Source: Butyricimonas sp. Marseille-P3923 (lineage in GTDB: Bacteria > Bacteroidota > Bacteroidia > Bacteroidales > Marinifilaceae). Taken from it: 64,000 nt of DNA. The notes beneath the pieces were generated by a model. That model was given only the letters and a program-made list of their open reading frames with translations, did not search any database and had not been told where the DNA came from. Location: positions 496,001 to 560,000 of the forward strand of contig NZ_FXXL01000006.1 in NCBI RefSeq assembly GCF_900184685.1. The letters are read 5' to 3'. Within the stretch, counting starts at the first letter, position 1. Each line of letters begins with the position of its first letter. Shown one piece after another: positions 1-64,000 of this stretch. The position numbers and the translations under genes are program-made.

Positions 1-1
1 C

Positions 2-367
2 TTGAGACACCTGATCAAACAAAAAGCCCCGACCGGAGTGATTCTGTCTTTCGGGCTTATTTTCTGCGGTGCCGTGGGAAACATCATCGACAGTATGTTC
101 TACGGGATGATATTCAATGACAGCTATTCCCAAGTGGCTACTTTATTCCCGAAGGGCGGAGGTTATTCCTCGTTCCTGCACGGGAAAGTGGTCGATATGC
201 TTTATTTCCCGCTTTACGAGGGCTTCCTGCCCGAGTGGGTTCCGTTCTGGGGCAACAAGTTTTTCGTGTTCTTCCGTCCGGTATTCAACTTGGCAGACTC
301 TTATATCACGATAGGCGTGCTGATGCTACTGCTTTTCCATCGCAAGTTTTTTGCAACGAAGAAGTAA
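2..367 (+). CDS. lspA: Lipoprotein signal peptidase (SPII), 3' part only
   Basis: Membrane aspartyl peptidase that removes signal peptides from prolipoproteins at the lipobox cysteine. The window begins inside the gene, so the first codon in view (TTG at 2) is not taken as the real start. The two conserved catalytic blocks of the family are visible: GNIIDS near residue 26 and FNLADSYITIG near residue 96, each giving one Asp of the catalytic dyad. A final hydrophobic helix (ITIGVLMLLLF) and a short basic tail close the protein. The stretch between the two Asp blocks is longer than in proteobacterial LspA, as I recall for Bacteroidetes enzymes. The ECF sigma gene starts 24 bp downstream on the same strand, so read-through into it is possible. 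Confidence 0.93.
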   Translation: MRHLIKQKAPTGVILSFGLIFCGAVGNIIDSMFYGMIFNDSYSQVATLFPKGGGYSSFLHGKVVDMLYFPLYEGFLPEWVPFWGNKFFVFFRPVFNLADSYITIGVLMLLLFHRKFFATKK

Positions 368-391
368 TTTAAACCTTTAAATCATTTTTCC

Positions 392-973
392 ATGCACGAT
401 GATGAATCCGGATTCATATCGAATATAAACGCGAAGAAGGAAATTGCGTGGAAGAAATTATACCGAAGTTACTACCCGGCTCTGTGCAATTACGCTTCCC
501 GGATGATTCAAGATGAAGTGCTCGTGGAAGATATCGTGCAGGAATGTTTTATCAAATTATGGGATTCCCCCGTGACGTTTTCGAGTATCAGGGGGCTCAC
601 GGGATGGCTTTACCAAGCGGTCTATACCCGCTCGTTGAACACGATACGGGATAAAGCCCGCACGAATAAGTTGCGACAGGATTTATGGGACTCCGCACAA
701 GGGGAACCGACCGAGGAAGATGCTGTCGATTCGGCTATCGAAGAAGAGATATTACATAAATTCAGAACCATCATTACCCAACTTTCTCCCCAGCAACAGG
801 AAATCATGAAAATGAGCATGGACGGGATGAAAGTAAAAGAAATCGCCGAAACCCTGAACGTGTCGGAGAACGCTATCAAAATGCAAAAAAAGAGGGCTTA
901 TTCGGCCATACGGGAAGAACTCGGGGAATGCTGGAGCATCCTGCTCGTGACGTCGTTCCCGAATTTATTCTAA
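392..973 (+). CDS. ECF-type RNA polymerase sigma factor (locus 1)
   Basis: 193-residue sigma-70 family protein of ECF size. Region 2 spans about residues 14-80 (YYPALCNYASRMI, then VEDIVQECFIKLW) and region 4 about 120-178, with the helix-turn-helix MKVKEIAETLNVSENAIKMQ. It should direct transcription of the SusC/SusD operon downstream after release from the FecR protein encoded next. This order (sigma, FecR, SusC, SusD) is the usual Bacteroidetes surface-signalling arrangement. The tail ILLVTSFPNLF after region 4 is hydrophobic and a little unusual. The gene follows lspA by only 24 bp, and I see no clear TAnnTTTG promoter in that gap. Confidence 0.93.
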   Translation: MHDDESGFISNINAKKEIAWKKLYRSYYPALCNYASRMIQDEVLVEDIVQECFIKLWDSPVTFSSIRGLTGWLYQAVYTRSLNTIRDKARTNKLRQDLWDSAQGEPTEEDAVDSAIEEEILHKFRTIITQLSPQQQEIMKMSMDGMKVKEIAETLNVSENAIKMQKKRAYSAIREELGECWSILLVTSFPNLF

Positions 974-978
974 AGATT

Positions 979-1028
979 TGTAATCTGTTATTACAAAAAA
1001 TGTAATAACAGAAAATGTAATATACATT
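979..1028. promoter_or_regulatory. Iterated TGTAAT dyads between sigma and fecR genes
   Basis: TGTAAT occurs at 979, 1001 and 1016 and in inverted form (ATTACA) at 990. The first three sites are spaced 11 bp apart, one helical turn. CTGTTATTACA (985-995) and TGTAATAACAG (1001-1011) form a perfect 11-bp inverted repeat around AAAAA, and AATGTA-ATA-TACATT (1014-1028) is a second dyad. There is no T-run on either side, so an operator or an mRNA structure fits better than a terminator. The function is inferred from symmetry only. Confidence 0.45.
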
Positions 1029-1106
1029 CTCTTTATATTTTTCTTGAAATTTTTGTTACCCGTTTTTGTACCTCAGGTGTTTTATTGATAAATTAAAAAC
1101 ACATTT

Positions 1107-2228
1107 ATGGCTCATTGGGACGAAATAGATGGTATATCCGGGAAATTGCTCAAGAAGATTCTGCTTGGGGAGGGCAGGGATTCACAAGAGGATTCCGGGC
1201 GGCTGACGGACAAATACAAGGATTGGGACACGCTTGCCAAACAATCCAAGAAGGTATTGAAGTATGACGCGAATAAGGCTTTCCGGGAATTGCAGCACCG
1301 GAAATATCGTCGCCGCCACTTGATGACACGATGGAGTGTCGCAGCGAGTATTATGCTGTTGTTCTCTCTCTCTATTTTCTTGATTCAGGAATCTCCCGAA
1401 GTGAAGCCCGTCAAGAAGATTGAGCCGGGGTACAAGAAAGCCACCCTAACCCTGTCCGACGGAACAAGCTGGGATATCCGGGAAACGGCGAAAGTGTTCC
1501 AAGTGAAGGATAGCGAGTTTAAAGTGGATTCGTGCGGGTTGAGTATATTCAATAATGCCATTGCTCCATCCCAAACAGAAACACAATACCACACGTTGAG
1601 CGTACCGAGAGGGGGCGAGTACAATTTAACCCTGTCGGACGGGACGCAAGTCTGGTTAAACTCGGAATCGGAATTACGTTTCCCCACGCGGTTCAACGCG
1701 AACAACCGGACGGTATATTGCAAGGGAGAGGTTTATTTCGATGTTACCCGGAACCCGGACTCTCCTTTTATCGTGAGATTGGATAAAGGTGAGGTCACGG
1801 TGTTAGGCACGGAGTTCTGCACGTCCGATTACGAGAATTCGGTCGTGGAAGTCACCCTCGTGACGGGTGCAGTCCGGTTCAAGGCAGAAAACGGGGATTC
1901 CGTGTCGCTGACTCCTTCCCAACGTCTGGTTTACAACACGGCAACCGACAGTATTTCCGTTACCACGGTGGACACCCGTGCATACACGGCGTGGAAGGAC
2001 AATTTATTCTGCTTCGAGGATGAAACACTGGAAGACATCATGCAGACGCTATCACGATGGTACAATATAGATATACATTTTGAGTCGGAGGATTTAAAAG
2101 GGCGACATTTCTCGGGAATCATAGAAAAATACACGGAGATCAAATCTTTCCTAGAACTTTTCGAAACAGGAACAGGTATAAAATTCGACATTTATGGACA
2201 CGAGATAACAGTAAGGAAATCAAGATAA
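1107..2228 (+). CDS. FecR-family anti-sigma factor (locus 1)
   Basis: 373-residue inner-membrane anti-sigma factor that holds the ECF sigma inactive and relays a signal from the outer-membrane SusC STN domain. Residues 1-72 form the basic cytoplasmic part, and one membrane helix lies at about 76-94 (WSVAASIMLLFSLSIFLI). The periplasmic FecR domain spans about 160-265 (SVPRGGEYNLTLSDGTQVWLNSES is typical; also GEVYFDVTRN). A C-terminal DUF4974/STN-like module follows at about 305-373 (NLFCFEDETLEDIMQTLSRWY). It sits 133 bp after the sigma gene, the gap holding the TGTAAT dyads, and 88 bp before susC. Confidence 0.93.
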   Translation: MAHWDEIDGISGKLLKKILLGEGRDSQEDSGRLTDKYKDWDTLAKQSKKVLKYDANKAFRELQHRKYRRRHLMTRWSVAASIMLLFSLSIFLIQESPEVKPVKKIEPGYKKATLTLSDGTSWDIRETAKVFQVKDSEFKVDSCGLSIFNNAIAPSQTETQYHTLSVPRGGEYNLTLSDGTQVWLNSESELRFPTRFNANNRTVYCKGEVYFDVTRNPDSPFIVRLDKGEVTVLGTEFCTSDYENSVVEVTLVTGAVRFKAENGDSVSLTPSQRLVYNTATDSISVTTVDTRAYTAWKDNLFCFEDETLEDIMQTLSRWYNIDIHFESEDLKGRHFSGIIEKYTEIKSFLELFETGTGIKFDIYGHEITVRKSR

Positions 2229-2236
2229 AAAACGAA

Positions 2237-2273
2237 AAAGCCCCGTTCCGGTTGGCGCCTATCACGGGGACTT
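2237..2273 (+). terminator. Stem-loop between fecR and susC, possible attenuator
   Basis: AAAGCCCCGT (2237-2246) pairs with ACGGGGACTT (2264-2273) with one mismatch position, followed by only a weak T/A stretch (TATA). It lies in the 88-bp gap before susC. A G/C-rich stem here could lower read-through from the regulatory genes or protect the 3' end of their mRNA. The second locus also has hairpins at the matching place. Confidence 0.5.
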
Positions 2274-2316
2274 TATACGTTCAGTCAATATCATAAATCA
2301 ACTAACATTCAAAATT

Positions 2317-5300
2317 ATGCAAAAAAATCCACAAAACACTCGGGAATACCCGTGTGAAGTGAAAAAAATTTTAAGAAAAATGAGGATTACATTGTTATTG
2401 GTACTCTTGTTTGGCTTTTACGCGGAAGCTTCTTCACAAAAAGTTACCCTAAAAGTGAAGAATATGGACCTCTACACGGTTTTGTTGCAATTGAAAAATC
2501 AGAGCGGAGTTCGTATGCTATACGATGCGGATTACACGAAACAAATCAAGTGTAACGATGCTACTTTTCAAGAAGAAGATATCGCCGTCGTTCTGAAAAA
2601 ATTATTGAAAGATACACCTCTTACATTCAACGTTGTAAATGGGGTTTTCGTAATCAATAAGGCGCAAGAAAAAGAGGAGAAAAAGAAATCCGTCACACTC
2701 AAGGGAAGGGTACAAGATGAAAAGAGGGAACCCATGCCCGGCGTAACAATACAATTAGTTGGAACTTCCATCGGTACGGTTACTGACACCAAGGGGCGAT
2801 TTGCAATTACTTTACCACTGGAAAAAGGAATCATCGAATTTTCTTTCATCGGATACGTGAAACAAAAAGTTGTATTCTCGAAAGATATGGCGAACGACTC
2901 ATTACAAATCACTTTACAAGAAGAACTTGTAACCTTAAATGAAGTGGTCGTGACAGGATACCAAACGTTGAAAAAACAGTCTATGGCAGGCTCGACAAGC
3001 CACGTGAAAGCCGGGGATTTGACGATGCTCCCGGGACACACGCTAGAACAAATGTTACAAGGAGCCATACCGGGAATGATGGTAATGAATCAAAGCGGTT
3101 TGACTGGAAGCCGGCAAAAAATCAGAGTACGAGGAACTTCAACATTATTGGGAGATGCAGAACCACTTTGGGTCGTGGATGGTATTATTCAAGAAGATCC
3201 TCTTCCTTTCAAAGCATCGGAATTAACCAATATCGGGAATACCGATATGATAAACGACTTTGTTGGAGGGGCTATTTCTTGGTTAAACCCCAATGATATT
3301 CAAGATGTAACCGTTTTGAAAGACGCTTCTGCCACTGCTATATATGGAGTAAAAGCAGCAAATGGAGTGATTGTCATCACCACGAAGAAGGGGGAAAAAG
3401 GAAGAATGTCCATTACTTATTCCGGAAGTTTTTCCACAAGTACAAAATTTTCCTATGATAAGATGAATTTAATGAACTCGAAAGAAAGGGTTGATTTTTC
3501 TAGAGAAATTTATGAAACCGGAGGATTATTTGAAGAACAAGCACTCGGGTATTTACACTACGCAATGAAGTACAAATTAAGGGAGATTTCCCTAGAAGAG
3601 TTTTCAAAAGAAGTGAGAAAAATGGAAACAGCAAACACGAATTGGTTTGATTTACTTTTCAGGAATCCTTTTAGCCATTCTCATTCCATCAGTATATCAG
3701 GAGGAAACAATCAGGCGTCTTTCCGTGCATCCTTCGGATACTCTGATGCAAACAATACAGCCATAGGCAACGGAAGAACCAGCTACACGGGAAACTTGAG
3801 TACTTCCGCCACATTTTGGGAACGATTGGTAACAAGTTTCACTTTATCGGGAAGTATGAATAAAACCACGGCTTTCGGGATAACGGATCCTTACAGTTAC
3901 GCAAGCAAAACAAGCCGAGCGATATTTTGTTATGACGAGAACGGGGATTATGTTTTTTATCCTATCAAGGGGTATAAATACAATTACTTGTTCGAGCAAA
4001 GAAACAGCGGCAATGCAAATACCGTGTACAGTATAAATAGCTCTCTGAATATCCGTTTCAGTATCTGGAAAGATTTTGTTTTCCAAACATTATTCGGGTT
4101 CAATCTTTCTTCTACTCACGGAGAGATTTATTTTACCGAACACACGAACCGGATCTCTCAAATTCGCGGTTACGAATATCACGCCATAGATGCCGCAACA
4201 AATGCTTTACGCCAAGACGGAGTGTTACCGCACGGAGGAGAATTAACCCAAAAAGAAAACAGAAATCAAAATTACACATGGAGAAATATGTTAGAATGGA
4301 ACAAAAATATAAACAAACATAACTTCTCTTTGATGGTCGGACAGGAGGTTCGAGGTACTCGAGAGGAAGGTTCCTCGTGGACTCATTACGGATATTTACC
4401 AGATCACGGGAAGAGTTTCGCTATAGTGCCTCCAACCTCATACGTGGGAGGAAGTACTCCAAATTCATACGCGGTAGTTTACCCGACAATATCGGACAAA
4501 AAGGTAAATTATTTATCCTTTTTCGCATCGGGAAGTTATATGTTTGATGAACGCTACGCTTTAAACGCCAGCATTCGTATGGATGCCTCCAGTAGATTCG
4601 GGAACGATCGGGATGCACGTTATCAACCGGTTTGGTCTGTTGGGTTACGATGGAATATTACACGAGAACATTGGCTTGAAAATCAAGACATCCTGAATGA
4701 CGTTAGTTTAAGATTTTCATACGGGTTCCAAGGAAACGTAGCTGAAAATGTCGGTCCCGACTTAATCATGACAATACCGAGCTCCGGCAGTATAGACAAT
4801 AAAATCGGGAAATATGTTTACAACATAAAAAGTTTACCGGCACCCGGTTTGACTTGGGAGAAAAATAAAACAATCAATCTGGGTATCGATTTCAGTATTC
4901 TGCATAATAAAGTCAATTGCACTTTTGACTACTACCGTAAACGCACGGAGGATATGATCGTGAATCGTATCGTTCCGTACGAGAACGGAGTGACAAATAT
5001 GATCATAAACGGAGGAAATATGGTCAATTCCGGATGGGATATGGCTGTCAGTCTAGTACCGATTAGAACTCAAGACTTCGTTTGGTCGTTAAGCACGACA
5101 TTCTCAAGCAACAATAACAAAATTGACACGAAATTGGAGAATAAACCGGACTGGAAAACAGCAGCATCGGGGAAACTAAACAAAAAAGGTTATGCCGTTT
5201 CATCCTTCTGGGCATTTAAATACGCGGGATTAAATCCGGGAAACGGAGCTCCCCAATTTGATTTCCTGACGGAGAAGGATAATGCACTGGTAGAGAACGA

Positions 5301-5865
5301 CGCAACGCAATACATGGTATATGCCGGTAAACTTGACCCAGATTTCTCAACGGGAATCAACATGAATTTCCGTTACAAGAAATTATCACTTTCAACAGCG
5401 TTTTATTTAAGTTTTGGCAACAAGCGTTTCCTGAATCCGCTTTACGAAAATACAACGAAAGCTCCTAACGAGAATGATAACCTCACAAAAGAGATGGTGA
5501 AACGCTGGAAGAAACAAGGAGATGAAGTTTTCACGGATGTTCCGGCAATCCCGAATAACTCGAGGAATGCATCAATATCTCCGTTCGGGCGATTAACCGG
5601 GCAAATGTATCCTTACGAGTTGTATAATTATTCCACGGCTCGTGTCGTGAATGCTTCCTTCTTACGTTGTAGTAATATAACATTAGCTTACACTATGCCG
5701 GAAAAATTGATTTCCAAGTTTGCTCAAAGCATGAATTTCTCTTTTACCGTAACAAATCCTTTTCGAATTGTCAGCAAAGACTTCAAAGGCATAGATCCGG
5801 AAGTCGCAACCGGGAACCAACCACTCACGAGCGATTTTACATTGAATTTAAATATCAGTTTTTAA
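2317..5865 (+). CDS. SusC/RagA-family TonB-dependent transporter with STN domain (locus 1)
   Basis: 1182-residue outer-membrane importer. Order of parts: signal segment (hydrophobic core about 24-38), STN domain about 41-114, which contacts FecR, carboxypeptidase-regulatory-like domain about 126-205 (GRVQDEKREPMPGVTIQLVG), TonB-box-like LNEVVVTGY at 207-215, plug domain about 222-357 (QGAIPGMMVM, VVDGIIQED, VLKDASATAIYG), then the 22-strand-type barrel ending in Phe. The start at 2317 gives a long basic n-region; Met22 is an alternative start. Substrate cannot be read from sequence. SusD follows 12 bp downstream, so both are surely co-expressed. Presence of STN means control by the sigma/FecR pair just upstream. 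Confidence 0.96.
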   Translation: MQKNPQNTREYPCEVKKILRKMRITLLLVLLFGFYAEASSQKVTLKVKNMDLYTVLLQLKNQSGVRMLYDADYTKQIKCNDATFQEEDIAVVLKKLLKDTPLTFNVVNGVFVINKAQEKEEKKKSVTLKGRVQDEKREPMPGVTIQLVGTSIGTVTDTKGRFAITLPLEKGIIEFSFIGYVKQKVVFSKDMANDSLQITLQEELVTLNEVVVTGYQTLKKQSMAGSTSHVKAGDLTMLPGHTLEQMLQGAIPGMMVMNQSGLTGSRQKIRVRGTSTLLGDAEPLWVVDGIIQEDPLPFKASELTNIGNTDMINDFVGGAISWLNPNDIQDVTVLKDASATAIYGVKAANGVIVITTKKGEKGRMSITYSGSFSTSTKFSYDKMNLMNSKERVDFSREIYETGGLFEEQALGYLHYAMKYKLREISLEEFSKEVRKMETANTNWFDLLFRNPFSHSHSISISGGNNQASFRASFGYSDANNTAIGNGRTSYTGNLSTSATFWERLVTSFTLSGSMNKTTAFGITDPYSYASKTSRAIFCYDENGDYVFYPIKGYKYNYLFEQRNSGNANTVYSINSSLNIRFSIWKDFVFQTLFGFNLSSTHGEIYFTEHTNRISQIRGYEYHAIDAATNALRQDGVLPHGGELTQKENRNQNYTWRNMLEWNKNINKHNFSLMVGQEVRGTREEGSSWTHYGYLPDHGKSFAIVPPTSYVGGSTPNSYAVVYPTISDKKVNYLSFFASGSYMFDERYALNASIRMDASSRFGNDRDARYQPVWSVGLRWNITREHWLENQDILNDVSLRFSYGFQGNVAENVGPDLIMTIPSSGSIDNKIGKYVYNIKSLPAPGLTWEKNKTINLGIDFSILHNKVNCTFDYYRKRTEDMIVNRIVPYENGVTNMIINGGNMVNSGWDMAVSLVPIRTQDFVWSLSTTFSSNNNKIDTKLENKPDWKTAASGKLNKKGYAVSSFWAFKYAGLNPGNGAPQFDFLTEKDNALVENDATQYMVYAGKLDPDFSTGINMNFRYKKLSLSTAFYLSFGNKRFLNPLYENTTKAPNENDNLTKEMVKRWKKQGDEVFTDVPAIPNNSRNASISPFGRLTGQMYPYELYNYSTARVVNASFLRCSNITLAYTMPEKLISKFAQSMNFSFTVTNPFRIVSKDFKGIDPEVATGNQPLTSDFTLNLNISF

Positions 5866-5877
5866 AAGTCTGAAGTT

Positions 5878-7332
5878 ATGAAATCACAAATAATAATAAT
5901 TACGGTACTTTCCTTGCTAATGACAGGATGTAATGATTTCCTAAGTGTATCCGTACAAGATGAAGTACATCCCCAAACCGTGGATGATTTGGAATCGTTG
6001 TTATTAGGAGAAGCCTATCCTCATAATAAATACCAAAAAGTAGATCTATTAACCGACGATATGCAGTGCAACCCGATGTCGCCCAACCGGGAAGGAGGAC
6101 AAATTGAAGAATTAAACCAATGGGAACCCTATTATTGCTGGTCGTGGAATCTTGTCGATATGTCAAGTTTTGGCTTTTGGGAATTTTACTACAAGAAAAT
6201 CATCGGATGTAATGTTGTTCTAGATCACTTATCCGAAGTCAGCGGAGAAGATAAACAAAAAACTTTCCTAAAAGGACAAAGTTTAACCTTAAGGGCTTAT
6301 TACTATTTATTACTAGTGAATTATTTCGGTTTACCTTACAATCACGGGAAACCGGAAGAGAATTTAGGCGTTCCGCTGAAATTAAATTCCGGTGTAAGGG
6401 ACGAGTACTTCACTCGCAATACAGTGAAAGAAGTATACGAACGTATCGAACAAGACTTGTTAGAGGGAAATCGTCTGATGACTGAAAACAAAATACCGGT
6501 AAGCGTGTACGAGGTAAATGATTTAATGGCAAAAGCGTTATTGTCTCGAATGTACCTTTACATGGAAAAATATAGTGATGCTATTCATTGGGCTGATGAG
6601 GTGCTCTCCCAAAAACCAGAATTGCTTTCACTTAAAGATTTATCCTGGACACTAGGAACGATAAATTATGACAAAAAGATCGAAGGAGTGTATTCCACAA
6701 ACATTAGTCCCGAAATTATATGGGTACACGAAGGAAATTCAGACCAGTATATTACTTGGTCGGGATTATATCCCGTGTACACGGTTTCTAATTCTCTTTT
6801 AAACATCTATGAAGAAAAAGACGGAAAAGCGATAGACTTACGAAAAAATACTTTTCGAAGACACTCGACCAAAGAAGGTGGCAAATTATGTTATATATGC
6901 AGATCCACGGATAATTATCAATTAGGCATACGCACGGCAGAAATCTACTTGAACCGGGCTGAAGCTTATATTCACCAATACGAAAAAACAGGCAATGAGG
7001 AATTCAGAACAAACGCCTTGAAAGATTTGAATTACCTCCGTCGTTCCCGTTACGATACACGTTCCTTCTCTTACCAAGAAATCTCCCACGAGAAGATAGA
7101 AGATTTAAAGGAGTTTTGTAAACAAGAACGACGCAGGGAACTTTGTTTTGAAGAGTTTCATCGTTGGTTTGATCTGCGCCGTTACGGGATGCCCCAAATT
7201 GAGCATACGTTTATCGGTAGTAGTAACGTGGAACAAAGTGTTGTCTTGAAAGAACAATCTCCCCGTTACGTTTTACCTATACCGGAAATTGTTTTAGACG
7301 CAAATCCTCGCTTACAACAAAATCAACAATAA
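5878..7332 (+). CDS. SusD/RagB-family surface lipoprotein (locus 1)
   Basis: 484-residue lipid-anchored lid for the SusC barrel, binding substrate at the cell surface. The lipobox is MTGC at about residues 15-18, giving a lipidated Cys18. Typical SusD features are present: the helical TPR-like core (LTLRAYYYLLLVNYFG; KALLSRMYLYMEKY), and the C-terminal block with ERRRELCFEEFHRWFDLRRYG followed by a YVLPIPE segment near the end. The gene is 12 bp after susC and 21 bp before the next lipoprotein. The shorter length, compared with 500-650 residues in many SusD proteins, is within the RagB range. Confidence 0.95.
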   Translation: MKSQIIIITVLSLLMTGCNDFLSVSVQDEVHPQTVDDLESLLLGEAYPHNKYQKVDLLTDDMQCNPMSPNREGGQIEELNQWEPYYCWSWNLVDMSSFGFWEFYYKKIIGCNVVLDHLSEVSGEDKQKTFLKGQSLTLRAYYYLLLVNYFGLPYNHGKPEENLGVPLKLNSGVRDEYFTRNTVKEVYERIEQDLLEGNRLMTENKIPVSVYEVNDLMAKALLSRMYLYMEKYSDAIHWADEVLSQKPELLSLKDLSWTLGTINYDKKIEGVYSTNISPEIIWVHEGNSDQYITWSGLYPVYTVSNSLLNIYEEKDGKAIDLRKNTFRRHSTKEGGKLCYICRSTDNYQLGIRTAEIYLNRAEAYIHQYEKTGNEEFRTNALKDLNYLRRSRYDTRSFSYQEISHEKIEDLKEFCKQERRRELCFEEFHRWFDLRRYGMPQIEHTFIGSSNVEQSVVLKEQSPRYVLPIPEIVLDANPRLQQNQQ

Positions 7333-7353
7333 CGCAATAAATAGAATATTACT

Positions 7354-8244
7354 ATGAAAATTCAGATACTATTTATTTCTATAATTCTCATTTTAGCCGG
7401 AGGATGTTCCGACAAAGACGAATTAACTCCCTCGGAAGGGCTGGAATTCAGCTATTCCTTGCCTCAAGGTGAGCACGATTATGATGCCAAAATTATGGAT
7501 TGGTTTGAACGATACGGTTTTTATGCCCTTTATCGTTTTGCTCCGGAAAAAGACCTCTATTGGAATGGCTCTTTTTCAAATAAAATGACAAATGACAAAT
7601 TTTCAGGTATCCATGGAGAAATGGCAAATGAAATCTACGTCGGAGAACAGTTGCAATTACTTGAGGAAAGTTTCTTGAATTTTTACCAAGACAGTACATT
7701 ATACCGTTGTATGCCTATGAAGTTACTGCTTTGCTCGACATTACAAAAAGCAACATGCGGAGTGGTAGCTGATATTGACGTGTACACCGAAGGGTTAGAT
7801 GTTATTGCCGTGAATCATGGGAATGAAAACATAAAAGAATTCAGTGCAGACAAACGTAATTCTTTTAAAGATGCTATAAACGTGGCTTTTTTACAGCGGA
7901 TGATTTCAACTGGGAAAATAGGAGTATGGGAAGAATTCTCGTCCATCTCGGAATACAGAGCCACCTCTTCCGAAAGTTATTTCGCAAGAGGATTTATCGG
8001 GGGATATTATAGTAGCCGGGAGCCTGATACTGATTTGGCATCTTACTTGGAAGCAATTTTAACCATCCCGGATGAGATTCTCTACGCGGAATCAACAGCC
8101 GGTGATAATTCTTACAAAGGAATCCTGCACTCTTCAAAAGACACACACGGATTAATAAAAATAAAATACAATTTGGTTGTCAAATATTATAAAGAACGTT
8201 ATCAAATAGATCTGTTGAAAATTAGAGATTTCAAATTCAAATAA
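7354..8244 (+). CDS. SusCD-associated lipoprotein, possible zincin-fold relative without HExxH
   Basis: 296-residue lipoprotein with lipobox AGGC. It sits third in the susC-susD operon. The general layout (an N-terminal WFERYGFYALYRF segment, then MPMKLLLCS, then GLDVIAVNHGN, then a long helical C-terminal half with YFARGFIGGYY) recalls the putative zinc-binding metallopeptidase lipoproteins often found beside SusCD, but no HExxH motif is present; AFLQRM occupies the place where it would be expected. If the resemblance is right, this copy is catalytically dead and may bind substrate instead. The family link is from memory of the fold family and is weak. Codon use is AT-rich, like the genes that follow. 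Confidence 0.55.
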   Translation: MKIQILFISIILILAGGCSDKDELTPSEGLEFSYSLPQGEHDYDAKIMDWFERYGFYALYRFAPEKDLYWNGSFSNKMTNDKFSGIHGEMANEIYVGEQLQLLEESFLNFYQDSTLYRCMPMKLLLCSTLQKATCGVVADIDVYTEGLDVIAVNHGNENIKEFSADKRNSFKDAINVAFLQRMISTGKIGVWEEFSSISEYRATSSESYFARGFIGGYYSSREPDTDLASYLEAILTIPDEILYAESTAGDNSYKGILHSSKDTHGLIKIKYNLVVKYYKERYQIDLLKIRDFKFK

Positions 8245-8344
8245 ACAGGAAAAAATTATTATTACCATACACTCCCGTTTATTCGAACCCCAAAAAATCA
8301 ATAAAATGATAGAAGTTACTAATAAATTATTAAAAAAAAGAATC

Positions 8345-9418
8345 ATGAAACACATCGTATTAATCATTAGCCTCTTAATGTTTAGTCCCATTATATTTGG
8401 ACAAGGAGTAAATTTTGAACAACTCACATTCGACGAAGCCCTAACTAAAGCCAAAATAGAAAACAAACTCATATTCATGGACTGCTACACGTCTTGGTGT
8501 GGACCATGTAAACGCATGGTTAAAGATGTTTTCTCTCAAGAAAAAGCCGGAACATATTTCAACTCAAAATTCATTTGCGTGAAATGTGATATAGAAAAAG
8601 GAGAAGGTCCCGAACTGGCAAAAAAATTCAATATTACAGTTGTCCCGACTTTTTTCATTATTCGTCCTAATGGAAGCATACAGCACATGATCGTTGGCGG
8701 AGGAAATATCAATGATTTTATCGCCAAAATTGAGAAAGGATCGAAAGAAAAAACCTCTCTCGACTACTTGAATAAATTACACGAAAAAGGAAAAATGAAC
8801 AAACAGCAACTTCTCTCCTATCGAATCGCCCTGCTTGACGCTAACGAGAGAGACAAAAGTGAAAAAATAGGCGAAGAACTAAACCCTCTATTAAAAGACA
8901 AGGACAAAATGAAAAAAGAATTTTGGCCACTCATGAAGAGAGAAGTCTTTGGTTCAGATAATTTTCAACTTGTTGTAAACAACATTGGTACTTTTAGAAA
9001 AAACATCGGTAAAGAACAAATTGATTCATACCTGTATAACAACTACAAGGATGCCATTGAAAACACGGTCAAAAGCAATGCAAAAGAACCTGTTACCCAA
9101 CTGGAACAAATTCGTCGAGAATTAACCAACAGCGATTTGGAAAAATGTGACCTATTAATGACAAGACTTGACTTATACGAAGCGGCAGTGAAAGGAGATA
9201 CGGAGAAAGTTATCTCGTTAGTCTCACAAAAGGATCCCGAAAATGATCTATGGCCCATCACTTGCGCCCTTAACACAATTAACCCAAAAGCCACAAAAGA
9301 ACAACGAGACCGCATAGTAGCTTTAGGAGAAAGATTCATCGCACACGTTAATGACGAAAAAACAAAAGCATATTTAAAAAAATATTTTCAACAATTTCAA
9401 AACCCCACTCACAAATAA
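8345..9418 (+). CDS. Secreted thioredoxin-like protein, unit 1
   Basis: 357-residue periplasmic or exported protein. ATG at 8345 is chosen over 8306 because it places the signal peptide (MKHIVLIISLLMFSPIIFG) at the very N-terminus, exactly as in the two paralogues downstream. The thioredoxin domain covers about residues 22-130, with active site WCGPC (Cys52, Cys55), an extra Cys47 in MDCYTS, and a cis-Pro segment VVPTFFII. The remaining 220 residues are a Lys/Glu-rich helical region found only in the paralogues here. Likely role is disulfide reduction or exchange in the envelope, or capture of a Cys-containing substrate imported by the SusCD pair; that link is inference from gene order. Confidence 0.85.
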   Translation: MKHIVLIISLLMFSPIIFGQGVNFEQLTFDEALTKAKIENKLIFMDCYTSWCGPCKRMVKDVFSQEKAGTYFNSKFICVKCDIEKGEGPELAKKFNITVVPTFFIIRPNGSIQHMIVGGGNINDFIAKIEKGSKEKTSLDYLNKLHEKGKMNKQQLLSYRIALLDANERDKSEKIGEELNPLLKDKDKMKKEFWPLMKREVFGSDNFQLVVNNIGTFRKNIGKEQIDSYLYNNYKDAIENTVKSNAKEPVTQLEQIRRELTNSDLEKCDLLMTRLDLYEAAVKGDTEKVISLVSQKDPENDLWPITCALNTINPKATKEQRDRIVALGERFIAHVNDEKTKAYLKKYFQQFQNPTHK

Positions 9419-9453
9419 ATATATCCTCAAAGAGTAGTAAAAGTTTATCTATT

Positions 9454-9536
9454 AAAAAGAGTATTCTTCAGCCATAAACGTACAATTTAAATAATAAGCA
9501 AAATTAAAATGATACGATAATGAAGAATCTCTTTTT
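9454..9536. repeat. Inverted repeat between thioredoxin-like genes
   Basis: AAAAAGAGTATTCTTCA (9454-9470) is the reverse complement of TGAAGAATCTCTTTTT (9521-9536) apart from one unpaired base, with about 50 nt between. The right arm ends in a T-rich tract, so the RNA could form a weak termination or stabilising stem between the first and second thioredoxin-like genes. The rest of the 193-bp gap is AT-rich with no gene seen. Confidence 0.4.
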
Positions 9537-9611
9537 AAATCTGTTTTTATGATTTCTTTTTACCTCAAAGGGATATTTCCACAACTTCTTCCGTTTAATT
9601 CAAATTGATTT

Positions 9612-10688
9612 ATGAAAAAATTCATCGTTATTATAATATTGTTACTCCTCTGTCTTACTATTTTCGGGCAAGGAGTGAATTTTGAACAACTCTCGTTTGA
9701 TAAAGCTCTAACTAAAGCTAAAACAGAAAACAAACTTGTATTCATGGATTGCTATACGTCCTGGTGTATACCTTGCAAATTAATGACCGAGAAAATTTTT
9801 CCTCAAAAAAAAGCAGGAGACTTTTTCAACTCAAAATTTGTTTGCGTAAAGTTTGACATGGAAAAAGGGGAAGGTATTGAATTGAAAAAAAGATTCAATG
9901 TCAAATCTTTCCCCACTTTTTTCATTATTCGCCCTGATGGAACAATGCAACACACAGTCGTTGGCAGAAGCGGAATTGATCATTTCATATCTCAAATTGA
10001 AAAAGGTTTAAATGAAAAAACCTCTCTTGATTACTTGAATAAGCTATACGAAAAAGGAAAAATGAACAAGAAACAACTTATAGCCTATCAAATAGCTTTA
10101 CTTGACGCCTATGATAAAGCTAAAAGTGCCGAGATAAACGAAAAATTAAAAACGACTTTGAAAAATAAAGACAAACTAAAAAAAGAATATTGGCCGCTCA
10201 TCGAGAATGAAAGCTATGGCTCAGATAACTTCAAATTAGTCATAAATCATATCGCAACCTTGAAAAAAAGGGTCGGTGAAGAAAAAGTTTATTCATATCT
10301 ATACAATACCTACAATAAAGCAATTGACAACACAATGCGGCATAATGCCAAAGAATCCATCATTTTACTAAATCAAATAAACCAAGAATTAGTTTACCTC
10401 GATTTTAAAAAGAAAAATCAATTAATGGAAAAACTTATTCTAACGAAGGCACTTCTAAATGAAGATGTAGAAAAAGTCATTTCAATAGCTTCACAAGTCA
10501 CCTCTACCAACGATGTATGGACTATCGTTTCAGCCATGAAAAGACTTAAAACTAAAGCAACAAAAGAACAATTAATCCGAATGGCTATGCTAGAAAACAA
10601 ATTCATTACAAATGATATTTTTAAAGAAGAAGAAAAAGCGTATTTAAAAACTATTTTCGAAGCATTCAGAGTTGCTGCTTACAAGTGA
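9612..10688 (+). CDS. Secreted thioredoxin-like protein, unit 2 (CIPC active site)
   Basis: 358-residue paralogue of the preceding gene, collinear over the full length. Signal peptide MKKFIVIIILLLLCLTIFG is followed directly by QGVNFEQLSFD. The active site is WCIPC (Cys52, Cys55), in which the usual Gly is replaced by Ile; dipeptide changes in CxxC are known to alter redox potential. cis-Pro segment is SFPTFFII. The long C-terminal helical region matches unit 1 (for example KTSLDYLNKLYEKGKMNKKQL). The protein ends FRVAAYK, the point at which the next gene's first unit reads on into a second thioredoxin domain. The gene is strongly AT-rich and Lys-rich. Confidence 0.85.
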   Translation: MKKFIVIIILLLLCLTIFGQGVNFEQLSFDKALTKAKTENKLVFMDCYTSWCIPCKLMTEKIFPQKKAGDFFNSKFVCVKFDMEKGEGIELKKRFNVKSFPTFFIIRPDGTMQHTVVGRSGIDHFISQIEKGLNEKTSLDYLNKLYEKGKMNKKQLIAYQIALLDAYDKAKSAEINEKLKTTLKNKDKLKKEYWPLIENESYGSDNFKLVINHIATLKKRVGEEKVYSYLYNTYNKAIDNTMRHNAKESIILLNQINQELVYLDFKKKNQLMEKLILTKALLNEDVEKVISIASQVTSTNDVWTIVSAMKRLKTKATKEQLIRMAMLENKFITNDIFKEEEKAYLKTIFEAFRVAAYK

Positions 10689-10865
10689 ATATGCTTGTTT
10701 AGATAATAGAAAAAATTCATGGAAGTACAAAAAAACTAAATAACATCAATCATACCTGCCATTTTTTTCTTGTTAAAGATAAGTTAATACTGTCCAAAAC
10801 AATAACAGCATTTAGCATTCTTTCCTACCTTGCAAATTCATTTACCAATAATTTAAATTGATTTT

Positions 10866-12890
10866 ATGAAAAGCCTTATCTCGATTATTACCTTATTGAT
10901 ATTCAGCTTTACTGTTTTCGGACAGGGGGTGAACTTCGAGCATCTTACATTCGACGAAGCCTTGGCGAAAGCTAAAGCGGAGAATAAGCTCATCTTCATG
11001 GATTGCTACATCATCGGATGCGGACCTTGTAAATACATGAGCGAAAAAGTTTTCACACAAGAAAAAGCCGGCGTATATTTTAACCCGAAATTTATATGTG
11101 TGAAATTTGACATGGGAAAAGGCGAAGGACCAACATTGGCAAAAAGATTCGAAGTCAAAGCCTACCCGACTTTCCTCATCATTCACCCAGACGGAAACAT
11201 TCAACACAAGATTGTCGGAGGCGGGGAGTTGGAAGATTTTATTCCCCGTGTCGAAAAGGGGCTACACGAAAAAACTTCTTTGAGTTACTTAACGAAGTTA
11301 CACGAAAAAAAGAAAATGAACAAAAAACAATTGATAGATTACCAAATTGCCCTACTTACTGCCGACGAAAAAGAGAAAAGTGCAAACGTAGCTGAAGAAT
11401 TGGCGACTGTTTTAAAAGACAAGGACAAATTGCAAAAAAAATATTGGACAATTATCGAAAATGACGGCTATGGTTCCTCTAACTTCAAATTTGTCGTAGC
11501 TAACGTTGACCGTTTCAAAAAAAATGTAGGTAAAGATAAAGTAGACGCATACCTATATAATAATTATAACAAAGCCATTGATAATTGTACACGTTGGGGA
11601 GCAAAAGAACCCCAAGTTCAATTGACCAAAATCCGTCAAGAATTACTAAACCTCGGGCTAGAAAAGCAAGATAGATTAATAAATAAAGTAGATTTAATCG
11701 AAGCAACTTTGAACAAAGACGTGGAAAAAGTCATTTCGGTGATTTCCCGAAAAAAAACAAACGCTGACATTTTTTCTGTCATGTCAGCCCTCTATGCAAT
11801 CAAATCCAAAGCGACAAAAGAACAATTGGAACGTATAGCTATTTTAGGAAATAAATTCATAGAAAATGCCGCTCCCGGAAGAGAAAAAGCAGATTTGGAA
11901 ACAATTTTCGAGGATTTCAGAATTGCCGCTCACACAGGAATATACTTCCAAGAATTGACTTATGAGCAAGCCTTGGCGAAAGCGAAACAACAACGGAAGA
12001 GGCTCTTTATCGACTGCTACACCAGCTGGTGCGGTCCCTGCCAATACATGGCAAACAAGGTATTCACACAAAAGAACGTGGGTGATTTCTTCAACAAGAA
12101 TTTCATTTGCGTGAAATATGACATGGAAAAAGGTGAAGGTCCGGAATTAGGCAAGAAATTCGGTGTCAGAGCCTACCCGACTTTTGTCATCGTGAACCCG
12201 GACGGAAGTATCCGCCACAAACTTGTAGGCGGCGGTGAAGGTGAAGAATTTATCAAGCGGGTAGAAGAATCTTTCGATGACGAAAAAGCTCTCGGAACTT
12301 CCATCACCAAATACAATGAAGGAAACCGGGACAAAGCATTTCTGGCTTCTTACGCCCAAACATTACTCGACCTGTATGATCCGGCAGCGAAAGACGTGGC
12401 AAATGAATTGTTTGTAACCTTGAGTGACGAAGAGAAAGTATCTCCCGACTATTGGTTTATCTTTGACAGAAAAGAACTTAGCCCCAAAGGTTCCGACGCG
12501 GAGAAATTCCTGTTGGCCAACCGGGCAAAATTCAACGCTACAATAGGAAAAGAAGTTGTTGATACAAGACTGAGCAAAGATTTACAACAAGAACTCATGG
12601 AAATCCTTGCCACGAAAGGACAGGCAATCAAAGCAACCCGATTTGACGAGATCACGAAAGAAGTGAAAAGTTTGAAACTAAGCAACGAGAAATCATTGCT
12701 CGGGCTTGTGGCTATCGGTAGAGCGGTAAAGGATGGCAATGTCGATCGTTTTCTGGCTACTTGCGAGAAAGAGATGCCAAAAGTAAAAGCAGACAAACGG
12801 TTATTAAATTACTATTTGTCGCAACTTACCACCCGAGGCACTGACGCACAAAAAGCCCGCTGGAAAAAAATCGCGGATAAATATCTATAA
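10866..12890 (+). CDS. Two-unit thioredoxin-like fusion protein
   Basis: 674-residue secreted protein consisting of two head-to-tail copies of the unit encoded by the two genes upstream. Unit A (about 1-357) begins with signal peptide MKSLISIITLLIFSFTVFG and has GCGPC (Cys52, Cys55): the Trp normally preceding the first Cys is Gly. Unit B (about 358-674) has an intact WCGPC (Cys389, Cys392) and VRAYPTFVIV. The junction FRIAAHTGIYFQELTYEQ matches the C-terminus of unit 2 (FRVAAYK, stop) joined to the start of a mature unit (VNFEQLTFDEA), so fusion by loss of a stop codon and linker is the simplest reading. Base composition of unit B is nearer to the genome average than the AT-rich units before it. 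Confidence 0.87.
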   Translation: MKSLISIITLLIFSFTVFGQGVNFEHLTFDEALAKAKAENKLIFMDCYIIGCGPCKYMSEKVFTQEKAGVYFNPKFICVKFDMGKGEGPTLAKRFEVKAYPTFLIIHPDGNIQHKIVGGGELEDFIPRVEKGLHEKTSLSYLTKLHEKKKMNKKQLIDYQIALLTADEKEKSANVAEELATVLKDKDKLQKKYWTIIENDGYGSSNFKFVVANVDRFKKNVGKDKVDAYLYNNYNKAIDNCTRWGAKEPQVQLTKIRQELLNLGLEKQDRLINKVDLIEATLNKDVEKVISVISRKKTNADIFSVMSALYAIKSKATKEQLERIAILGNKFIENAAPGREKADLETIFEDFRIAAHTGIYFQELTYEQALAKAKQQRKRLFIDCYTSWCGPCQYMANKVFTQKNVGDFFNKNFICVKYDMEKGEGPELGKKFGVRAYPTFVIVNPDGSIRHKLVGGGEGEEFIKRVEESFDDEKALGTSITKYNEGNRDKAFLASYAQTLLDLYDPAAKDVANELFVTLSDEEKVSPDYWFIFDRKELSPKGSDAEKFLLANRAKFNATIGKEVVDTRLSKDLQQELMEILATKGQAIKATRFDEITKEVKSLKLSNEKSLLGLVAIGRAVKDGNVDRFLATCEKEMPKVKADKRLLNYYLSQLTTRGTDAQKARWKKIADKYL

Positions 12891-12891
12891 G

Positions 12892-13037
12892 AGTTCATAA
12901 GGTTTATAAGGTTCATAAAGTTTATAAAGTAATGGATGTCTTTCGGGCAAAACTTAACGGCAGTTCATACTGCCGCGGACAAAGCACCCGCAGGGACCAT
13001 AAACCTTATGAACCTTACAAACTTTATGAACTTTATA
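12892..13037. repeat. Inverted arrays of a 9-bp repeat, AARGTTYAT
   Basis: The left arm (12892-12930) is built from tandem copies of AARGTTYAT. The right arm (12999-13037) holds the same array in reverse complement, in nearly the same order, so the arms can pair over most of their 39 bp. Between them lies a perfect small hairpin, CGGCAG-TTCATA-CTGCCG (12958-12975). The element fills the gap between the thioredoxin fusion gene and topA. No coding frame was seen in it. Confidence 0.7.
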
Positions 13038-13092
13038 CCTCCTCTTTTTCATTTATAATTGTCAACCGTTTTTCATTTTCAATTGTTTTACG

Positions 13093-13100
13093 TAAGTTTG
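13093..13100 (+). promoter_or_regulatory. Putative promoter (-7 TAAGTTTG) for topA
   Basis: TAAGTTTG fits the Bacteroidales primary-sigma -7 element TAnnTTTG and is followed by GCACC. A good -33 TTTG at 19-21 bp upstream is lacking; that stretch is T-rich instead. It would give a leader of about 75 nt before the topA ATG. Confidence 0.5.
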
Positions 13101-13180
13101 CACCCTAATTTTAGGACGAACTGCTTGAAAAAGCGATAACTCTGCTTCCGAGGGAAGCGAAAAGTAAAAGAGAATCGTGT

Positions 13181-15565
13181 ATGATTGAAAATTTAGTAAT
13201 TGTCGAGTCTCCGGCGAAAGCCAAGACGATTGAACGTTTTTTAGGAAAAGATTATGTTGTAAAGTCCAGCTTCGGACATATCCGGGATCTTGAAAAAAAA
13301 GATTTAGGGATAGATATAGAACATAATTTCCAACCCCAATACGAAATATCTCCCGATAAAAAAGCGATTGTAAAAGAGTTGAAGCAACTCGCGAAAGAGG
13401 CCAAGACCGTATGGCTGGCTTCCGATGAGGACCGCGAGGGAGAAGCCATCGCTTGGCACCTGTTTGAAGTGCTCGGCTTAAAAAAGGAAAACACGAAACG
13501 GATCGTTTTTCACGAGATCACGAAAGATGCCATACTGCATGCCATCAATAACCCGCGGGATATTGACGGTAACTTGGTAAACGCCCAACAAGCCCGTCGG
13601 GTACTCGACCGACTGGTGGGATTTGAAGTTTCTCCGGTTCTCTGGAAAAAGGTAAAACCATCGCTTTCTGCCGGACGGGTTCAGTCCGTGGCGGTAAAAC
13701 TCATCGTGGAGAGAGAGCGGGAAATCAATCATTTCGAGGAACAAAAGTACTATAAAGTAATCGGTACATTCGAAACGAAAGATGCTAACGGGAATATCAC
13801 ACCCCTGAAAGCGGAATTATCCGAGCGTTTCTCCACGCAGGAAGAAACACTCAAGTTCTTGGAAGCCTGTAAAGAAGCATCCTTCTCGGTCAGCGATGTG
13901 GTAACAAGACCGACCAGTCGTAAACCGGCTCCGCCTTTCACGACTTCCACGTTACAACAGGAAGCCTCCCGGAAACTCGGTTTCTCCGTTTCCCAAACCA
14001 TGTCCGTGGCACAAAAGCTTTACGAGCAGGGATCGATCACTTACATGAGAACGGACTCCGTGAACCTGTCCCAACTGGCTATCGGTGCAGCCAAAGCAGT
14101 GATCACGAATGCCCTTGGAGAAAAATATTCCAAGCCACGGAATTACGCAACCAAAACCAAAGGGGCACAGGAAGCCCACGAGGCTATCCGCCCGACTTAC
14201 ATGGACAAAGAATCCATTAGCGGGGATCGTAACGAGCAGCAACTTTACGCCTTGATCCGTAAACGGACACTGGCATCCCAAATGGCAGACGCGGAACTGG
14301 AAAAAACTACCGTAACCATTGCCATTTCAGGACAAAAATATAAATTCGAGGCAGAGGGAGAAGTCATCATCTTCGACGGTTTCTTGAAAGTTTACATGGA
14401 ATCGTTCGATGACGAGAAAGAAGATGACGAGGCAGCATTACTACCCGCCATTCGCAAGGGCGACCAACTGGAACGCTCGCTTGTGCAGGCACAGGAACAA
14501 TACACACTGCACCCGCCCCGTTACACGGAAGCAAGCCTCGTGAAAAAAATGGAGGCCTTGGGTATCGGGCGTCCCTCTACCTACGCGCCGACAATTACCA
14601 CGATTCAAAACAGAGGCTATATTCTCCGGGAAAGCCGGGACGGGGTTGACCGGGAACTGGACCAAATCGATTTAAAAGGACAAAATATCAAAATAAACAA
14701 GATCAAGAAGACTTTCGGGGCAGAAAAGAAGAAACTTTTCCCCTCGGATATCGGGATGGTCGTTACTGATTTCCTGTCCCAGTATTTTACCAACATCATG
14801 GATTACAATTTCACTGCCAAAGCAGAAACCGCACTCGATCATATCGCTGAAGGAGAAATCGAATGGCAATCCATGATCGGCTCTTTCTACCGTCCTTTCC
14901 ACGCAAACGTGGAGAAAACGCTGAAAGAGTCGGAGCGTAACAGAGGAGAACGCGTACTGGGAACGGAACCTCAAACAGGTGAAACGGTGAGCGTTCGTAT
15001 CGGGCGTTTCGGACCTATGGCTCAAATCGGCGAGGGTGAAAATGTACGGTATGCCGGGCTACTAAAAGGGCAATTAATGGAAACCATCACGCTGGAAGAA
15101 GCTCTTGATTTGTTTAAATTTCCTCGCCAGTTAGGCGAATATGAAGACAAACCCGTCAGCGTGGGAATCGGTCGTTTCGGACCGTACATCAAACATAATC
15201 AGCTCTTCGTTTCTTTGAAAAAAGGAGTTGACGAGCCGGGTACAATCACGCTGGAAACCGCTATCGAGCGTATCGAGGAAAAGCGGGAAATCGAGAGAAA
15301 CCGGAAGATCAAAGAATTTGATAATGGTGTTCAAATCCTTAACGGACGTTTCGGACCTTATATTACTTTCAATAAAGAGAACTATAAAATCCCGAAAGGA
15401 CAAGAGGCCGATAAATTGACGTTCGAGGAAACCATGGCTATCATAGCGAAAGGTAACGACACCAAAAAGAAAACGACGAAAAAAACAACAAAGAAGACAG
15501 CAGAAAAAACAACAGAAAAAACGAAAAAAACAACCACAAAAAAGAAGAGTAAAAAGAGTGAGTAA
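13181..15565 (+). CDS. topA: DNA topoisomerase I
   Basis: 794-residue type IA topoisomerase that relaxes negative supercoils. The Toprim domain is at the N-terminus, with Glu9 (VESPAKAKT) and the acidic SDEDREGE block at 81-88 for magnesium. The catalytic tyrosine is Tyr288 in GSITYMRTDSV. The C-terminal part has no zinc-finger cysteines; it carries three TOPRIM C-terminal repeats marked by GRFGP (IGRFGPMAQIG, IGRFGPYIKHN, LNGRFGPYITFN), then a Lys/Thr-rich tail of about 35 residues for DNA binding. This layout is normal for Bacteroidetes TopA. ATG start follows a good candidate promoter at 13093. Confidence 0.98.
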   Translation: MIENLVIVESPAKAKTIERFLGKDYVVKSSFGHIRDLEKKDLGIDIEHNFQPQYEISPDKKAIVKELKQLAKEAKTVWLASDEDREGEAIAWHLFEVLGLKKENTKRIVFHEITKDAILHAINNPRDIDGNLVNAQQARRVLDRLVGFEVSPVLWKKVKPSLSAGRVQSVAVKLIVEREREINHFEEQKYYKVIGTFETKDANGNITPLKAELSERFSTQEETLKFLEACKEASFSVSDVVTRPTSRKPAPPFTTSTLQQEASRKLGFSVSQTMSVAQKLYEQGSITYMRTDSVNLSQLAIGAAKAVITNALGEKYSKPRNYATKTKGAQEAHEAIRPTYMDKESISGDRNEQQLYALIRKRTLASQMADAELEKTTVTIAISGQKYKFEAEGEVIIFDGFLKVYMESFDDEKEDDEAALLPAIRKGDQLERSLVQAQEQYTLHPPRYTEASLVKKMEALGIGRPSTYAPTITTIQNRGYILRESRDGVDRELDQIDLKGQNIKINKIKKTFGAEKKKLFPSDIGMVVTDFLSQYFTNIMDYNFTAKAETALDHIAEGEIEWQSMIGSFYRPFHANVEKTLKESERNRGERVLGTEPQTGETVSVRIGRFGPMAQIGEGENVRYAGLLKGQLMETITLEEALDLFKFPRQLGEYEDKPVSVGIGRFGPYIKHNQLFVSLKKGVDEPGTITLETAIERIEEKREIERNRKIKEFDNGVQILNGRFGPYITFNKENYKIPKGQEADKLTFEETMAIIAKGNDTKKKTTKKTTKKTAEKTTEKTKKTTTKKKSKKSE

Positions 15566-15676
15566 GTGAATATATAGAAGGGAATAAAATTTATTTGCAT
15601 AAAACCAATCCATTTTATATATTCGTACCCTCGAAAATAGATTATTTCGTGTGGAAAACATAAAATTTTAATATAA

Positions 15677-17818
15677 ATGGCAACATTACAAAAAATTAGA
15701 AATCGCGGCGGACTACTTGTTAGTATCGTGATTGGTTTGGCCCTTGTGGCTTTCATTGTTGGAGATGCGCTTAGTTCTGGAGCCAGCCTTCTTAACCGCT
15801 CTAAAAATCAAGTCGGAGAGATCGCCGGAGAAGCTATCAGCATTCAGGATTATCAGCAAAAGGTAGCGGAGAACGAGGAAACGATCAAATCAATGAACAA
15901 TTTACCTTCTCTAAACGAAGAGCAACAACGAATGATTCGCGAAAACACGTGGAATCAGATCGTGTCCGAAAACATCATGCAAAAAGAATATGAAAGTCTT
16001 GGGCTAGGTGTCAGCGGAGATGAGTTGTTCGATTTCACTTTAGGGGAAAATATGCATCCCAGTATCAAACAATTGTTCACCGATCCGCAAACCGGTGCTT
16101 TCGATAAAAATCTTGCCAGAGAAAGAATACAAATGATCTTGAACGCTCCCGCCAATAATATGCAAGCTCAAGCAAGCAAACAATATTGGTTGAACATGGA
16201 AGATCAGGTAGAAGCAGCCCGCAAGCAAGAGAAATACAATTCATTGTTAATGAAAGGTATGTTTATCCCGAACGAGATTGCAAAAGAATACGCCGAGAAT
16301 GCTTTAACGACTGTTGACATCAGCTTCATCTCGAAGAGTTATAACACGGTAAGCGATTCAGCCGTAAGCGTGACGAACAACGAAATAAAAGATTATTACA
16401 ATTCACACAAATATCTGTTCGAACAACAGGAAATGCGGCAAATCGTTTACGTGAACTTTGACGTTTCCGCTTCAGCCGAAGATATTCAAGAAACAGAAGA
16501 ATGGGTAAAAGAGTCCATTCCGGAATTTACCAATGCAAGTAACGTGATTGAATTCGCTAATCTTTCATCCGAAAAAAGATTCCAACCCAAATACTACAAA
16601 AAAGGAGAAATCGGGAATGAAGAATTGGATGAATTTCTTTTCACTGAAAAAGGTAACGGCGTGTACGGACCTTACTTGCAAGACAACGCGTACAATATTG
16701 CACGCGTAGCCGACCGTAAAGTAATGCCCGACTCTGTAAAAGCCCGCCATATCTTGATTTCAACCCAAACGATGGAGGCTTCCCGCGCTGAGAAATTAGC
16801 GGACAGTCTGGCTGGATTAATCCGTAAAGGAGGCGACTTCGACGACCTTGCCAGAAAATATTCCGCGGATCAAAATTCAGCTATCAACGGGGGTGACTTG
16901 GGATGGTTTACACAGGAAATGATGATACCTTCATTCAGTGACACTGCATTTATTGCCAAGAAAAATGAAGTTAAAATCACGAAAACTCCTTACGGTTACC
17001 ACGTTCTTCAAGTAATGGACATGACAAAACCGGTAGAGAAAGTATTACTCGGAATCATTGCCAAAGAGATTACCCCGTCACAACAGACGGTCAACAAAAT
17101 CTACAATGATGCCCGTACTTTCGCAAACAATATCAACACGCTTGCCGATTTCGATGCGGCTGTTACTGCCAACAACCAAACCAAGCGTATCGCGAATTTA
17201 GGTAAAAACGACGCTACTATCCCGGGTATCGAAAGTGCCAGAGAGATTATCCGTCAGGCTTACTTAACGGATAAACCGGGATTCATCCTTATGGACAAGG
17301 AGAAATCTCCGATTTTCGAAACAGGGGATAAATTCACGGTTGCCGTGTTAACCAACATTCAAGAAGAAGGTATCGCACCGTTAAACAGTGTAGCCCCCAT
17401 GATTCGTACCGAACTTATCAGAAAGAAAAAAGGTGAAATCATCGCAAAAGAATTGACCGGTGCTATCTCCGGTAGCGAAAGTTTGCTTTCTGTCGCTCAA
17501 AAGGCAAACGCACAAGTTATGGATGCGACGGATGTCAGCTTCAGTTCCTTCCAAATCCCCGGAGCCGGAATCGAACCCAAGTTAATCTCTGAAGTGATGA
17601 CCTTGCAGGAAAATCAAATCTCCAAACCGATTATCGGTAACCAAGGAGTATATGTAGTAGTAGTTAATTCCAAAACCGTTGAAACGGCTACCCCCGAACA
17701 AATCGAGGCTGCAAAGAATTCAGCACTACAAATGAACATGACCAAAATTTATTATCAGACTCTTCCCGCCTTGATTAAGAAAGCAGGAGTTACCGATGCC
17801 AGATATAAATTTTACTAG
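15677..17818 (+). CDS. ppiD: PpiD-type periplasmic peptidyl-prolyl isomerase
   Basis: 713-residue membrane-anchored foldase. One N-terminal membrane helix is at about 12-31 (LLVSIVIGLALVAFIVGDAL), followed by a SurA-N/trigger-factor-like helical domain to about residue 230. A parvulin (PpiC) domain follows at about 353-455: VKARHILIST, GGDFDDLARKYSAD, GGDLGWFTQ, TPYGYHVLQV. A second, degenerate parvulin-like region and helical tail follow. It should assist folding of secreted and outer-membrane proteins on the periplasmic side. It stands alone between topA and the polysaccharide region. A TATATTCG element about 45 bp upstream may be the promoter. A rho-independent terminator lies after the stop. 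Confidence 0.93.
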   Translation: MATLQKIRNRGGLLVSIVIGLALVAFIVGDALSSGASLLNRSKNQVGEIAGEAISIQDYQQKVAENEETIKSMNNLPSLNEEQQRMIRENTWNQIVSENIMQKEYESLGLGVSGDELFDFTLGENMHPSIKQLFTDPQTGAFDKNLARERIQMILNAPANNMQAQASKQYWLNMEDQVEAARKQEKYNSLLMKGMFIPNEIAKEYAENALTTVDISFISKSYNTVSDSAVSVTNNEIKDYYNSHKYLFEQQEMRQIVYVNFDVSASAEDIQETEEWVKESIPEFTNASNVIEFANLSSEKRFQPKYYKKGEIGNEELDEFLFTEKGNGVYGPYLQDNAYNIARVADRKVMPDSVKARHILISTQTMEASRAEKLADSLAGLIRKGGDFDDLARKYSADQNSAINGGDLGWFTQEMMIPSFSDTAFIAKKNEVKITKTPYGYHVLQVMDMTKPVEKVLLGIIAKEITPSQQTVNKIYNDARTFANNINTLADFDAAVTANNQTKRIANLGKNDATIPGIESAREIIRQAYLTDKPGFILMDKEKSPIFETGDKFTVAVLTNIQEEGIAPLNSVAPMIRTELIRKKKGEIIAKELTGAISGSESLLSVAQKANAQVMDATDVSFSSFQIPGAGIEPKLISEVMTLQENQISKPIIGNQGVYVVVVNSKTVETATPEQIEAAKNSALQMNMTKIYYQTLPALIKKAGVTDARYKFY

Positions 17819-17837
17819 TAGCTAAAACCACAAACCT

Positions 17838-17874
17838 AAGAAAACCGTCCGACACACCGGGCGGTTTTCTTTTG
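17838..17874 (+). terminator. Rho-independent terminator after ppiD
   Basis: AAGAAAACCGTCCG (17838-17851) pairs with CGGGCGGTTTTCTT with a short ACACAC loop, and the downstream side ends in TTTTCTTTTG. It separates the foldase gene from the polysaccharide operon, which has its own promoter 14 bp further on. Confidence 0.85.
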
Positions 17875-17887
17875 TCAAAAAAAACGC

Positions 17888-17895
17888 TATTTTTG
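17888..17895 (+). promoter_or_regulatory. Putative promoter (-7 TATTTTTG) of the polysaccharide operon
   Basis: TATTTTTG fits TAnnTTTG. Transcription would begin near 17902, which places the in-frame TTG at 17898 at or before the transcript start and therefore supports ATG 17916 as the first codon of wbpD, after a very short leader. Confidence 0.6.
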
Positions 17896-17915
17896 TTTTG
17901 AAAAACAAACACGAC

Positions 17916-18494
17916 ATGGAAGAATATTTCGCACACGAAACAGCCGTCATTGACGAAGGCGCAATCATAGGAAAAGGAACTAAAATATGGCATTTCTCAC
18001 ATATCATGAGCAATTGCCGCATCGGGGAAAACTGTAATATCGGACAGAATGTAGTAATCTCTCCCGACGTCATTCTGGGAAATCAAGTGAAAGTACAAAA
18101 CAACGTATCGGTCTACACGGGCGTGACCTGCGATGACGACGTATTTTTGGGTCCTTCCTGCGTGTTCACGAATGTAACGAACCCGCGGAGTGCCGTGAAC
18201 CGCAAAAGCCAGTACGCACGGACGCACGTGGGTAAAGGTGCGACAATCGGGGCAAACGCAACCATCGTCTGCGGGCATGACATCGGGGCTTACGCCTTTA
18301 TCGGCGCCGGGGCTGTCGTGACCAAAACCGTCCCCGCTTACGCCTTGCTGGTCGGGAATCCGGCACGCCAACTGGGATGGATGAGCGAATACGGGCATAG
18401 GCTGCATTTCGACAAAGACGGCATCGCCGAATGTCCCGAAAGCAAACAACGGTATCGCTTGCAAAACGGTATTGTAGAAAAGATTACAGAATAA
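17916..18494 (+). CDS. wbpD: WbpD-like UDP-sugar 3-N-acetyltransferase
   Basis: 192-residue left-handed beta-helix (hexapeptide-repeat) acetyltransferase. Family knowledge: WbpD acetylates the 3-amino group of UDP-2-acetamido-3-amino-glucuronic acid using acetyl-CoA. Hexapeptide repeats run through about residues 8-150 (AVIDEGAIIGKGTKIWHF, then IGENCNIGQNV). The blocks GPSCVFTNVTNPRSA and GATIGANATIVCG, and the end VGNPARQLGWMSEYG, closely follow Pseudomonas WbpD as I remember it. ATG 17916 is used instead of TTG 17898 (see promoter at 17888). It is the first gene of an operon with the aminotransferase (19 bp later) and the 2-epimerase, which together make consecutive steps of one pathway. 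Confidence 0.92.
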   Translation: MEEYFAHETAVIDEGAIIGKGTKIWHFSHIMSNCRIGENCNIGQNVVISPDVILGNQVKVQNNVSVYTGVTCDDDVFLGPSCVFTNVTNPRSAVNRKSQYARTHVGKGATIGANATIVCGHDIGAYAFIGAGAVVTKTVPAYALLVGNPARQLGWMSEYGHRLHFDKDGIAECPESKQRYRLQNGIVEKITE

Positions 18495-18513
18495 TAATAT
18501 AAAATATTCCATC

Positions 18514-19641
18514 ATGAATATAGCCATGGTAGACCTTCACGGGCAATACGAACGTATTCGGGAAGAGATAAACCACGCCATACAGGAAGTCCTCGACTCT
18601 GCGGCATTTATCAACGGACCGCAAGTAAAACAATTTGAACAACACCTCGCGGAATACAATCAAGTGGAGCACGCGATAACTTGCGCGAACGGAACCGATG
18701 CCCTGCAAATTGCCTTGATGACCTTAGGCTTACAACCGGGTGACGAAGTGATTGTGCCCGTGCATACCTACGTGGCAACGGCGGAAGTGATTGCCTTACT
18801 GCATTTAGTACCCGTGTTTGCGGATTGTGTGGCAGACCGCTTTACGATAGACGTTACCCGGATTGAAGAAAAAATCACCCCCCGCACGAAAGCCATCGTA
18901 CCTGTTCACCTGTACGGTCAATGTGCCGACATGGAGCCTTTGATGGAAATTGCCAAACGCCACAACCTCTTCGTGGTGGAGGATGCCGCGCAATCCATCG
19001 GGGCGGAGTACACTTTCAGCGACGGACAGAAACTGAAATCCGGGTGTATCGGCGATATCGGCACCACTTCATTTTTCCCGTCCAAGAACTTGGGATGCTA
19101 CGGGGACGGCGGAGCCTTATTTATCCGGGACGCCCGACTGGCAGAACGTGCCCGCATGATTGCCAATCACGGGCAAAAGATTAAATACCACCACGATATC
19201 GTGGGTTGCAATTCCCGGCTGGACACGTTACAAGCCGCCATTCTCGACGTGAAATTACGTTATCTCCGCGAATACACTGCCGCCCGTAACCGGGTTGCCG
19301 ACAAATACGACGAGGGACTGGCTTCCGTCAAAGGCATTCTACTTCCCGCCCGAGCAGCCAATAGCACGCACGCGTTCCACCAGTACACGATACGAGTGGC
19401 GGACAAACGCCGGGATGAACTGAAAACTTTCCTGCAATCCCAAGGCATCCCGAGCATGATATATTACCCGGTTCCTTTACACCTGCAACAAGCCTACCTC
19501 CGCGAAGGACAAGGGAAAGGCTCGTACCCCGTGTCGGAGCAACTGAGCGAAGAGGTACTATCCCTGCCCATCCACACGGAAATGAAACCAGAGGTTCAAG
19601 AATATATCATACAACAAATACACGCGTTTTTTAATCAATAA
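18514..19641 (+). CDS. wbpE: WbpE-like UDP-sugar 3-aminotransferase (DegT/DnrJ family)
   Basis: 375-residue PLP-dependent sugar aminotransferase that converts a UDP-2-acetamido-3-keto-glucuronic acid to the 3-amino sugar, using glutamate. Visible family motifs: CANGTDALQIAL (PLP phosphate binding), VEDAAQSIGA (Asp to pyridine N), and the Schiff-base lysine in TSFFPSKNLGCYGDGG. NSRLDTLQAAIL near residue 233 also matches. The keto substrate is made by a WbpB-type oxidase, which is not encoded in this window. The gene starts 19 bp after wbpD and ends 10 bp before the 2-epimerase gene. Confidence 0.93.
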   Translation: MNIAMVDLHGQYERIREEINHAIQEVLDSAAFINGPQVKQFEQHLAEYNQVEHAITCANGTDALQIALMTLGLQPGDEVIVPVHTYVATAEVIALLHLVPVFADCVADRFTIDVTRIEEKITPRTKAIVPVHLYGQCADMEPLMEIAKRHNLFVVEDAAQSIGAEYTFSDGQKLKSGCIGDIGTTSFFPSKNLGCYGDGGALFIRDARLAERARMIANHGQKIKYHHDIVGCNSRLDTLQAAILDVKLRYLREYTAARNRVADKYDEGLASVKGILLPARAANSTHAFHQYTIRVADKRRDELKTFLQSQGIPSMIYYPVPLHLQQAYLREGQGKGSYPVSEQLSEEVLSLPIHTEMKPEVQEYIIQQIHAFFNQ

Positions 19642-19651
19642 TACCCGTTCC

Positions 19652-20713
19652 ATGAACATTATCACCATCGTAGGGGCAAGACCTCAATTCGTGAAAGCGG
19701 CAGTAGTCAGCCGGGAAATCAGCACTCGCGACGATATTCACGAAACCATCATACACACGGGGCAACACTTCGACCCCAATATGAGTGATTTGTTTTTCGA
19801 GGAAATGCGGATTCCCGCTCCCGGTTACAACCTCAATATCAACAGCCTGAGTCACGGTGCCATGACCGGTAAGATGCTTGAAGAAATCGAAAAGGTACTT
19901 ATAGACAAGAAACCGGACTGGGTGCTTGTATACGGGGACACGAACTCCACCCTCGCCGGGGCTCTTGCTGCGAAGAAATTACATATCCGGGTAGCACACG
20001 TGGAAGCCGGGTTGCGTTCATTCAACATGACCATGCCGGAAGAAATCAACCGGATTCTGACAGACCGCGTTTCCGATATCCTTTTCTGCCCGACGGAAAC
20101 GGCTATCCGCAACCTGCAAAACGAAGGCTTCGACCATTTCGACTCCCGTGTCGTGCTATCGGGAGATGTCATGCTGGACGCCGCCCTCTTCTATCGGCAA
20201 TACAGCCGTCCGCCACAAATCGAACTGAAGCGGGATTTCGTACTCGCCACCCTGCACCGGGCTGAAAACACGGATACTCCCGAATACTTGTCGGAAATTA
20301 TCCGGGCACTGGAAACGATTTCACGGGAGCAAGACGTCCTTCTCCCCCTTCATCCCCGTACCCGGGCAAAACTGGAGGCTTCCGGCTATAATACCCGACT
20401 CTCCCCCATTCGTTTCATCGACCCCGTGGGATACCTTGAAATGATTCACTTGCTGGACAAATGCTCGCTCGTCATGACGGATAGCGGGGGCTTACAAAAA
20501 GAGGCTTTCTTCTTCCGGAAATATTGTATCACGCTCCGGAACGAAACGGAATGGACTGAACTCGTTGACCACGGTTACAATGCCTTGGCGGGAAATTCAT
20601 ACGACAGAATTATCCAAGCCTACCGGGAGCAACCGCATCCTGACTTTTCTACCCCCCTGTACGGTGACGGACATGCCGCGAAAGTGATTGTCGATACTTT
20701 AATCGAGGCGTAA
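19652..20713 (+). CDS. wbpI: WbpI-like UDP-2,3-diacetamido-glucuronate 2-epimerase
   Basis: 353-residue non-hydrolysing UDP-GlcNAc 2-epimerase superfamily member. Motifs: IVGARPQFVKA at the N-terminus, IHTGQHFDPNMS, VYGDTNSTLAG, HVEAGLRSFNMTMPEEINR, LPLHPRT, and DSGGLQKEAFFF. The general family includes WecB, but the neighbours WbpD and WbpE and the close motif match point to WbpI, which makes UDP-2,3-diacetamido-2,3-dideoxy-mannuronic acid. The stop codon is one base before the ATG of the next gene, showing tight coupling. WecB activity remains an alternative that sequence alone does not exclude. Confidence 0.9.
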   Translation: MNIITIVGARPQFVKAAVVSREISTRDDIHETIIHTGQHFDPNMSDLFFEEMRIPAPGYNLNINSLSHGAMTGKMLEEIEKVLIDKKPDWVLVYGDTNSTLAGALAAKKLHIRVAHVEAGLRSFNMTMPEEINRILTDRVSDILFCPTETAIRNLQNEGFDHFDSRVVLSGDVMLDAALFYRQYSRPPQIELKRDFVLATLHRAENTDTPEYLSEIIRALETISREQDVLLPLHPRTRAKLEASGYNTRLSPIRFIDPVGYLEMIHLLDKCSLVMTDSGGLQKEAFFFRKYCITLRNETEWTELVDHGYNALAGNSYDRIIQAYREQPHPDFSTPLYGDGHAAKVIVDTLIEA

Positions 20714-20714
20714 G

Positions 20715-22010
20715 ATGAAAAAGAAAGTTTTGATTATTACCTACTATTGGCCGCCAAGCGGGGGACCGGGAGTGCAACGGGTGCTAAACTTCGCGAAATA
20801 CCTGCCCAAGTACGGGTGGGAACCCGTGATACTGACCGTCAGAAAAGGCGAGTATCCCGCTAAAGACCCCTCGTTGGAAAAAGAAATCCCGTCGCACCTA
20901 AAGGTGTACAAAACAAAAACTTTCGAACCGTTCTCCATTTTCAAACTGGTTTCCGGCAAAAAGAAGGACGACGCAATCGGGACCTATATTCTCTCCGAGA
21001 AAAGCCCGAACCTCGTCACCCGCCTCTCCAAATGGATTCGGCTCAACCTCTTCATCCCCGATGCCCGTGTCGGCTGGAAACGTTACGCCGTGAGGGAAGG
21101 AAAGAAAATCATCCGGTCGGAAAACATTGATTTGATTCTCACCTCCTCTCCTCCCCATTCGTTGCAACTAATCGGTCAAGCCCTTGCCCGAAAAACGGGG
21201 AAACCGTGGATTGCCGACTATCGCGACCCGTGGAAAGAGGTCGTTTACAACCAAAACTTGAAAAGGAGTGCCCGTGCCGAGCGTAAAGACCGTCGTCTGG
21301 AACACGACGCCTTGAATGCCGCCGATGGCATCGTGTCCATCAGCAAGGACATCCTGCAATTGCTCGAAAGCAAACGCGAAAAACCGCGAAACGGTTGTCT
21401 GGTCTTCAACGGTTACGACAACCGTCCGGCTCCCCTCCCGCGTAACGACTGCCCCGTGATTACTTACACGGGAGTACTTTCAGTCACCCGTATCCCGACA
21501 CCCTTACTCCCCGCCCTTCGGGAATTGCGGGAAGAAAATATACGGTTCCGGCTGAAATTCATCGGGAACACCTGCCCCGAACTGCGACAACTCGTGGAGG
21601 AAAACGGGCTGACAGCCGACACGGAATACATATCCTATCTCCCTCACGACGAATCGATACGCCATATCAACTCGTCCGACGCCCTGTTACTTGTTATTGA
21701 TAACGTACCGAACAACAAGGGCATCCTTACCGGAAAATTGTTCGAGTACATCGGGGCTCAACGTTCCATCCTCGCCATCGGCAATACCGAGGGTGAAGCC
21801 CGCCATATTATCGACGAATGTCAATGCGGGGAAATGGTCGACTACAATGACACGGAAGGTGCCAAAAGAATATTACGCAAGCTCCACGAGGCATGGCAAC
21901 GTCAAACACCCGCCTACTCGTTCTCGAACAGTTCCCGTTATTCCCGCGAGGCAACCACCGGGGAGCTGGCTCATTTCATGAATCACGTGCTTTCCCGGCA
22001 CACGAAATAA
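20715..22010 (+). CDS. Glycosyltransferase, GT4/GT-B family
   Basis: 431-residue cytoplasmic glycosyltransferase. The N-terminal domain begins ITYYWPPSGGPGVQRV, the glycine-rich acceptor loop seen in WcaI-like GT4 enzymes, and contains IADYRDPWKE. The C-terminal donor domain has VITYTGVLS, followed by KGILTGKLFEYIGAQRSILAIG near residue 340, the region that normally binds the nucleotide sugar. It starts 1 bp after the wbpI stop. It probably transfers a sugar during repeat-unit assembly; donor and linkage are not readable. Confidence 0.9.
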   Translation: MKKKVLIITYYWPPSGGPGVQRVLNFAKYLPKYGWEPVILTVRKGEYPAKDPSLEKEIPSHLKVYKTKTFEPFSIFKLVSGKKKDDAIGTYILSEKSPNLVTRLSKWIRLNLFIPDARVGWKRYAVREGKKIIRSENIDLILTSSPPHSLQLIGQALARKTGKPWIADYRDPWKEVVYNQNLKRSARAERKDRRLEHDALNAADGIVSISKDILQLLESKREKPRNGCLVFNGYDNRPAPLPRNDCPVITYTGVLSVTRIPTPLLPALRELREENIRFRLKFIGNTCPELRQLVEENGLTADTEYISYLPHDESIRHINSSDALLLVIDNVPNNKGILTGKLFEYIGAQRSILAIGNTEGEARHIIDECQCGEMVDYNDTEGAKRILRKLHEAWQRQTPAYSFSNSSRYSREATTGELAHFMNHVLSRHTK

Positions 22011-22018
22011 ACAAGCCT

Positions 22019-23032
22019 ATGAAACTGAAAAATGCCTTATTCTTCGGAAAAAGATTGTTGACCGATTTCAACGAGAACAAGCATCTGGCTACTTGCACGG
22101 ACAACAAAAGCACTGAACTGACTTATTATTATTTTCTTTTTGAAGAGGACAAAATCAACACGCGGGGCGGCAACCACCCGTTCCAATTTGATGAAGCGGG
22201 TATTCCCCTCGTGCACTCCTACATCGACGTGGTTGACGGAAAAGGATATTACTATTACCCAATCACCATCGGGCAATACGCTTTAGCCGTGTTTCATAGC
22301 TGGCTCAAAACACATGATAGCGAAAAGAAAGCCTATTTCCTCCGTTTTGCCGATTGGTTCATGCAGCAACGGGAGGAATCGCCCGAATTGGGTTGTTACT
22401 GGCTGACCGAAACCGCCAAACCGGAATACCGTGTCACCACCCCGTGGAAATCGGCATTCACCCAAAGCCGAGCTATCTCTATCCTCTTGCGGGCATGGCA
22501 AATGACACAAAACACGGAATACCTGCACGCGGCAACACTTGCCCTTATCCCTTTCACGAAAGATATATCCGAAGGCGGTGTTTCCGTTGACCGGGCAATC
22601 GGCGAAACATTCTATGAAGAGTACACGGCCGCCTACCCTACCCGCGTGTTGGACGGACATATATTCTCGCTCTTCGGTCTACACGATTACATTCGTGCCG
22701 TCCCGGAAGAAGTGAATCCCGACGGGCACGCCCTCGCCCTCCATCTATTCAAGGAAGGTGTGGAAGGGCTTATCCGCCAACTACCTAAATTCGACATGGG
22801 CTACTGGTCCCGCTTCAACCGCTGCGACCTGCCCGGTTACCCGCAAAACGACCCCTGCACTATCGGCTATCTCCGGCTGGTACGCCATCAATTGCTGGTA
22901 CTCCACCAAATCACGGGTAAAGACGAATTACGCGCGTACAGTGAAAAATTCCGCCGATACGACAATATCCGGAATATCCTGAAAATGTATCGCCATAAAT
23001 TCAAAGCTCTGAAAAAACTGAACAGGTTATAG
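22019..23032 (+). CDS. D-glucuronyl C5-epimerase C-terminal-domain protein
   Basis: 337-residue protein. ATG 22019 (8 bp after the previous stop) is used instead of an in-frame start at 21893, which would overlap the glycosyltransferase by more than 100 bp. There is no signal peptide. It resembles the catalytic C-terminal domain of heparan/heparosan glucuronyl C5-epimerase: PITIGQYALAVFHSW near the N-terminus, TPWKSAFTQSRAISILLRAW in the middle, then EEYTAAYPTRVLDGHIFSLFGLHDY and YWSRFNRCDL and a final HQLLVLHQITG. The domain is an alpha/alpha toroid that flips uronic acid C5 in a polymer. In this operon a uronic acid made by WbpD/E/I could be the target, though a lyase-like or lipid-linked substrate is also possible. 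Confidence 0.8.
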   Translation: MKLKNALFFGKRLLTDFNENKHLATCTDNKSTELTYYYFLFEEDKINTRGGNHPFQFDEAGIPLVHSYIDVVDGKGYYYYPITIGQYALAVFHSWLKTHDSEKKAYFLRFADWFMQQREESPELGCYWLTETAKPEYRVTTPWKSAFTQSRAISILLRAWQMTQNTEYLHAATLALIPFTKDISEGGVSVDRAIGETFYEEYTAAYPTRVLDGHIFSLFGLHDYIRAVPEEVNPDGHALALHLFKEGVEGLIRQLPKFDMGYWSRFNRCDLPGYPQNDPCTIGYLRLVRHQLLVLHQITGKDELRAYSEKFRRYDNIRNILKMYRHKFKALKKLNRL

Positions 23033-23053
23033 CCCCATCCCTCACCCCCATGA

Positions 23054-23181
23054 CCTAACCTTTACCCGACCACATAAATGGTGCAATGACCAATCATGAA
23101 GGTATCATAAACGTTGATTTACGTCTATGCTACGTTCATGATACGTTCATGCTACGTTCATGAGGTTAGGAAAAGGTTAAG
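23054..23181. repeat. Inverted repeat enclosing three 11-bp tandem repeats
   Basis: CCTAACCTTTACCCGACC (23054-23071) pairs with GGTTAGGAAAAGGTTAAG (23164-23181), 14 of 18 positions. Inside are three tandem 11-mers ATGMTACGTTC at 23127-23159. It fills most of the 253-bp gap between the epimerase-like gene and asnB. There is no coding frame. It could be a transcript-end or spacer element splitting the operon before the asnB promoter. Confidence 0.6.
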
Positions 23182-23238
23182 AATAGGCTGCCCAACCATA
23201 AAATAAGTATAGATATTCCGTATCTCTCATTTTTGTGT

Positions 23239-23246
23239 TACTTTTG
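23239..23246 (+). promoter_or_regulatory. Putative promoter (-7 TACTTTTG) of asnB
   Basis: TACTTTTG followed by TAAAAA matches TAnnTTTG. It lies 40 bp before the asnB ATG and just beyond the structured repeat at 23054-23181, so the asnB-GT2-GT4 genes may form a separate transcript. Confidence 0.55.
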
Positions 23247-23285
23247 TAAAAAATGCAACCGATGTCCAATTAATGAACAAAGAAT

Positions 23286-25214
23286 ATGTGCGGAATAGCC
23301 GGAATATTTGAACGCGACAAGGATAACAAAGAATTGATGTCGGAAATGCTGACCGCCATAAAACACCGCGGTCCGGATGACCAAGCCGTCTATGTCCACC
23401 GGGATTTTACTCTCGGGCATCGGCGCTTGTCCATTATCGACGTGACAACTTGCGGGAATCAACCCATATTCAACGAGGATAAAACGGTTTGCGTTATTTT
23501 CAACGGGGAAATATACAATTACGAGGAGATACGGGAAGAATTAAAAAATAAAGGACACGTGTTTTACACGGCTACCGACACGGAGGTGCTGGTTCACTTG
23601 TACGAGGAACACGGTACCGGGTTCTTCAACAAACTGAACGGTATTTTCGCTTTTGCCCTGCTGGACATGAAGAACGAGCGCTTGATTCTCGCACGGGATC
23701 ATTTCGGGGTGAAACCGCTTCACTATTTTTTGAAAGACGGCGTACTGGTATTCGGCTCGGAGCAAAAATCCATTATCCTTCATCCCAAGTACGAGCGACA
23801 ACTCAACCTGAAGGCCTTACACGTTCACTTGAACTTGCGGTACACGCAAGGCAACGAAACCCTGTTCGAGGGAATCAAACGTATCCCGCCGGCACATTAT
23901 GCCGTGTTCGAGAAAGGGTTGTTCACGGTAAAACGTTACTGGCAATTGTCTGTCGATGTCGATCGCTCCATCACGGAAGACGAAGCAAAGGAGCGGATGA
24001 ACGCGTTGATCAAACAGGCCGTGAAACGCCAGCTGGTGAGTGACGTCCCCGTGGGAGTATATCTTTCGGGAGGGTTGGATTCTTCCGCTATCGTGCAAAA
24101 GATGCATGAATTGGGAGTACCGGAAATCAACACGTTTACCATGGGATTCAACGAACCCACGGACGAGTTTCCCGACGCACAACAGCTAGCGGATTACTTT
24201 CACACGAATCATCACACGCTGAGTCTGTCGATGAACCCGATGCGACAAATGCCGCAAGTTATATGGCACGCGGAAGAACCGAAAATCAATTTGTTGCAGG
24301 GATTCAACATGTCGGCGTTCGTCCACCCCACGGTGAAAGTTGTACTGGGGGGATTAGGCGGGGACGAGCTATTTGCCGGGTACGATATTCACAAGTTCGT
24401 TTACCCGTTCAACCAATGGCACCGCCATATGCCGCGATGGATGCAACGCTTCGGACGTTGGAAGTCGGATTTTATTTTCAAACTACAAAATAATTCCAAG
24501 TCTTTGCGGTATGACGAGTACCGACGGGGAGTGCAAATGCTTCTCTCGATTGGGGACGTGGAGCGCTTTTATCTTATCCTCCGTAACGCGTGGGACTACG
24601 ACACGCCATTCTACAAGAATATTTACTCGGAGAAGTTTTTGCATCAACACCAAGCGGAACTTATTCCGGTTCACAAGGAGTTCGATAAAATTTTCAACGA
24701 CGTGAAGAACGAGAACGCACTAAATCAAGTGCTATACACGGAATTCCAGTCCAAAATGGTGAATGATTACCTGCTCACGGACGACCGGATGTCAATGGCT
24801 CATTCCGTGGAAGAACGGGTGCCTTTCCTCGACCGGGAGCTGGTGGATTTCGGGTTCTCTCTGCCCGTGGAACTTAAAATCAAGAATAACCAGACGAAGT
24901 ATCTGTTCCGGGAAGCCATGAAACCCTATCTGCCGCCCAAGATCATCACCAAGAAGAAATGGGGATTCACGGTGAACCCGTATCTCCAGTTCAAGAAGGA
25001 TTTGAAAGATACCGCCGAAAAGATTCTGACGAAGGAATACATCGAAAAACAAGGCATATTCAATTACGAATATATCCGGTATATCTTGGATTATCCGGCT
25101 CACCCGAAACTCCGGTGGCACTATAATTTCATTTGGATTATCCTAGGACTCGCGATTTGGGAACAGCAATTTATCTATAAACGGGTAGAAGATAATATTG
25201 AGGCTTATTATTAA
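23286..25214 (+). CDS. asnB: Glutamine-hydrolysing asparagine synthase-type amidotransferase
   Basis: 642-residue two-domain enzyme. The N-terminal class II glutaminase starts MCGIAGIF, with Cys2 as nucleophile after Met removal, and has IFNGEIYNY and a DTEVLVHLY block. The C-terminal synthetase has the ATP-pyrophosphatase loop SGGLDSS at 261-267. Family knowledge: AsnB makes asparagine, but close relatives in O-antigen clusters (WbpS type) amidate uronic acids. Its place among glycosyltransferases and uronic acid genes favours the sugar amidotransferase role here (inference). It is followed by a GT2 gene 11 bp downstream. Confidence 0.9.
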   Translation: MCGIAGIFERDKDNKELMSEMLTAIKHRGPDDQAVYVHRDFTLGHRRLSIIDVTTCGNQPIFNEDKTVCVIFNGEIYNYEEIREELKNKGHVFYTATDTEVLVHLYEEHGTGFFNKLNGIFAFALLDMKNERLILARDHFGVKPLHYFLKDGVLVFGSEQKSIILHPKYERQLNLKALHVHLNLRYTQGNETLFEGIKRIPPAHYAVFEKGLFTVKRYWQLSVDVDRSITEDEAKERMNALIKQAVKRQLVSDVPVGVYLSGGLDSSAIVQKMHELGVPEINTFTMGFNEPTDEFPDAQQLADYFHTNHHTLSLSMNPMRQMPQVIWHAEEPKINLLQGFNMSAFVHPTVKVVLGGLGGDELFAGYDIHKFVYPFNQWHRHMPRWMQRFGRWKSDFIFKLQNNSKSLRYDEYRRGVQMLLSIGDVERFYLILRNAWDYDTPFYKNIYSEKFLHQHQAELIPVHKEFDKIFNDVKNENALNQVLYTEFQSKMVNDYLLTDDRMSMAHSVEERVPFLDRELVDFGFSLPVELKIKNNQTKYLFREAMKPYLPPKIITKKKWGFTVNPYLQFKKDLKDTAEKILTKEYIEKQGIFNYEYIRYILDYPAHPKLRWHYNFIWIILGLAIWEQQFIYKRVEDNIEAYY

Positions 25215-25225
25215 AGGGAAAATGT

Positions 25226-26260
25226 ATGAAATATTCTATTATCATAGCCGTTTACAACCGATTGGATGAAGTGAAAGAACTTCTCGATAGTGCCGAAAGA
25301 ATAGAAGGTGATCGGGAACTTTTTGAATTTCTTTTCGTGGATGACGGTTCGAAAGACGGTTTTCGGGAATTTATAGAGCAATACCGTTCAGCAAGCGGTT
25401 TGCAGATTCGTGCCGTCTACCAAAAGAATCAAGGCCCGGGAGCCGCGAGAAATCACGGGATGCGGGAAGCCAAAGGAGATTATTTTATCTTCGTGGATTC
25501 GGATTGCATGTTTCCCCCGCATTGGCTACGTGAAATAGAGAAAGTACAAAACGAACACCATTACGACGCTTTCGGCGGACCCGACACGTGTCATCCCTCT
25601 TTCTCCCCTCTGTTAAAAGCGATCAATTATTCCATGACTTCTTTTATCGGCACGGGCGGCACGCGAGGAAATAAAAAACATGTCGGACGTTTCTATCCCC
25701 GGAGTTTTAACATGGGCATATCCCGCGAAGTCCATGACACGATTGGAGAGATGGGAGGTCTTCGCCACGGGCAAGACATGGATTACTCGATGCGTATATA
25801 CAATGCCGGATTCAAAGTAGGACTTATTCCTGATGCTTACGTTTACCACAAGCGACGGACAAGCATCCCGAAATTCTTCCGCCAGATATTCAACTGGGGA
25901 GTGGCACGTATCAACCTCTCCCGTCGTCACCCGCACACGTTGAAAGTGGTGCATTTGTTACCCGCAATCCTTATCCTCGGTCTGTTCGGGTTAGCCATTG
26001 TGACCTGTTTCACGGGGCTAATATTCCCGATGCGTGTCCTGTGGAGCATTGTCGGTTGCGGACTGCTGGCGGTTTGCCTGCTGGCTTTCCTTCAATCTTT
26101 GGGAAAGTATCACAGTCTCGCGGTTGCCTTCTTGTCAATCATCACGCTGTTGATTCAAGTGTTCGCATACGGATTCGGGCTTCTGTGGGGAGGGTGGAAT
26201 GCCTTGTTGGGCAAAGAAGTGAGGGGATTTTCAAAGAATTATTACGGAAATAAAAAATAA
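25226..26260 (+). CDS. Glycosyltransferase family 2 with C-terminal membrane helices
   Basis: 344-residue GT-A glycosyltransferase. The nucleotide-binding start is SIIIAVYNRLDEV, then FLFVDDGSKDG and the metal-binding DxD in FIFVDSDCMF near residue 92. RHGQDMDYSMRIYNAG corresponds to the catalytic ED-type block of this family. From about residue 245 there are three to four hydrophobic helices (LLPAILILGLFGLAIVTCF, then VLWSIVGCGLLAVCLLAFL), so the enzyme is held at the inner membrane. The next gene begins 3 bp after the stop. Confidence 0.9.
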   Translation: MKYSIIIAVYNRLDEVKELLDSAERIEGDRELFEFLFVDDGSKDGFREFIEQYRSASGLQIRAVYQKNQGPGAARNHGMREAKGDYFIFVDSDCMFPPHWLREIEKVQNEHHYDAFGGPDTCHPSFSPLLKAINYSMTSFIGTGGTRGNKKHVGRFYPRSFNMGISREVHDTIGEMGGLRHGQDMDYSMRIYNAGFKVGLIPDAYVYHKRRTSIPKFFRQIFNWGVARINLSRRHPHTLKVVHLLPAILILGLFGLAIVTCFTGLIFPMRVLWSIVGCGLLAVCLLAFLQSLGKYHSLAVAFLSIITLLIQVFAYGFGLLWGGWNALLGKEVRGFSKNYYGNKK

Positions 26261-26263
26261 GAC

Positions 26264-27445
26264 ATGAAAATAGGTGTCATATTAGATAAAGAGATCACGA
26301 GAGATCAACGGGTACTGAACGAGATCAAGGTTTTGGAAAATCACGGACACGAGATACACGTTCTCTGCCCGGATTTGCTGAATATCGGACTATCGGGGAC
26401 TATCGGTAAAACTAAAATCACACGCTTCAAGATGTCAAACAGGCAAAGAGAAATCCTGTTCGGAATCGTGAACCGTTTCCCGCTATACAACTGGATATGG
26501 CAAAAACAAATCCGCCGTTTCATAAAAAATACCGGGGTAGAAGCCTTACACACGCATGATTTGTACATGGCAAAACCCGTGTACACGGGCAGCCGCGAAT
26601 ACCGGCTCCCGATCACTCTCGACTTGCACGAGAACTTCCCGGCAGCGATACAATCCTACACGTGGGCAACGACTTTCCCGAAGAGTTTGCTCGTGGTTCC
26701 CAAACGCTGGGAAAAACTGGAAAAAAGATACCTTGAATATGCCGACAACATCGTCGTGTTGTGTCATAGCTTTCAAGAAGAGTTAAAACAAAAATACCCG
26801 TCACTCGCGAGAAAACGCTTCGTTATTTATCCCAACGTGCCGGACACGGAGGAACTTTTAAAACACGATACCGCTCCCGAAACAGTTGCCAAACAAGATT
26901 TTATCATGTTCTATTTCGGGGCTATCGGTGTACGCCGCGGATTGATTACCTGTTTTAAAGCGTTAAAGGAACTTGCCCCGAAATACCCGGATATAAAACT
27001 ATTGCTTATCGGCCCTATTGACAAAGGGGATAAAGAAGTATTCAAGACCTATATGAATGATCCTCAAATAAAAGAGCAAATCATTTACCACAAATGGAAG
27101 GATCTGTCCGAGTTTCCCGTTTTTGCCCGCCAATCCGCTATCGGGTTATCCCCTTTAATCAAGAATCCGCAACATGATTCCGGTATTGCCAACAAGGTTT
27201 ACCAATACATGCTGTTTGAAACTCCCGTACTGGTGTCGGATTGTACCCCCCAGTTGGAATTAATCGAAGAAACCGGAGGCGGAATGGTATTCCGGAACGA
27301 GGACGTGGGCGACCTCACGGAAAAAATCATCTATCTCTATCAACACCCGGAAGAACGGAAACGCATGGGAGAGAACGGGAAGAAAGCCGTGTTGGAAAAA
27401 TACAACTCGGTAGTGGCAGGCAACACGTTGAATACGATATACTAA
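26264..27445 (+). CDS. Glycosyltransferase, GT4/GT-B family
   Basis: 393-residue GT-B glycosyltransferase. N-terminal domain: MKIGVILDKEITRDQRVLNE, HTHDLYMAKP and DLHENFPAA. C-terminal donor domain: FYFGAIGVRRGL, then DSGIANKVYQYMLFETPVLVSD, then the end-helix motif around HPEERKRMGENG. It ends the plus-strand polysaccharide operon and its stop codon overlaps the stop codon of the convergent NodB-like gene by 4 bp (27442-27445), so no intergenic terminator exists between the two operons. Confidence 0.9.
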   Translation: MKIGVILDKEITRDQRVLNEIKVLENHGHEIHVLCPDLLNIGLSGTIGKTKITRFKMSNRQREILFGIVNRFPLYNWIWQKQIRRFIKNTGVEALHTHDLYMAKPVYTGSREYRLPITLDLHENFPAAIQSYTWATTFPKSLLVVPKRWEKLEKRYLEYADNIVVLCHSFQEELKQKYPSLARKRFVIYPNVPDTEELLKHDTAPETVAKQDFIMFYFGAIGVRRGLITCFKALKELAPKYPDIKLLLIGPIDKGDKEVFKTYMNDPQIKEQIIYHKWKDLSEFPVFARQSAIGLSPLIKNPQHDSGIANKVYQYMLFETPVLVSDCTPQLELIEETGGGMVFRNEDVGDLTEKIIYLYQHPEERKRMGENGKKAVLEKYNSVVAGNTLNTIY

Positions 27446-28209
27446 CGATCTAAGAAAGACAACCAAAGTTTGCGCACATTCGAGAGAAAATGATGATTCC
27501 AATGCTCAGGGTGAGTCAATAACAGGATCACGGAATCACCTTGCTCGATAGCCTCGACAGGGGATTTACCGTATCGCCAGACAGAAGCGTCGGTCACCGA
27601 GGCATCCGATATGTAGGTCGTGATTCTTTCCCTCAAAGCTTCGTCGTAAGCCTCGAAAAGGATATCATGTTCTTTTTTGAACGTATCGTCCACGAGAATA
27701 TGATTCGGGACACCCAGTTTCCTGTTCCAAGCCGCACCGTGGGAACAGAGAGAGGTCATGGAACCGAAACTCTTTCTAAATTCTTGGATTTCCCCGGCTA
27801 ATTGTTGTTGACAGGAGAGAAGGATTTCGGAAGAAATCTCTTTTTTGTCTTTCAATTGCAAGTATCTCATCTTCAAGGCTAAGGTTTCGTAATGCAGTCC
27901 GACCTCGAATCCTTCACGAAGCATTCGTTTCACGAGAGAGGATTTCATGGTTAAATGCCGGAAATAATAAGAGGCATGAACTCCTAAACGCCTTTCCACC
28001 TCGAACATCCTTTCCGCCCCGCGGGAATCTATATCCACATCGTGACGAAGCAAGAGAACATGCCCCGACGGATAATCTTCCCGCACCCATTCAAGTAACG
28101 ACATTACCCGATAGCCGTTCTCCAAAGCCCGTTTCAAAAGAGCTTCATACTCCCCTATCCGGTCTTTCTGCCGAAATAACTTGCGATATATTCTTTTCCA
28201 GCGGTTCAT
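27442..28209 (-). CDS. NodB-like polysaccharide deacetylase-family protein
   Basis: 255 residues from ATG 28209, which overlaps the stop of the flippase gene as ATGA and so suggests translational coupling; a start four codons earlier (28221) is the alternative. Motifs compatible with a shortened NodB fold: LLRHDVDID (the Asp pair and His of motif 1), YYFRH, FEVGLHYE (motif 2-like), and LLTHPEHW near the C-terminus (motif with His). This kind of protein is common in Bacteroidetes polysaccharide clusters. The reaction is uncertain: N-deacetylation of a glycan or lipid-linked sugar is possible. It is the last gene of the minus-strand part of the cluster. Confidence 0.75.
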   Translation of the reverse strand: MNRWKRIYRKLFRQKDRIGEYEALLKRALENGYRVMSLLEWVREDYPSGHVLLLRHDVDIDSRGAERMFEVERRLGVHASYYFRHLTMKSSLVKRMLREGFEVGLHYETLALKMRYLQLKDKKEISSEILLSCQQQLAGEIQEFRKSFGSMTSLCSHGAAWNRKLGVPNHILVDDTFKKEHDILFEAYDEALRERITTYISDASVTDASVWRYGKSPVEAIEQGDSVILLLTHPEHWNHHFLSNVRKLWLSFLDR

Positions 28210-30359
28210 CGGTTTATCCATGTCACTTTAGTCGGTTCAAAATGGAAACGTTTTTTAAATAAAGCTAACCCTCGGGAATTTCCCCAATAAGAGTCATAAA
28301 TGATATACCTTACATCGTCCCGCTCAAAGCAACGCTGCACGACTTCCAAAAGCAAGAAATACACAACCCCTGCTTTCAGATAAGCGCCATGCCCCAATAT
28401 ATTATTTATAAATATCGTTTCGCCCAAATGCAATGTACGGATATACCCGACCAGTTTATCATCCATAAACACCCCGTACACGTCCATCCCCTCGCCCCGG
28501 GTAATATTTCCCCGCTGCAAATATTCTTGTTTTATCTCTTTTCCCTGCCGTACTTCCAATGAAGTGTTCACTTCAAAAATCTCATTCTCGAATAACTCCG
28601 GTTCAATAGACCGAAATTCAGCCCCTTTCTTGTGCGCCTGCTGATGAAAATACTTGACCGAGTTCTTGCCTTTCACCGTTTCGTAATACGCGGCGAAATC
28701 GTTATGATATTTACTTTTATCCAACAAGGCTATAGCTATTCTCTTACGAGGCACTAAAAATAAAAATTTAGCCTTTCGTTTACTAAATTCCCTACTCAAT
28801 CGCCCGGCAACAACAGTCTTTCCCAGATTAACTGTTTTACGGGGCATAGAGGTCAAAGAAGACCAATAATATCCCAACATCAATTTCCAATTATCCCACA
28901 TCCCCGTGATTCTTTGAAGTTCCACGTCATCGTAAAATTTCCATGCATAGAGCATAAAAGGATACGCGACCAACAACCCGATCTTGATAATGAAAGCAAT
29001 CCATATATTCAACGGAGCCGTCAAAACGCTCAGAAGATAGATTGCCGTACCAACCGCAAGAACTTTTCCCAACTTACCCAACTCGTAGGGTATCGGATAA
29101 GCCTTTTGCGCGAAATAGTAGGGTATGCCCCAAGAAATTATTTGCGCCACCAAGGTTGCCAATGCAGCCCCGTACATTCCCATCGCGGGGATCAAAAGTA
29201 TATTCAATCCCAGATTTATAAACGTGATCAAGATGATCGAGGAACTGATAATTTTTGTCCGTTTCGTGATTTGTAAACCGATAACGGAAGCATCCCGCAA
29301 CATACCGAAGAATATCCCGAAAGTGATAAAAGGAACGATATACACGGAAGCATAATACGCAGGATTAGACGCCACCAAGGCAATCAATTCTCTGGATAAT
29401 AAACTTAACCCCAAAACACAATACATTCCTCCGAAAGAGAGATAAGTAAATATCTTTGAATAAAAACGTCGATTGTTCGGGTCGTTTATTTTTTTCATCA
29501 TCAAGGGCGTCAGTGCCAATTGAACGGAAGCAACGATGAATATTTTCAACGTGTTACCGATTTTATAACCGAATGCATAAAAGGCAACATCATCCATCCC
29601 TTTCATGTAATTCAGCATATATTTATCGAAAACGGTCAATAAACCGCCCACGATAGCGGGGAACATCAACGGGTAGCTATACGAAAGAATTTGCTTAATA
29701 GCCGCAAATTCCAATTTCAAGGCTGAATTTTTTATAATAAAAGGCAACAGGAGTAATATTTGGAATATAGCCCCGATCACTTGCGCCTCGTACACCCCGG
29801 TAATTCCCTTTTGCCGCCCCACGATAAAATAAACAGTTACACCCAAGGTAACGACCAATTTCAAAATATTGACTACCGAGAACTGCACGGAACGGCTTTT
29901 CAACCGCAACAGATCCAACACCGGTGCCACTATCGCGGATAAAACGGAATACACCAACAGCAAATTGAACACGTAAGGCAATTGTTCAAACGACTCCATT
30001 TTCTCCCCTGCCAACAACAACCCCTCTATAGAATCCCGGAATCCCCACAGGATCATACCCATCCCCACAGCTGCCACCGTGGTCATCAGCATTATCGTGA
30101 AGAACAGACTTTTCTGACGTTCCGCATACTCCTTATCCCAATACCAACGCACGAGCCCGGCATAAAAAGCCAATCCCATGGCGGCAACCAATACTTGGGA
30201 CGTTACGTCCAGAAGGCTCAGCATCCCGTAATCGGCGGGAGAAAAGAATTTTTCGTTCGTGTACAACGGAATCAGAATAAAACCGACCAACTTGGAAGCA
30301 AAGTTTCCAACGCCATACACGACGGTATGCTTCATGGTCTGTTTTATATCTCCGAACAT
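28206..30359 (-). CDS. Oligosaccharide flippase (Wzx/MATE-like) fused to a GNAT-like domain
   Basis: 717-residue protein. Residues 1 to about 490 form a 12-14-helix flippase of the polysaccharide biosynthesis family (start FGDIKQTMKHTVVYGVGNFASKLVGFILIP; then repeated helices such as YPLMFPAIVGGLLTVFDKYML), which would move lipid-linked repeat units across the inner membrane. From about 539 to 717 there is a soluble cytosolic domain resembling GNAT acyltransferases: DVYGVFMDDKLVGYIRT, a GHGAYLKAG acyl-CoA-loop-like stretch, and the terminal block RGLALFKKRFHFEP. Ordinary Wzx proteins end near 420-500 residues, so this is a real extension. The fusion could couple acylation of the glycan to export. 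Confidence 0.85.
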   Translation of the reverse strand: MFGDIKQTMKHTVVYGVGNFASKLVGFILIPLYTNEKFFSPADYGMLSLLDVTSQVLVAAMGLAFYAGLVRWYWDKEYAERQKSLFFTIMLMTTVAAVGMGMILWGFRDSIEGLLLAGEKMESFEQLPYVFNLLLVYSVLSAIVAPVLDLLRLKSRSVQFSVVNILKLVVTLGVTVYFIVGRQKGITGVYEAQVIGAIFQILLLLPFIIKNSALKLEFAAIKQILSYSYPLMFPAIVGGLLTVFDKYMLNYMKGMDDVAFYAFGYKIGNTLKIFIVASVQLALTPLMMKKINDPNNRRFYSKIFTYLSFGGMYCVLGLSLLSRELIALVASNPAYYASVYIVPFITFGIFFGMLRDASVIGLQITKRTKIISSSIILITFINLGLNILLIPAMGMYGAALATLVAQIISWGIPYYFAQKAYPIPYELGKLGKVLAVGTAIYLLSVLTAPLNIWIAFIIKIGLLVAYPFMLYAWKFYDDVELQRITGMWDNWKLMLGYYWSSLTSMPRKTVNLGKTVVAGRLSREFSKRKAKFLFLVPRKRIAIALLDKSKYHNDFAAYYETVKGKNSVKYFHQQAHKKGAEFRSIEPELFENEIFEVNTSLEVRQGKEIKQEYLQRGNITRGEGMDVYGVFMDDKLVGYIRTLHLGETIFINNILGHGAYLKAGVVYFLLLEVVQRCFERDDVRYIIYDSYWGNSRGLALFKKRFHFEPTKVTWINR

Positions 30360-30413
30360 CTTTTACGCTAAAATATAAACTTATCTATACACGAAATATT
30401 TCTCAAACGGGAA

Positions 30414-30421
30414 CAAAGATA
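30414..30421 (-). promoter_or_regulatory. Putative promoter (-7 TATCTTTG) of flippase gene
   Basis: On the minus strand TATCTTTG followed by TTCCC fits TAnnTTTG. It lies between the GT4 stop (30423) and the flippase ATG (30359), giving a leader of about 45-50 nt. This makes the flippase/NodB pair a likely separate transcript. Confidence 0.5.
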
Positions 30422-30422
30422 C

Positions 30423-31523
30423 TCATACCTGCTGATATAAAGCAATCATGGTGTCAACATTTTTCTGCCAATCATACATTTTCTCCACTCGTTCCCGACC
30501 GCTTGTTCCTAAAGCAAGTCGCAACCTGTCGTCCAGAAAAAGACGTTCCATGGCTTCCGCTGCAGCGGCGACATTCTCCCTAGGCACAATCAACCCGTTT
30601 ATTCCGTCTTCCACAATTTCCACGAATCCCGGGGCATCGGACACGAGCACGGGACATTGGCATGCCATGGCTTCCACTATCGCGACTCCAAAACTCTCAC
30701 TTCTCGAAAGAGCTACAAATACATCAAAATCATTCAATATCGCCGGCAATTCATGATTCGGTACACGCCCCTCAAAAATGATATCATCTCCTACTCCCGA
30801 ATCTTCTGCCTGTTTTTCAAGTTTTCCTCTCAAACTTCCATCCCCGACAACACGCAACTTCATGCTTGTTTTAGCATATTTCTTCCGGAACAAAGCGAAA
30901 GCATCGATAAGTACATCAATCCCGTAACCATACTCCAACGTCTTCACAATCCCCACGGTGAATACCCCGTCGGGCTTTTTCTCCAACTGCCGGAATAAAC
31001 TGACGTCCACTCCAAAAGGAGTGATCTCTATCTTCCGGGATGTATATTTCCGGGTTTCTTTTGCCATCACGTGACTCGTTGACAAAATGTGATCCGTCCG
31101 TTTCAATATAAAACGGATTATTCGTTTCCGAATATCGCTTTTCGAGGGGTAGACAAAAATATCCGTTCCCCAAACAGACACCAAGAGAGGATGAAATCCG
31201 GACAAAACCCCGAACAAACCGTTATCACTGATGCAATGGGAATGTACCAAATCCGGTTTGTAAGCACGAATCTGTCGCTTGATATCCCAAACCAAAGGGA
31301 TATAGTACCAGAATAGCTTAAACAAGAAAAACGATTTTATCCCCCGTGCATTTCTTTCCTTGGTAAAGCCACGCACCTCCGCGTTCTCCATGTTTTTATA
31401 AAACCCCTCTTCCTTGTAAGGCCTAAAACTATATAGCAATATATTTATTCCTCTCTCGGATAACGACTTCACCCATTTTTGGGTATGCACGGCAACCGGA
31501 TTAGCCAACATAAAAACTTTCAT
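30423..31523 (-). CDS. Glycosyltransferase, GT4/GT-B family
   Basis: 366-residue GT-B glycosyltransferase. N-terminal part: MKVFMLANPVAVHTQKWV, and VHSHCISDNGLFG for acceptor binding. C-terminal donor domain: TPFGVDVSLF, VGDGSLRGKLE, and the ESFGVAIVEAMACQCPVL block with the E-x7-E-type glutamates, followed by NGLIVPREN. It is the first gene of the minus-strand half of the cluster, sharing a 211-bp divergent control region with yfhO. It is separated from the flippase gene by about 60 bp that contains a promoter-like element. Confidence 0.93.
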   Translation of the reverse strand: MKVFMLANPVAVHTQKWVKSLSERGINILLYSFRPYKEEGFYKNMENAEVRGFTKERNARGIKSFFLFKLFWYYIPLVWDIKRQIRAYKPDLVHSHCISDNGLFGVLSGFHPLLVSVWGTDIFVYPSKSDIRKRIIRFILKRTDHILSTSHVMAKETRKYTSRKIEITPFGVDVSLFRQLEKKPDGVFTVGIVKTLEYGYGIDVLIDAFALFRKKYAKTSMKLRVVGDGSLRGKLEKQAEDSGVGDDIIFEGRVPNHELPAILNDFDVFVALSRSESFGVAIVEAMACQCPVLVSDAPGFVEIVEDGINGLIVPRENVAAAAEAMERLFLDDRLRLALGTSGRERVEKMYDWQKNVDTMIALYQQV

Positions 31524-31734
31524 AACTCTCTTGCATTTTTAGAGAAAAAATAAAAATCTAAAAATACAAATAATTTGTCTACCGCCTAATCCAAGGCATA
31601 CATTTTTCAAGAAATACGAATGCCATCGTCCCACCAAGACCATCCCCTTCTCACAATTTTTAAATACATTCCTCTATTTTGATAATTATATTTTTTACTT
31701 TCGCGAGAAATCGAATACATTAAAACACAAAAAC

Positions 31735-34209
31735 ATGAAGATGCCGAAGCTCAAATCGTTTTATCCTTATCTTGTAGCTTTTATCCTATTTGTCGTTATT
31801 GCCTACGCTTACTTTCCGGCTTTATTCGAGGGCAAAATAGTAATGCAATCGGATATTTCCTCGTGGCGAGGGGCGGCGAACGAGATTATACAGTTTCGGG
31901 AACAAACAGGAGAAGAGCCATTGTGGACAAACTCCATGTTCAGCGGAATGCCAACCACAATGATCTCCACGGAATATAAAGGCAATTACTTGAAAAACGT
32001 GTATGACGGTCTGTTCGTGGGACCTCGCCCTGCCAGCTATCTGATTTTAGGGCTTGTCAGTTTCTACCTGTTATTACTGGCTTTCGGGGTAAACCCGTGG
32101 TTATCTATCGTGGGTGCTCTCGCTTTTGGTTTCTGCTCGTACAATTTCCAGATTCTTCAAGTAGGACATAACGCAAAGATGGTGGCAATATCATTAATGC
32201 CAATGGTCTTGGCTTCTGTCGTTTTCGCCTTCCGCAAGAATCGGTGGCTGGGGGCGGTATTCTTCGGGATAACGCTTGCTTTCCAAATCATGGCGAATCA
32301 CCCGCAAATCACGTATTATCTCGCTTTTATCGTTTTATTCTACGGAATAGCACAATTATACAAAGCCGTCAAGGCAAAAGCACTTCCCGCCTTTTTTAAA
32401 ACTGCCACGTTACTCGTGGTAGCGGTTCTATTCGCGGCAGCCACAAATATAAATCACTTGTGGCCGACGTGGGAATATAGCAAGTACACGATGCGAGGCG
32501 GGTCGGAATTGACCTTGAACCAAAATAGCCAAACCAAAGGCGGGTTGGATAAAGAATACGCCACCGCGTGGAGTTACGGGATTGACGAAACCCTCAATCT
32601 GATGATACCGAACTTCAAGGGTGGAGCCTCCGGCGGAGCGTTAGACAAAAATTCGGAAACATACAAATTCCTGAATAGCCAAGGAGCGTCGAATGCCGAT
32701 CAAATCATTCAACAATTACCCTTGTACTGGGGCGAACAGGCATTCACGGCGGGACCTATGTACATGGGAGCTATCGCCATTTTCCTTTTCGTGTTGGGAC
32801 TCGTGTTAATCAAAGGACCCATGAAGTGGTGGATAGTGGGAATTTCTTTACTGGCTCTATTCTTGGGCTGGGGACGAAATTTTATGTTCCTGTCGAGTTT
32901 CTTCTATGATTACATCCCGCTATACAACAAATTCCGGGTGCCGTCCATGATATTGATCGTGTTACAGTTGACCATTCCTTTGCTAGGGATATATACCCTG
33001 AACAAAATTCTTAACGGGGAATACGAGAAAAAGACTCTGCTCAAAGGATTGAAAATAGCCGTAGGAGTTACCGGTGGTATTTGCGCCTTGTTCGCGTTAT
33101 TACCCGGTTTAGCCGGAAGTTTCGTTTCACCGGCAGACAGTCAATACCCGGATTGGCTCAGACAATATTTACCCCAAGACCGGGAATCCCTGCTTCGCTC
33201 GGACGCATTCCGTTCTTTGGTATTTATCTTATTGGCGGGCATCGTTATTTGGGCATGGATGATTCAGAAAATCAAAAGTACACATGTCGTGATCGTCATG
33301 GGACTATTGATTCTTGCCGATATGTGGACCGTGGATAAACGTTACCTCAATAACGACCACTTTGTAAAACAACGGGAGTTTAACAATCAATACCAACCTC
33401 GTCCCGTGGATCAAGCCATCCTCGCAGATAAAGACCCGAATTATCGGGTACTGGATATATCCGTGAACACGTTCAATGATTCGCATACCAGTTATCATCA
33501 CAAGACGATCGGGGGATACAGTGCCGCCAAGTTACAGCGTTACCAAGATATTATTGATTATTTCATCTATCCCGAGATGCAAAGTATCGGTAAAACGCTG
33601 GAAAGTTCTCCAACACTCTCTGCCATGGAAGAAAGTCTTTCCAAACAAACCGTGTTGAATATGTTGAACACGAAATATGTCATCGTGCATGCCAATTCCG
33701 CCCCCGTCAACAACAAATACGCTTACGGAAACGCGTGGTTTGTCAAGGATTATGAACTCGTGAACACGCCGGATGAAGAATTACTCGGGCTGAAACAAAT
33801 AGACCCGAGAGAATCTGCCGTCATCAGCAAAGAGTTTGAATCCGTCATTCAAGATAAAGGTTTCAATTTTGACGAGAACGCCACAATACAATTGACCTCT
33901 TATGCCCCGAACAAATTGGAATACAAGACTTCCGCAGCAAACGAACAATTGGCCGTATTCAGTGAAATATATTATCCCAAAGGCTGGAATGTTTATATTG
34001 ACGGTAACAAAACCGATCTTCTCAGGGCTGATTATATCTTACGTGCCGTCATAGTCCCCGCGGGAGAACATACCGTTACATTCGAATACAAACCGGAGTC
34101 TTATTACATGGGAGCCCGAATTTCGGCTATAAGTTCAAGTCTTCTTTTGTTAGCTTTGTTGGGTGGTATTGTATTCTATATCATGCGGTATATGAAGAAA
34201 AAAGAATAA
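31735..34209 (+). CDS. YfhO-family membrane protein
   Basis: 824-residue inner-membrane protein with about 12-13 hydrophobic segments, the first at about 10-30 (YLVAFILFVVIAYAYFPALF). The family is GT-C-like: it has an extracytoplasmic acidic stretch (VMQSDISSWRGAANEI) after helix 1 and a C-terminal soluble beta-rich part (about 690-790) before the last helix (ISSSLLLLALLGGIVFYIM). Relatives are tied to glycosylation of lipids or teichoic acids. Its role here is probably transfer of a sugar from a lipid-phosphate donor on the outer face (inference). A TACTTTCG element at 31696 may be its promoter. The ORF6N gene follows 18 bp after the stop. Confidence 0.88.
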   Translation: MKMPKLKSFYPYLVAFILFVVIAYAYFPALFEGKIVMQSDISSWRGAANEIIQFREQTGEEPLWTNSMFSGMPTTMISTEYKGNYLKNVYDGLFVGPRPASYLILGLVSFYLLLLAFGVNPWLSIVGALAFGFCSYNFQILQVGHNAKMVAISLMPMVLASVVFAFRKNRWLGAVFFGITLAFQIMANHPQITYYLAFIVLFYGIAQLYKAVKAKALPAFFKTATLLVVAVLFAAATNINHLWPTWEYSKYTMRGGSELTLNQNSQTKGGLDKEYATAWSYGIDETLNLMIPNFKGGASGGALDKNSETYKFLNSQGASNADQIIQQLPLYWGEQAFTAGPMYMGAIAIFLFVLGLVLIKGPMKWWIVGISLLALFLGWGRNFMFLSSFFYDYIPLYNKFRVPSMILIVLQLTIPLLGIYTLNKILNGEYEKKTLLKGLKIAVGVTGGICALFALLPGLAGSFVSPADSQYPDWLRQYLPQDRESLLRSDAFRSLVFILLAGIVIWAWMIQKIKSTHVVIVMGLLILADMWTVDKRYLNNDHFVKQREFNNQYQPRPVDQAILADKDPNYRVLDISVNTFNDSHTSYHHKTIGGYSAAKLQRYQDIIDYFIYPEMQSIGKTLESSPTLSAMEESLSKQTVLNMLNTKYVIVHANSAPVNNKYAYGNAWFVKDYELVNTPDEELLGLKQIDPRESAVISKEFESVIQDKGFNFDENATIQLTSYAPNKLEYKTSAANEQLAVFSEIYYPKGWNVYIDGNKTDLLRADYILRAVIVPAGEHTVTFEYKPESYYMGARISAISSSLLLLALLGGIVFYIMRYMKKKE

Positions 34210-34227
34210 CGCAAGAGCATATCAATC

Positions 34228-34809
34228 ATGGACCATCTTCAATTAATACAGAGTAAGATATACGAAATCCGAGGACAGAAAGTGATGTTGGATTTCGATT
34301 TGGCGGAATTGTATCAAGTGGAAACAAAACGTTTGAAAGAACAAGTAAAACGTAATATTGAACGTTTTCCCGAAGATTTTATGTTTGTTTTATCCACTCA
34401 AGAATGGAAAGAACTGGTCGCAAATTGCGACCAGTTGCCCGCAACAATGAAACACAGCTATGTCGCACCTTTTGCTTTTACCCAAGAAGGTGTTGCTATG
34501 TTATCTGGAATATTACGTTCCGGAATCGCTGTCCAAGTAAATATATCTATCATGAGAGCATTTGTAAAAATGCGTCAAATAGTATTAGAGGCACCTTTAG
34601 ATAAAATTAGTCTTTTGCAAAAAGAAATGAGAAATTTGAAAGACTATATCGAAGATATTTTTGCAGACCAAAATACTATTAATGAAGATACAAGTATACA
34701 GCTCGAATTGATAAATCAAACACTGGCAGAATTACAAGCCCAAAATCGACAACCCAAAGAAAGAAGACGCATAGGATACGAATTACCGGGAAATAATAAC
34801 GATAAATAA
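34228..34809 (+). CDS. ORF6N-domain DNA-binding protein
   Basis: 193-residue cytoplasmic protein. Residues about 8-95 form the ORF6N domain: IQSKIYEIRGQKVMLDFDLAELYQV, then KEQVKRNIERFPEDFMF, and FAFTQEGVAMLSGIL. The C-terminal half is a predicted coiled coil (LQKEMRNLKDYIEDIF). ORF6N proteins are best known from phages and mobile elements, where they act as antirepressor-like DNA-binding proteins. Here there are no other phage genes, so it may be a domesticated remnant or regulator. It follows yfhO by 18 bp and probably shares its transcript. Confidence 0.88.
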   Translation: MDHLQLIQSKIYEIRGQKVMLDFDLAELYQVETKRLKEQVKRNIERFPEDFMFVLSTQEWKELVANCDQLPATMKHSYVAPFAFTQEGVAMLSGILRSGIAVQVNISIMRAFVKMRQIVLEAPLDKISLLQKEMRNLKDYIEDIFADQNTINEDTSIQLELINQTLAELQAQNRQPKERRRIGYELPGNNNDK

Positions 34810-34832
34810 TAAACAAATAAGTACCAAACCAA

Positions 34833-34840
34833 TAACTTTG
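34833..34840 (+). promoter_or_regulatory. Putative promoter (-7 TAACTTTG) of PCMD-like lipoprotein gene
   Basis: TAACTTTG followed by TACCC is a full match to TAnnTTTG. The leader to the ATG at 34907 holds a short dyad, TCCGTA-TTTA-TACGGA, which could structure the mRNA start. Confidence 0.6.
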
Positions 34841-34906
34841 TACCCTCATTTCCGTATTTATACGGATGGCATAAAAATTGCTGAGTATTACGAAAATTAA
34901 ATTTAT

Positions 34907-36271
34907 ATGAGAAAATATTACGGGATTCTTTTACTAGCACTTGGATTATTCAGTTCATGTGAGAAAGTAAGCAAGTTAAGTGACGATGCGGAGATTGTTT
35001 CTTTCTCAATTACTGATCAAACAGAAGGGATCGTATTAAATAAAGAAGGCATTACCGTTAGTAATAACGTGGTAAGTATTCCATTGGATTACGGAAGGAA
35101 ATTATTTCCACTCACGATAAAGGCTAATATCAAATTTTCTTCAACTACAGATAAGGCCATTAGCGTGGATGAAAATCCATTAAACCTTAAAGAGCTTACA
35201 TTCAAGGATGTATATACTCCACAATCTTTTTACCTTATTTCAGAGAGCGGTGTACCCCACTTGGGGCAAATCGTATTAAAGGATAAGCCTAACGCAGACA
35301 TTACTAACTTTCATATTACGAATCATGCTGAAAAGGATGTAAATGTTTCCATTCATGATAATAATATCCGAATTAACTTCAAGAAAGATTTCAGCTGGCC
35401 AGTAACTATTGAGGCTGACATTACTCATAACGGAGAAATCAAAGCCGGTTCTGCAATATCTCCTTTCACGTTTTCCGGTCCCTACGATAAAAAACAAATC
35501 ATTTTAATCGCAAAAGACAATCAAGACGAACGTGTTTGGAATATACAAGTTGTTCCGACAATTGAAAATTCCAATTTTGAATTATGGATTAACGAAAATA
35601 CTTCTAAAGTAAACATAGATCCGACACCGGGCAAGGGGCTTGGATGGGCAACGGCAAATAATTCATTCGTACAAGGGACTACTCCGGTTCCTTATCAAAA
35701 CGGGTACGCCGCTCAACTCCAGACAGGCATCCAAAATTTAAGCGGTTTGGGTATCGGAGAGTTAATAACGGCCGGAACAATATTTACCGGGTACTTCCAA
35801 ATAAATATTTCTGCTTTAAGCAATCCCCCGTTAATGACCTATTTCGGAATACCATTTATCATGCGTCCGGAATCCATTTCTGTTGATGCCAAATACGAAG
35901 CTGGTGTAAAATTCCAACGCTCAGAAAAAGTGGGACTAAATTCTTACAAATTAAAAGATACGACAGGAGTTGACCAAGGACGTATCTGGGTTGAACTACT
36001 TCGCTGGGAAGGTAACGGAGAATTAGAATATCACGGGGATCCCGTTGACGGCCTAAAGGTTTTAGGAAAAGGGGAAATCATTTTTGATGGAGCGAATACA
36101 GCATTACGCAACTGGAACAATTACACGATCCCGATTAAATACGATAGCAAGTACAAAGATCTGGAACCGACACATATATCTATTGTAATGACTTCCAGTA
36201 GACAAGGAGATCTGTTTATCGGAGCTAAAGGTAGTACCTTAACCGTTGATAACGTTGTTGTAAACTTTTAA
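34907..36271 (+). CDS. PCMD-like surface lipoprotein
   Basis: 454-residue lipoprotein, lipobox SSC near residue 18. The N-terminal two thirds contain two related beta-sandwich segments (IVSFSITDQTEGIVLN and ITNFHITNHAEKDVNV start equivalent strands). The C-terminal part (about 225-454) matches the putative carbohydrate metabolism domain: NSNFELWINEN, GWATANNSFVQG, PESISVDAKYEAG, WVELLRW, and the end GDLFIGAKGSTLTVDNVVV. Family members sit on the surface near glycan-use genes. The next gene, 12 bp downstream, encodes an outer-membrane barrel, so the two probably function together. Confidence 0.82.
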   Translation: MRKYYGILLLALGLFSSCEKVSKLSDDAEIVSFSITDQTEGIVLNKEGITVSNNVVSIPLDYGRKLFPLTIKANIKFSSTTDKAISVDENPLNLKELTFKDVYTPQSFYLISESGVPHLGQIVLKDKPNADITNFHITNHAEKDVNVSIHDNNIRINFKKDFSWPVTIEADITHNGEIKAGSAISPFTFSGPYDKKQIILIAKDNQDERVWNIQVVPTIENSNFELWINENTSKVNIDPTPGKGLGWATANNSFVQGTTPVPYQNGYAAQLQTGIQNLSGLGIGELITAGTIFTGYFQINISALSNPPLMTYFGIPFIMRPESISVDAKYEAGVKFQRSEKVGLNSYKLKDTTGVDQGRIWVELLRWEGNGELEYHGDPVDGLKVLGKGEIIFDGANTALRNWNNYTIPIKYDSKYKDLEPTHISIVMTSSRQGDLFIGAKGSTLTVDNVVVNF

Positions 36272-36283
36272 CCTGAAAAGAAA

Positions 36284-37099
36284 ATGAAACTGATATACCT
36301 TTTACTTGCACCATTATTTTGTACTTTAAATACCGTTGCCCAAGACAACAATCAATCAAAGCCTAACACGACTTCAGTAGATACTGATGATCAAGTAGAA
36401 TATCGATTCGCTCTTGGAGTTCAGCTGGGAACTGATATTGGCGGGGCTATCCCGTTTCCGTTCAGTAATGTTCCGGACGTGTTCAACCCCTATCCTAAAC
36501 TTTCGCCATCATTGGGAGCAAAACTAACTTTCCCTGTAACAAAGAAATGGACATTAGGCGCAGAACTCACGTACAAAAAAGTGGCTATTGATGCTGACGC
36601 CCGTATTGATGACCAGAGATTTCATGACGATAAAAACAATATTATTTCCCGTTTTTGCGGCTCTGCCGAAATGTCAATGGATTTTACCATGCTGGAAGTT
36701 CCTCTTTATTTCAAATACACGTTTAGCAATCAAAAAGACCGTATTCTGGTTGGACTCTACGGGGCATGGATCATTAATGCCAAATTTCGAAATACGGTGA
36801 CCAAAGGATACATGATGACCGATGATAAAGTCTATAACGGTTCTATTGACCCGAGTAATCCTTTGCATATTAACTTTAGCAATATTTTGGATAGCTGGGA
36901 TATGGGGTTCATTGCCGGATACGAACGCCAACTATTTCCCCGTATCGAACTCGGGTTACGGTTTAGTTGCGGATTCAAAGATATATTCAAACCCAGCAAT
37001 CAATATTTCGATTATAAAATGCTGCACATGAGAGGAAGTTTGGTCTTGAGTTACAATCTATTTAACATCAAGCCACCCAAATTGAATCCATTCAAATAA
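36284..37099 (+). CDS. Outer-membrane beta-barrel protein (PorT-like size)
   Basis: 271 residues with signal peptide MKLIYLLLAPLFCTLNTVAQ. The mature part shows alternating amphipathic strands ending in aromatic residues (FALGVQLGTDIGG; WTLGAELTYKKVAI; RIELGLRFSCGFKDIF; MRGSLVLSYNLF), typical of an 8-10-stranded barrel of the Bacteroidetes porin/PorT superfamily. The end is LFNIKPPKLNPFK, not a terminal Phe. It lies 12 bp downstream of the PCMD-like lipoprotein and is followed by a bidirectional terminator. Function is unknown. Confidence 0.82.
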   Translation: MKLIYLLLAPLFCTLNTVAQDNNQSKPNTTSVDTDDQVEYRFALGVQLGTDIGGAIPFPFSNVPDVFNPYPKLSPSLGAKLTFPVTKKWTLGAELTYKKVAIDADARIDDQRFHDDKNNIISRFCGSAEMSMDFTMLEVPLYFKYTFSNQKDRILVGLYGAWIINAKFRNTVTKGYMMTDDKVYNGSIDPSNPLHINFSNILDSWDMGFIAGYERQLFPRIELGLRFSCGFKDIFKPSNQYFDYKMLHMRGSLVLSYNLFNIKPPKLNPFK

Positions 37100-37108
37100 C
37101 CATAAAAT

Positions 37109-37146
37109 AAAAGGCCGCAACTCATCATTGCAGCCTTTTGTTTTAT
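37109..37146. terminator. Bidirectional terminator
   Basis: AAAGGCCGCAA pairs with TTGCAGCCTTT around CTCATCA, flanked by an A-run on the left and TTTTGTTTT on the right. It serves the barrel-protein gene (plus) and the U32 gene (minus), whose stop codon lies at 37143. Confidence 0.8.
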
Positions 37147-38384
37147 AAATTATCCACCAACTTATACAGTTTATCCGAACGCCTTAATTTCATCTCGCAA
37201 GGCATAGAGAATACGGCGCCTTTCTCTACCCGCTCCACGGGATCTAATTCAAGACGAAGTTCCGGAACGGTCATTTGTACCACTCCCGTACTTGGACCGA
37301 CAATCATCACCTCATCACCTACTTTCAAGTCGTATGATTCCAGTTTAAATTCTCCGACCTGCAATTTCGTGAAATAGTTCGTGACTTTACCGATACATAT
37401 TTTTTTCTTGGTGGCTTTCGAACCATATACTTCACTCCATTCTCCCAAACGTTGTCCAAGATAATAGCCATCCCAAAAACCGCGGTTAAACACCGAAGCC
37501 AGCCGTTCTTTCCACGCGGCTATCTTCTTCGCATCGTAACTTCCGTCCGTGTAGGCATCCAATGCTTCGCTATAGCACTCGCAAACCGTCTTCACGTACT
37601 CGGCAGAACGGGCACGTCCTTCAATTTTAAACACCCGCACACCCGCGTCAATCATCTTATTCACGAACCCGATAGTACATAAATCTTTCGGGGACATGAT
37701 ATACTTGCCATCCACCTCCAACTCGATATCGCTTTCGGTATCTTTCACCGTGTAGGAACGCCGGCAAATCTGGTAACAAGCCCCCCGGTTGGCGGAGGCG
37801 TTCATTTCATGAAGACTCAAGTAACATTTCCCGGAAACAGCCATACACAAGGCTCCATGAGCGAACATCTCGATTTGGATTAATTCTCCCTTGGGACCCC
37901 GCAAATCATTCTGCACGATTTGACGATGAATCGTCATCACTTGATCCATGTCCAACTCCCTAGCCAGCACGACAACATCGGCGAACTGCGCATAAAACTT
38001 CACCGCCTCGTAATTCGTGATATTACATTGCGTGCTGATATGCACCTCTACCCCGACAGAACGAGCGTACAGAATAGCCGCTATATCCGACGCGATAATG
38101 GCAGTTAATCCCGCCTCTTTCACGCAATCGATAATACGGTGCATCTTATCCAGTTCATTATTATATATAATCGTGTTCACCGTGAGATAAGTCTTCACCC
38201 CTCTCTCGCTACAACGTTCCGCTATATTTCGCAAATCATCCAACGTGAAGTTAGCCGACGAACGGGAACGCATATTCAATCCCTCGACGCCGAAATAGAC
38301 GGAATCAGCCCCCGCCTGTAATGCAGCTTCCAGTGATTCGTAGGAACCAACCGGTGCCATCACCTCAAAATCTTTCCTTTTCAT
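37143..38384 (-). CDS. U32 peptidase-family protein (TrhP/YegQ-like)
   Basis: 413 residues. The U32 signature is clear at about residues 172-190: MFAHGALCMAVSGKCYLS, followed by NRGACYQICRRSY, giving the four cysteines expected for metal-cluster binding. N-terminal part is a TIM-barrel-like start (MAPVGSYESLEAALQAGADSVYFG). Annotated as collagenase-like protease, but members such as TrhP act in prephenate-dependent tRNA uridine hydroxylation; that is the more probable role for this size class (established for E. coli, inference here). A TAnnTTTG promoter lies at 38403-38410. Confidence 0.9.
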   Translation of the reverse strand: MKRKDFEVMAPVGSYESLEAALQAGADSVYFGVEGLNMRSRSSANFTLDDLRNIAERCSERGVKTYLTVNTIIYNNELDKMHRIIDCVKEAGLTAIIASDIAAILYARSVGVEVHISTQCNITNYEAVKFYAQFADVVVLARELDMDQVMTIHRQIVQNDLRGPKGELIQIEMFAHGALCMAVSGKCYLSLHEMNASANRGACYQICRRSYTVKDTESDIELEVDGKYIMSPKDLCTIGFVNKMIDAGVRVFKIEGRARSAEYVKTVCECYSEALDAYTDGSYDAKKIAAWKERLASVFNRGFWDGYYLGQRLGEWSEVYGSKATKKKICIGKVTNYFTKLQVGEFKLESYDLKVGDEVMIVGPSTGVVQMTVPELRLELDPVERVEKGAVFSMPCEMKLRRSDKLYKLVDNL

Positions 38385-38402
38385 ATCGTTTCTTTAAGAA
38401 GA

Positions 38403-38410
38403 CAAAAGTA
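38403..38410 (-). promoter_or_regulatory. Putative promoter (-7 TACTTTTG) of U32 gene
   Basis: On the minus strand TACTTTTG followed by TCTTC matches TAnnTTTG and lies 19 bp before the ATG at 38384. Confidence 0.55.
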
Positions 38411-38545
38411 ATCCGCTTCATCGAGAATCTACCCATTTTAGATTTAAAATTTACAAAACACTTAATATTCATTGCAAATACCAAAAATTCACTCTATATT
38501 TAGCTGTGAGAAAAGAAAGTAATCTATCACGCTAAGACACGAACC

Positions 38546-39799
38546 ATGATATTCAAGCCATACACCCTTAATCGACAACTTGTCACCAAGTTACAAGTAT
38601 TATTCGCGAGTATGTTCCTTCTGGCAGGAACGCTTCCGACCATCGCGCAACACCATCACGAACAGACTAAAGACAGTACCGAAGATAATAAAGTCTACAT
38701 GTTCGTCGAAGAAATGCCCGTTTTTCCCGGTAATCTGAATGCTTGGATATATAGCCACGTGCAATACCCGGAAGCCGCTAAAACCAAAGGTATAGAAGGC
38801 AAAGTGTACGTTCGTTTCATTATAGAGAAAGACGGAACGGTGAATGACGTGAAAATCATCCGGGGCGTATCCACCGAACTGGATAACGAGGCAAAAGAAG
38901 TGATTGCTTCCATGCCGAAATGGTATCCCGGCAAACAAAACAACACGCCCGTCCGAGTATATTATACCGTACCCGTCTATTTCGCCTTGAAAAGTACCGC
39001 TCCTAACGTGGAAAGACGCACTTTCGACAGGTATCTGAAAGCCCTTGAGGCAAACGAGGCGAAATTAAAACAAGGCACGGACACGGTGGCTTCCTCCTCC
39101 GCCGAAATGTACCGCCTGTACTTGAAAAAGCGTTACGGTTCGGACAAAGCCGCCTACAAAGGATTGGTTACTTCTGCCCGGGAACAACAACAATCTTCGG
39201 AAATCATGCTGAGCATCGTGATGCCTTCCCTCGCGCTGCCCGCGGAAGATAAAAACATGATTCTGAAATATTACAAGGAAGAGTGGGACGAGCAAATCAG
39301 ACTGATAGACAGCCTCCCCGAGGAGAATTTTATCACACGATACGTGAATATCACCCCTCGTTTCCAAGAAAACAAAGTCATCCGGGAAATCAAAATACGG
39401 GATTACTTGGGATTAAAGAAATTCAAAAAGTACGTGGAAGAATGTATCTTCAGCCCCGGCAAGTTATTCCGAACGATTGTGGCTAACCCGCTTGCCGGCA
39501 AATGGGAAAAAATATCCGAGAATGGAGTTGAAGTTAAACACCCGATACAGAAGGAGTTCTATGACGATTTCTCGTTCCTGACGTCCGACGGCACAAAAGG
39601 CACCTACAAGATTACGGCAGGGCAACTCATTGAATCCTCCCAATCCGTGAAGGTAAAAGATATCATAGAATATACCGCCACGTACCAGTTCGAGGCAAAC
39701 AACCAGATTCTCGTACTCACGGGAGAAGCGAAATTAAAATTGGCAAACGGAACGTTGAAAAACGTACAGGTAAAGGAAACGTGGCGTAGGATAGAGTAA
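38546..39799 (+). CDS. TonB C-terminal-domain secreted protein with lipocalin-like tail
   Basis: 417 residues. Signal peptide ends near residue 35. Residues about 52-148 are a TonB C-terminal domain (EEMPVFPG, YPEAAKTKGIEGKVYVRF, DGTVNDVKIIRGV, MPKWYPGKQ), of the type that contacts TonB-dependent transporters. There is no N-terminal membrane helix with a Pro-rich linker as in a true TonB, so it is a periplasmic stand-alone version. The C-terminal 105 residues begin NPLAGKWEKI and end KETWRRIE, resembling small lipocalin-like beta-barrels. Function is unknown. Upstream gene is divergent; frr follows after 64 bp with its own promoter. Confidence 0.8.
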   Translation: MIFKPYTLNRQLVTKLQVLFASMFLLAGTLPTIAQHHHEQTKDSTEDNKVYMFVEEMPVFPGNLNAWIYSHVQYPEAAKTKGIEGKVYVRFIIEKDGTVNDVKIIRGVSTELDNEAKEVIASMPKWYPGKQNNTPVRVYYTVPVYFALKSTAPNVERRTFDRYLKALEANEAKLKQGTDTVASSSAEMYRLYLKKRYGSDKAAYKGLVTSAREQQQSSEIMLSIVMPSLALPAEDKNMILKYYKEEWDEQIRLIDSLPEENFITRYVNITPRFQENKVIREIKIRDYLGLKKFKKYVEECIFSPGKLFRTIVANPLAGKWEKISENGVEVKHPIQKEFYDDFSFLTSDGTKGTYKITAGQLIESSQSVKVKDIIEYTATYQFEANNQILVLTGEAKLKLANGTLKNVQVKETWRRIE

Positions 39800-39816
39800 A
39801 AATACAGATTTTTTTA

Positions 39817-39824
39817 TACCTTTG
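39817..39824 (+). promoter_or_regulatory. Putative promoter (-7 TACCTTTG) of frr
   Basis: TATACCTTTGC matches TAnnTTTG (TACCTTTG) and sits 40 bp before the frr ATG, giving a leader of about 33 nt. A T-run lies directly upstream. Confidence 0.65.
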
Positions 39825-39863
39825 CTTGGTTCGTAATGAATATTAAATCAAACTAAAAAATAT

Positions 39864-40427
39864 ATGAACGAGGAAGTACAATTTTATCTCGACGAAGCAA
39901 AAGAGAGAATGGAATCCGCTCTGAATCACCTTGAATCCGAACTCAGTAAAATCAGAGCGGGAAGAGCCAACCCCAAAATCCTACAAGACGTGCTGGTTGA
40001 CTATTATGGTAGTCCTACCCCGTTATCACAAGTAGCCAATATTTCGGCTCCCGACCCGAGAACCATTGCCGTTCAACCGTGGGAGAAAAGCATGATAGCC
40101 CCGATTGAAAAAGCTATTATGACCGCTAACCTCGGATTAAACCCGGATAACAACGGAGAAATGATCCGCATCAATATCCCGCAACTTACCGAGGAACGCA
40201 GACGCGACCTCGTGAAACAAAGCAAAGGTGAAGCCGAAACTGCCAAAGTAAGCGTTCGTAACGCCCGCCGGGACGTGATTGAGCAAGTAAAGAAAATGGT
40301 AAAAGACGGGCTTCCCGAAGATATGTCCAAAGATGCCGAAGCCATGGCTCAAAAGATGACCGATGAATACGGCAAAAAAATCGATGAATATCTCGCCAAG
40401 AAAGAGAAAGACATTATGACAATTTGA
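39864..40427 (+). CDS. frr: Ribosome recycling factor
   Basis: 187-residue cytosolic factor that, with EF-G, splits post-termination ribosomes. Normal length (about 185). Conserved stretches: LSKIRAGRANPKIL near residue 30, VDYYGSPTPLSQVANIS, and the middle helix RINIPQLTEERRRDLVK, followed by ARRDVIEQVKK in the long three-helix bundle. It stands alone with promoter at 39817 and a bidirectional stem-loop after it. Confidence 0.98.
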   Translation: MNEEVQFYLDEAKERMESALNHLESELSKIRAGRANPKILQDVLVDYYGSPTPLSQVANISAPDPRTIAVQPWEKSMIAPIEKAIMTANLGLNPDNNGEMIRINIPQLTEERRRDLVKQSKGEAETAKVSVRNARRDVIEQVKKMVKDGLPEDMSKDAEAMAQKMTDEYGKKIDEYLAKKEKDIMTI

Positions 40428-40447
40428 TGCTGGCATCAAAGATAAAA

Positions 40448-40496
40448 GTTAAAAGCTAAAAGTTTGATATACGAATCGTAACTTTTAGCTTTTAAT
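40448..40496. terminator. Bidirectional terminator between frr and kdsB
   Basis: TTAAAAGCTAAAAGTT (40449-40464) pairs perfectly with AACTTTTAGCTTTTAA (40480-40495) around a 15-nt loop, with T/A runs on both outer sides. The two genes converge on it. Confidence 0.8.
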
Positions 40497-41240
40497 TTAT
40501 ATTTTTTCCAAGTCTTCTGGAGTATCTATCCCGACCGATTCATGATCGGTAATACTTATTGCTATCGTGTACCCGTTCTCCAACCAACGCAATTGTTCCA
40601 ACGACTCCGCTTGTTCAAGAACTCCTTGGGGGATAGAAGTTATCGCCTTCAAAATCTCCGGACGATAAGCATACATTCCGACATGCTTGTAATAAGGAGT
40701 CCGGGCAAGCCACCCGTCCCGTTCCACACCCCGGCAATAAGGAATCGGGTTCCGGCTAAAATAAAGAGCCGTATTCTTCACGGAGAACACCACCTTTACT
40801 TTATTCGGGTCAAAAACATCATCATTCCGTTCAAAAGGCTTCGCCAGAGTAGCAATCTGCACCGCCGGCTCTTCAAAACGGGAAATCAAAGACTCTATCT
40901 GTCGCGGGATAATAAACGGTTCATCCCCCTGCACGTTGACAACAACCCCGAAATTCCGGTTCAAAGCCTCATGCACCTTCACGTATGCCTCGTAACACCG
41001 GTCTGTTCCGCTACGATGCTCGGTAGAAGTCATCACCGCGCGTCCCCCGAAGGCCGTCACGGCATCATAAATCCGTGCATCATCAGTCGCCACGTAAACA
41101 TAGTCGGATACCGCTGCCGCTTTCTCGTAAACATGCTGCACCATGGGCTTTCCGGCAATCTCAACCAACGGCTTCCCCGGGAAACGGGTAGAAGCGTAAC
41201 GAGCCGGAATCAATATCAATGAGTTTTCTCGAACATTCAT
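40497..41240 (-). CDS. kdsB: 3-deoxy-manno-octulosonate cytidylyltransferase
   Basis: 247-residue CMP-Kdo synthetase, which activates Kdo with CTP for the lipid A inner core. Family motifs: LILIPARYASTRFPGKPL at the N-terminus, YVATDD, HRSGTDRCYEA, VVNVQGDEPFI, and LEQLRWLENGY near the C-terminus. Length is normal. It is 17 bp downstream of the M1 aminopeptidase gene on the same strand, so co-transcription is likely. Confidence 0.97.
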   Translation of the reverse strand: MNVRENSLILIPARYASTRFPGKPLVEIAGKPMVQHVYEKAAAVSDYVYVATDDARIYDAVTAFGGRAVMTSTEHRSGTDRCYEAYVKVHEALNRNFGVVVNVQGDEPFIIPRQIESLISRFEEPAVQIATLAKPFERNDDVFDPNKVKVVFSVKNTALYFSRNPIPYCRGVERDGWLARTPYYKHVGMYAYRPEILKAITSIPQGVLEQAESLEQLRWLENGYTIAISITDHESVGIDTPEDLEKI

Positions 41241-41257
41241 AATCTAATCTATAAACA

Positions 41258-43777
41258 TTATCGTTCACGTTCCTCCGCGTGAAGGCGTCGTAAATGGTCT
41301 GAATTGGATAATATCTTTAATTTCAAATTCTTCGGGTAATTCGGGTGCTTTTCCAAGAAAGCATTCACCATAGAATACGCGTTCTTGCTGGTATGCCCGG
41401 AGAGTCCCGCGCTCAACCATGCCGACGGGAAAAATATATCGCCTGTTTCTTGAACTTCTTTCAATTTATCCAGCATTCGCGGAATGTATTCTTCTGCCTC
41501 CATTCTCCGGCGGGGATGATTCAACCAACGCAAACTCTCCTCCACCCAAACCTCGTTCACCCGGTTTTCATTCTTCAACAAAGCACTGAACACACTGTCC
41601 CGCACTTGTTTGTTACCGGAAACCGAGGGCAACACGTAAGCGAAATGATTCAACAAATCCTTATTCTTTATCGCCCCGTTAATATGCTTCTCCATTCCCC
41701 CGTAAAGATTGGAATCCCGCAACACGAGATTAAACGCTATCTTGATTTTATCGTCATCACTGACCGTCAAACCTGCCAACTCCCTCTCACCATTTAATAC
41801 CTCTTTAAAAAACTCCCCGATCTTGGGTGAGGAATAAAGCGTCAGTAAAGTATTGAAATAGGATTTTTTATTCCCCGCACCATTATCAATCATGTTCACG
41901 CAGAAACGTTCCAACTCCTCCTGCAACAACTGTCTTCCCCCCTCATCCAGATAAGTCGAATAAACAGTCCTCAAGAAACTTAAGGTTCGATTCACTAGCA
42001 GATTATTCTTTTCATGAGGCAAATGTTTCATACAAAGTTTCACGAAGAACTCTCCTTTCACCTTCTTGTTCAACACGCCCTCGTACAACAACTGCCAAGC
42101 GACTGCACGATAAAGCGGATTTCCTATCTGGTTCAACTCTTTAGAGAGAAATTGTACACTGTACTCCGTCGGCAGGAAACAACCGTATCCCGACACATCG
42201 CAATCCGGCAATATCACGCCCGGGTTCCTGAAAGGAGTCAACGTATCCTTCAACACCCGCGCTTGACGATACAGCCGCCCTCCGGCACTCATCCAATAAA
42301 TCGAAATCGCTTGCGGCCAAACCCGTTTTTTGCCACTTTCATCTATCATGGCAATAGCATCCTTGCCAAACTCAATCACGGGAGCACCGCTCTCCTTTAT
42401 CCAGATTTCATTCCACGTTTCCAGATCACGTCCCGTTGAACTCGCCAGCAGATGAATCAAATCATCCCAATCCGCGTTGGAATACGACCAGCGACGCAAG
42501 TACTTCCGTAAACCCATTTGCAGCTGATACTCGGAAATCTCCCGCTCCAGCATACGCATCACGATAGGAGCCTTGTGATAAATAATATCCCCGTATAATG
42601 TGCCTGCATCCTTCAAGTTATTCAATTCCTGCAAGATCGGATGTGTCCCTCTCGTGCGGTCTGTCCGTAATGCCGGTTCATAATGATTCAAGAAAAAGTT
42701 CAACTGATGATTCACCTCCGGGTACAACTGTGCGATAATCTTGTCTGCCATGAATCCGGCAAACACCTCTTTGAGCCACACGTCGTTAAACCACTTCATC
42801 GTGACGTAATCACCGAACCACATGTGTGCCGTCTCATGCGCAATCAATTCACTCCGTTTCATCTGTGCCGTCAAATCCGCATCCCGGTCAAGGAAAAGAG
42901 TCGATGACTTGTAAAAAGTCGCTCCCGGGTGTTCCATACCCCCGTACTGGAAAGCCGGAATCGCCACCACATTGTACACCTCAAACGGGTAGCGGATTCC
43001 CGTGTAGCGTTCCATCCATTCCAGCGAATGGCTCACTTGCCTCGCAATCTCCGGAATACTGGCATTGATTTTCGCCGTATCCATTTCCCGGTGATAAATC
43101 CCGATCCAACGGTTATCCATGAATCGTTCCGTGTACGAGAACCGCCCTACCGAGAATGCAAATAAATACGTGCTCAAAGGTTTCGTTTCCCCGAACTCGT
43201 AAAGTTTATAATCATTAAAATATTCCACCCGAATACGTTCCCCGTTCGCTATTGCCTGCCACCCGGCGGGAATTTTAAGCGTCAACTTGAAACGCGCTTT
43301 TATATCCGGCTGGTCGAAACAAGGCATTAATGTCCGGCAACGATCCGGCACCAGCAAGGTGTACATCAAATCCTCGCTTCTGTTCAGAGAGGACTCTCCC
43401 GCTATAAACTGGATATTCAACTCGTTCCGTCCCTCTTTCAAATGTTCCGGCTGAATAATGATATGTTCGTTCTTGAACGTGTAAGGAACCCTCTTTCCCC
43501 CGGAAGTAACAGCCAGAATTTTATCTTCCGTTTCCTTGAAATCAAGAACAACCGGGGTTAATTCCGACAACTCGAAGAAGATTTCCGACTCTGCCATGAT
43601 AGGCTCCTCACTCTCCTTGGGAACAGAGAAATATAACCGGTAAGATACGCCCCCGATATTGGATTTACGTTCCTTCGCCAGTTCAAGGGAAACACCCTTG
43701 TCTACCTTTTCCTGTGCCTTCTCACAAGCGACCAGCGATAGCAGTATAGACACTACAACGGATACACGACACGCCAC
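41258..43777 (-). CDS. M1-family metallo-aminopeptidase lipoprotein
   Basis: 839-residue zinc aminopeptidase, gluzincin clan. The substrate motif is GGMEH (279-283; canonical GxMEN with His at the last place), and the zinc site HETAH at 314-318 with third ligand Glu337 at the usual 18-residue spacing (WLKEVFA). The start is GTG 43777; no ATG occurs before residue 61. It gives a short signal peptide with lipobox SLVAC, so the enzyme is probably lipid-anchored in the envelope and trims peptides there. A long helical C-terminal domain follows. Bactofilin gene ends 8 bp upstream. Confidence 0.92.
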   Translation of the reverse strand: MACRVSVVVSILLSLVACEKAQEKVDKGVSLELAKERKSNIGGVSYRLYFSVPKESEEPIMAESEIFFELSELTPVVLDFKETEDKILAVTSGGKRVPYTFKNEHIIIQPEHLKEGRNELNIQFIAGESSLNRSEDLMYTLLVPDRCRTLMPCFDQPDIKARFKLTLKIPAGWQAIANGERIRVEYFNDYKLYEFGETKPLSTYLFAFSVGRFSYTERFMDNRWIGIYHREMDTAKINASIPEIARQVSHSLEWMERYTGIRYPFEVYNVVAIPAFQYGGMEHPGATFYKSSTLFLDRDADLTAQMKRSELIAHETAHMWFGDYVTMKWFNDVWLKEVFAGFMADKIIAQLYPEVNHQLNFFLNHYEPALRTDRTRGTHPILQELNNLKDAGTLYGDIIYHKAPIVMRMLEREISEYQLQMGLRKYLRRWSYSNADWDDLIHLLASSTGRDLETWNEIWIKESGAPVIEFGKDAIAMIDESGKKRVWPQAISIYWMSAGGRLYRQARVLKDTLTPFRNPGVILPDCDVSGYGCFLPTEYSVQFLSKELNQIGNPLYRAVAWQLLYEGVLNKKVKGEFFVKLCMKHLPHEKNNLLVNRTLSFLRTVYSTYLDEGGRQLLQEELERFCVNMIDNGAGNKKSYFNTLLTLYSSPKIGEFFKEVLNGERELAGLTVSDDDKIKIAFNLVLRDSNLYGGMEKHINGAIKNKDLLNHFAYVLPSVSGNKQVRDSVFSALLKNENRVNEVWVEESLRWLNHPRRRMEAEEYIPRMLDKLKEVQETGDIFFPSAWLSAGLSGHTSKNAYSMVNAFLEKHPNYPKNLKLKILSNSDHLRRLHAEERER

Positions 43778-43785
43778 GTTATTAA

Positions 43786-44139
43786 TTATTTCTGTTTTAC
43801 ATCACGTTGGATATGGCATTCACCATTAAATACAGCACCCGACTCGATAGCGATATAAGCCGCTTTAATCGTTCCCGTGAACACGGATTTTGCTCTCAAT
43901 GAAACCGAACCGTCCGAAACGATACTCCCCTCCATCGTACCCAGAATATCCACGCTCGGGGAAGTCACTTCGCCCTCTACCCTCGCCGTCTGCCCGATAA
44001 TCAGACGTCCCGTCGTGATAATCTTTCCTTTTATAGTACCGTCGACACGTATATCATTCGTTGCATGAAGATCTCCGGTTATTTGAGTTCCTTCACTTAA
44101 TAAATTTAACGCTACTTGTTGTTGTACTTCTTTTCCCAT
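43786..44139 (-). CDS. Bactofilin (polymer-forming cytoskeletal protein)
   Basis: 117-residue beta-helical bactofilin that forms filaments without nucleotide. The core from about residue 17 repeats a short hydrophobic pattern: TQITGDLHATNDIRVDGTIKG, then GRLIIGQTARVEGEV, then GTMEGSIVSDGSV. Bactofilins shape cells or anchor envelope enzymes. A second bactofilin-like gene lies 15 bp upstream and the M1 peptidase 8 bp downstream, so all four (with kdsB) may be one operon. Confidence 0.92.
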   Translation of the reverse strand: MGKEVQQQVALNLLSEGTQITGDLHATNDIRVDGTIKGKIITTGRLIIGQTARVEGEVTSPSVDILGTMEGSIVSDGSVSLRAKSVFTGTIKAAYIAIESGAVFNGECHIQRDVKQK

Positions 44140-44154
44140 GATTTTGCATTTACT

Positions 44155-44502
44155 TTATTTTCTTACCAGACGTAACCACTTCATATCATATATCTCCCCC
44201 TCGATCCGCAACTTTCCCGTTTCCACTTTCCCACGCAAAACTGCGTTCTCGCCTATTATCAAAGAATGAGTATCCACGTCACCTTCAAGCACTCCCTCCA
44301 CGTATAACTCCCGGCAAAGCACCTTGCCCGTCACGAGCGCTCCTTTTCTCACTTCCACTCGTCCCCCCGCTGTAATATTACCCAAAATTTTACCGAATAA
44401 GCATAAATCCCCGGGCAGACTCATATCTCCCCCCACCACGGAATCTTCCAAAACAACCGTTTGTCTTTTTCCTTGACAGTCCGGATTCACACTTTTTTCC
44501 AT
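44155..44502 (-). CDS. Second bactofilin-like protein
   Basis: 115 residues from ATG 44502; a TTG eight codons earlier (44526) is less likely. The beta-helical repeats are recognisable: VVLEDSVVGGDMSLPGDL, then GKILGNITAGGRVEV, then GKVLCRELYVEGVLEG, then SLIIGENAVLRGKVE. The protein is more divergent than its neighbour and contains Cys residues. Pairs of unlike bactofilins next to each other can co-polymerise (family knowledge); their partner here may be the other bactofilin. It is first in the run of minus-strand genes to kdsB. Confidence 0.85.
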   Translation of the reverse strand: MEKSVNPDCQGKRQTVVLEDSVVGGDMSLPGDLCLFGKILGNITAGGRVEVRKGALVTGKVLCRELYVEGVLEGDVDTHSLIIGENAVLRGKVETGKLRIEGEIYDMKWLRLVRK

Positions 44503-44526
44503 CTTAGTTGAGTAATAAACGACCAA

Positions 44527-45032
44527 ATATACAACAAGTAATTTAAAATCGAAAATATTTTTTCCAGTCTATAAAATACTAAATTACAAGCATCTTATTC
44601 TAAAAGAGATAAATCAAATCTAAAACAGCCCAAACACTATAAATTCTATTTCTATAAAAATACATCAAATTCGAGGAGATTACAAATATTTACCAAAAAT
44701 GACTCCAGTAGCATTTTTCTATTTATAATAAAAACAAATTACATTTTGCCAATTATTTATTTGTATGTATTAATCAATATTAATCACATACATCCTTTAA
44801 TCCAAATATTATAACACACCAAAGGTTTAGTATACTTGTTTTATATAAAATAATTACACTTCGCAAATTGGAATCAATTTCACAACAACAAGAAACATAA
44901 TAAATATATATATAATCAAATAATTCATCTATGCAGCTAAAAAAAACTTCATATCCATTCTGTTTAATTTTTTTATTCAAATTTTAATTGCTACCTTTGG
45001 TTTAGTATCAATATACATAAATCATCAATATT
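44527..45032. other. AT-rich intergenic region, no gene seen
   Basis: About 500 bp, very AT-rich, between the divergent bactofilin and unknown-lipoprotein genes. GGTTTAGTAT occurs twice as a direct repeat (44825-44834 and 44998-45007). A short minus-strand frame at 44780-44980 has low-complexity composition and no match I can see, so it is not called. The only recognisable signal is the promoter at 44992. Confidence 0.6.
44992..44999 (+). promoter_or_regulatory. Putative promoter (-7 TACCTTTG) of AT-rich lipoprotein pair
   Basis: TACCTTTG is a full match to TAnnTTTG. It lies 33 bp before the ATG at 45033. A clear -33 TTTG is not present. Confidence 0.6.
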
Positions 45033-46229
45033 ATGAAAACAGAAATTATTTTTACTTCCATTCTTATTATTCTTATTGGGCTAGCAGCCTGTCAAGATAA
45101 AGATTTATCCACGGAGCAAATGCCACCTATTATTGACAATACTTTACAATTATCACGATCGATACTAGAAAGAAGAATCGTACTAGATTCTATATCTGTG
45201 AATACCGAAGGCACCTTGGTTTTTGATACAGAAACAGCTTATTTGGCAATAACTGATACATTATTACATTTTACAGACGACGAACTAGATCGCTGGGAAG
45301 AATCTATAGGTTTTAATTCCTTAAGGAAAAAACTCAACGAAATTTATAACCAAGTTTATGCCATAAATAATATAGATTCATTCCCAAATTTAGTGAAAAA
45401 AAATGCTGACTATATTGAGTTAGAACACGGATTTATAACCCCTATTGTAAAAGCAAAATTTTACAGGAATATCCTCAATGAGAAAAATTATTTTTACATT
45501 GGCAATGATAAATATGAAGTTTTAGATGGAACTTCTGTTCGAATTACTACAATTGAAGGAAAAAACTCAAACATTCCACAACCTATTACTTTTTCCTATT
45601 GCAAACCAAACAGATCGTCTAATGTATCTACTTTATCATCTTCTAAATTCCCTCGTCCTCCTTATTATTATCCAGAGGGACTTGAATCGGATTACGAAGC
45701 CACAGGCAATAAAGGAGCTGCAATGTGTAGTTATGGCTCTGTCCAGTATCATCTAGCTCCATATTGGCTAGACAACTATCTTATTATAAAGTATAACGTA
45801 ACAAGAAACATAACAAAAAAAGAAGAGCATCTTTGGGTAATTTGCTATTATCTTGATCTCGACATGTTTTCATACTGTATCCGTGATGACAAATGGATGT
45901 ATTATATAAACAAAGATCAGCACCTAGAATGTAAAGAAATAAATGCACTCCTTGTACAAAATCCAGGAGGAATGGTTGGTTTGAGATGTGGATATGAAAT
46001 TAGGAATGAAAGTGGTTACGCATGGGGAAGTCCAAATACCGAATATCATTTTTCACATTCGTATCCTTTCATATATTATAGCTCAACCTCTCATATTGAT
46101 TGGTGTTCATATCCAAGTATTCCTCCTCTACATAGCATGACTAATTTCTCAATGAAAGGAAGAATATACCCCAATACTTATTGTATTGCATTCGGGTATA
46201 ACACAACTATGCCAAGTACTACTTATTGA
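45033..46229 (+). CDS. Lipoprotein of unknown function
   Basis: 398 residues, signal peptide with lipobox LAAC (Cys20). I do not recognise the family. The N-terminal 100 residues are helical and charged (DELDRWEESIGFNSLRKKLNEIYNQ), the C-terminal 270 rich in Tyr, Trp, Ser and Pro with many short strands (FPRPPYYYPEGLES; HLWVICYYLDLDM; YAWGSPNTEYHFSHSYPF), suggesting a surface-exposed beta domain. It is strongly AT-rich compared with the housekeeping genes on either side and pairs with the small lipoprotein that follows 31 bp later. Acquisition by transfer is possible. Confidence 0.8.
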   Translation: MKTEIIFTSILIILIGLAACQDKDLSTEQMPPIIDNTLQLSRSILERRIVLDSISVNTEGTLVFDTETAYLAITDTLLHFTDDELDRWEESIGFNSLRKKLNEIYNQVYAINNIDSFPNLVKKNADYIELEHGFITPIVKAKFYRNILNEKNYFYIGNDKYEVLDGTSVRITTIEGKNSNIPQPITFSYCKPNRSSNVSTLSSSKFPRPPYYYPEGLESDYEATGNKGAAMCSYGSVQYHLAPYWLDNYLIIKYNVTRNITKKEEHLWVICYYLDLDMFSYCIRDDKWMYYINKDQHLECKEINALLVQNPGGMVGLRCGYEIRNESGYAWGSPNTEYHFSHSYPFIYYSSTSHIDWCSYPSIPPLHSMTNFSMKGRIYPNTYCIAFGYNTTMPSTTY

Positions 46230-46260
46230 GGTTTAAATTTTCAAACATAACTGTACTAAC

Positions 46261-46644
46261 ATGAAATTCACTATATTTATCATTTTTATTACCATTATTT
46301 TTTCTTGTGGTAAAAATGAGAATAACTCCGATTGCTTCAAAAGTAAAGATGTAAATATCAAGATAAACACAATTCCTTTTTTCACAGCCTATATTGGAGA
46401 GAAATGTCTAATTATAGGAGAGGTAAATAAACCTCTAACTATGCAAATATTTGTCGATTCTATAAAAATCGGAAAAATATTCCAAAAAGACACACTTACA
46501 TGGATTCCAGAAGAAAATAAATTTAAACTTGGAGAAGAACATTATATTCATGCATTAGTTTATGTCTGCGCTCACGACAAAAAGGGAGAAACAGAAATGA
46601 TACATACTCAACAAATTACCATTTCAAAACGCAATGAGAATTGA
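46261..46644 (+). CDS. Small lipoprotein of unknown function
   Basis: 127 residues with lipobox FSC (Cys16, then GKNENNSDC). The mature part looks like one small beta-sandwich of about 100 residues, with VNIKINTIPFFTAYIGEK, PLTMQIFVDSIKIGK and an HALVYVCAHDKKGE end, an Ig-like pattern. It has the same AT-rich composition as the upstream lipoprotein, and the two are likely co-transcribed. A terminator follows. Family not recognised. Confidence 0.75.
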   Translation: MKFTIFIIFITIIFSCGKNENNSDCFKSKDVNIKINTIPFFTAYIGEKCLIIGEVNKPLTMQIFVDSIKIGKIFQKDTLTWIPEENKFKLGEEHYIHALVYVCAHDKKGETEMIHTQQITISKRNEN

Positions 46645-46665
46645 AAAAATTAATTAATTGTTACT

Positions 46666-46711
46666 AGAAAAGTTTATAGTCGGGATATTTATCCTAGCCA
46701 TAAACTTTTCT
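46666..46711. terminator. Bidirectional terminator before fabH 3' end
   Basis: AGAAAAGTTTAT (46666-46677) pairs with ATAAACTTTTCT (46700-46711) around a 22-nt loop. A T-rich tract follows on the plus side. It closes the lipoprotein pair (plus) and fabH (minus). Confidence 0.7.
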
Positions 46712-46732
46712 TCCCCTTTTGATTCTCCCTCA

Positions 46733-47722
46733 CTAGTATCCCCACTTCACGAGCATAGCTCCCCACGTGAACCCGGCACCGAAAGCGGCTAGAATTAGAT
46801 TATCTCCTTTTTTCAACTGGTCTTCCCACTCGTACAGGCACAACGGGATTGTCGCGGATGTCGTGTTACCGTATTTATGGATATTTACCATCACCTTGGA
46901 AGCATCCAATCCCATTCTCTCGCCGGTAGCCTTGATAATTCGCAGGTTCGCCTGATGCGGCACCAACCAAGCAACATCTTCCGATGTGAGATTATTGCGT
47001 TTCATGATCTCGACAGAAACGTCCGCCATATTCGATACGGCATGCTTGAACACGGGTTGCCCCTCCTGATAAATATAATGTTCTCTTGCCGTCACGGTTT
47101 CAATGGATGGCGGCTTCAAAGAACCACCCGCTTTCATGTGCAGGTGAACCCGCCCCATACCGTCGGAACGAAGAATATGATCGATCACCCCCACGTCCTC
47201 GTGCGTCGGTTCAAGCAGTATCGCGGCGGCGGCATCACCGAAAATCGGACAAGTCGCCCGATCCGTGTAGTCCGTGATTGCCGACATCTTCTCGGCTCCC
47301 ACGACAACGACTTTTTTATAACGCCCACTTTCCACGTACTGCGTGGCAGTCGTCAAACCATATAGAAATCCGGAACACCCGGCATTCAAATCAAAACTAA
47401 ACGCGTTCTTGATTCCCACCATATCGGAAATCACATTCCCGTTTGCCGGGAAATGCATATCTGCCGTTACCGTGCAGCAGATCAAGAGGTCGACTTCTTC
47501 CGGTTTCAACCCTGTTTTACGAAACAGATCCTCTACCGCTTTGGCTCCGAGGTAAGCACTGCCTTTATCCGTATCCCGTAATATACGCCGCTCTTTGATC
47601 CCGATACGTGTCATGATCCACTCGTCCGTGGTATCCACCATCCGGCTCAACTCCTCGTTGTCTAAAATGTAATCGGGATAAAACGCTCCTACCCCGGTGA
47701 TTACCGCTCTTGGCCTTTCCAT
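46733..47722 (-). CDS. fabH: Beta-ketoacyl-ACP synthase III
   Basis: 329 residues, normal length, condensing acetyl-CoA with malonyl-ACP to start fatty acid synthesis. Catalytic triad is visible: Cys in [13 protein letters not shown] (near 115), His in [11 protein letters not shown] (near 258) and Asn in [15 protein letters not shown] (near 288). Start [20 protein letters not shown]. It is third in the conserved set yceD-rpmF-fabH, 110 bp after rpmF. In many Bacteroidetes further housekeeping genes follow; here the AT-rich lipoprotein pair lies beyond the stop in the opposite orientation. Confidence 0.97.
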
Positions 47723-47773
47723 AAAAATATCTTTTCAAAATTAAACAGAGAACCGCCACCTATAAACAATCAT

Positions 47774-47795
47774 AGCCCCCTTTTTACAGGGGGCT
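47774..47795 (-). other. Stem-loop between rpmF and fabH
   Basis: AGCCCCC (47774-47780) and GGGGGCT (47789-47795) form a perfect 7-bp stem with an 8-nt loop. There is no T-run on the minus strand after it, so it may be an mRNA processing or stability element and not a terminator. Confidence 0.4.
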
Positions 47796-47832
47796 CTGTA
47801 TTATTCAAGGCAATTCCCGTCATTGCACAAAA

Positions 47833-48018
47833 TTATGCAACGACAGCTTTCTCGATAGCTAATTTACCCCTGTAATACCCGCACTCAGGGCATACAGTAT
47901 GATACTGTACCGCAGCACCACAATTTGAACACTTTGCTATTGCAGGAACAGTTGCCTTATCGTGAGTTCTTCTCTTATTCCTTCTCTGTTTAGAGACCCG
48001 GTGTTTAGGATGTGCCAT
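47833..48018 (-). CDS. rpmF: 50S ribosomal protein L32
   Basis: 61 residues. Start MAHPKHRVSKQRRNKRRTHDK is typical of L32. Four cysteines as two CxxC pairs (CSNCGAAVQYHTVCPECGYY) make the zinc ribbon. Lies 16 bp after the yceD/DUF177 gene, the common neighbour of rpmF in bacteria. Confidence 0.98.
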   Translation of the reverse strand: MAHPKHRVSKQRRNKRRTHDKATVPAIAKCSNCGAAVQYHTVCPECGYYRGKLAIEKAVVA

Positions 48019-48034
48019 TTCTCTCTAGTTTTAT

Positions 48035-48547
48035 TTAGTTATTATTAATTAATTTCTTCAATTCATCCCAACGGGGATCAATCTCATCACTCTCTTCCAC
48101 TGTCATATCCTCAAGCACTCGCTCCATCTCCTCGTTACATTCGCCCTCGGGATGAACCACTCGAATAGGATAATTCAGCATATATATTTCGTATAGCGGC
48201 TCACTCAAATCCAGATAATCCTCATCTTGCGCCAAGATAATAAAATCATCATCATTCCCCTCTTCCCTTCCCCCGTACGTCGCGTACAAGTTCAGTTCTC
48301 CGCTAATTGATAAATCCATCTCCTCCAAGCAGCGATCACAAATAGCTTTCACCGCCCCGTCGATCTTCATCCGAACCTCCATCAGCAAGGATGATTTCAC
48401 GATCTCCACTCTCGCGTTTACTTTCCCTTTCGTCCCTTTTGTCGCATCAAAACAATCGAAAAAATTGTCATCCATGACAAACTCGAAAGAGTGAACGCCC
48501 TCCCCTAAGCCCCTGTAGGCTATCTTATATTCTTTCAATCTGTCCAC
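48035..48547 (-). CDS. YceD/DUF177 family protein
   Basis: 170 residues from GTG 48547. Central motif CDRCLEEMDLSISGEL near residue 90 identifies the family; an acidic C-terminal half (DDFIILAQDEDYLDLSEPLYE; then DPRWDELKKL) follows. Members are encoded upstream of rpmF and are needed in plants and bacteria for 23S rRNA maturation. The GTG is the only start near a good promoter (48569-48576). Confidence 0.9.
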   Translation of the reverse strand: MDRLKEYKIAYRGLGEGVHSFEFVMDDNFFDCFDATKGTKGKVNARVEIVKSSLLMEVRMKIDGAVKAICDRCLEEMDLSISGELNLYATYGGREEGNDDDFIILAQDEDYLDLSEPLYEIYMLNYPIRVVHPEGECNEEMERVLEDMTVEESDEIDPRWDELKKLINNN

Positions 48548-48568
48548 GATTCTTCAAGTAAAACGGCG

Positions 48569-48576
48569 CAAATGTA
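48569..48576 (-). promoter_or_regulatory. Putative promoter (-7 TACATTTG) of yceD-rpmF-fabH
   Basis: Minus-strand TACATTTG followed by CGCC matches TAnnTTTG, about 21 bp before the GTG start at 48547. TTTG also occurs just upstream, but too near to be a -33 element. Confidence 0.6.
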
Positions 48577-48604
48577 CAAAAAAAATAATACGTTACACCA
48601 TATA

Positions 48605-48772
48605 CTATGTTTTTTCTCGGGAAAAACGCTTAGCCTTTTGAGTTAAAAGTTTATAAAATTTAAATATTCCTGTTAACTGTCTCTGGAAAAGAATATATTT
48701 ACTTGGCTCGTCATATATAAAATCATTTACTGTAAACCTGCCCATATCCAGCATATTGAATTTATTCTCATC
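48605..48772 (-). pseudogene. Orphan 3' reading frame ending beside the IS5-like relic
   Basis: An open stretch of 56 codons on the minus strand ends with TAG at 48605-48607 and runs without a stop into the element at 48773. Its peptide ends LTQKAKRFSREKT; earlier parts include FNMLDMGRFTVNDF and PSKYILFQRQL. There is no good start; Met appears only at the 13th and 16th open codons. It may be the tail of a gene cut by the element. I do not recognise the family, and chance openness in AT-rich DNA cannot be excluded. Confidence 0.35.
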
Positions 48773-49004
48773 TAAGAGCCTGTTTAAATTTTCTGTATTA
48801 ATAATTTTATATCGGCAATTTTTACCATATCGAATGTAAGTTCATAATTTCGGGATAGTCTTCTATCGTGATCAAACCACACGAATGTTCTTTCCACGAT
48901 CCATCTTTTGTGTATAGGTCTGAATCCTTGTTGCTTGTATGCACTAATGACGATCTAGGATACCCAATATTTACACCCCCTAACGAAATTTAAACAGGCT
49001 CTTA
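48773..49004 (-). mobile_element. Internally deleted IS5-type element (MITE-like)
   Basis: Perfect 19-bp terminal inverted repeats: TAAGAGCCTGTTTAAATTT (48773-48791) and its reverse complement at 48986-49004. Between them, on the minus strand from 48954 down to the TAA at 48784, is a 56-codon open frame whose peptide contains [18 protein letters not shown], then RRLSRNYE, then LLIQKI at the end. This matches the C-terminus of IS5/IS427-group transposases (family memory of the WVVERTFAWL-x-RRLSKDYE pattern). The N-terminal part of the transposase is missing; an in-frame stop stands at 48955. No ORF of more than 60 codons remains. The element is about 232 bp. Confidence 0.8.
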
Positions 49005-49029
49005 ATTAGCTTAATTTTTATCCCAAATC

Positions 49030-50433
49030 TTACAATCCCTTTGATAAAAACACCTCCGCCTTCACCTCATACACCTTCCCCTCCACATCCCGAACCGTCA
49101 CAGTCTTCACCCCACGCTCATGGAGCAATTCGTCAATATTGGGAGTATCCAATGTCACTTTCTCCAGCGGTTTGCCATCCAAAGCAACTACCGTCCATTG
49201 CGGAGCCAATTTCTTTCTTGCCTCTTTTCCCCACACGGCAGCAATCTTCAATTCCCCATTATCAGCCCCCGTCATCACGGGACGACGATCTCCTTCCCAC
49301 ACCCCAGCATCTGCGTAAGGTTCAAAATGATAACGCCCGTTAGGATAGTCAAGAACGAATTTGCCCAAATCCGTCGTCTGAAAACAAAGCAACAAATACC
49401 CTATTCCCCCGGTAATAATCGGCACCTTCTCGAAAACAGCATCTCCCAAATGAAGACCCGTCATCCGTCCCCGGTAAAGCTTATCGGTCTTCACCATACC
49501 GCCCACCATCGTTCCTATAAAACCGTTCCCTTCCTCCACGTCGCCAATAATCCCAGCTTGCGTCCATTGTTCAAACCCTTCTACAGAAGGTAATCCAATA
49601 GCACCCGTTCCATTTCCCGTGTCGAACAATGCCGGTACATCATGAACCCCGCCTTTCCCCCTTACCTTGATAGAAAGTAATGGTACATTATTCCAAAGCC
49701 TCAATGTATCCCAACGAGAAGCAGAAGCATCCGCCTGATCTGAAAAAGTGATTATCTTCGCACGAGAGTCAACAGTCACCACGTAATCATTGATAATATT
49801 CGCTCCAATCGTTCCGTCTACACCCAAATGTTGAAAAACAAGATTATGCACACTCATTACTACCGCCTGTTTATTCTTCACCGCCAATTCTCCTAACAAT
49901 AATTCTGGAATTTCAGCCATAACAACTTGCCCGTCAATTCCCTGCATGGAATTACCTGTCTGTTGATAAGCCAACTTCTCTGCATTTACCAATTTATCGG
50001 ATACGCAAGTAATTCCAGCACACGTGTCAAACAGGAAGTAATACGTATGCCCGTTGATCACCACCTTCACCACCGGAACTCCTTGACGGAACTCGTAATT
50101 CAACGTTACGCCACGCTCCAACCGAATATTATTTCCGGAAGCCACTGCCGTCGCGGGCATTCCTCCTTGCGCCGGGGTTTGTATTCTAGCCATCTCTTTC
50201 AGTAAATTGACATACTTTTCCATCTCCTCCTGCGCCTTCTTCACTTCACCGGAATCAGCATAACAATCCACGAAAAGCAATTTCCTTTCGTCCAACGCCT
50301 TCTCCACGGTCTTCTTCCACGAACGGGCAGATTCAAACAAAATCCCTTTTGATTGACTTCCTCCATTTTCTTGCTGTGCCTGAATTCCAGCAGAAAGCAA
50401 AATACCAACTAACAATACAAATAATGATTTCAT
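49030..50433 (-). CDS. Secreted retropepsin-like aspartyl protease-family protein
   Basis: 467 residues with signal peptide MKSLFVLLVGILLSAGIQAQ. Residues about 118-215 and 245-370 are two retropepsin-like lobes: the first has FLFDTCAG (Asp136; Cys replaces the usual Gly), the second ALFDTGNGTG (Asp271). A PDZ-like end follows (TVVALDGKPLEKV near 415). Residues 31-76 (ILFESARSWKKTVEKAL, then KLLFVDCYADSGE) resemble the start of the thioredoxin-like units of locus 1, but the CxxC is lost. It ends the second Sus-like locus, about 37 bp after the HExxH lipoprotein. An active protease or a binding protein are both possible. Confidence 0.8.
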   Translation of the reverse strand: MKSLFVLLVGILLSAGIQAQQENGGSQSKGILFESARSWKKTVEKALDERKLLFVDCYADSGEVKKAQEEMEKYVNLLKEMARIQTPAQGGMPATAVASGNNIRLERGVTLNYEFRQGVPVVKVVINGHTYYFLFDTCAGITCVSDKLVNAEKLAYQQTGNSMQGIDGQVVMAEIPELLLGELAVKNKQAVVMSVHNLVFQHLGVDGTIGANIINDYVVTVDSRAKIITFSDQADASASRWDTLRLWNNVPLLSIKVRGKGGVHDVPALFDTGNGTGAIGLPSVEGFEQWTQAGIIGDVEEGNGFIGTMVGGMVKTDKLYRGRMTGLHLGDAVFEKVPIITGGIGYLLLCFQTTDLGKFVLDYPNGRYHFEPYADAGVWEGDRRPVMTGADNGELKIAAVWGKEARKKLAPQWTVVALDGKPLEKVTLDTPNIDELLHERGVKTVTVRDVEGKVYEVKAEVFLSKGL

Positions 50434-50470
50434 GATTCTATTTTTTAATTTGTCATTATGATAGAAATAA

Positions 50471-51316
50471 CTATGGATATAATCGCTTTATAAGGCTATA
50501 TTCTGCCCACGGGGTATAAACGGCATAATCATACTTTCTAAAATTAGCAGCTAAAAAGTCAAGTTCAGCTTTAATACTAACAGTATTCCCCTGCAATGTA
50601 TTATTAATCGCATTGATATACCTTTCTTTCTCTTCCTGAGTATAAATTACAGGATTATTCAGATCATATTTCAAATACAATAACACTTGTTCTGCTCCTA
50701 AATCCGCGTATCGATGAGCATACTGTATCATTGCAACATCCAACAAAAAAGTCACTTCGAATTCAAAGTTTTTTTCATATTGTGCTTGCATATAACTTTC
50801 ACCGAACAACAAATACTGCCAATGGTGCATCAATTCATGAATCAATGTGGCCAATTCAGTACCTTGTATCCCTCCTATTACACCAACCTGTAAATCCCTA
50901 AATATAATTGTTTTCGTCCCTTGATCATAACGAGCCCAAAGCCTAGGATCAGCTTGCAATTTCGAATCTTTTTCATCAAGCTTTATAAAAGCCTTACTTT
51001 CTCTCTTCCCTCCAACAGTTTGGTATATTTCATACATGATCCGTCGATAACAAGGATTATTTAAAAGAAAGGATTCAAGTTCTTTTGCTAATAACCGAAT
51101 TTTGTCCTCTCGAAAACTTAAAGTCCCTCTAAATAAATCTTGTAACTGATTCATGGTAAGACAATATCGATCTGGAGCATCCCAAATATAATCACAAACC
51201 ACTATATCGCCATCGTCCATGTTCGCCATCATAGTACCAATTTCATTTTCTTGTAAACAACCGGAAAAACTTATTACAAACAAAATAACAGAAATAAATA
51301 ATATTAATTTCTTCAT
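50471..51316 (-). CDS. Putative zinc metallopeptidase lipoprotein (HExxH)
   Basis: 281 residues with lipobox FSGC (Cys20). Zinc motif HELMH at 160-164 in TLIHELMHHWQYLLFGE; the third ligand may be one of the acidic residues at about 185-187 (NFEFEVTF). It resembles small bacterial zincins but I cannot name the exact family. Envelope location and neighbours (SusCD, aspartyl protease-like protein) suggest cutting peptides captured at the surface. It is 3 bp downstream of the preceding gene, so it is in the same transcript. Confidence 0.75.
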   Translation of the reverse strand: MKKLILFISVILFVISFSGCLQENEIGTMMANMDDGDIVVCDYIWDAPDRYCLTMNQLQDLFRGTLSFREDKIRLLAKELESFLLNNPCYRRIMYEIYQTVGGKRESKAFIKLDEKDSKLQADPRLWARYDQGTKTIIFRDLQVGVIGGIQGTELATLIHELMHHWQYLLFGESYMQAQYEKNFEFEVTFLLDVAMIQYAHRYADLGAEQVLLYLKYDLNNPVIYTQEEKERYINAINNTLQGNTVSIKAELDFLAANFRKYDYAVYTPWAEYSLIKRLYP

Positions 51317-51319
51317 ATC

Positions 51320-52060
51320 TTATTTCCTTCTTTTCTCCAACGTATCAAAATGTTTCAACACTTTAGCCCACGATTTTGGATTGTACTCTTGACATTCCTT
51401 TGCCCATCGTAAATCAGAATTAGGACATAGCACTAACACGTATGTTGCTGCCGGCGCAAATTCTTTTGCCTCCACACCTTCATGCGGCAAACGATAAATA
51501 CCTTCAATCATGCGGCAATATTTCACAATCCCACTGCAAATTACTTTCAATTGCTCCTCGGTTACAGACTCGTATAAATCCAAATTACGAAAAGCAAAAT
51601 CAACTTGAACTATTCTCCCGCCTCTATCAAAACAAACCATGATTTCGAATTCACGATTAACAAATATGTAACTAGCCTCTCTATCTTCATCTCCTTTTTT
51701 GCAAGAAAGATCTAATTTACGTTTCACCTCTTCAGGTATAATTCGAGTACATAACCATGCCTCCCATGCTTCAGAAGTATGAGTTTTAGGATTATTCTTG
51801 GGGTCTCTATCTTTATAGTAATTTTCATCATCTCCATCTTTCATATCCCAATAAGCTGACGGACTGAGCTCCCCCGCTTGCTTTCCGAAATAGGATAAAT
51901 TAAAATTATAAGGAAGTTCTTCCCTCACGATAGTCACACTATCACTTTGACCATTTTCAAATTTAAATCTTACCGTATGGTAATTCCTCGTGTATCGTTG
52001 TCCGTAAAGTTGAACAATCGTACAAGCGCACGTCAATAATAGAATCCATTTTTTCATCAT
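51320..52060 (-). CDS. Secreted protein of unknown function
   Basis: 246 residues with signal peptide MMKKWILLLTCACTIVQLYG. A mixed alpha/beta protein with Lys and Asp-rich middle (MKDGDDENYYKDRDPKN). A central portion, NREFEIMVCFDRGGRIVQVDFAF, followed by a helical stretch, looks like the beta-strand pair and helix of a small TonB-C-like or cystatin-like module, but I would not assign it. Just upstream is a terminator-like hairpin (52077-52129), so it may need read-through or a separate promoter. The HExxH lipoprotein starts 3 bp downstream. Confidence 0.75.
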   Translation of the reverse strand: MMKKWILLLTCACTIVQLYGQRYTRNYHTVRFKFENGQSDSVTIVREELPYNFNLSYFGKQAGELSPSAYWDMKDGDDENYYKDRDPKNNPKTHTSEAWEAWLCTRIIPEEVKRKLDLSCKKGDEDREASYIFVNREFEIMVCFDRGGRIVQVDFAFRNLDLYESVTEEQLKVICSGIVKYCRMIEGIYRLPHEGVEAKEFAPAATYVLVLCPNSDLRWAKECQEYNPKSWAKVLKHFDTLEKRRK

Positions 52061-52076
52061 ATCTATTTTTAATCGG

Positions 52077-52129
52077 TAAAAAAGCCCTCCAGGGGGCTGG
52101 GCGGTTAACCCGGCCTCCCAAAAGAGGGC
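52077..52129 (-). terminator. Rho-independent terminator within locus 2
   Basis: On the minus strand AGCCCTC (52129-52123) pairs with GAGGGCT (52088-52082), followed by TTTTTT. The loop contains a second, smaller G/C-rich helix. It separates the SusC-SusD-SusE/F-like genes from the three protease-region genes, probably reducing expression of the latter. Confidence 0.75.
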
Positions 52130-52156
52130 TGTATAACAAAGATCTATGAAGTTCGT

Positions 52157-53722
52157 TTAATTGCCTTCGATCACCATGAAAGAAGATAATACAACAGTAT
52201 AGAAATCCACGTAAGCATAAGAGGCGTTATATCCTTTCTTATGGAATTTATCGGCAACCGTTACGCGAATCTTTTGTGCCGTTTTCACGCTATGAGATTT
52301 ATCCAAATAGATAATCGTGGTCTCACCCTTACCAGTGCCGACCGTCACGCTCCTGCTAAATGCCGCCGACTCCCAAGCTCCGGAGCCTGTTTCAAACTCA
52401 ATATCCAACACATCGGGAGTTTGTACATCAGCCGGGGGTGTCATGGCCTGACCGACTTTGAAGCCAAGAATACGCTTGCTCTCCTTCATATCAATCTCGA
52501 TAATATGTTTTCGGAGAATCTCACTCGCTTGGGGACTCCAGTATGCGTCACTTTCCTGCAACAAATTCGCCAAACCGGAATTATATCCCATGGCATCCAT
52601 CGGATTGACCGTGATATCCCATCCCACTGTGTTCAATAATGAAAATTCCGGCAACTCGGCCACCTGATTCTTTGCGGTGAAGAAATCAGGAACCGTGTTG
52701 AAATAATGGTTCCCGTAATGATAAATCTTCACGCCCAATTCACCGGCAATAACCTCCAAAGCAGCCACACTCTCCTCTTGATTTGTCAACACGGACTTCA
52801 CCGCATTTTCCGTTCCGGCAGCCAGCAAACGATTGCGTCCCAAGTGAAGCTCCTTCAAGTTCGGGAAATGCAACACGTCGACCAACGACAATTGATCGTA
52901 GTCGATATCCAACACCTCCACATCATTGATATCGCTTTGCTTAATCTCTCCTATCAAATCCAAACGACTTCTCACCTCGGCAGCAAAAGCCGCATCAAAC
53001 ATCGGTGTCTCGAAATACAACGGCACGGGTTGCAGCTCCAACTCCATGTTATCGATAGAAGCGATTCTCCCCTTACGATAGACGTTAATCGGCTTCGTGA
53101 AATCGACATTCTCTCCGATCATCGCGTACACCTTCCCGTCCGGCAAATTATTCACTTTTTCCACTGTCCAGAATTTTTCCGTGGCATTCCCTTTCTCGAA
53201 ATACCCCACCTGGAAAGAAATCAAATTATCCGCCCAAGGCTCAAACAATACAAACAATTTCTTGCCTGCCACTTGATACGCCTTTCTCACCACTTGCGAG
53301 AACAGCGTCAATTCTTCCGAAGCATACGTGAAAGGACGCACGTACACCGGATCTCCGATCGACTTGCCGATAACCTCACCGTCTTTTTGCTCGATAGCTT
53401 TCACGCTACACGCGTACTCGTAGTTTTTCAAACCCGTAATCATGAAGTCCCTCGCGTCTTTATCGATCACCTGGGAATAGGTCGTCGAATCATCCGTCCA
53501 TTCCACCAAGATCGCCGTCCGCCCCGGGTCTAGTTTCAACTCCCAAGTCAACAACACGCTCAACCATTTTGGCTCTCCTTGCAGGTCATAAATCTTGGTC
53601 AGGTACTGCACCGGTCCATCACCGGTATAATCTGAATAGGTATCCTCCAAATCCTCGCAAGCCGGCAACAATCCAAGTACGGCCACAAACACCCATACAT
53701 ATTTCAAAAAACTTGTTCTCAT
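52157..53722 (-). CDS. DUF4998-type surface lipoprotein (SusE/F-like position)
   Basis: 521 residues with lipobox LPAC (Cys22). The N-terminal about 200 residues match the DUF4998 pattern: fibronectin-like strands (LLTWELKLDPGRTAILVEWTD, ITGLKNYEYACSVKAI). The middle has leucine-rich-repeat-like text (LHFPNLKELHLGRNRLL). The C-terminal 130 residues are another beta domain (ILGFKVGQAM; ETTIIYLDKSHSVKTAQKIRV). Such proteins sit on the cell surface next to SusD and bind substrate. It ends the first part of the operon, before the terminator at 52077. Confidence 0.82.
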   Translation of the reverse strand: MRTSFLKYVWVFVAVLGLLPACEDLEDTYSDYTGDGPVQYLTKIYDLQGEPKWLSVLLTWELKLDPGRTAILVEWTDDSTTYSQVIDKDARDFMITGLKNYEYACSVKAIEQKDGEVIGKSIGDPVYVRPFTYASEELTLFSQVVRKAYQVAGKKLFVLFEPWADNLISFQVGYFEKGNATEKFWTVEKVNNLPDGKVYAMIGENVDFTKPINVYRKGRIASIDNMELELQPVPLYFETPMFDAAFAAEVRSRLDLIGEIKQSDINDVEVLDIDYDQLSLVDVLHFPNLKELHLGRNRLLAAGTENAVKSVLTNQEESVAALEVIAGELGVKIYHYGNHYFNTVPDFFTAKNQVAELPEFSLLNTVGWDITVNPMDAMGYNSGLANLLQESDAYWSPQASEILRKHIIEIDMKESKRILGFKVGQAMTPPADVQTPDVLDIEFETGSGAWESAAFSRSVTVGTGKGETTIIYLDKSHSVKTAQKIRVTVADKFHKKGYNASYAYVDFYTVVLSSFMVIEGN

Positions 53723-53730
53723 ACCTCTCG

Positions 53731-55113
53731 TTATTTTTGACCGTAAACCTCCAATTCTTGGACAGTCACGTTATTGTTATTATTATGGTTATACGAATAA
53801 TTCTTGTTTACATCCAAGAATGTCTCGTTAAACTGTATCTTGAAGAAACGGCACTCCCGCTCTTCAAAAGGGAACGGTATAGACAAATACACCGGCTTGC
53901 GCGCCTCGACATCTGCTTTAGTTCCTTGCCATGGTAACGGATTCAAAAGTGCTTCATTGTACCACCGGTCGACATTTTCAGCCGTCTGTTCCTGTTTGAA
54001 GCGACCTACCTCTTCCCAATCCTCTGCCGTTCCTGGATTCGTATCCTTATTATAATCACCTTCTCCTACCCAAGCAAAGACCTGCATATCGCAAGGCAAT
54101 TTAGTATAATAATCATTATCGAAATCTTTATTTGCTGCATACCCATCAACATATTTCATATAAAACCGCATCTCTCCGACAATCATCGGTTTCTGCAAAT
54201 CCAACACGAAATAGACATCATTGTCCGGACGCCATAAAGCATTAGGACCTGCCAAGAACGCAAATGGCGGAGTAGCTTTCCCCGATTTATAATATTCCGC
54301 CCCCGTCGTTCCTTTTGTATCGCCATCGAAAAGATAAGCCTTACCCAACGCACCCGGATTATAGTTATTTGATGAATTATACTCCATTTCTTTCGACTTA
54401 TTGAACGGATCGATTAACTCGAAATCTTTACTCGGAATCAACAAGCGATCCACGCCTTCCACTCCGTTCCATACTTGTTTTCGGACAATCCGCTGCCGAT
54501 CATCCTCTGTAGTAATCACCACAGTATAAGCATCCTGTAATTGCGAATCATCAATGGAATAAGCCTTCACGTTACGTCCCTCTTCCAACAGGAAGTTTTC
54601 CAAAAAGAGCGTATCCTGCACTTTCGTCGTCGGATTAATTCCCACGAAAAATACGGACGCCGATCCTTCCGTTCTTCCCTTTAAATCATAGATCACCTGG
54701 AAGCCATTCCAGTAAGAATTCACCTTCACTACATCAAAAAAAGTATAAAGATTGGAAGCCCGAGTATTAAACGCAAAGTGTAACACGTCGGATTCCTTTT
54801 CATTTTTATCCAGGAATGAAACCCGAACCGGCACATCCTCGTGTACCTGGTTGAATCCATTCAACACGATGGAATCCACGGCATAATCCGCGGTTTTATA
54901 CACTTTCAACCCGTACTCGTCCGTGTATTCCACTTTCACTTTATTCACCCGCCGGTCAGTCAGTTTGTAGTGCATCACGGCACCACCCTCCACCGGGGTA
55001 AAAGAAAACATATCCTCGCTGATGGCCGTACCGAATGCTCCCTCCTTATCATCGGAACAAGCAACCCAGCAAAAACACCCTAAAAGGAGTAGACATACAA
55101 ATATCTTTTTCAT
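53731..55113 (-). CDS. DUF4959/DUF5000-type surface lipoprotein (SusE/F-like)
   Basis: 460 residues with lipobox VAC (Cys19, then SDDKEG). Three beta modules: residues about 35-115 (SFTPVEGGAVMHYKL, the DUF4959 pattern), about 120-225 (DVVKVNSYWNGFQVIYDL, DUF5126-like), and a C-terminal discoidin-like domain (about 235-460: GKAYLFDGDTKGTTGAEYYKSG, FVLDLQKPMIVGEMRFYM, end VTVQELEVYGQK). Discoidin folds often bind glycans or proteins. It lies 19 bp after susD and 8 bp before the DUF4998 gene. Confidence 0.85.
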   Translation of the reverse strand: MKKIFVCLLLLGCFCWVACSDDKEGAFGTAISEDMFSFTPVEGGAVMHYKLTDRRVNKVKVEYTDEYGLKVYKTADYAVDSIVLNGFNQVHEDVPVRVSFLDKNEKESDVLHFAFNTRASNLYTFFDVVKVNSYWNGFQVIYDLKGRTEGSASVFFVGINPTTKVQDTLFLENFLLEEGRNVKAYSIDDSQLQDAYTVVITTEDDRQRIVRKQVWNGVEGVDRLLIPSKDFELIDPFNKSKEMEYNSSNNYNPGALGKAYLFDGDTKGTTGAEYYKSGKATPPFAFLAGPNALWRPDNDVYFVLDLQKPMIVGEMRFYMKYVDGYAANKDFDNDYYTKLPCDMQVFAWVGEGDYNKDTNPGTAEDWEEVGRFKQEQTAENVDRWYNEALLNPLPWQGTKADVEARKPVYLSIPFPFEERECRFFKIQFNETFLDVNKNYSYNHNNNNNVTVQELEVYGQK

Positions 55114-55132
55114 ATTCAGTCGATTTTAGTCA

Positions 55133-57085
55133 TTACCATCCCGGATTTTGCACGATACCGGAAATCATCACTTCTTCACTCTTGATAGGGAACAGGTAAT
55201 CCCGTGCCGGGATAAACTGCGCCTGATCCCACACCACCATCGGACCTTGCCCGTTATTATAAAAGGCTTGCCAATTCTTTCCAAGTACATTCCAGCCCAT
55301 CGGTTTGTCGTTCCAGCCTTCAGTAATTGCAGTTCCCCAACGACGTACATCCCAGAAACGATGTCCCTCGAACATCAACTCGATTGTCCGTTCGCGTTGG
55401 ATAATACTCCGTAATCCCGCCTGCTCGTTAAATTTATTCGCATTCACGCCATATCTTCCCCAGCTATCCTGCACGGTCGGGATACCTGCCCGCTCGCGCA
55501 CGGCATTCAAACGATCGAAAATCTGATCCCGATGCGCTCCATTCGGACCTTCATACTCGTTCCAGGCTTCTGCCACTGCCAAATAAAGCTCTGCCAATCG
55601 CATCGTCACGGAAACATTCACGGCGAAAGACATGATATCTTGCGAGTAAGTTTTCAAATTAAAATCACTACGCGTACCTTTCTTCACGAAATAGCCGGTA
55701 ATATTTTGCGCGTAATTGGGATAAAGCCGATCTTGCTTTAATCCGAACAAACCGCCTTGATAAGAATCCACGATCAAATTATAGTTCACGGACTTCCCAA
55801 GCTGCCAGTACAGCCCAGGAGCAGCAATCATTGCGTAAAAACGAGGTTCTCGCTTCAAGTGCAATGCCAACACATCCGTTCCCATCGGCACCACGCTCGT
55901 GTACATGACATCCCGCTCTTGCGCCATACCGTAGCCATCTCCATACGTCCACGTCCGATCCTCCTCGATGGGCAATCCGTTCGCCGTGTAGAATTTCCGT
56001 ACCATCCGGATATTCGTACCGATACTACCATCTAACACGGAACTATAGTGTGGATCCGTAGTTTTAGTTCCCAATTGCGGCAGAATTCTCTGGAATAGAT
56101 CCGAGAATCCACTCACCATCATCACCGCCTCCGTGGAATTTTGGAAATTCGGTGCCCACAGCGAACACTCCAAATCCCGCATGGTATTCAACAATGGGGT
56201 GGATTTCTCTTGGGTACCGGCAATCAATTTATAACCGTGTCCCTCCAAAAACTGGATAGTTTCATCCAAATATTCAGCCGCCACGCGCCACTTCTCTTTA
56301 TCCTCCACGGGGAAAAGTAACTCGCCATTCTTATTCTTCAGATCTTTGTACACACTTATGCCCCCGTTAAACAACGGAGAAGCGGCATAGAGCAATACGC
56401 GGCATTTCAAACCCATCGCTCCCTCTTTCGAGAAAAACATTCGACGAGTGGCATCTTTTTCGGCAAATACCTGCAAATAAGGGATTGCCTCATCCAACAA
56501 CTGATTGATCGCTTTAAAACAACTATCCAGCGGACTTCTCGGTTGACGTTGTTCCTCCATCGGGGCATACACGTCGATGTTCTGAGGCACCAACACGATT
56601 GGACCATAGCGTTTAACCAACTCAAAATAGTAAAAAGCTTTCAACGCTTTGATCTCTGCCGTCCAAGTTTCCAGCTCGCCTTCATTCAGATTATAGACAT
56701 CACCGATATGCTTCAAGAAAGTATTGCAATACCGAATATAATAATAGACACCATTATAGGTCCACATATCATTAATCGGTGCTAAAGCCGTCTGCAAGCC
56801 ATCGGCGATCAAGAAAGAGGTCATTCCGCGATTCTCCCGCGCATAACGGTTGGAAATGTATTCGTCCGCACCACAAAAAGCCGGATTCGTGGTCGTATAC
56901 ACTTGCAAAGGAACAAATCCCTGGTTTGCATCAATCATCCATTGTTCCGCTCCGGTGCGTGTCTCAAATATTTTGGGAATCGTCAGAATATCATCCTCGG
57001 GAACTAAATTGAGGTACTCGTTACACCCCGTCCATAACCAGGCGGAACAAATCAAAATGAATATACTTTTAAATTTCATATACAT
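55133..57085 (-). CDS. SusD/RagB-family surface lipoprotein (locus 2)
   Basis: 650 residues, lipobox WTGC (Cys21). ATG 57085 lies 5 bp after the susC stop; Met3 is an equal alternative. SusD features: helical core with EIKALKAFYYFELVKRYGPIVL, MRLAELYLAVAEAWNEY, and the end block QRERTIELMFEGHRFWDVRRWGTA with a DYLFPIKSEEV segment near the C-terminus. It is much longer than the locus 1 SusD (484), with extra loops, so the two loci likely bind different substrates. Confidence 0.95.
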   Translation of the reverse strand: MYMKFKSIFILICSAWLWTGCNEYLNLVPEDDILTIPKIFETRTGAEQWMIDANQGFVPLQVYTTTNPAFCGADEYISNRYARENRGMTSFLIADGLQTALAPINDMWTYNGVYYYIRYCNTFLKHIGDVYNLNEGELETWTAEIKALKAFYYFELVKRYGPIVLVPQNIDVYAPMEEQRQPRSPLDSCFKAINQLLDEAIPYLQVFAEKDATRRMFFSKEGAMGLKCRVLLYAASPLFNGGISVYKDLKNKNGELLFPVEDKEKWRVAAEYLDETIQFLEGHGYKLIAGTQEKSTPLLNTMRDLECSLWAPNFQNSTEAVMMVSGFSDLFQRILPQLGTKTTDPHYSSVLDGSIGTNIRMVRKFYTANGLPIEEDRTWTYGDGYGMAQERDVMYTSVVPMGTDVLALHLKREPRFYAMIAAPGLYWQLGKSVNYNLIVDSYQGGLFGLKQDRLYPNYAQNITGYFVKKGTRSDFNLKTYSQDIMSFAVNVSVTMRLAELYLAVAEAWNEYEGPNGAHRDQIFDRLNAVRERAGIPTVQDSWGRYGVNANKFNEQAGLRSIIQRERTIELMFEGHRFWDVRRWGTAITEGWNDKPMGWNVLGKNWQAFYNNGQGPMVVWDQAQFIPARDYLFPIKSEEVMISGIVQNPGW

Positions 57086-57090
57086 GATTT

Positions 57091-60000
57091 TTAGAAACTA
57101 AAATTAACACCTACTGAATATGTCCTTTGGATCGGATAATTAAATCCATTGCTTCCCAATTCCACATCCCATAAATCAAAATCACTGATCAAAAACGGAT
57201 TGTTCACCCGGATATAAGGTTTGATCCGTTGCATACCGAGCTTCTCTGCCCATTGGATCGGCAAATTCCAAGCCAACTCTAACGACTGGCAACGCAAAAA
57301 TTTCACCTCCCGCATAAAATAAGTGGAAGCGCGCAAAGTTTCTTGACCCAACAAAGCCTCCTCCATATTGTGAGCCGTGATACTCTTGGTAGACAAACGC
57401 GGCCACAGGGGTCTGCTTTTCATATTCTCGGGAGTCCAGTGGTCTTTCCAAATAGCACTCAACAAGGCACGGTCGCCCACGAACGGCGTAACGGCACTCG
57501 GGTTGATAAAGAGTGAACGTTGACCTGCTCCCTGGAATGCGAAATTAAATTCCACGCGCTTGTAGCTGATCGTTCCATTGAAACCGTATACCAAACGAGG
57601 CTCCGTGGGAAATCCGATATGTACAGCGTCATCAATGCTGATCTTGCCGTCGCCATTCACGTCACGATAGCGAATATCTCCCGGCATCACGTCGCCCGAT
57701 TGTTTCGGCGAACGGTCGATCTCCTCCTGACTCTGAAACAATCCTTCTGCCACGTAACCCACCACTTGCGAAATATCATGCCCCACTTTTCCTTGCCAAG
57801 ACGGTTTGTCGGCAGCCTCTTCGATGGATTTGTACACCGATTTGTTGTAGGTGGCAGTCCCGTTCAAGATAAACCACAAATCATTGGAAAATGCATGTTG
57901 TACTTTAACAGCCAAATCGAAACCGCGAGAACGCACCTTGCCCACGTTATCATACGGGTATAGCCCCAATCCCATGCTGGCGGGCACAATCGTGCGTTGA
58001 GCCAAAATATTATGACGGATCTCCTCGTATACATCCAATGTAAAATCGAGCAACCCTTTCCACAAAGTCATCTCCAAACCAAAGTTGGTCATTTCTGCAA
58101 TCTCCCACTGAATCGTCGGGTTGGCATAAGAATGAACCAGATAATGGTCCTGGGAATCCTGTCCCATGTTTTCCAAATAAATGTATCTGCCGGTATTGCC
58201 ATAAGCGGAAGACCCGGTACCGATGCCGTCATTACCCACTTTCCCGTAAGAAGCACGAATCTTCATAAAAGTTAACCAGTTGTTAAAACGTTGCATAAAC
58301 GGCTCTTTCGAAATCACGTAAGAGATCCCGGCCGCGGGAAAAAAACCGAAACGATTATGTTCCGCGAAACGTTCGGAACCATTGTACCCGAAACTACCCT
58401 CCAAATAGAAACGTTCCTTGAAACCGTATGAAAGACGCATGGAAAGTCCCATATTCCGGTTCTTGATGGCAGAAAACAAATCCCGTCCTGCAGAAGAGGT
58501 CACCTGCGACATATTCACCAGTCCCGTGTAACTGACCGTATGATCGCCCCAGAACTGGTTGTAATACACCCGGAACTCTCCGGTCAACTGCGTTTCTCCC
58601 TCTGCTACTTTAGAGTTAGGATCCACTTTCAGCGTCTTATCTCCCTCTGCCAATTGTTCCAACACATGTTTACCCGTTTGGTGATTATAGTCAGCCAACC
58701 GATATTTATAAAGTTCCGTCAGAAACGGCGTACTGTAATAAGCCTGCTTGTATAGCGACACGTTGGTTCGGATTTCCAAACCTCTTAAGAACGCAGATAA
58801 GTTCTGAATATATTCCACCCGATTGGAGGTAGCGAAACGACTCCGTTCCACGTATCCCTGTTGAATGGAAGCATAAGGGTTCTGGGAAGTTATCGTTTCA
58901 TAACCGAAACGAAGGTGCGGAAATTTATAGGTATCATCCGCCGGATAGACCGCCGCGTAATCCACCGGACTCGCGTTAAACGCCATACCATAAGCGGTAG
59001 TCACGTTAGCCAAAGGACCATGATAACTGTCCAACGAAGAGGTGGAGGTCAATAACAATTTCGCAGTGGGAGTCATATCAATATTCAAATTGATACGCAA
59101 AGAGGTAGTATTATTCCGAATATTAACATTAAACGAATTCAACTTATCCGTTTTCAACATACCTTCATCGAAATTGTGACTGACGGAGGCATAATACTGC
59201 ATAATCTTGGTTCCGCCTCGCACGCTCAATCCCAAGTGATGATTGAAAGACATATCCTTAAACAACAATTTATACCAATCGTTGGCAGGGTATACCCAAG
59301 AGGGAAAACGGTCGCTGCCCGTGTTAGCAATCCGTTCTGCCGTGTATTTCGGTTGTGCCAACGGGTCGCGTGTCTGTAACGCCTCGTTATAAGCCTTCAT
59401 GTAGGTGATCGGATCTACCACGTCGATTTTCCGCGTCGGTTGTGAAGCAATTGCCTCGTAGCGGAAAGAAGTGTACACCGAACCCTCGACTCCCTTTTTC
59501 GTCGACACGAGAATCACACCGTTTGCCCCACGAGCTCCATACATGGCGGTAGCCGAAGCATCTTTCAACACGCTGAATGAATCAATATCCTCCGGGTCAA
59601 TACGCGACAAGTCCAACACGCTAACCTCTACCCCGTCCAACAAAATCAAGGGAGCCGTGTTCGCGTTGTTACCGAAAGACGTGATACCGCGCACCGTGAA
59701 CTGCGTGTTCATTTCGGCCTCGGTCAAGGCTCCCGGTTTACCACCCTTCAAATAACCGATCATACCTGGAATACGTCCCACGAAACTGGCAGTAAGGTCG
59801 CTATTAGAAGATTTCAACGAACTGACATTTACCACAGAAATAGAACCGGTCACGGATTCGCGTTTTTGTTCCCCGTATGCGACCACTGTAACCTCTTCCA
59901 ACGCCTCTTCCGTGGGCTTTAGTGATACATTCAACTCATCTTTCCCTTCTATCGGTACCGTTTGGTCTTTGTACCCGATAAACGAGAACTTCAACACGTC

Positions 60001-60525
60001 GTCTGCCCGTACCAAAATATCATATTTCCCGTCTTTATCAGTAGCCACTCCCCGTGAGGTCTGATTGATAACGACACTTACCCCCGGCATGGGATTTCCC
60101 TTCTCGTCCGTCACGCGTCCCTTGACCGTGATAATGTTCCGTACCTCAGGTTCTTTGGTTTTCGGTTTTTTCTTGACAACGATCACTTTACCCTCGATCG
60201 AATAATCATAACCATGAGCCACGAGCACCTTTCCCAGCACCTCGTCCAGCGTCGCATTCGTGAAAGTCTCCGTGATTTTCACCTCATTGGATATATCATT
60301 TTGCTTGTAAACAAAAGTATATCCCGTCTTTGCTTTCAAATCCTCAAGTACTTCCAAGATGGTATTATTGCGGTACTTGACAGTTATTCTCTGTTGCCGC
60401 AAAGTATCATCCTGCGCATACACGGAGGCACACGACAACAGAGTCAAAATAAAATTAACCAAAACGATCTTACTCCATTTTCGAATTTCCACCCGAAAAA
60501 TGGTGTGACTAGATTTTTTTTTCAT
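57091..60525 (-). CDS. SusC/RagA-family TonB-dependent transporter with STN domain (locus 2)
   Basis: 1144 residues. Signal peptide to about residue 38, STN domain about 46-117 (ITVKYRNNTILEVLEDLKAKTG), carboxypeptidase-regulatory domain about 131-205 (GRVTDEKGNPMPGVSVVINQ), TonB-box/SusC motif EVTVVAYGEQKRESVTGSI at 211-229, plug with LLDGVEVSVLD and VLKDASATAMYGARGANGVILV, then barrel ending in Phe (GVNFSF). The signal passes through STN to the FecR encoded just upstream. SusD starts 5 bp after its stop. Confidence 0.96.
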   Translation of the reverse strand: MKKKSSHTIFRVEIRKWSKIVLVNFILTLLSCASVYAQDDTLRQQRITVKYRNNTILEVLEDLKAKTGYTFVYKQNDISNEVKITETFTNATLDEVLGKVLVAHGYDYSIEGKVIVVKKKPKTKEPEVRNIITVKGRVTDEKGNPMPGVSVVINQTSRGVATDKDGKYDILVRADDVLKFSFIGYKDQTVPIEGKDELNVSLKPTEEALEEVTVVAYGEQKRESVTGSISVVNVSSLKSSNSDLTASFVGRIPGMIGYLKGGKPGALTEAEMNTQFTVRGITSFGNNANTAPLILLDGVEVSVLDLSRIDPEDIDSFSVLKDASATAMYGARGANGVILVSTKKGVEGSVYTSFRYEAIASQPTRKIDVVDPITYMKAYNEALQTRDPLAQPKYTAERIANTGSDRFPSWVYPANDWYKLLFKDMSFNHHLGLSVRGGTKIMQYYASVSHNFDEGMLKTDKLNSFNVNIRNNTTSLRINLNIDMTPTAKLLLTSTSSLDSYHGPLANVTTAYGMAFNASPVDYAAVYPADDTYKFPHLRFGYETITSQNPYASIQQGYVERSRFATSNRVEYIQNLSAFLRGLEIRTNVSLYKQAYYSTPFLTELYKYRLADYNHQTGKHVLEQLAEGDKTLKVDPNSKVAEGETQLTGEFRVYYNQFWGDHTVSYTGLVNMSQVTSSAGRDLFSAIKNRNMGLSMRLSYGFKERFYLEGSFGYNGSERFAEHNRFGFFPAAGISYVISKEPFMQRFNNWLTFMKIRASYGKVGNDGIGTGSSAYGNTGRYIYLENMGQDSQDHYLVHSYANPTIQWEIAEMTNFGLEMTLWKGLLDFTLDVYEEIRHNILAQRTIVPASMGLGLYPYDNVGKVRSRGFDLAVKVQHAFSNDLWFILNGTATYNKSVYKSIEEAADKPSWQGKVGHDISQVVGYVAEGLFQSQEEIDRSPKQSGDVMPGDIRYRDVNGDGKISIDDAVHIGFPTEPRLVYGFNGTISYKRVEFNFAFQGAGQRSLFINPSAVTPFVGDRALLSAIWKDHWTPENMKSRPLWPRLSTKSITAHNMEEALLGQETLRASTYFMREVKFLRCQSLELAWNLPIQWAEKLGMQRIKPYIRVNNPFLISDFDLWDVELGSNGFNYPIQRTYSVGVNFSF

Positions 60526-60552
60526 ACATTTGTTTTTGAATTAATAAGATAT

Positions 60553-60607
60553 CGTCTGCCACCAACAGACGTTACACACCGTAAGCGGGAGAATTCCTTG
60601 AATTCTC
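60553..60607 (-). other. Two stem-loops between fecR and susC (locus 2)
   Basis: GAGAATTC-CTT-GAATTCTC (60589-60607) and CGTCTG/CAGACG around a 7-nt loop (60553-60571) stand in the 91-bp gap. Neither is followed by a T-run in the direction of transcription. The matching gap of locus 1 also has a hairpin, so a role in setting the ratio of regulator to transporter mRNA is possible. Confidence 0.5.
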
Positions 60608-60616
60608 TCTCTTTTT

Positions 60617-61798
60617 TTACTTTAACTTTTGAACTTCTATTTTTCCATCGGCATTTATTTTAAATTTCACATCTGCCACTTTACTCAACACGGCAAGAAA
60701 CACCTCCAGCGTCTCGTCACTCGAAATACTTCCCTGCAGGATAATGTCTTCCCCGGGCAAAGATTCCGTCACGAAATCCACGTCGTAAGCACGCGAAACG
60801 ACTTTCAGGATTTCGCTCAACGCCATATTCTCGATACTGATCATTCCGTCTTTCCACGACACCACGTCACTCACTTTCACCTGGCATACACGCAAGCTAT
60901 CGACACCAACGCCCAGGACAGACTGCTCCCCCGGGGAAAGTACCACCGCCTCCGCCCCGTGGACAGGAATCACTTTCACCTTCCCGGAGGCAAGCGTCGT
61001 CAACTCCGGCTCTGACGGATAGGCAGACACGTTAAACTTCGTCCCCAGCACCGTCACCAACTGGCGCACGGTTTCCACGACAAACGGTCGCACCGTATCC
61101 CGTGTCACGTCAAAAAACGCCTCTCCCGTGACACGCACCCTCCGTTCCCCCTTCGCGAACTTTTCCGGGTATTCCAGCCTGCTGTCCGAATTCAGCCACA
61201 CCACGCTACCGTCATTAAGCGAGATCCGGTACAACCCAGCTCCCCGGGGAATCGTGATCTTGTTATAAACAAGCACATCTTCTTTTTCTTCCTCCGCATA
61301 CTCCTCCAATTTTTTATCGTACACGACCTTACCGTTGCTGATCGCCACTTGTGCTCCATCCCGCTCCTCAAACTTGATCCCACTGCCCCCCAAGTAATGT
61401 TGTCCGCCATCAGCCATCTCCAGTATCGCCTTACGAGCGGGCGGACCGATATAAGCCATCGTTCTACTCTCGTCAACGGAAGAAGCATCCCGCCATAACA
61501 CGACCGAAGAAATAACCGCAACAACCACCGCGGCTGCCGCCACCCCGTACCACAACTTGAATGTCCGACGCCTCCTCCCCCCGATACGCCCGCGTATCGA
61601 AGAATAGTCCCCCTTGATCAACCGTGCACGCACAACCTCCCGCATAACGAGATTCTGCTTTCGCACCGTATCAAACAACTTACGGTTCTCGTCACAGGCT
61701 TCTTTCCATTCCAGAATCTCCCTTTCTTCCCCGGTAGAAAGTTTGCCATTAAAGAAGTCCAATAACTCGGATTCGGTAATTTGAGATTTTCTTTCCAT
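60617..61798 (-). CDS. FecR-family anti-sigma factor (locus 2)
   Basis: 393 residues. Cytoplasmic anti-sigma part 1-80 (SELLDFFNGKLSTGEEREILEW pattern), one membrane helix about 82-102 (LWYGVAAAAVVVAVISSVVLW), FecR domain about 178-280 (ITIPRGAGLYRISLNDGSVVWLNSDSRLEYP; GEAFFDVTRDTV), then a DUF4974/STN-like C-terminal module (about 325-393: MISIENMALSEILKVVSRAY; FKINADGKIEVQKLK). It is 59 bp after the sigma gene and 91 bp before susC. Confidence 0.95.
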   Translation of the reverse strand: MERKSQITESELLDFFNGKLSTGEEREILEWKEACDENRKLFDTVRKQNLVMREVVRARLIKGDYSSIRGRIGGRRRRTFKLWYGVAAAAVVVAVISSVVLWRDASSVDESRTMAYIGPPARKAILEMADGGQHYLGGSGIKFEERDGAQVAISNGKVVYDKKLEEYAEEEKEDVLVYNKITIPRGAGLYRISLNDGSVVWLNSDSRLEYPEKFAKGERRVRVTGEAFFDVTRDTVRPFVVETVRQLVTVLGTKFNVSAYPSEPELTTLASGKVKVIPVHGAEAVVLSPGEQSVLGVGVDSLRVCQVKVSDVVSWKDGMISIENMALSEILKVVSRAYDVDFVTESLPGEDIILQGSISSDETLEVFLAVLSKVADVKFKINADGKIEVQKLK

Positions 61799-61857
61799 TC
61801 TATCATATCAATTTCTTGCCCCATAGACCGGAAAAATGATAAAACGGTTGATTCAAA

Positions 61858-62403
61858 TCAGGAAAAAAATCGGGGAAAATTAGAAAAAACTTTTCGAAGT
61901 CGTTTTAAAGCATTTACCAACAATGTTTTAACTGTTGCTATAGAAATAACAAATTTTTCAGCCGTCTCCCGGTAACTCAACCCGTCAATATACACCGCCC
62001 TCAAAACCTCTCTCATGCGCGGGGGTAACTTCTCGATCTCTGCCTCTACCGCCTGCAAAATCTCCTCCGTGAGCCAATCCGTATCACTCTCGTCCACCAA
62101 CACGGGCAACACTCCACCTGCTTCCCGCAAGACATCCCGCTTCTCCAGTAACTTCAACGCCCGATTCCTCACTGCCGCGAAAAGGTATCCCCGGATACTA
62201 CCCGACGTGATCCTCTCGTAAGCCCGCTTCTCCCAGAAATCCACGAGAAAATCCTGCACCACGTCCTCCGCCGCCGGAATATCACTCAAAAACGTGTCTG
62301 CCCACAGCACCAACGGTCGATAATAGTATTCGAACAAGACCTCCATTCCCCGGTGATCATGTTCTCCCAAAAAACGACATATCAACTTATCATCAACCTG
62401 CAT
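61858..62403 (-). CDS. ECF-type RNA polymerase sigma factor (locus 2)
   Basis: 181 residues. Region 2 at about 18-85 (YYYRPLVLWADTFL, AAEDVVQDFLVDFWEKR, RGYLFAAVRNRALK) and region 4 at about 125-175 with the helix-turn-helix DGLSYRETAEKFVISIATVKTLL. It should activate the locus 2 susCD operon. A full TAnnTTTG promoter precedes it at 62445, indicating expression of the regulator by the housekeeping sigma. Confidence 0.95.
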   Translation of the reverse strand: MQVDDKLICRFLGEHDHRGMEVLFEYYYRPLVLWADTFLSDIPAAEDVVQDFLVDFWEKRAYERITSGSIRGYLFAAVRNRALKLLEKRDVLREAGGVLPVLVDESDTDWLTEEILQAVEAEIEKLPPRMREVLRAVYIDGLSYRETAEKFVISIATVKTLLVNALKRLRKVFSNFPRFFS

Positions 62404-62444
62404 AAATTCAAAAGCTCACACGCGTGTATAAATTATTGACTTCT

Positions 62445-62452
62445 CAAAGTTA
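62445..62452 (-). promoter_or_regulatory. Putative promoter (-7 TAACTTTG) of locus 2 sigma gene
   Basis: Minus-strand TAACTTTG followed by AGAAG matches TAnnTTTG; the leader to the ATG at 62403 would be about 35 nt. A TTTTG stretch lies just upstream, too close for a normal -33 element. Confidence 0.6.
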
Positions 62453-62563
62453 CACAAAAGCTTCTAATTTTATACTGGCATAACAAAAAAATACAAAAGA
62501 ATATCTTCCGAATCACTTGTACCCCATCTCAAAATAGTAAAACATTTCCAAGGAAAACAATAA

Positions 62564-62767
62564 GAAAACCTACCTGAATTCATGTGAAATCCCGTATCAC
62601 TTCCGGTTCAATTCCGTGTAAAACGCTATTAGTTCCCTATTAAAACGCTATTAAAACCCTATACTATAATAGCGTTTTAATAGCTTACTAAAAGGATACA
62701 AATAATGTTTCAAGTACTACTGCACCGGAATTGATACGGGATTCATCTTGAATTCAGGTAGGTTTTC
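62564..62767. repeat. Nested inverted-repeat element between rsgA and locus 2
   Basis: Outer arms of 36 bp (62564-62599 and 62732-62767) match at 32 positions and extend less perfectly to about 47 bp. Inside is a perfect 17-bp inverted repeat CTATTAAAACGCTATTA (62637-62653) / its complement (62667-62683) around a 13-nt loop. AAAACGCTATTA also occurs as a direct copy near 62620. No coding frame. The right end lies 3 bp from the rsgA stop, so it may end that transcript, but it looks like a MITE or REP-like repeat. The remaining part of the 367-bp gap holds only the sigma promoter. Confidence 0.8.
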
Positions 62768-62770
62768 ACC

Positions 62771-63691
62771 TTATTTACGGTACTTCTCCTCCCCTTCCTC
62801 GAACATGCTCGTGTAACTGAAATAACGGCTTTCGCTGATTTCCCCGTCCTCTACCGCCTGAATAACAGCGCATCCCGGCTCATGAATATGAGTACAATTG
62901 TAGAAACGGCAATCTTTTGCCCGCTTGAATATCTCCGGAAAATAGTGTGATATCTCCGCTTTCTCCATGTGTATCAGCCCGAACGCCCGGATGCCGGGAG
63001 TATCCACGATATACCCCCCGAAACTCAACGGGAACATCTCCGCGAAGGTGGTCGTGTGCTTGCCCGTGTCGTGGGACTCGGAGATTTCGGCAACTTTCAA
63101 TTGCAAACCCGGCTCCACCCGGTTGATCAAAGAAGATTTCCCCACGCCCGACAAACCGGAAAACACGGTCACTTTATCTTTCAACGCCGCCACGACATCC
63201 TCTATCCCTTCCCCTGTCAATGAAGACACATGCAAACACTCGTACCCGATCTCCATATATATTTGTGTCAGGGCACCCAACAGCATCAAATCATCCTCGT
63301 CATATAAATCGATTTTATTGAATACAAGTATGGCGGGAATCCGGTATGCCTCCACGGAAGCTAAAAAACGATCGATAAAAACCGTTGAGGTCACGGGATG
63401 ATTCACCGTTACGACCAGCATCGCCTGATCGACATTCGCGGCTATGATATGCGCTTCTTTCGAGAGATTCGTTGATTTTCGAATAATATAATTTTTCCGT
63501 TCCTCTATCCGGTGAATCACCGCACCATCGGGATTTATCTCTACTTCCACGACATCACCGACCGCCACGGGATTCGTGGTCTTAATCCCTTTCATCCTGA
63601 ATTTTCCCTTTATCCGGCATTCCAAGACTTCACCCGATTCCATCCGTACCGCGTACCAGCTACCGGTAGATTTTACGACAATTCCTCTCAT
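62771..63691 (-). CDS. rsgA: Ribosome small subunit-dependent GTPase A
   Basis: 306 residues. N-terminal OB fold ([20 protein letters not shown]), then a circularly permuted GTPase: G4 motif [10 protein letters not shown] comes before G1 [12 protein letters not shown] and G3 DTPGIRAFG. The C-terminal zinc-binding motif [14 protein letters not shown] is complete. It helps final maturation of the 30S subunit. Promoter at 63770 fits well. It diverges from the rdgB-type gene. Confidence 0.97.
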
Positions 63692-63769
63692 TGTTCTTTG
63701 ATTTACAATTCATGCTTCATACCCGACCTTGTTCCATAATAAACACTGTCGAAACACGTTAAGCGGGTA

Positions 63770-63777
63770 CAAATATA
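63770..63777 (-). promoter_or_regulatory. Promoter of rsgA (-7 TATATTTG, -33 TTG)
   Basis: On the minus strand TATATTTG followed by TACCC is a full TAnnTTTG match, and a TTG lies 20 bp upstream (within ATTGTCTTTGC), the expected spacing. It overlaps the control region of the divergent gene. Confidence 0.7.
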
Positions 63778-63810
63778 GCGTTTCGCGTTTGCAAAGACAA
63801 TCTATTTCGT

Positions 63811-63818
63811 TAATTTCG
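63811..63818 (+). promoter_or_regulatory. Promoter of rdgB-type gene (-7 TAATTTCG, -33 TTTG)
   Basis: TAATTTCG differs by one base from TAnnTTTG, and TTTG at 63788-63791 stands 19 bp upstream, the consensus spacing. The -33 boxes of the two divergent promoters meet in the palindrome TTTGCAAA (63788-63795). Confidence 0.65.
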
Positions 63819-63841
63819 CGATACACGAATTTTGATAGATT

Positions 63842-64000
63842 ATGAAATTAGTTTTCGCGACCAACAACACGCACAAGTTGGGAGAAATCAAGGAAATGCT
63901 GGACGGTCGGCATGAGATCGTTTCCCTGAAAGACATCGGATGCCACGAGGATATTCCCGAGGAACAGGACACGCTGGAGGGGAATGCCCTGCAGAAAGCG
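63842..64000 (+). CDS. rdgB: RdgB/HAM1-type non-canonical purine NTP pyrophosphatase, 5' part only
   Basis: The first 53 codons are in the window and the gene runs off its end. Start [20 protein letters not shown] is the hallmark of the family, with the substrate-binding (T/S)xNxxK motif in ATNNTHK, and a conserved [14 protein letters not shown] segment follows. The enzyme removes pyrophosphate from dITP, XTP and similar nucleotides. It is divergent from rsgA, and the promoter at 63811 gives a leader of about 25 nt. Confidence 0.93.

Follow-up and report, generated by a model that had tools for sequence, protein, structure and literature searches.

This study found that three adjacent genes (8345-12890) behind a SusCD operon of Butyricimonas sp. 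Marseille-P3923 encode four units, each consisting of a thioredoxin (Trx) domain of about 125 residues and a helical part of about 190-212 residues. The window is the whole stretch of DNA analysed, 64,000 nt (NZ_FXXL01000006.1, 496,001-560,000; assembly GCF_900184685.1). The earlier note had claimed an association with SusCD for this array; the association proved wider: of the genome's 45 units of this family, 39 have a SusC on the same strand no more than 10 kb upstream, a placement that 12.5% of 20,000 random positions reach. We give an even chance to the reading that the units are periplasmic proteins, akin to reductases or chaperedoxins, that act on disulfide-bonded peptides brought in by SusCD. 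The SusC of the window scores 684 bits with TIGR04056 (cut-off 368) and SusD comes next, which marks a SusCD uptake locus (Table 1).

Table 1. Features of the SusCD operon and the adjoining array of thioredoxin-helical units (positions in the window)
Feature	Positions	Strand	Basis
ECF sigma factor, regulatory head	392..973	+	TIGR02985, 129 bits (cut-off 126)
FecR-type anti-sigma factor, regulatory head	1107..2228	+	PF04773/PF16344
SusC residues 1-120, before CarbopepD_reg_2	2317..2676	+	G002 head lineage
SusC CarbopepD_reg, plug and barrel (putative exchanged body)	2677..5865	+	TIGR04056; Plug 220-351
SusD lipoprotein	5878..7332	+	PF14322, PF07980, both over cut-off
Mx1-like lipoprotein without HExxH zinc motif	7354..8244	+	PF15890, 28.4 bits
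U1: signal-peptide-like start, Trx CGPC, helical domain	8345..9418	+	ORF, Pfam, model
U2: signal-peptide-like start, Trx CIPC, helical domain	9612..10688	+	ORF, Pfam
Upstream region of U3U4, conserved blocks	10705..10865	+	Alignment of 6 topA sites and the region before U2
U3: N-unit of resident two-unit gene, Trx site IIG-CGPC	10866..11933	+	Comparison, tree
U4: C-unit of resident two-unit gene, Trx CGPC, old paralogue	11934..12890	+	Comparison, tree

The count of three genes and four units given in the earlier note was confirmed. All the reading frames are open, and the Pfam thioredoxin domain scores over its cut-off in each gene, twice in the third, where U3 and U4 form one ORF (10866-12890). 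DNA repeats with spacings of 1267, 1254 and 1011 are an independent trace of the same unit copies. U1-U3 share 65-70% identity in the Trx domain and 48-55% in the helical part, and U4 is 47-55% and 21-23% identical to them; judged by sequence, U4 is an old paralogue of U1-U3, a copy only in a deep sense. The U1 frame has two candidate starts (8306 or 8345; end 9418), of which the ATG at 8345 gives by eye the more signal-peptide-like N-terminus. U2 has the lowest G+C (0.317). Promoter- and terminator-like sites occurred in numbers near those of shuffled sequence.

The differing active sites described earlier were read again in the sequence: TSW-CGPC in U1, TSW-CIPC in U2, IIG-CGPC in U3 and TSW-CGPC in U4. 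The tryptophan before CGPC is present in 5/5 U3 orthologues but lost in the window's U3, in line with the proposed diversification of the active site. Counting partial units, CGPC occurs in 38 of 53 units of this genome, and seven of the 53 have no CxxC within the scanned stretch. Residues C32, P34, C35 and P81 (the last of which we take to be the cis-Pro of the Trx domain) are invariant among 61 aligned family sequences. With the Trx fold, the CxxC and the later proline, the units are putative oxidoreductases of the thioredoxin superfamily. Structure prediction, proposed earlier as a check, gave a confident fold (AF2; pLDDT 95.5 for U1 and 90.1 for U3U4), and the closest folds to the unit model were 2kuc (Z 17.5), DsbH and DsbD-gamma. 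The resemblance to 2kuc (a putative disulphide-isomerase of Bacteroides thetaiotaomicron; 43% identity over the aligned part), DsbH and the DsbD C-terminal domain is in the Trx domain (Z 15-17.5); however, those chains have 117-144 residues and no counterpart of the helical domain of about 220 residues. The helical part of U1 matched no Pfam family of its own. TPR_8 weakly matches 15 of the 61 family members (E<=0.01) and is not among the families listed for U1; the helical domain is perhaps a divergent TPR-like one. YbbN/CnoX combines Trx with TPR and has a chaperedoxin role. In the units, too, a helical domain, perhaps made of repeats, comes after the Trx domain, and 3qou was a weak match at Foldseek rank 10, although whole-chain superposition was poor (rmsd 20) and, unlike YbbN/CnoX, the units have a signal-peptide-like start and a CxxC. 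By eye the unit N-termini resemble signal peptides and the lipobox is absent; the units are probably exported, soluble periplasmic thiol-disulfide proteins.

The array appears to be composite. The U3U4 gene adjoins topA in all six Butyricimonas genomes searched, and in four of them it stands there without SusCD. Its upstream region contains blocks common to all six topA-site copies and is perhaps a promoter of its own; because these blocks are kept and the gene stands without SusCD in 4/6 genomes, U3U4 has a role independent of SusCD. The best match of U1 and U2 in each other genome is the topA-site N-unit (55-61% identity). No separate U1 or U2 orthologue was found among the 6 genomes (E<=1e-80), and the next matches were all at or below 52%. 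Thus, U1 and U2 probably come from the lineage of the topA-site gene. The pairing of U1 with U2 is weakly supported (53/34), and their grouping with U3 of G000 and G005 has support of 65/88. The local duplication proposed in the earlier note therefore holds in part: U1 and U2 are nearest to topA-site N-units, but a window-only clade of U1, U2 and U3 is rejected (AU p=0.0007), so that the duplication predates the window's species, and U4 is an older paralogue. The array would thus consist of the resident U3U4 beside topA and of U1 and U2, N-type units of the same old lineage that lie in the SusCD-carrying stretch. In two other genera of the family, where at most 21 candidates were scored per genome, none of nine two-unit genes, some on short contigs, lies downstream of SusCD.

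The genome-wide link was measured with 45 of 92 unit matches (E<=2.1e-11; the 47 weaker ones left out) and 136 of 139 SusC signature matches (the three weakest dropped); a 31-residue SusC signature was used because a search with the full model scored 56 of 170 candidates. By cluster, 30 of 34 are SusC-linked (binomial p 2e-23). Divergence was then compared across loci selected for a unit downstream of SusC (34 in number, so that gene order within them is no extra evidence), 33 of which were used, L126 having no FecR label. Rank correlation with the Trx-helical unit was 0.44 for the SusC body and 0.46 for SusD (p 0.001), and was not significant for FecR (p 0.10) or the SusC N-segment (p 0.08). 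Without a nine-locus M16/fasciclin family the values were 0.22 (p 0.01) for the body and 0.13 (p 0.071) for SusD. Unit divergence follows the SusC body and SusD, partly via block inheritance.

Synteny in relatives, on which the earlier note had staked the link, gave a divided answer. Within the genus, the other U3U4-like matches in five genomes, which were not selected by context, are all downstream of SusC/SusD (12/12); the topA-site copies described above are mostly without it. Outside the genus, the link was seen in 7/11 Bacteroidales-type and 2/2 Flavobacteriia loci but in none of 35 Saprospirales loci, an order in which 39 of 53 loci have tandem unit genes. These counts cover the best 80 of 531 loci found by U1-derived patterns, 57 of the 80 having 6 kb of upstream sequence, with taxon groups assigned by hand. 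The earlier note had held that units unlinked to SusCD in relatives would speak against it, and this is half the case. The Saprospirales tandems, the SusCD-free U3U4 and the closest solved domain, a putative disulphide isomerase, are consistent with an alternative in which the units are general periplasmic disulfide isomerases or reductases for the cell's own exported proteins, placed beside importers and lipoproteins because these are made in bulk. We consider this alternative rather unlikely, as unit divergence tracks the SusC body and SusD, and 45 diverged copies, mostly behind importers, should not be needed for such a role. Still less probable is that the link carries little function because Trx-fold genes are common and SusC abundant. 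At least 135 SusC signature matches score over the cut-off (139 matches; 150 of 162 candidates scored), and AhpC/TSA genes also show a link, a weaker one (55 of 97 within 10 kb); yet random positions fall far below the units, and the 12/12 matches elsewhere in the genus also argue against chance.

The SusC of the window is apparently a mosaic of a site-bound head (sigma factor, FecR and SusC N-terminus) and an exchanged transporter body. The sigma factor and FecR are 68% and 64% identical to the same-site genes of G002, and SusC residues 1-120 are 71-76% identical to G002 and 23-28% to locus L168. Past residue 240, 60-residue blocks share 51-90% with L168 and, leaving out 241-360, 21-45% with G002; SusD is 54% identical to L168 and 35% to G002. 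CarbopepD_reg_2 begins at residue 128, with about 127 residues before it. The Pfam STN domain gave no match in this SusC at E<=0.01; sigma and FecR are adjacent, and residues 1-120 may occupy the position that the STN signalling domain has in TonB-dependent transducers. At the lspA|topA site the head is kept in two species while transporter and cargo differ. G000 and G002 have similar lspA-sigma junctions (24 and 22 bp), which, with the sigma and FecR identities, favours one origin of their topA-site operon, yet 4/6 genomes have no operon at this site. Head and body appear less than fully independent (FecR-body correlation 0.18, p 0.004). A FecR-type gene directly precedes SusC in 33/34 loci (FecR_C search, 150 of 223 candidates scored), but a regulatory role, in which the units would signal redox state or occupancy from the importer to the anti-sigma factor and not act catalytically on nutrients, is very improbable, since unit divergence does not significantly follow FecR or the SusC N-segment and the topA-site pair retains its head with different cargo.

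RagAB imports peptides and has the nearest function among the RagAB/SusCD uptake loci of Bacteroidota. The window's locus shares with these the SusC/SusD pair, sigma and anti-sigma factors, lipoproteins and, in some sister loci, peptidases; it differs in its Trx-helical units, and its peptide cargo is putative. M16 or met-zincin peptidase genes, identified by Pfam and counted for these two families with single-sequence profiles, occur in 8/34 unit loci and were not detected in 26/34, the window's included. M16 is found in four of the 34, such as L118. Protease-associated import systems (FusA/FusC; PMC6793856) have TonB-dependent import beside an M16 protease. L118 similarly pairs a TonB-dependent importer with an M16 protease, whereas the receptor here is SusC/SusD, the partner is Trx and there is no sign of ferredoxin. 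The window operon has no M16 gene and does not fall among such systems. The Mx1-like protein before U1 (PF15890 28.4 bits against 25.6; TIGR04549 28.2 against 75) was rejected as the operon's peptidase: HExxH is absent from all 13 proteins compared, itself included, a set that does not contain the genome's three other Mx1 proteins with high scores. It does not classify as a substrate-import zinc metallohydrolase (TIGR04549/Mx1). The word 'thioredoxin' does not occur in the main text of PMC6793856, and no description of a SusCD and Trx-helical arrangement was found in the literature covered, which takes in few subscription papers and includes PMC4936053, PMC10434189, PMC9723704, PMC7477175, PMC12758843 and PMC6793856.

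In the reading of the units as reductases for imported peptides, SusCD would import peptides or proteins that contain disulfides; in the periplasm the helical domain may hold the substrate and the CxxC would reduce it. Electrons may come from the one clear DsbD of the genome (one DsbD_TM match over cut-off), and the peptidases encoded in some sister loci would cleave the reduced substrate. Several results count against this reading: M16 and met-zincin genes were not detected in most unit loci, the window's included, its Mx1-like protein has no HExxH, U3U4 has a role apart from SusCD, some units show no CxxC, the correlations drop without one operon family, and neither the Saprospirales loci nor the two-unit genes of the two other genera are linked to SusCD. 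If the reading is right, a gut genus would have disulfide reduction built into its nutrient import, using tens of diverged reductases that are each coupled to an importer; the substrate-unit pairings would be testable and would form a natural series for reading SusCD specificity. It is possible, though somewhat doubtful, that peptide and protein use in Butyricimonas depends on exchangeable cassettes numbering in the dozens. Each would move a SusC body, its SusD and a Trx-helical chaperedoxin matched to the substrate as one set, controlled by a separate, site-bound sensor head of sigma factor, anti-sigma factor and SusC N-segment. The head/body mosaic, if true, would suggest how more than 100 importers stay under private regulation.

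The genes of the locus, in a genome of 5.3 Mb, run in the order lspA, ECF sigma factor, FecR, SusC, SusD, Mx1-like lipoprotein, units and topA. ORFs, Pfam matches, unit alignment and DNA repeats bear out the earlier note's description of three genes carrying four thioredoxin (Trx)-plus-helical units, U1-U4, with differing CxxC sites: CGPC in U1, CIPC in U2, IIG-CGPC in U3 and CGPC in U4. U1-U3 are 65-70% identical to one another in their Trx parts and 48-55% in their helical parts, and U4 matches them at 47-55% and 21-23%, respectively. The tryptophan before CGPC, kept in 5/5 U3 orthologues, is lost in the window's U3. A two-unit paralogue (L135 and L154-L158) has a second Trx unit without CxxC in 6/6 genomes, a conserved and probably non-redox unit. 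Two three-Trx-unit genes, at L030 and L129, lack CxxC in the first unit. An inverted repeat (arms of 34 nt, 91%) separates U4 from topA.

The window's genome contains 45 strong matches to the unit family (E<=2.1e-11; 47 weaker ones were left out of the count). A same-strand SusC signature lies within 10 kb upstream of 39/45 units and within 15 kb of 44/45; among 20,000 random positions, 12.5% lie within 10 kb downstream of such a signature. Counted by cluster, 30/34 are SusC-linked. The same link is found for 55/97 AhpC/TSA matches, and for 66/136 SusC genes a unit or AhpC/TSA gene lies no more than 12.5 kb away. The genome has at least 135 SusC signature matches over the cut-off, 97 AhpC/TSA matches and more than 100 FecR_C matches.

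The interval between lspA and topA (the topA site) carries a two-unit gene, corresponding to U3 and U4, in 6/6 genomes, presumably all of the genus Butyricimonas. In G001, G003, G004 and G005 the order is ileS-dksA-lspA-TrxH (the unit gene)-topA; TrxH is preceded by 155-158 bp, and there is no SusCD. G002 has a SusCD operon between lspA and TrxH, which carries as cargo a Redoxin/AhpC-type protein and an S9 peptidase. All six sites share blocks upstream of the two-unit gene, which may therefore still be driven by a promoter of its own. In the five other genomes, the remaining 12/12 matches at E<=1e-90 lie downstream of SusC/SusD. In two other genera of the same taxonomic family, where some contigs are short, 0/9 two-unit genes do so; a FecR-SusC operon starts just downstream of 3 of these 9. 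In the wider survey, linkage was counted among the 57 of the best 80 of 531 loci that had 6 kb upstream. The synteny of array and SusCD, which the earlier note proposed to examine in relatives, holds for Bacteroidales-type loci (7/11) and Flavobacteriia (2/2), but not for Saprospirales (0/35) or for the topA site in 4/6 genomes; Chitinophagales gave 1/4 and unassigned loci 0/5. Tandem unit genes occur in 39/53 Saprospirales loci among the same best 80.

The window's SusC is a mosaic. Against the G002 topA-site operon, sigma is 68%, FecR 64% and SusC residues 1-120 71-76% identical, whereas SusC beyond residue 120 falls to 21-45% (except 58-64% at 241-360) and SusD to 35%. Against L168, a G005 SusCD operon away from the topA site, the pattern is reversed: 39% for sigma, 33% for FecR, 23-28% for SusC 1-120, 51-90% beyond 240 and 54% for SusD. 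At 60-residue resolution the change falls near residue 120, close to the CarbopepD_reg_2 start (residue 128). Pfam gave no STN match in the window's SusC, so the N-terminal part is a putative signalling head by its position. Between the window's genome and G002, the lspA-sigma junctions are alike (24 and 22 bp). We read these sequences as one site-bound regulatory head (sigma, FecR and the SusC N-terminal segment) joined to an exchanged SusC body. G+C is 0.47-0.48 in sigma/FecR, 0.32-0.41 from SusC to U3, 0.44 in U4 and 0.47 in topA; the SusC N-terminal segment, assigned to the head, is likewise low (0.364).

Pairwise divergences were correlated over 33 loci, using the first long TrxH of each. 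TrxH divergence tracks that of the SusC body (correlation 0.44) and of SusD (0.46), at p 0.001 in each case; its correlations with FecR (0.11, p 0.10) and with the N-terminal segment of SusC (0.09, p 0.08) are not significant. Body and SusD correlate at 0.70, FecR and N-segment at 0.24 (p 0.002), FecR and body at 0.18 (p 0.004), and N-segment and body at 0.07 (p 0.08, not significant). Body-TrxH reaches 0.76 within a nine-locus M16/fasciclin family, whereas the remaining 24 loci give lower values, 0.22 (p 0.01) for body-TrxH and 0.13 (p 0.071) for SusD-TrxH; the tie between unit and transporter is thus partly block inheritance.

The local duplication suggested by the earlier note stands in part. 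U1 and U2 have as best match the topA-site N-unit (first unit of the two-unit gene) in each of the five other genomes (55-61%); the window's own U3 is about equally close (56 and 58%), and no other match at E<=1e-80 in the six genomes exceeds 52%. In a 108-row tree, N-units of two-unit genes form a 40-row clade (96/91) with U1 and U2 inside. U1, U2 and the topA-site N-units share a 14-row clade (100/83) with other SusCD-linked units, so those N-units do not form a separate clade. The window's U3 is sister to that of G005 (100/99). Against a purely local origin, a clade of U1, U2 and U3 only is rejected (p 0.0007), and the six topA-site C-units (second units) fall elsewhere, with two other units (99/99). 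In our reading, a gene of the topA-site lineage was duplicated long ago; the products persist here, and the other genomes lost them or never had them.

Features and their positions
Feature	Locus	Position	Remark
ECF sigma	window	392-973	
FecR	window	1107-2228	
Mosaic SusC	window; L178; L168	2317-5865 (window)	head as in G002 same-site operon, body as in G005 operon elsewhere
Mx1-like lipoprotein	window	7354-8244	adjoins SusD
U1	window	8345-9418	
U2	window	9612-10688	
U3 and U4	window	10866-12890	one gene
Inverted repeat	window	12892-13037	
S9 peptidase	L146	7108-9816	minus strand
Redoxin/AhpC-type protein	L146	5338-5844	minus strand
Two-unit paralogue	L135	9920-12001	
Three-Trx-unit gene	L030	2-1903	
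Three-Trx-unit gene	L129	9769-11640	

Partner genes were surveyed in 34 own-genome loci selected for a unit downstream of a SusC. A Pfam scan of 20 proteins from these loci found, besides Trx, SusD, M16, met-zincin (DUF4953/DUF5117), DUF4843, PKD_2 and fasciclin over the cut-off and two Mx1 matches below it; 5/20 had no family at E<=0.01. By one-sequence profiles, M16 and met-zincin each occur in 4 of the 34 loci, DUF4843 in 1 and PKD_2 in 2; with 8/34 loci together, M16 and met-zincin peptidases partner some loci, not most. HExxH is absent from all 13 proteins compared, the window's Mx1-like lipoprotein among them, and this lipoprotein is perhaps a non-catalytic binding subunit.

The predicted structure of U1 (pLDDT 95.5, from 61 sequences) has a Trx domain whose closest folds are 2kuc, DsbH and DsbD-gamma. 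The U3U4 prediction (pLDDT 90.1) shows a matching helix series in U4; its pTM of 0.61 leaves the placement of the two halves relative to each other unsure. TPR_8 matched 15/61 members at E<=0.01, so the helical part may be a divergent TPR-like solenoid. The units would reduce and hold imported disulfide-bonded peptides in the periplasm, a substrate we infer, and the protein giving the one DsbD_TM match over the cut-off in the genome is a possible electron source. Oligopeptide import has been proposed for a flavobacterial SusCD pair co-expressed with a collagenase (PMC9723704). The idea of a peptide cargo for SusCD thus has a precedent in print, which does not extend to the Trx partner.
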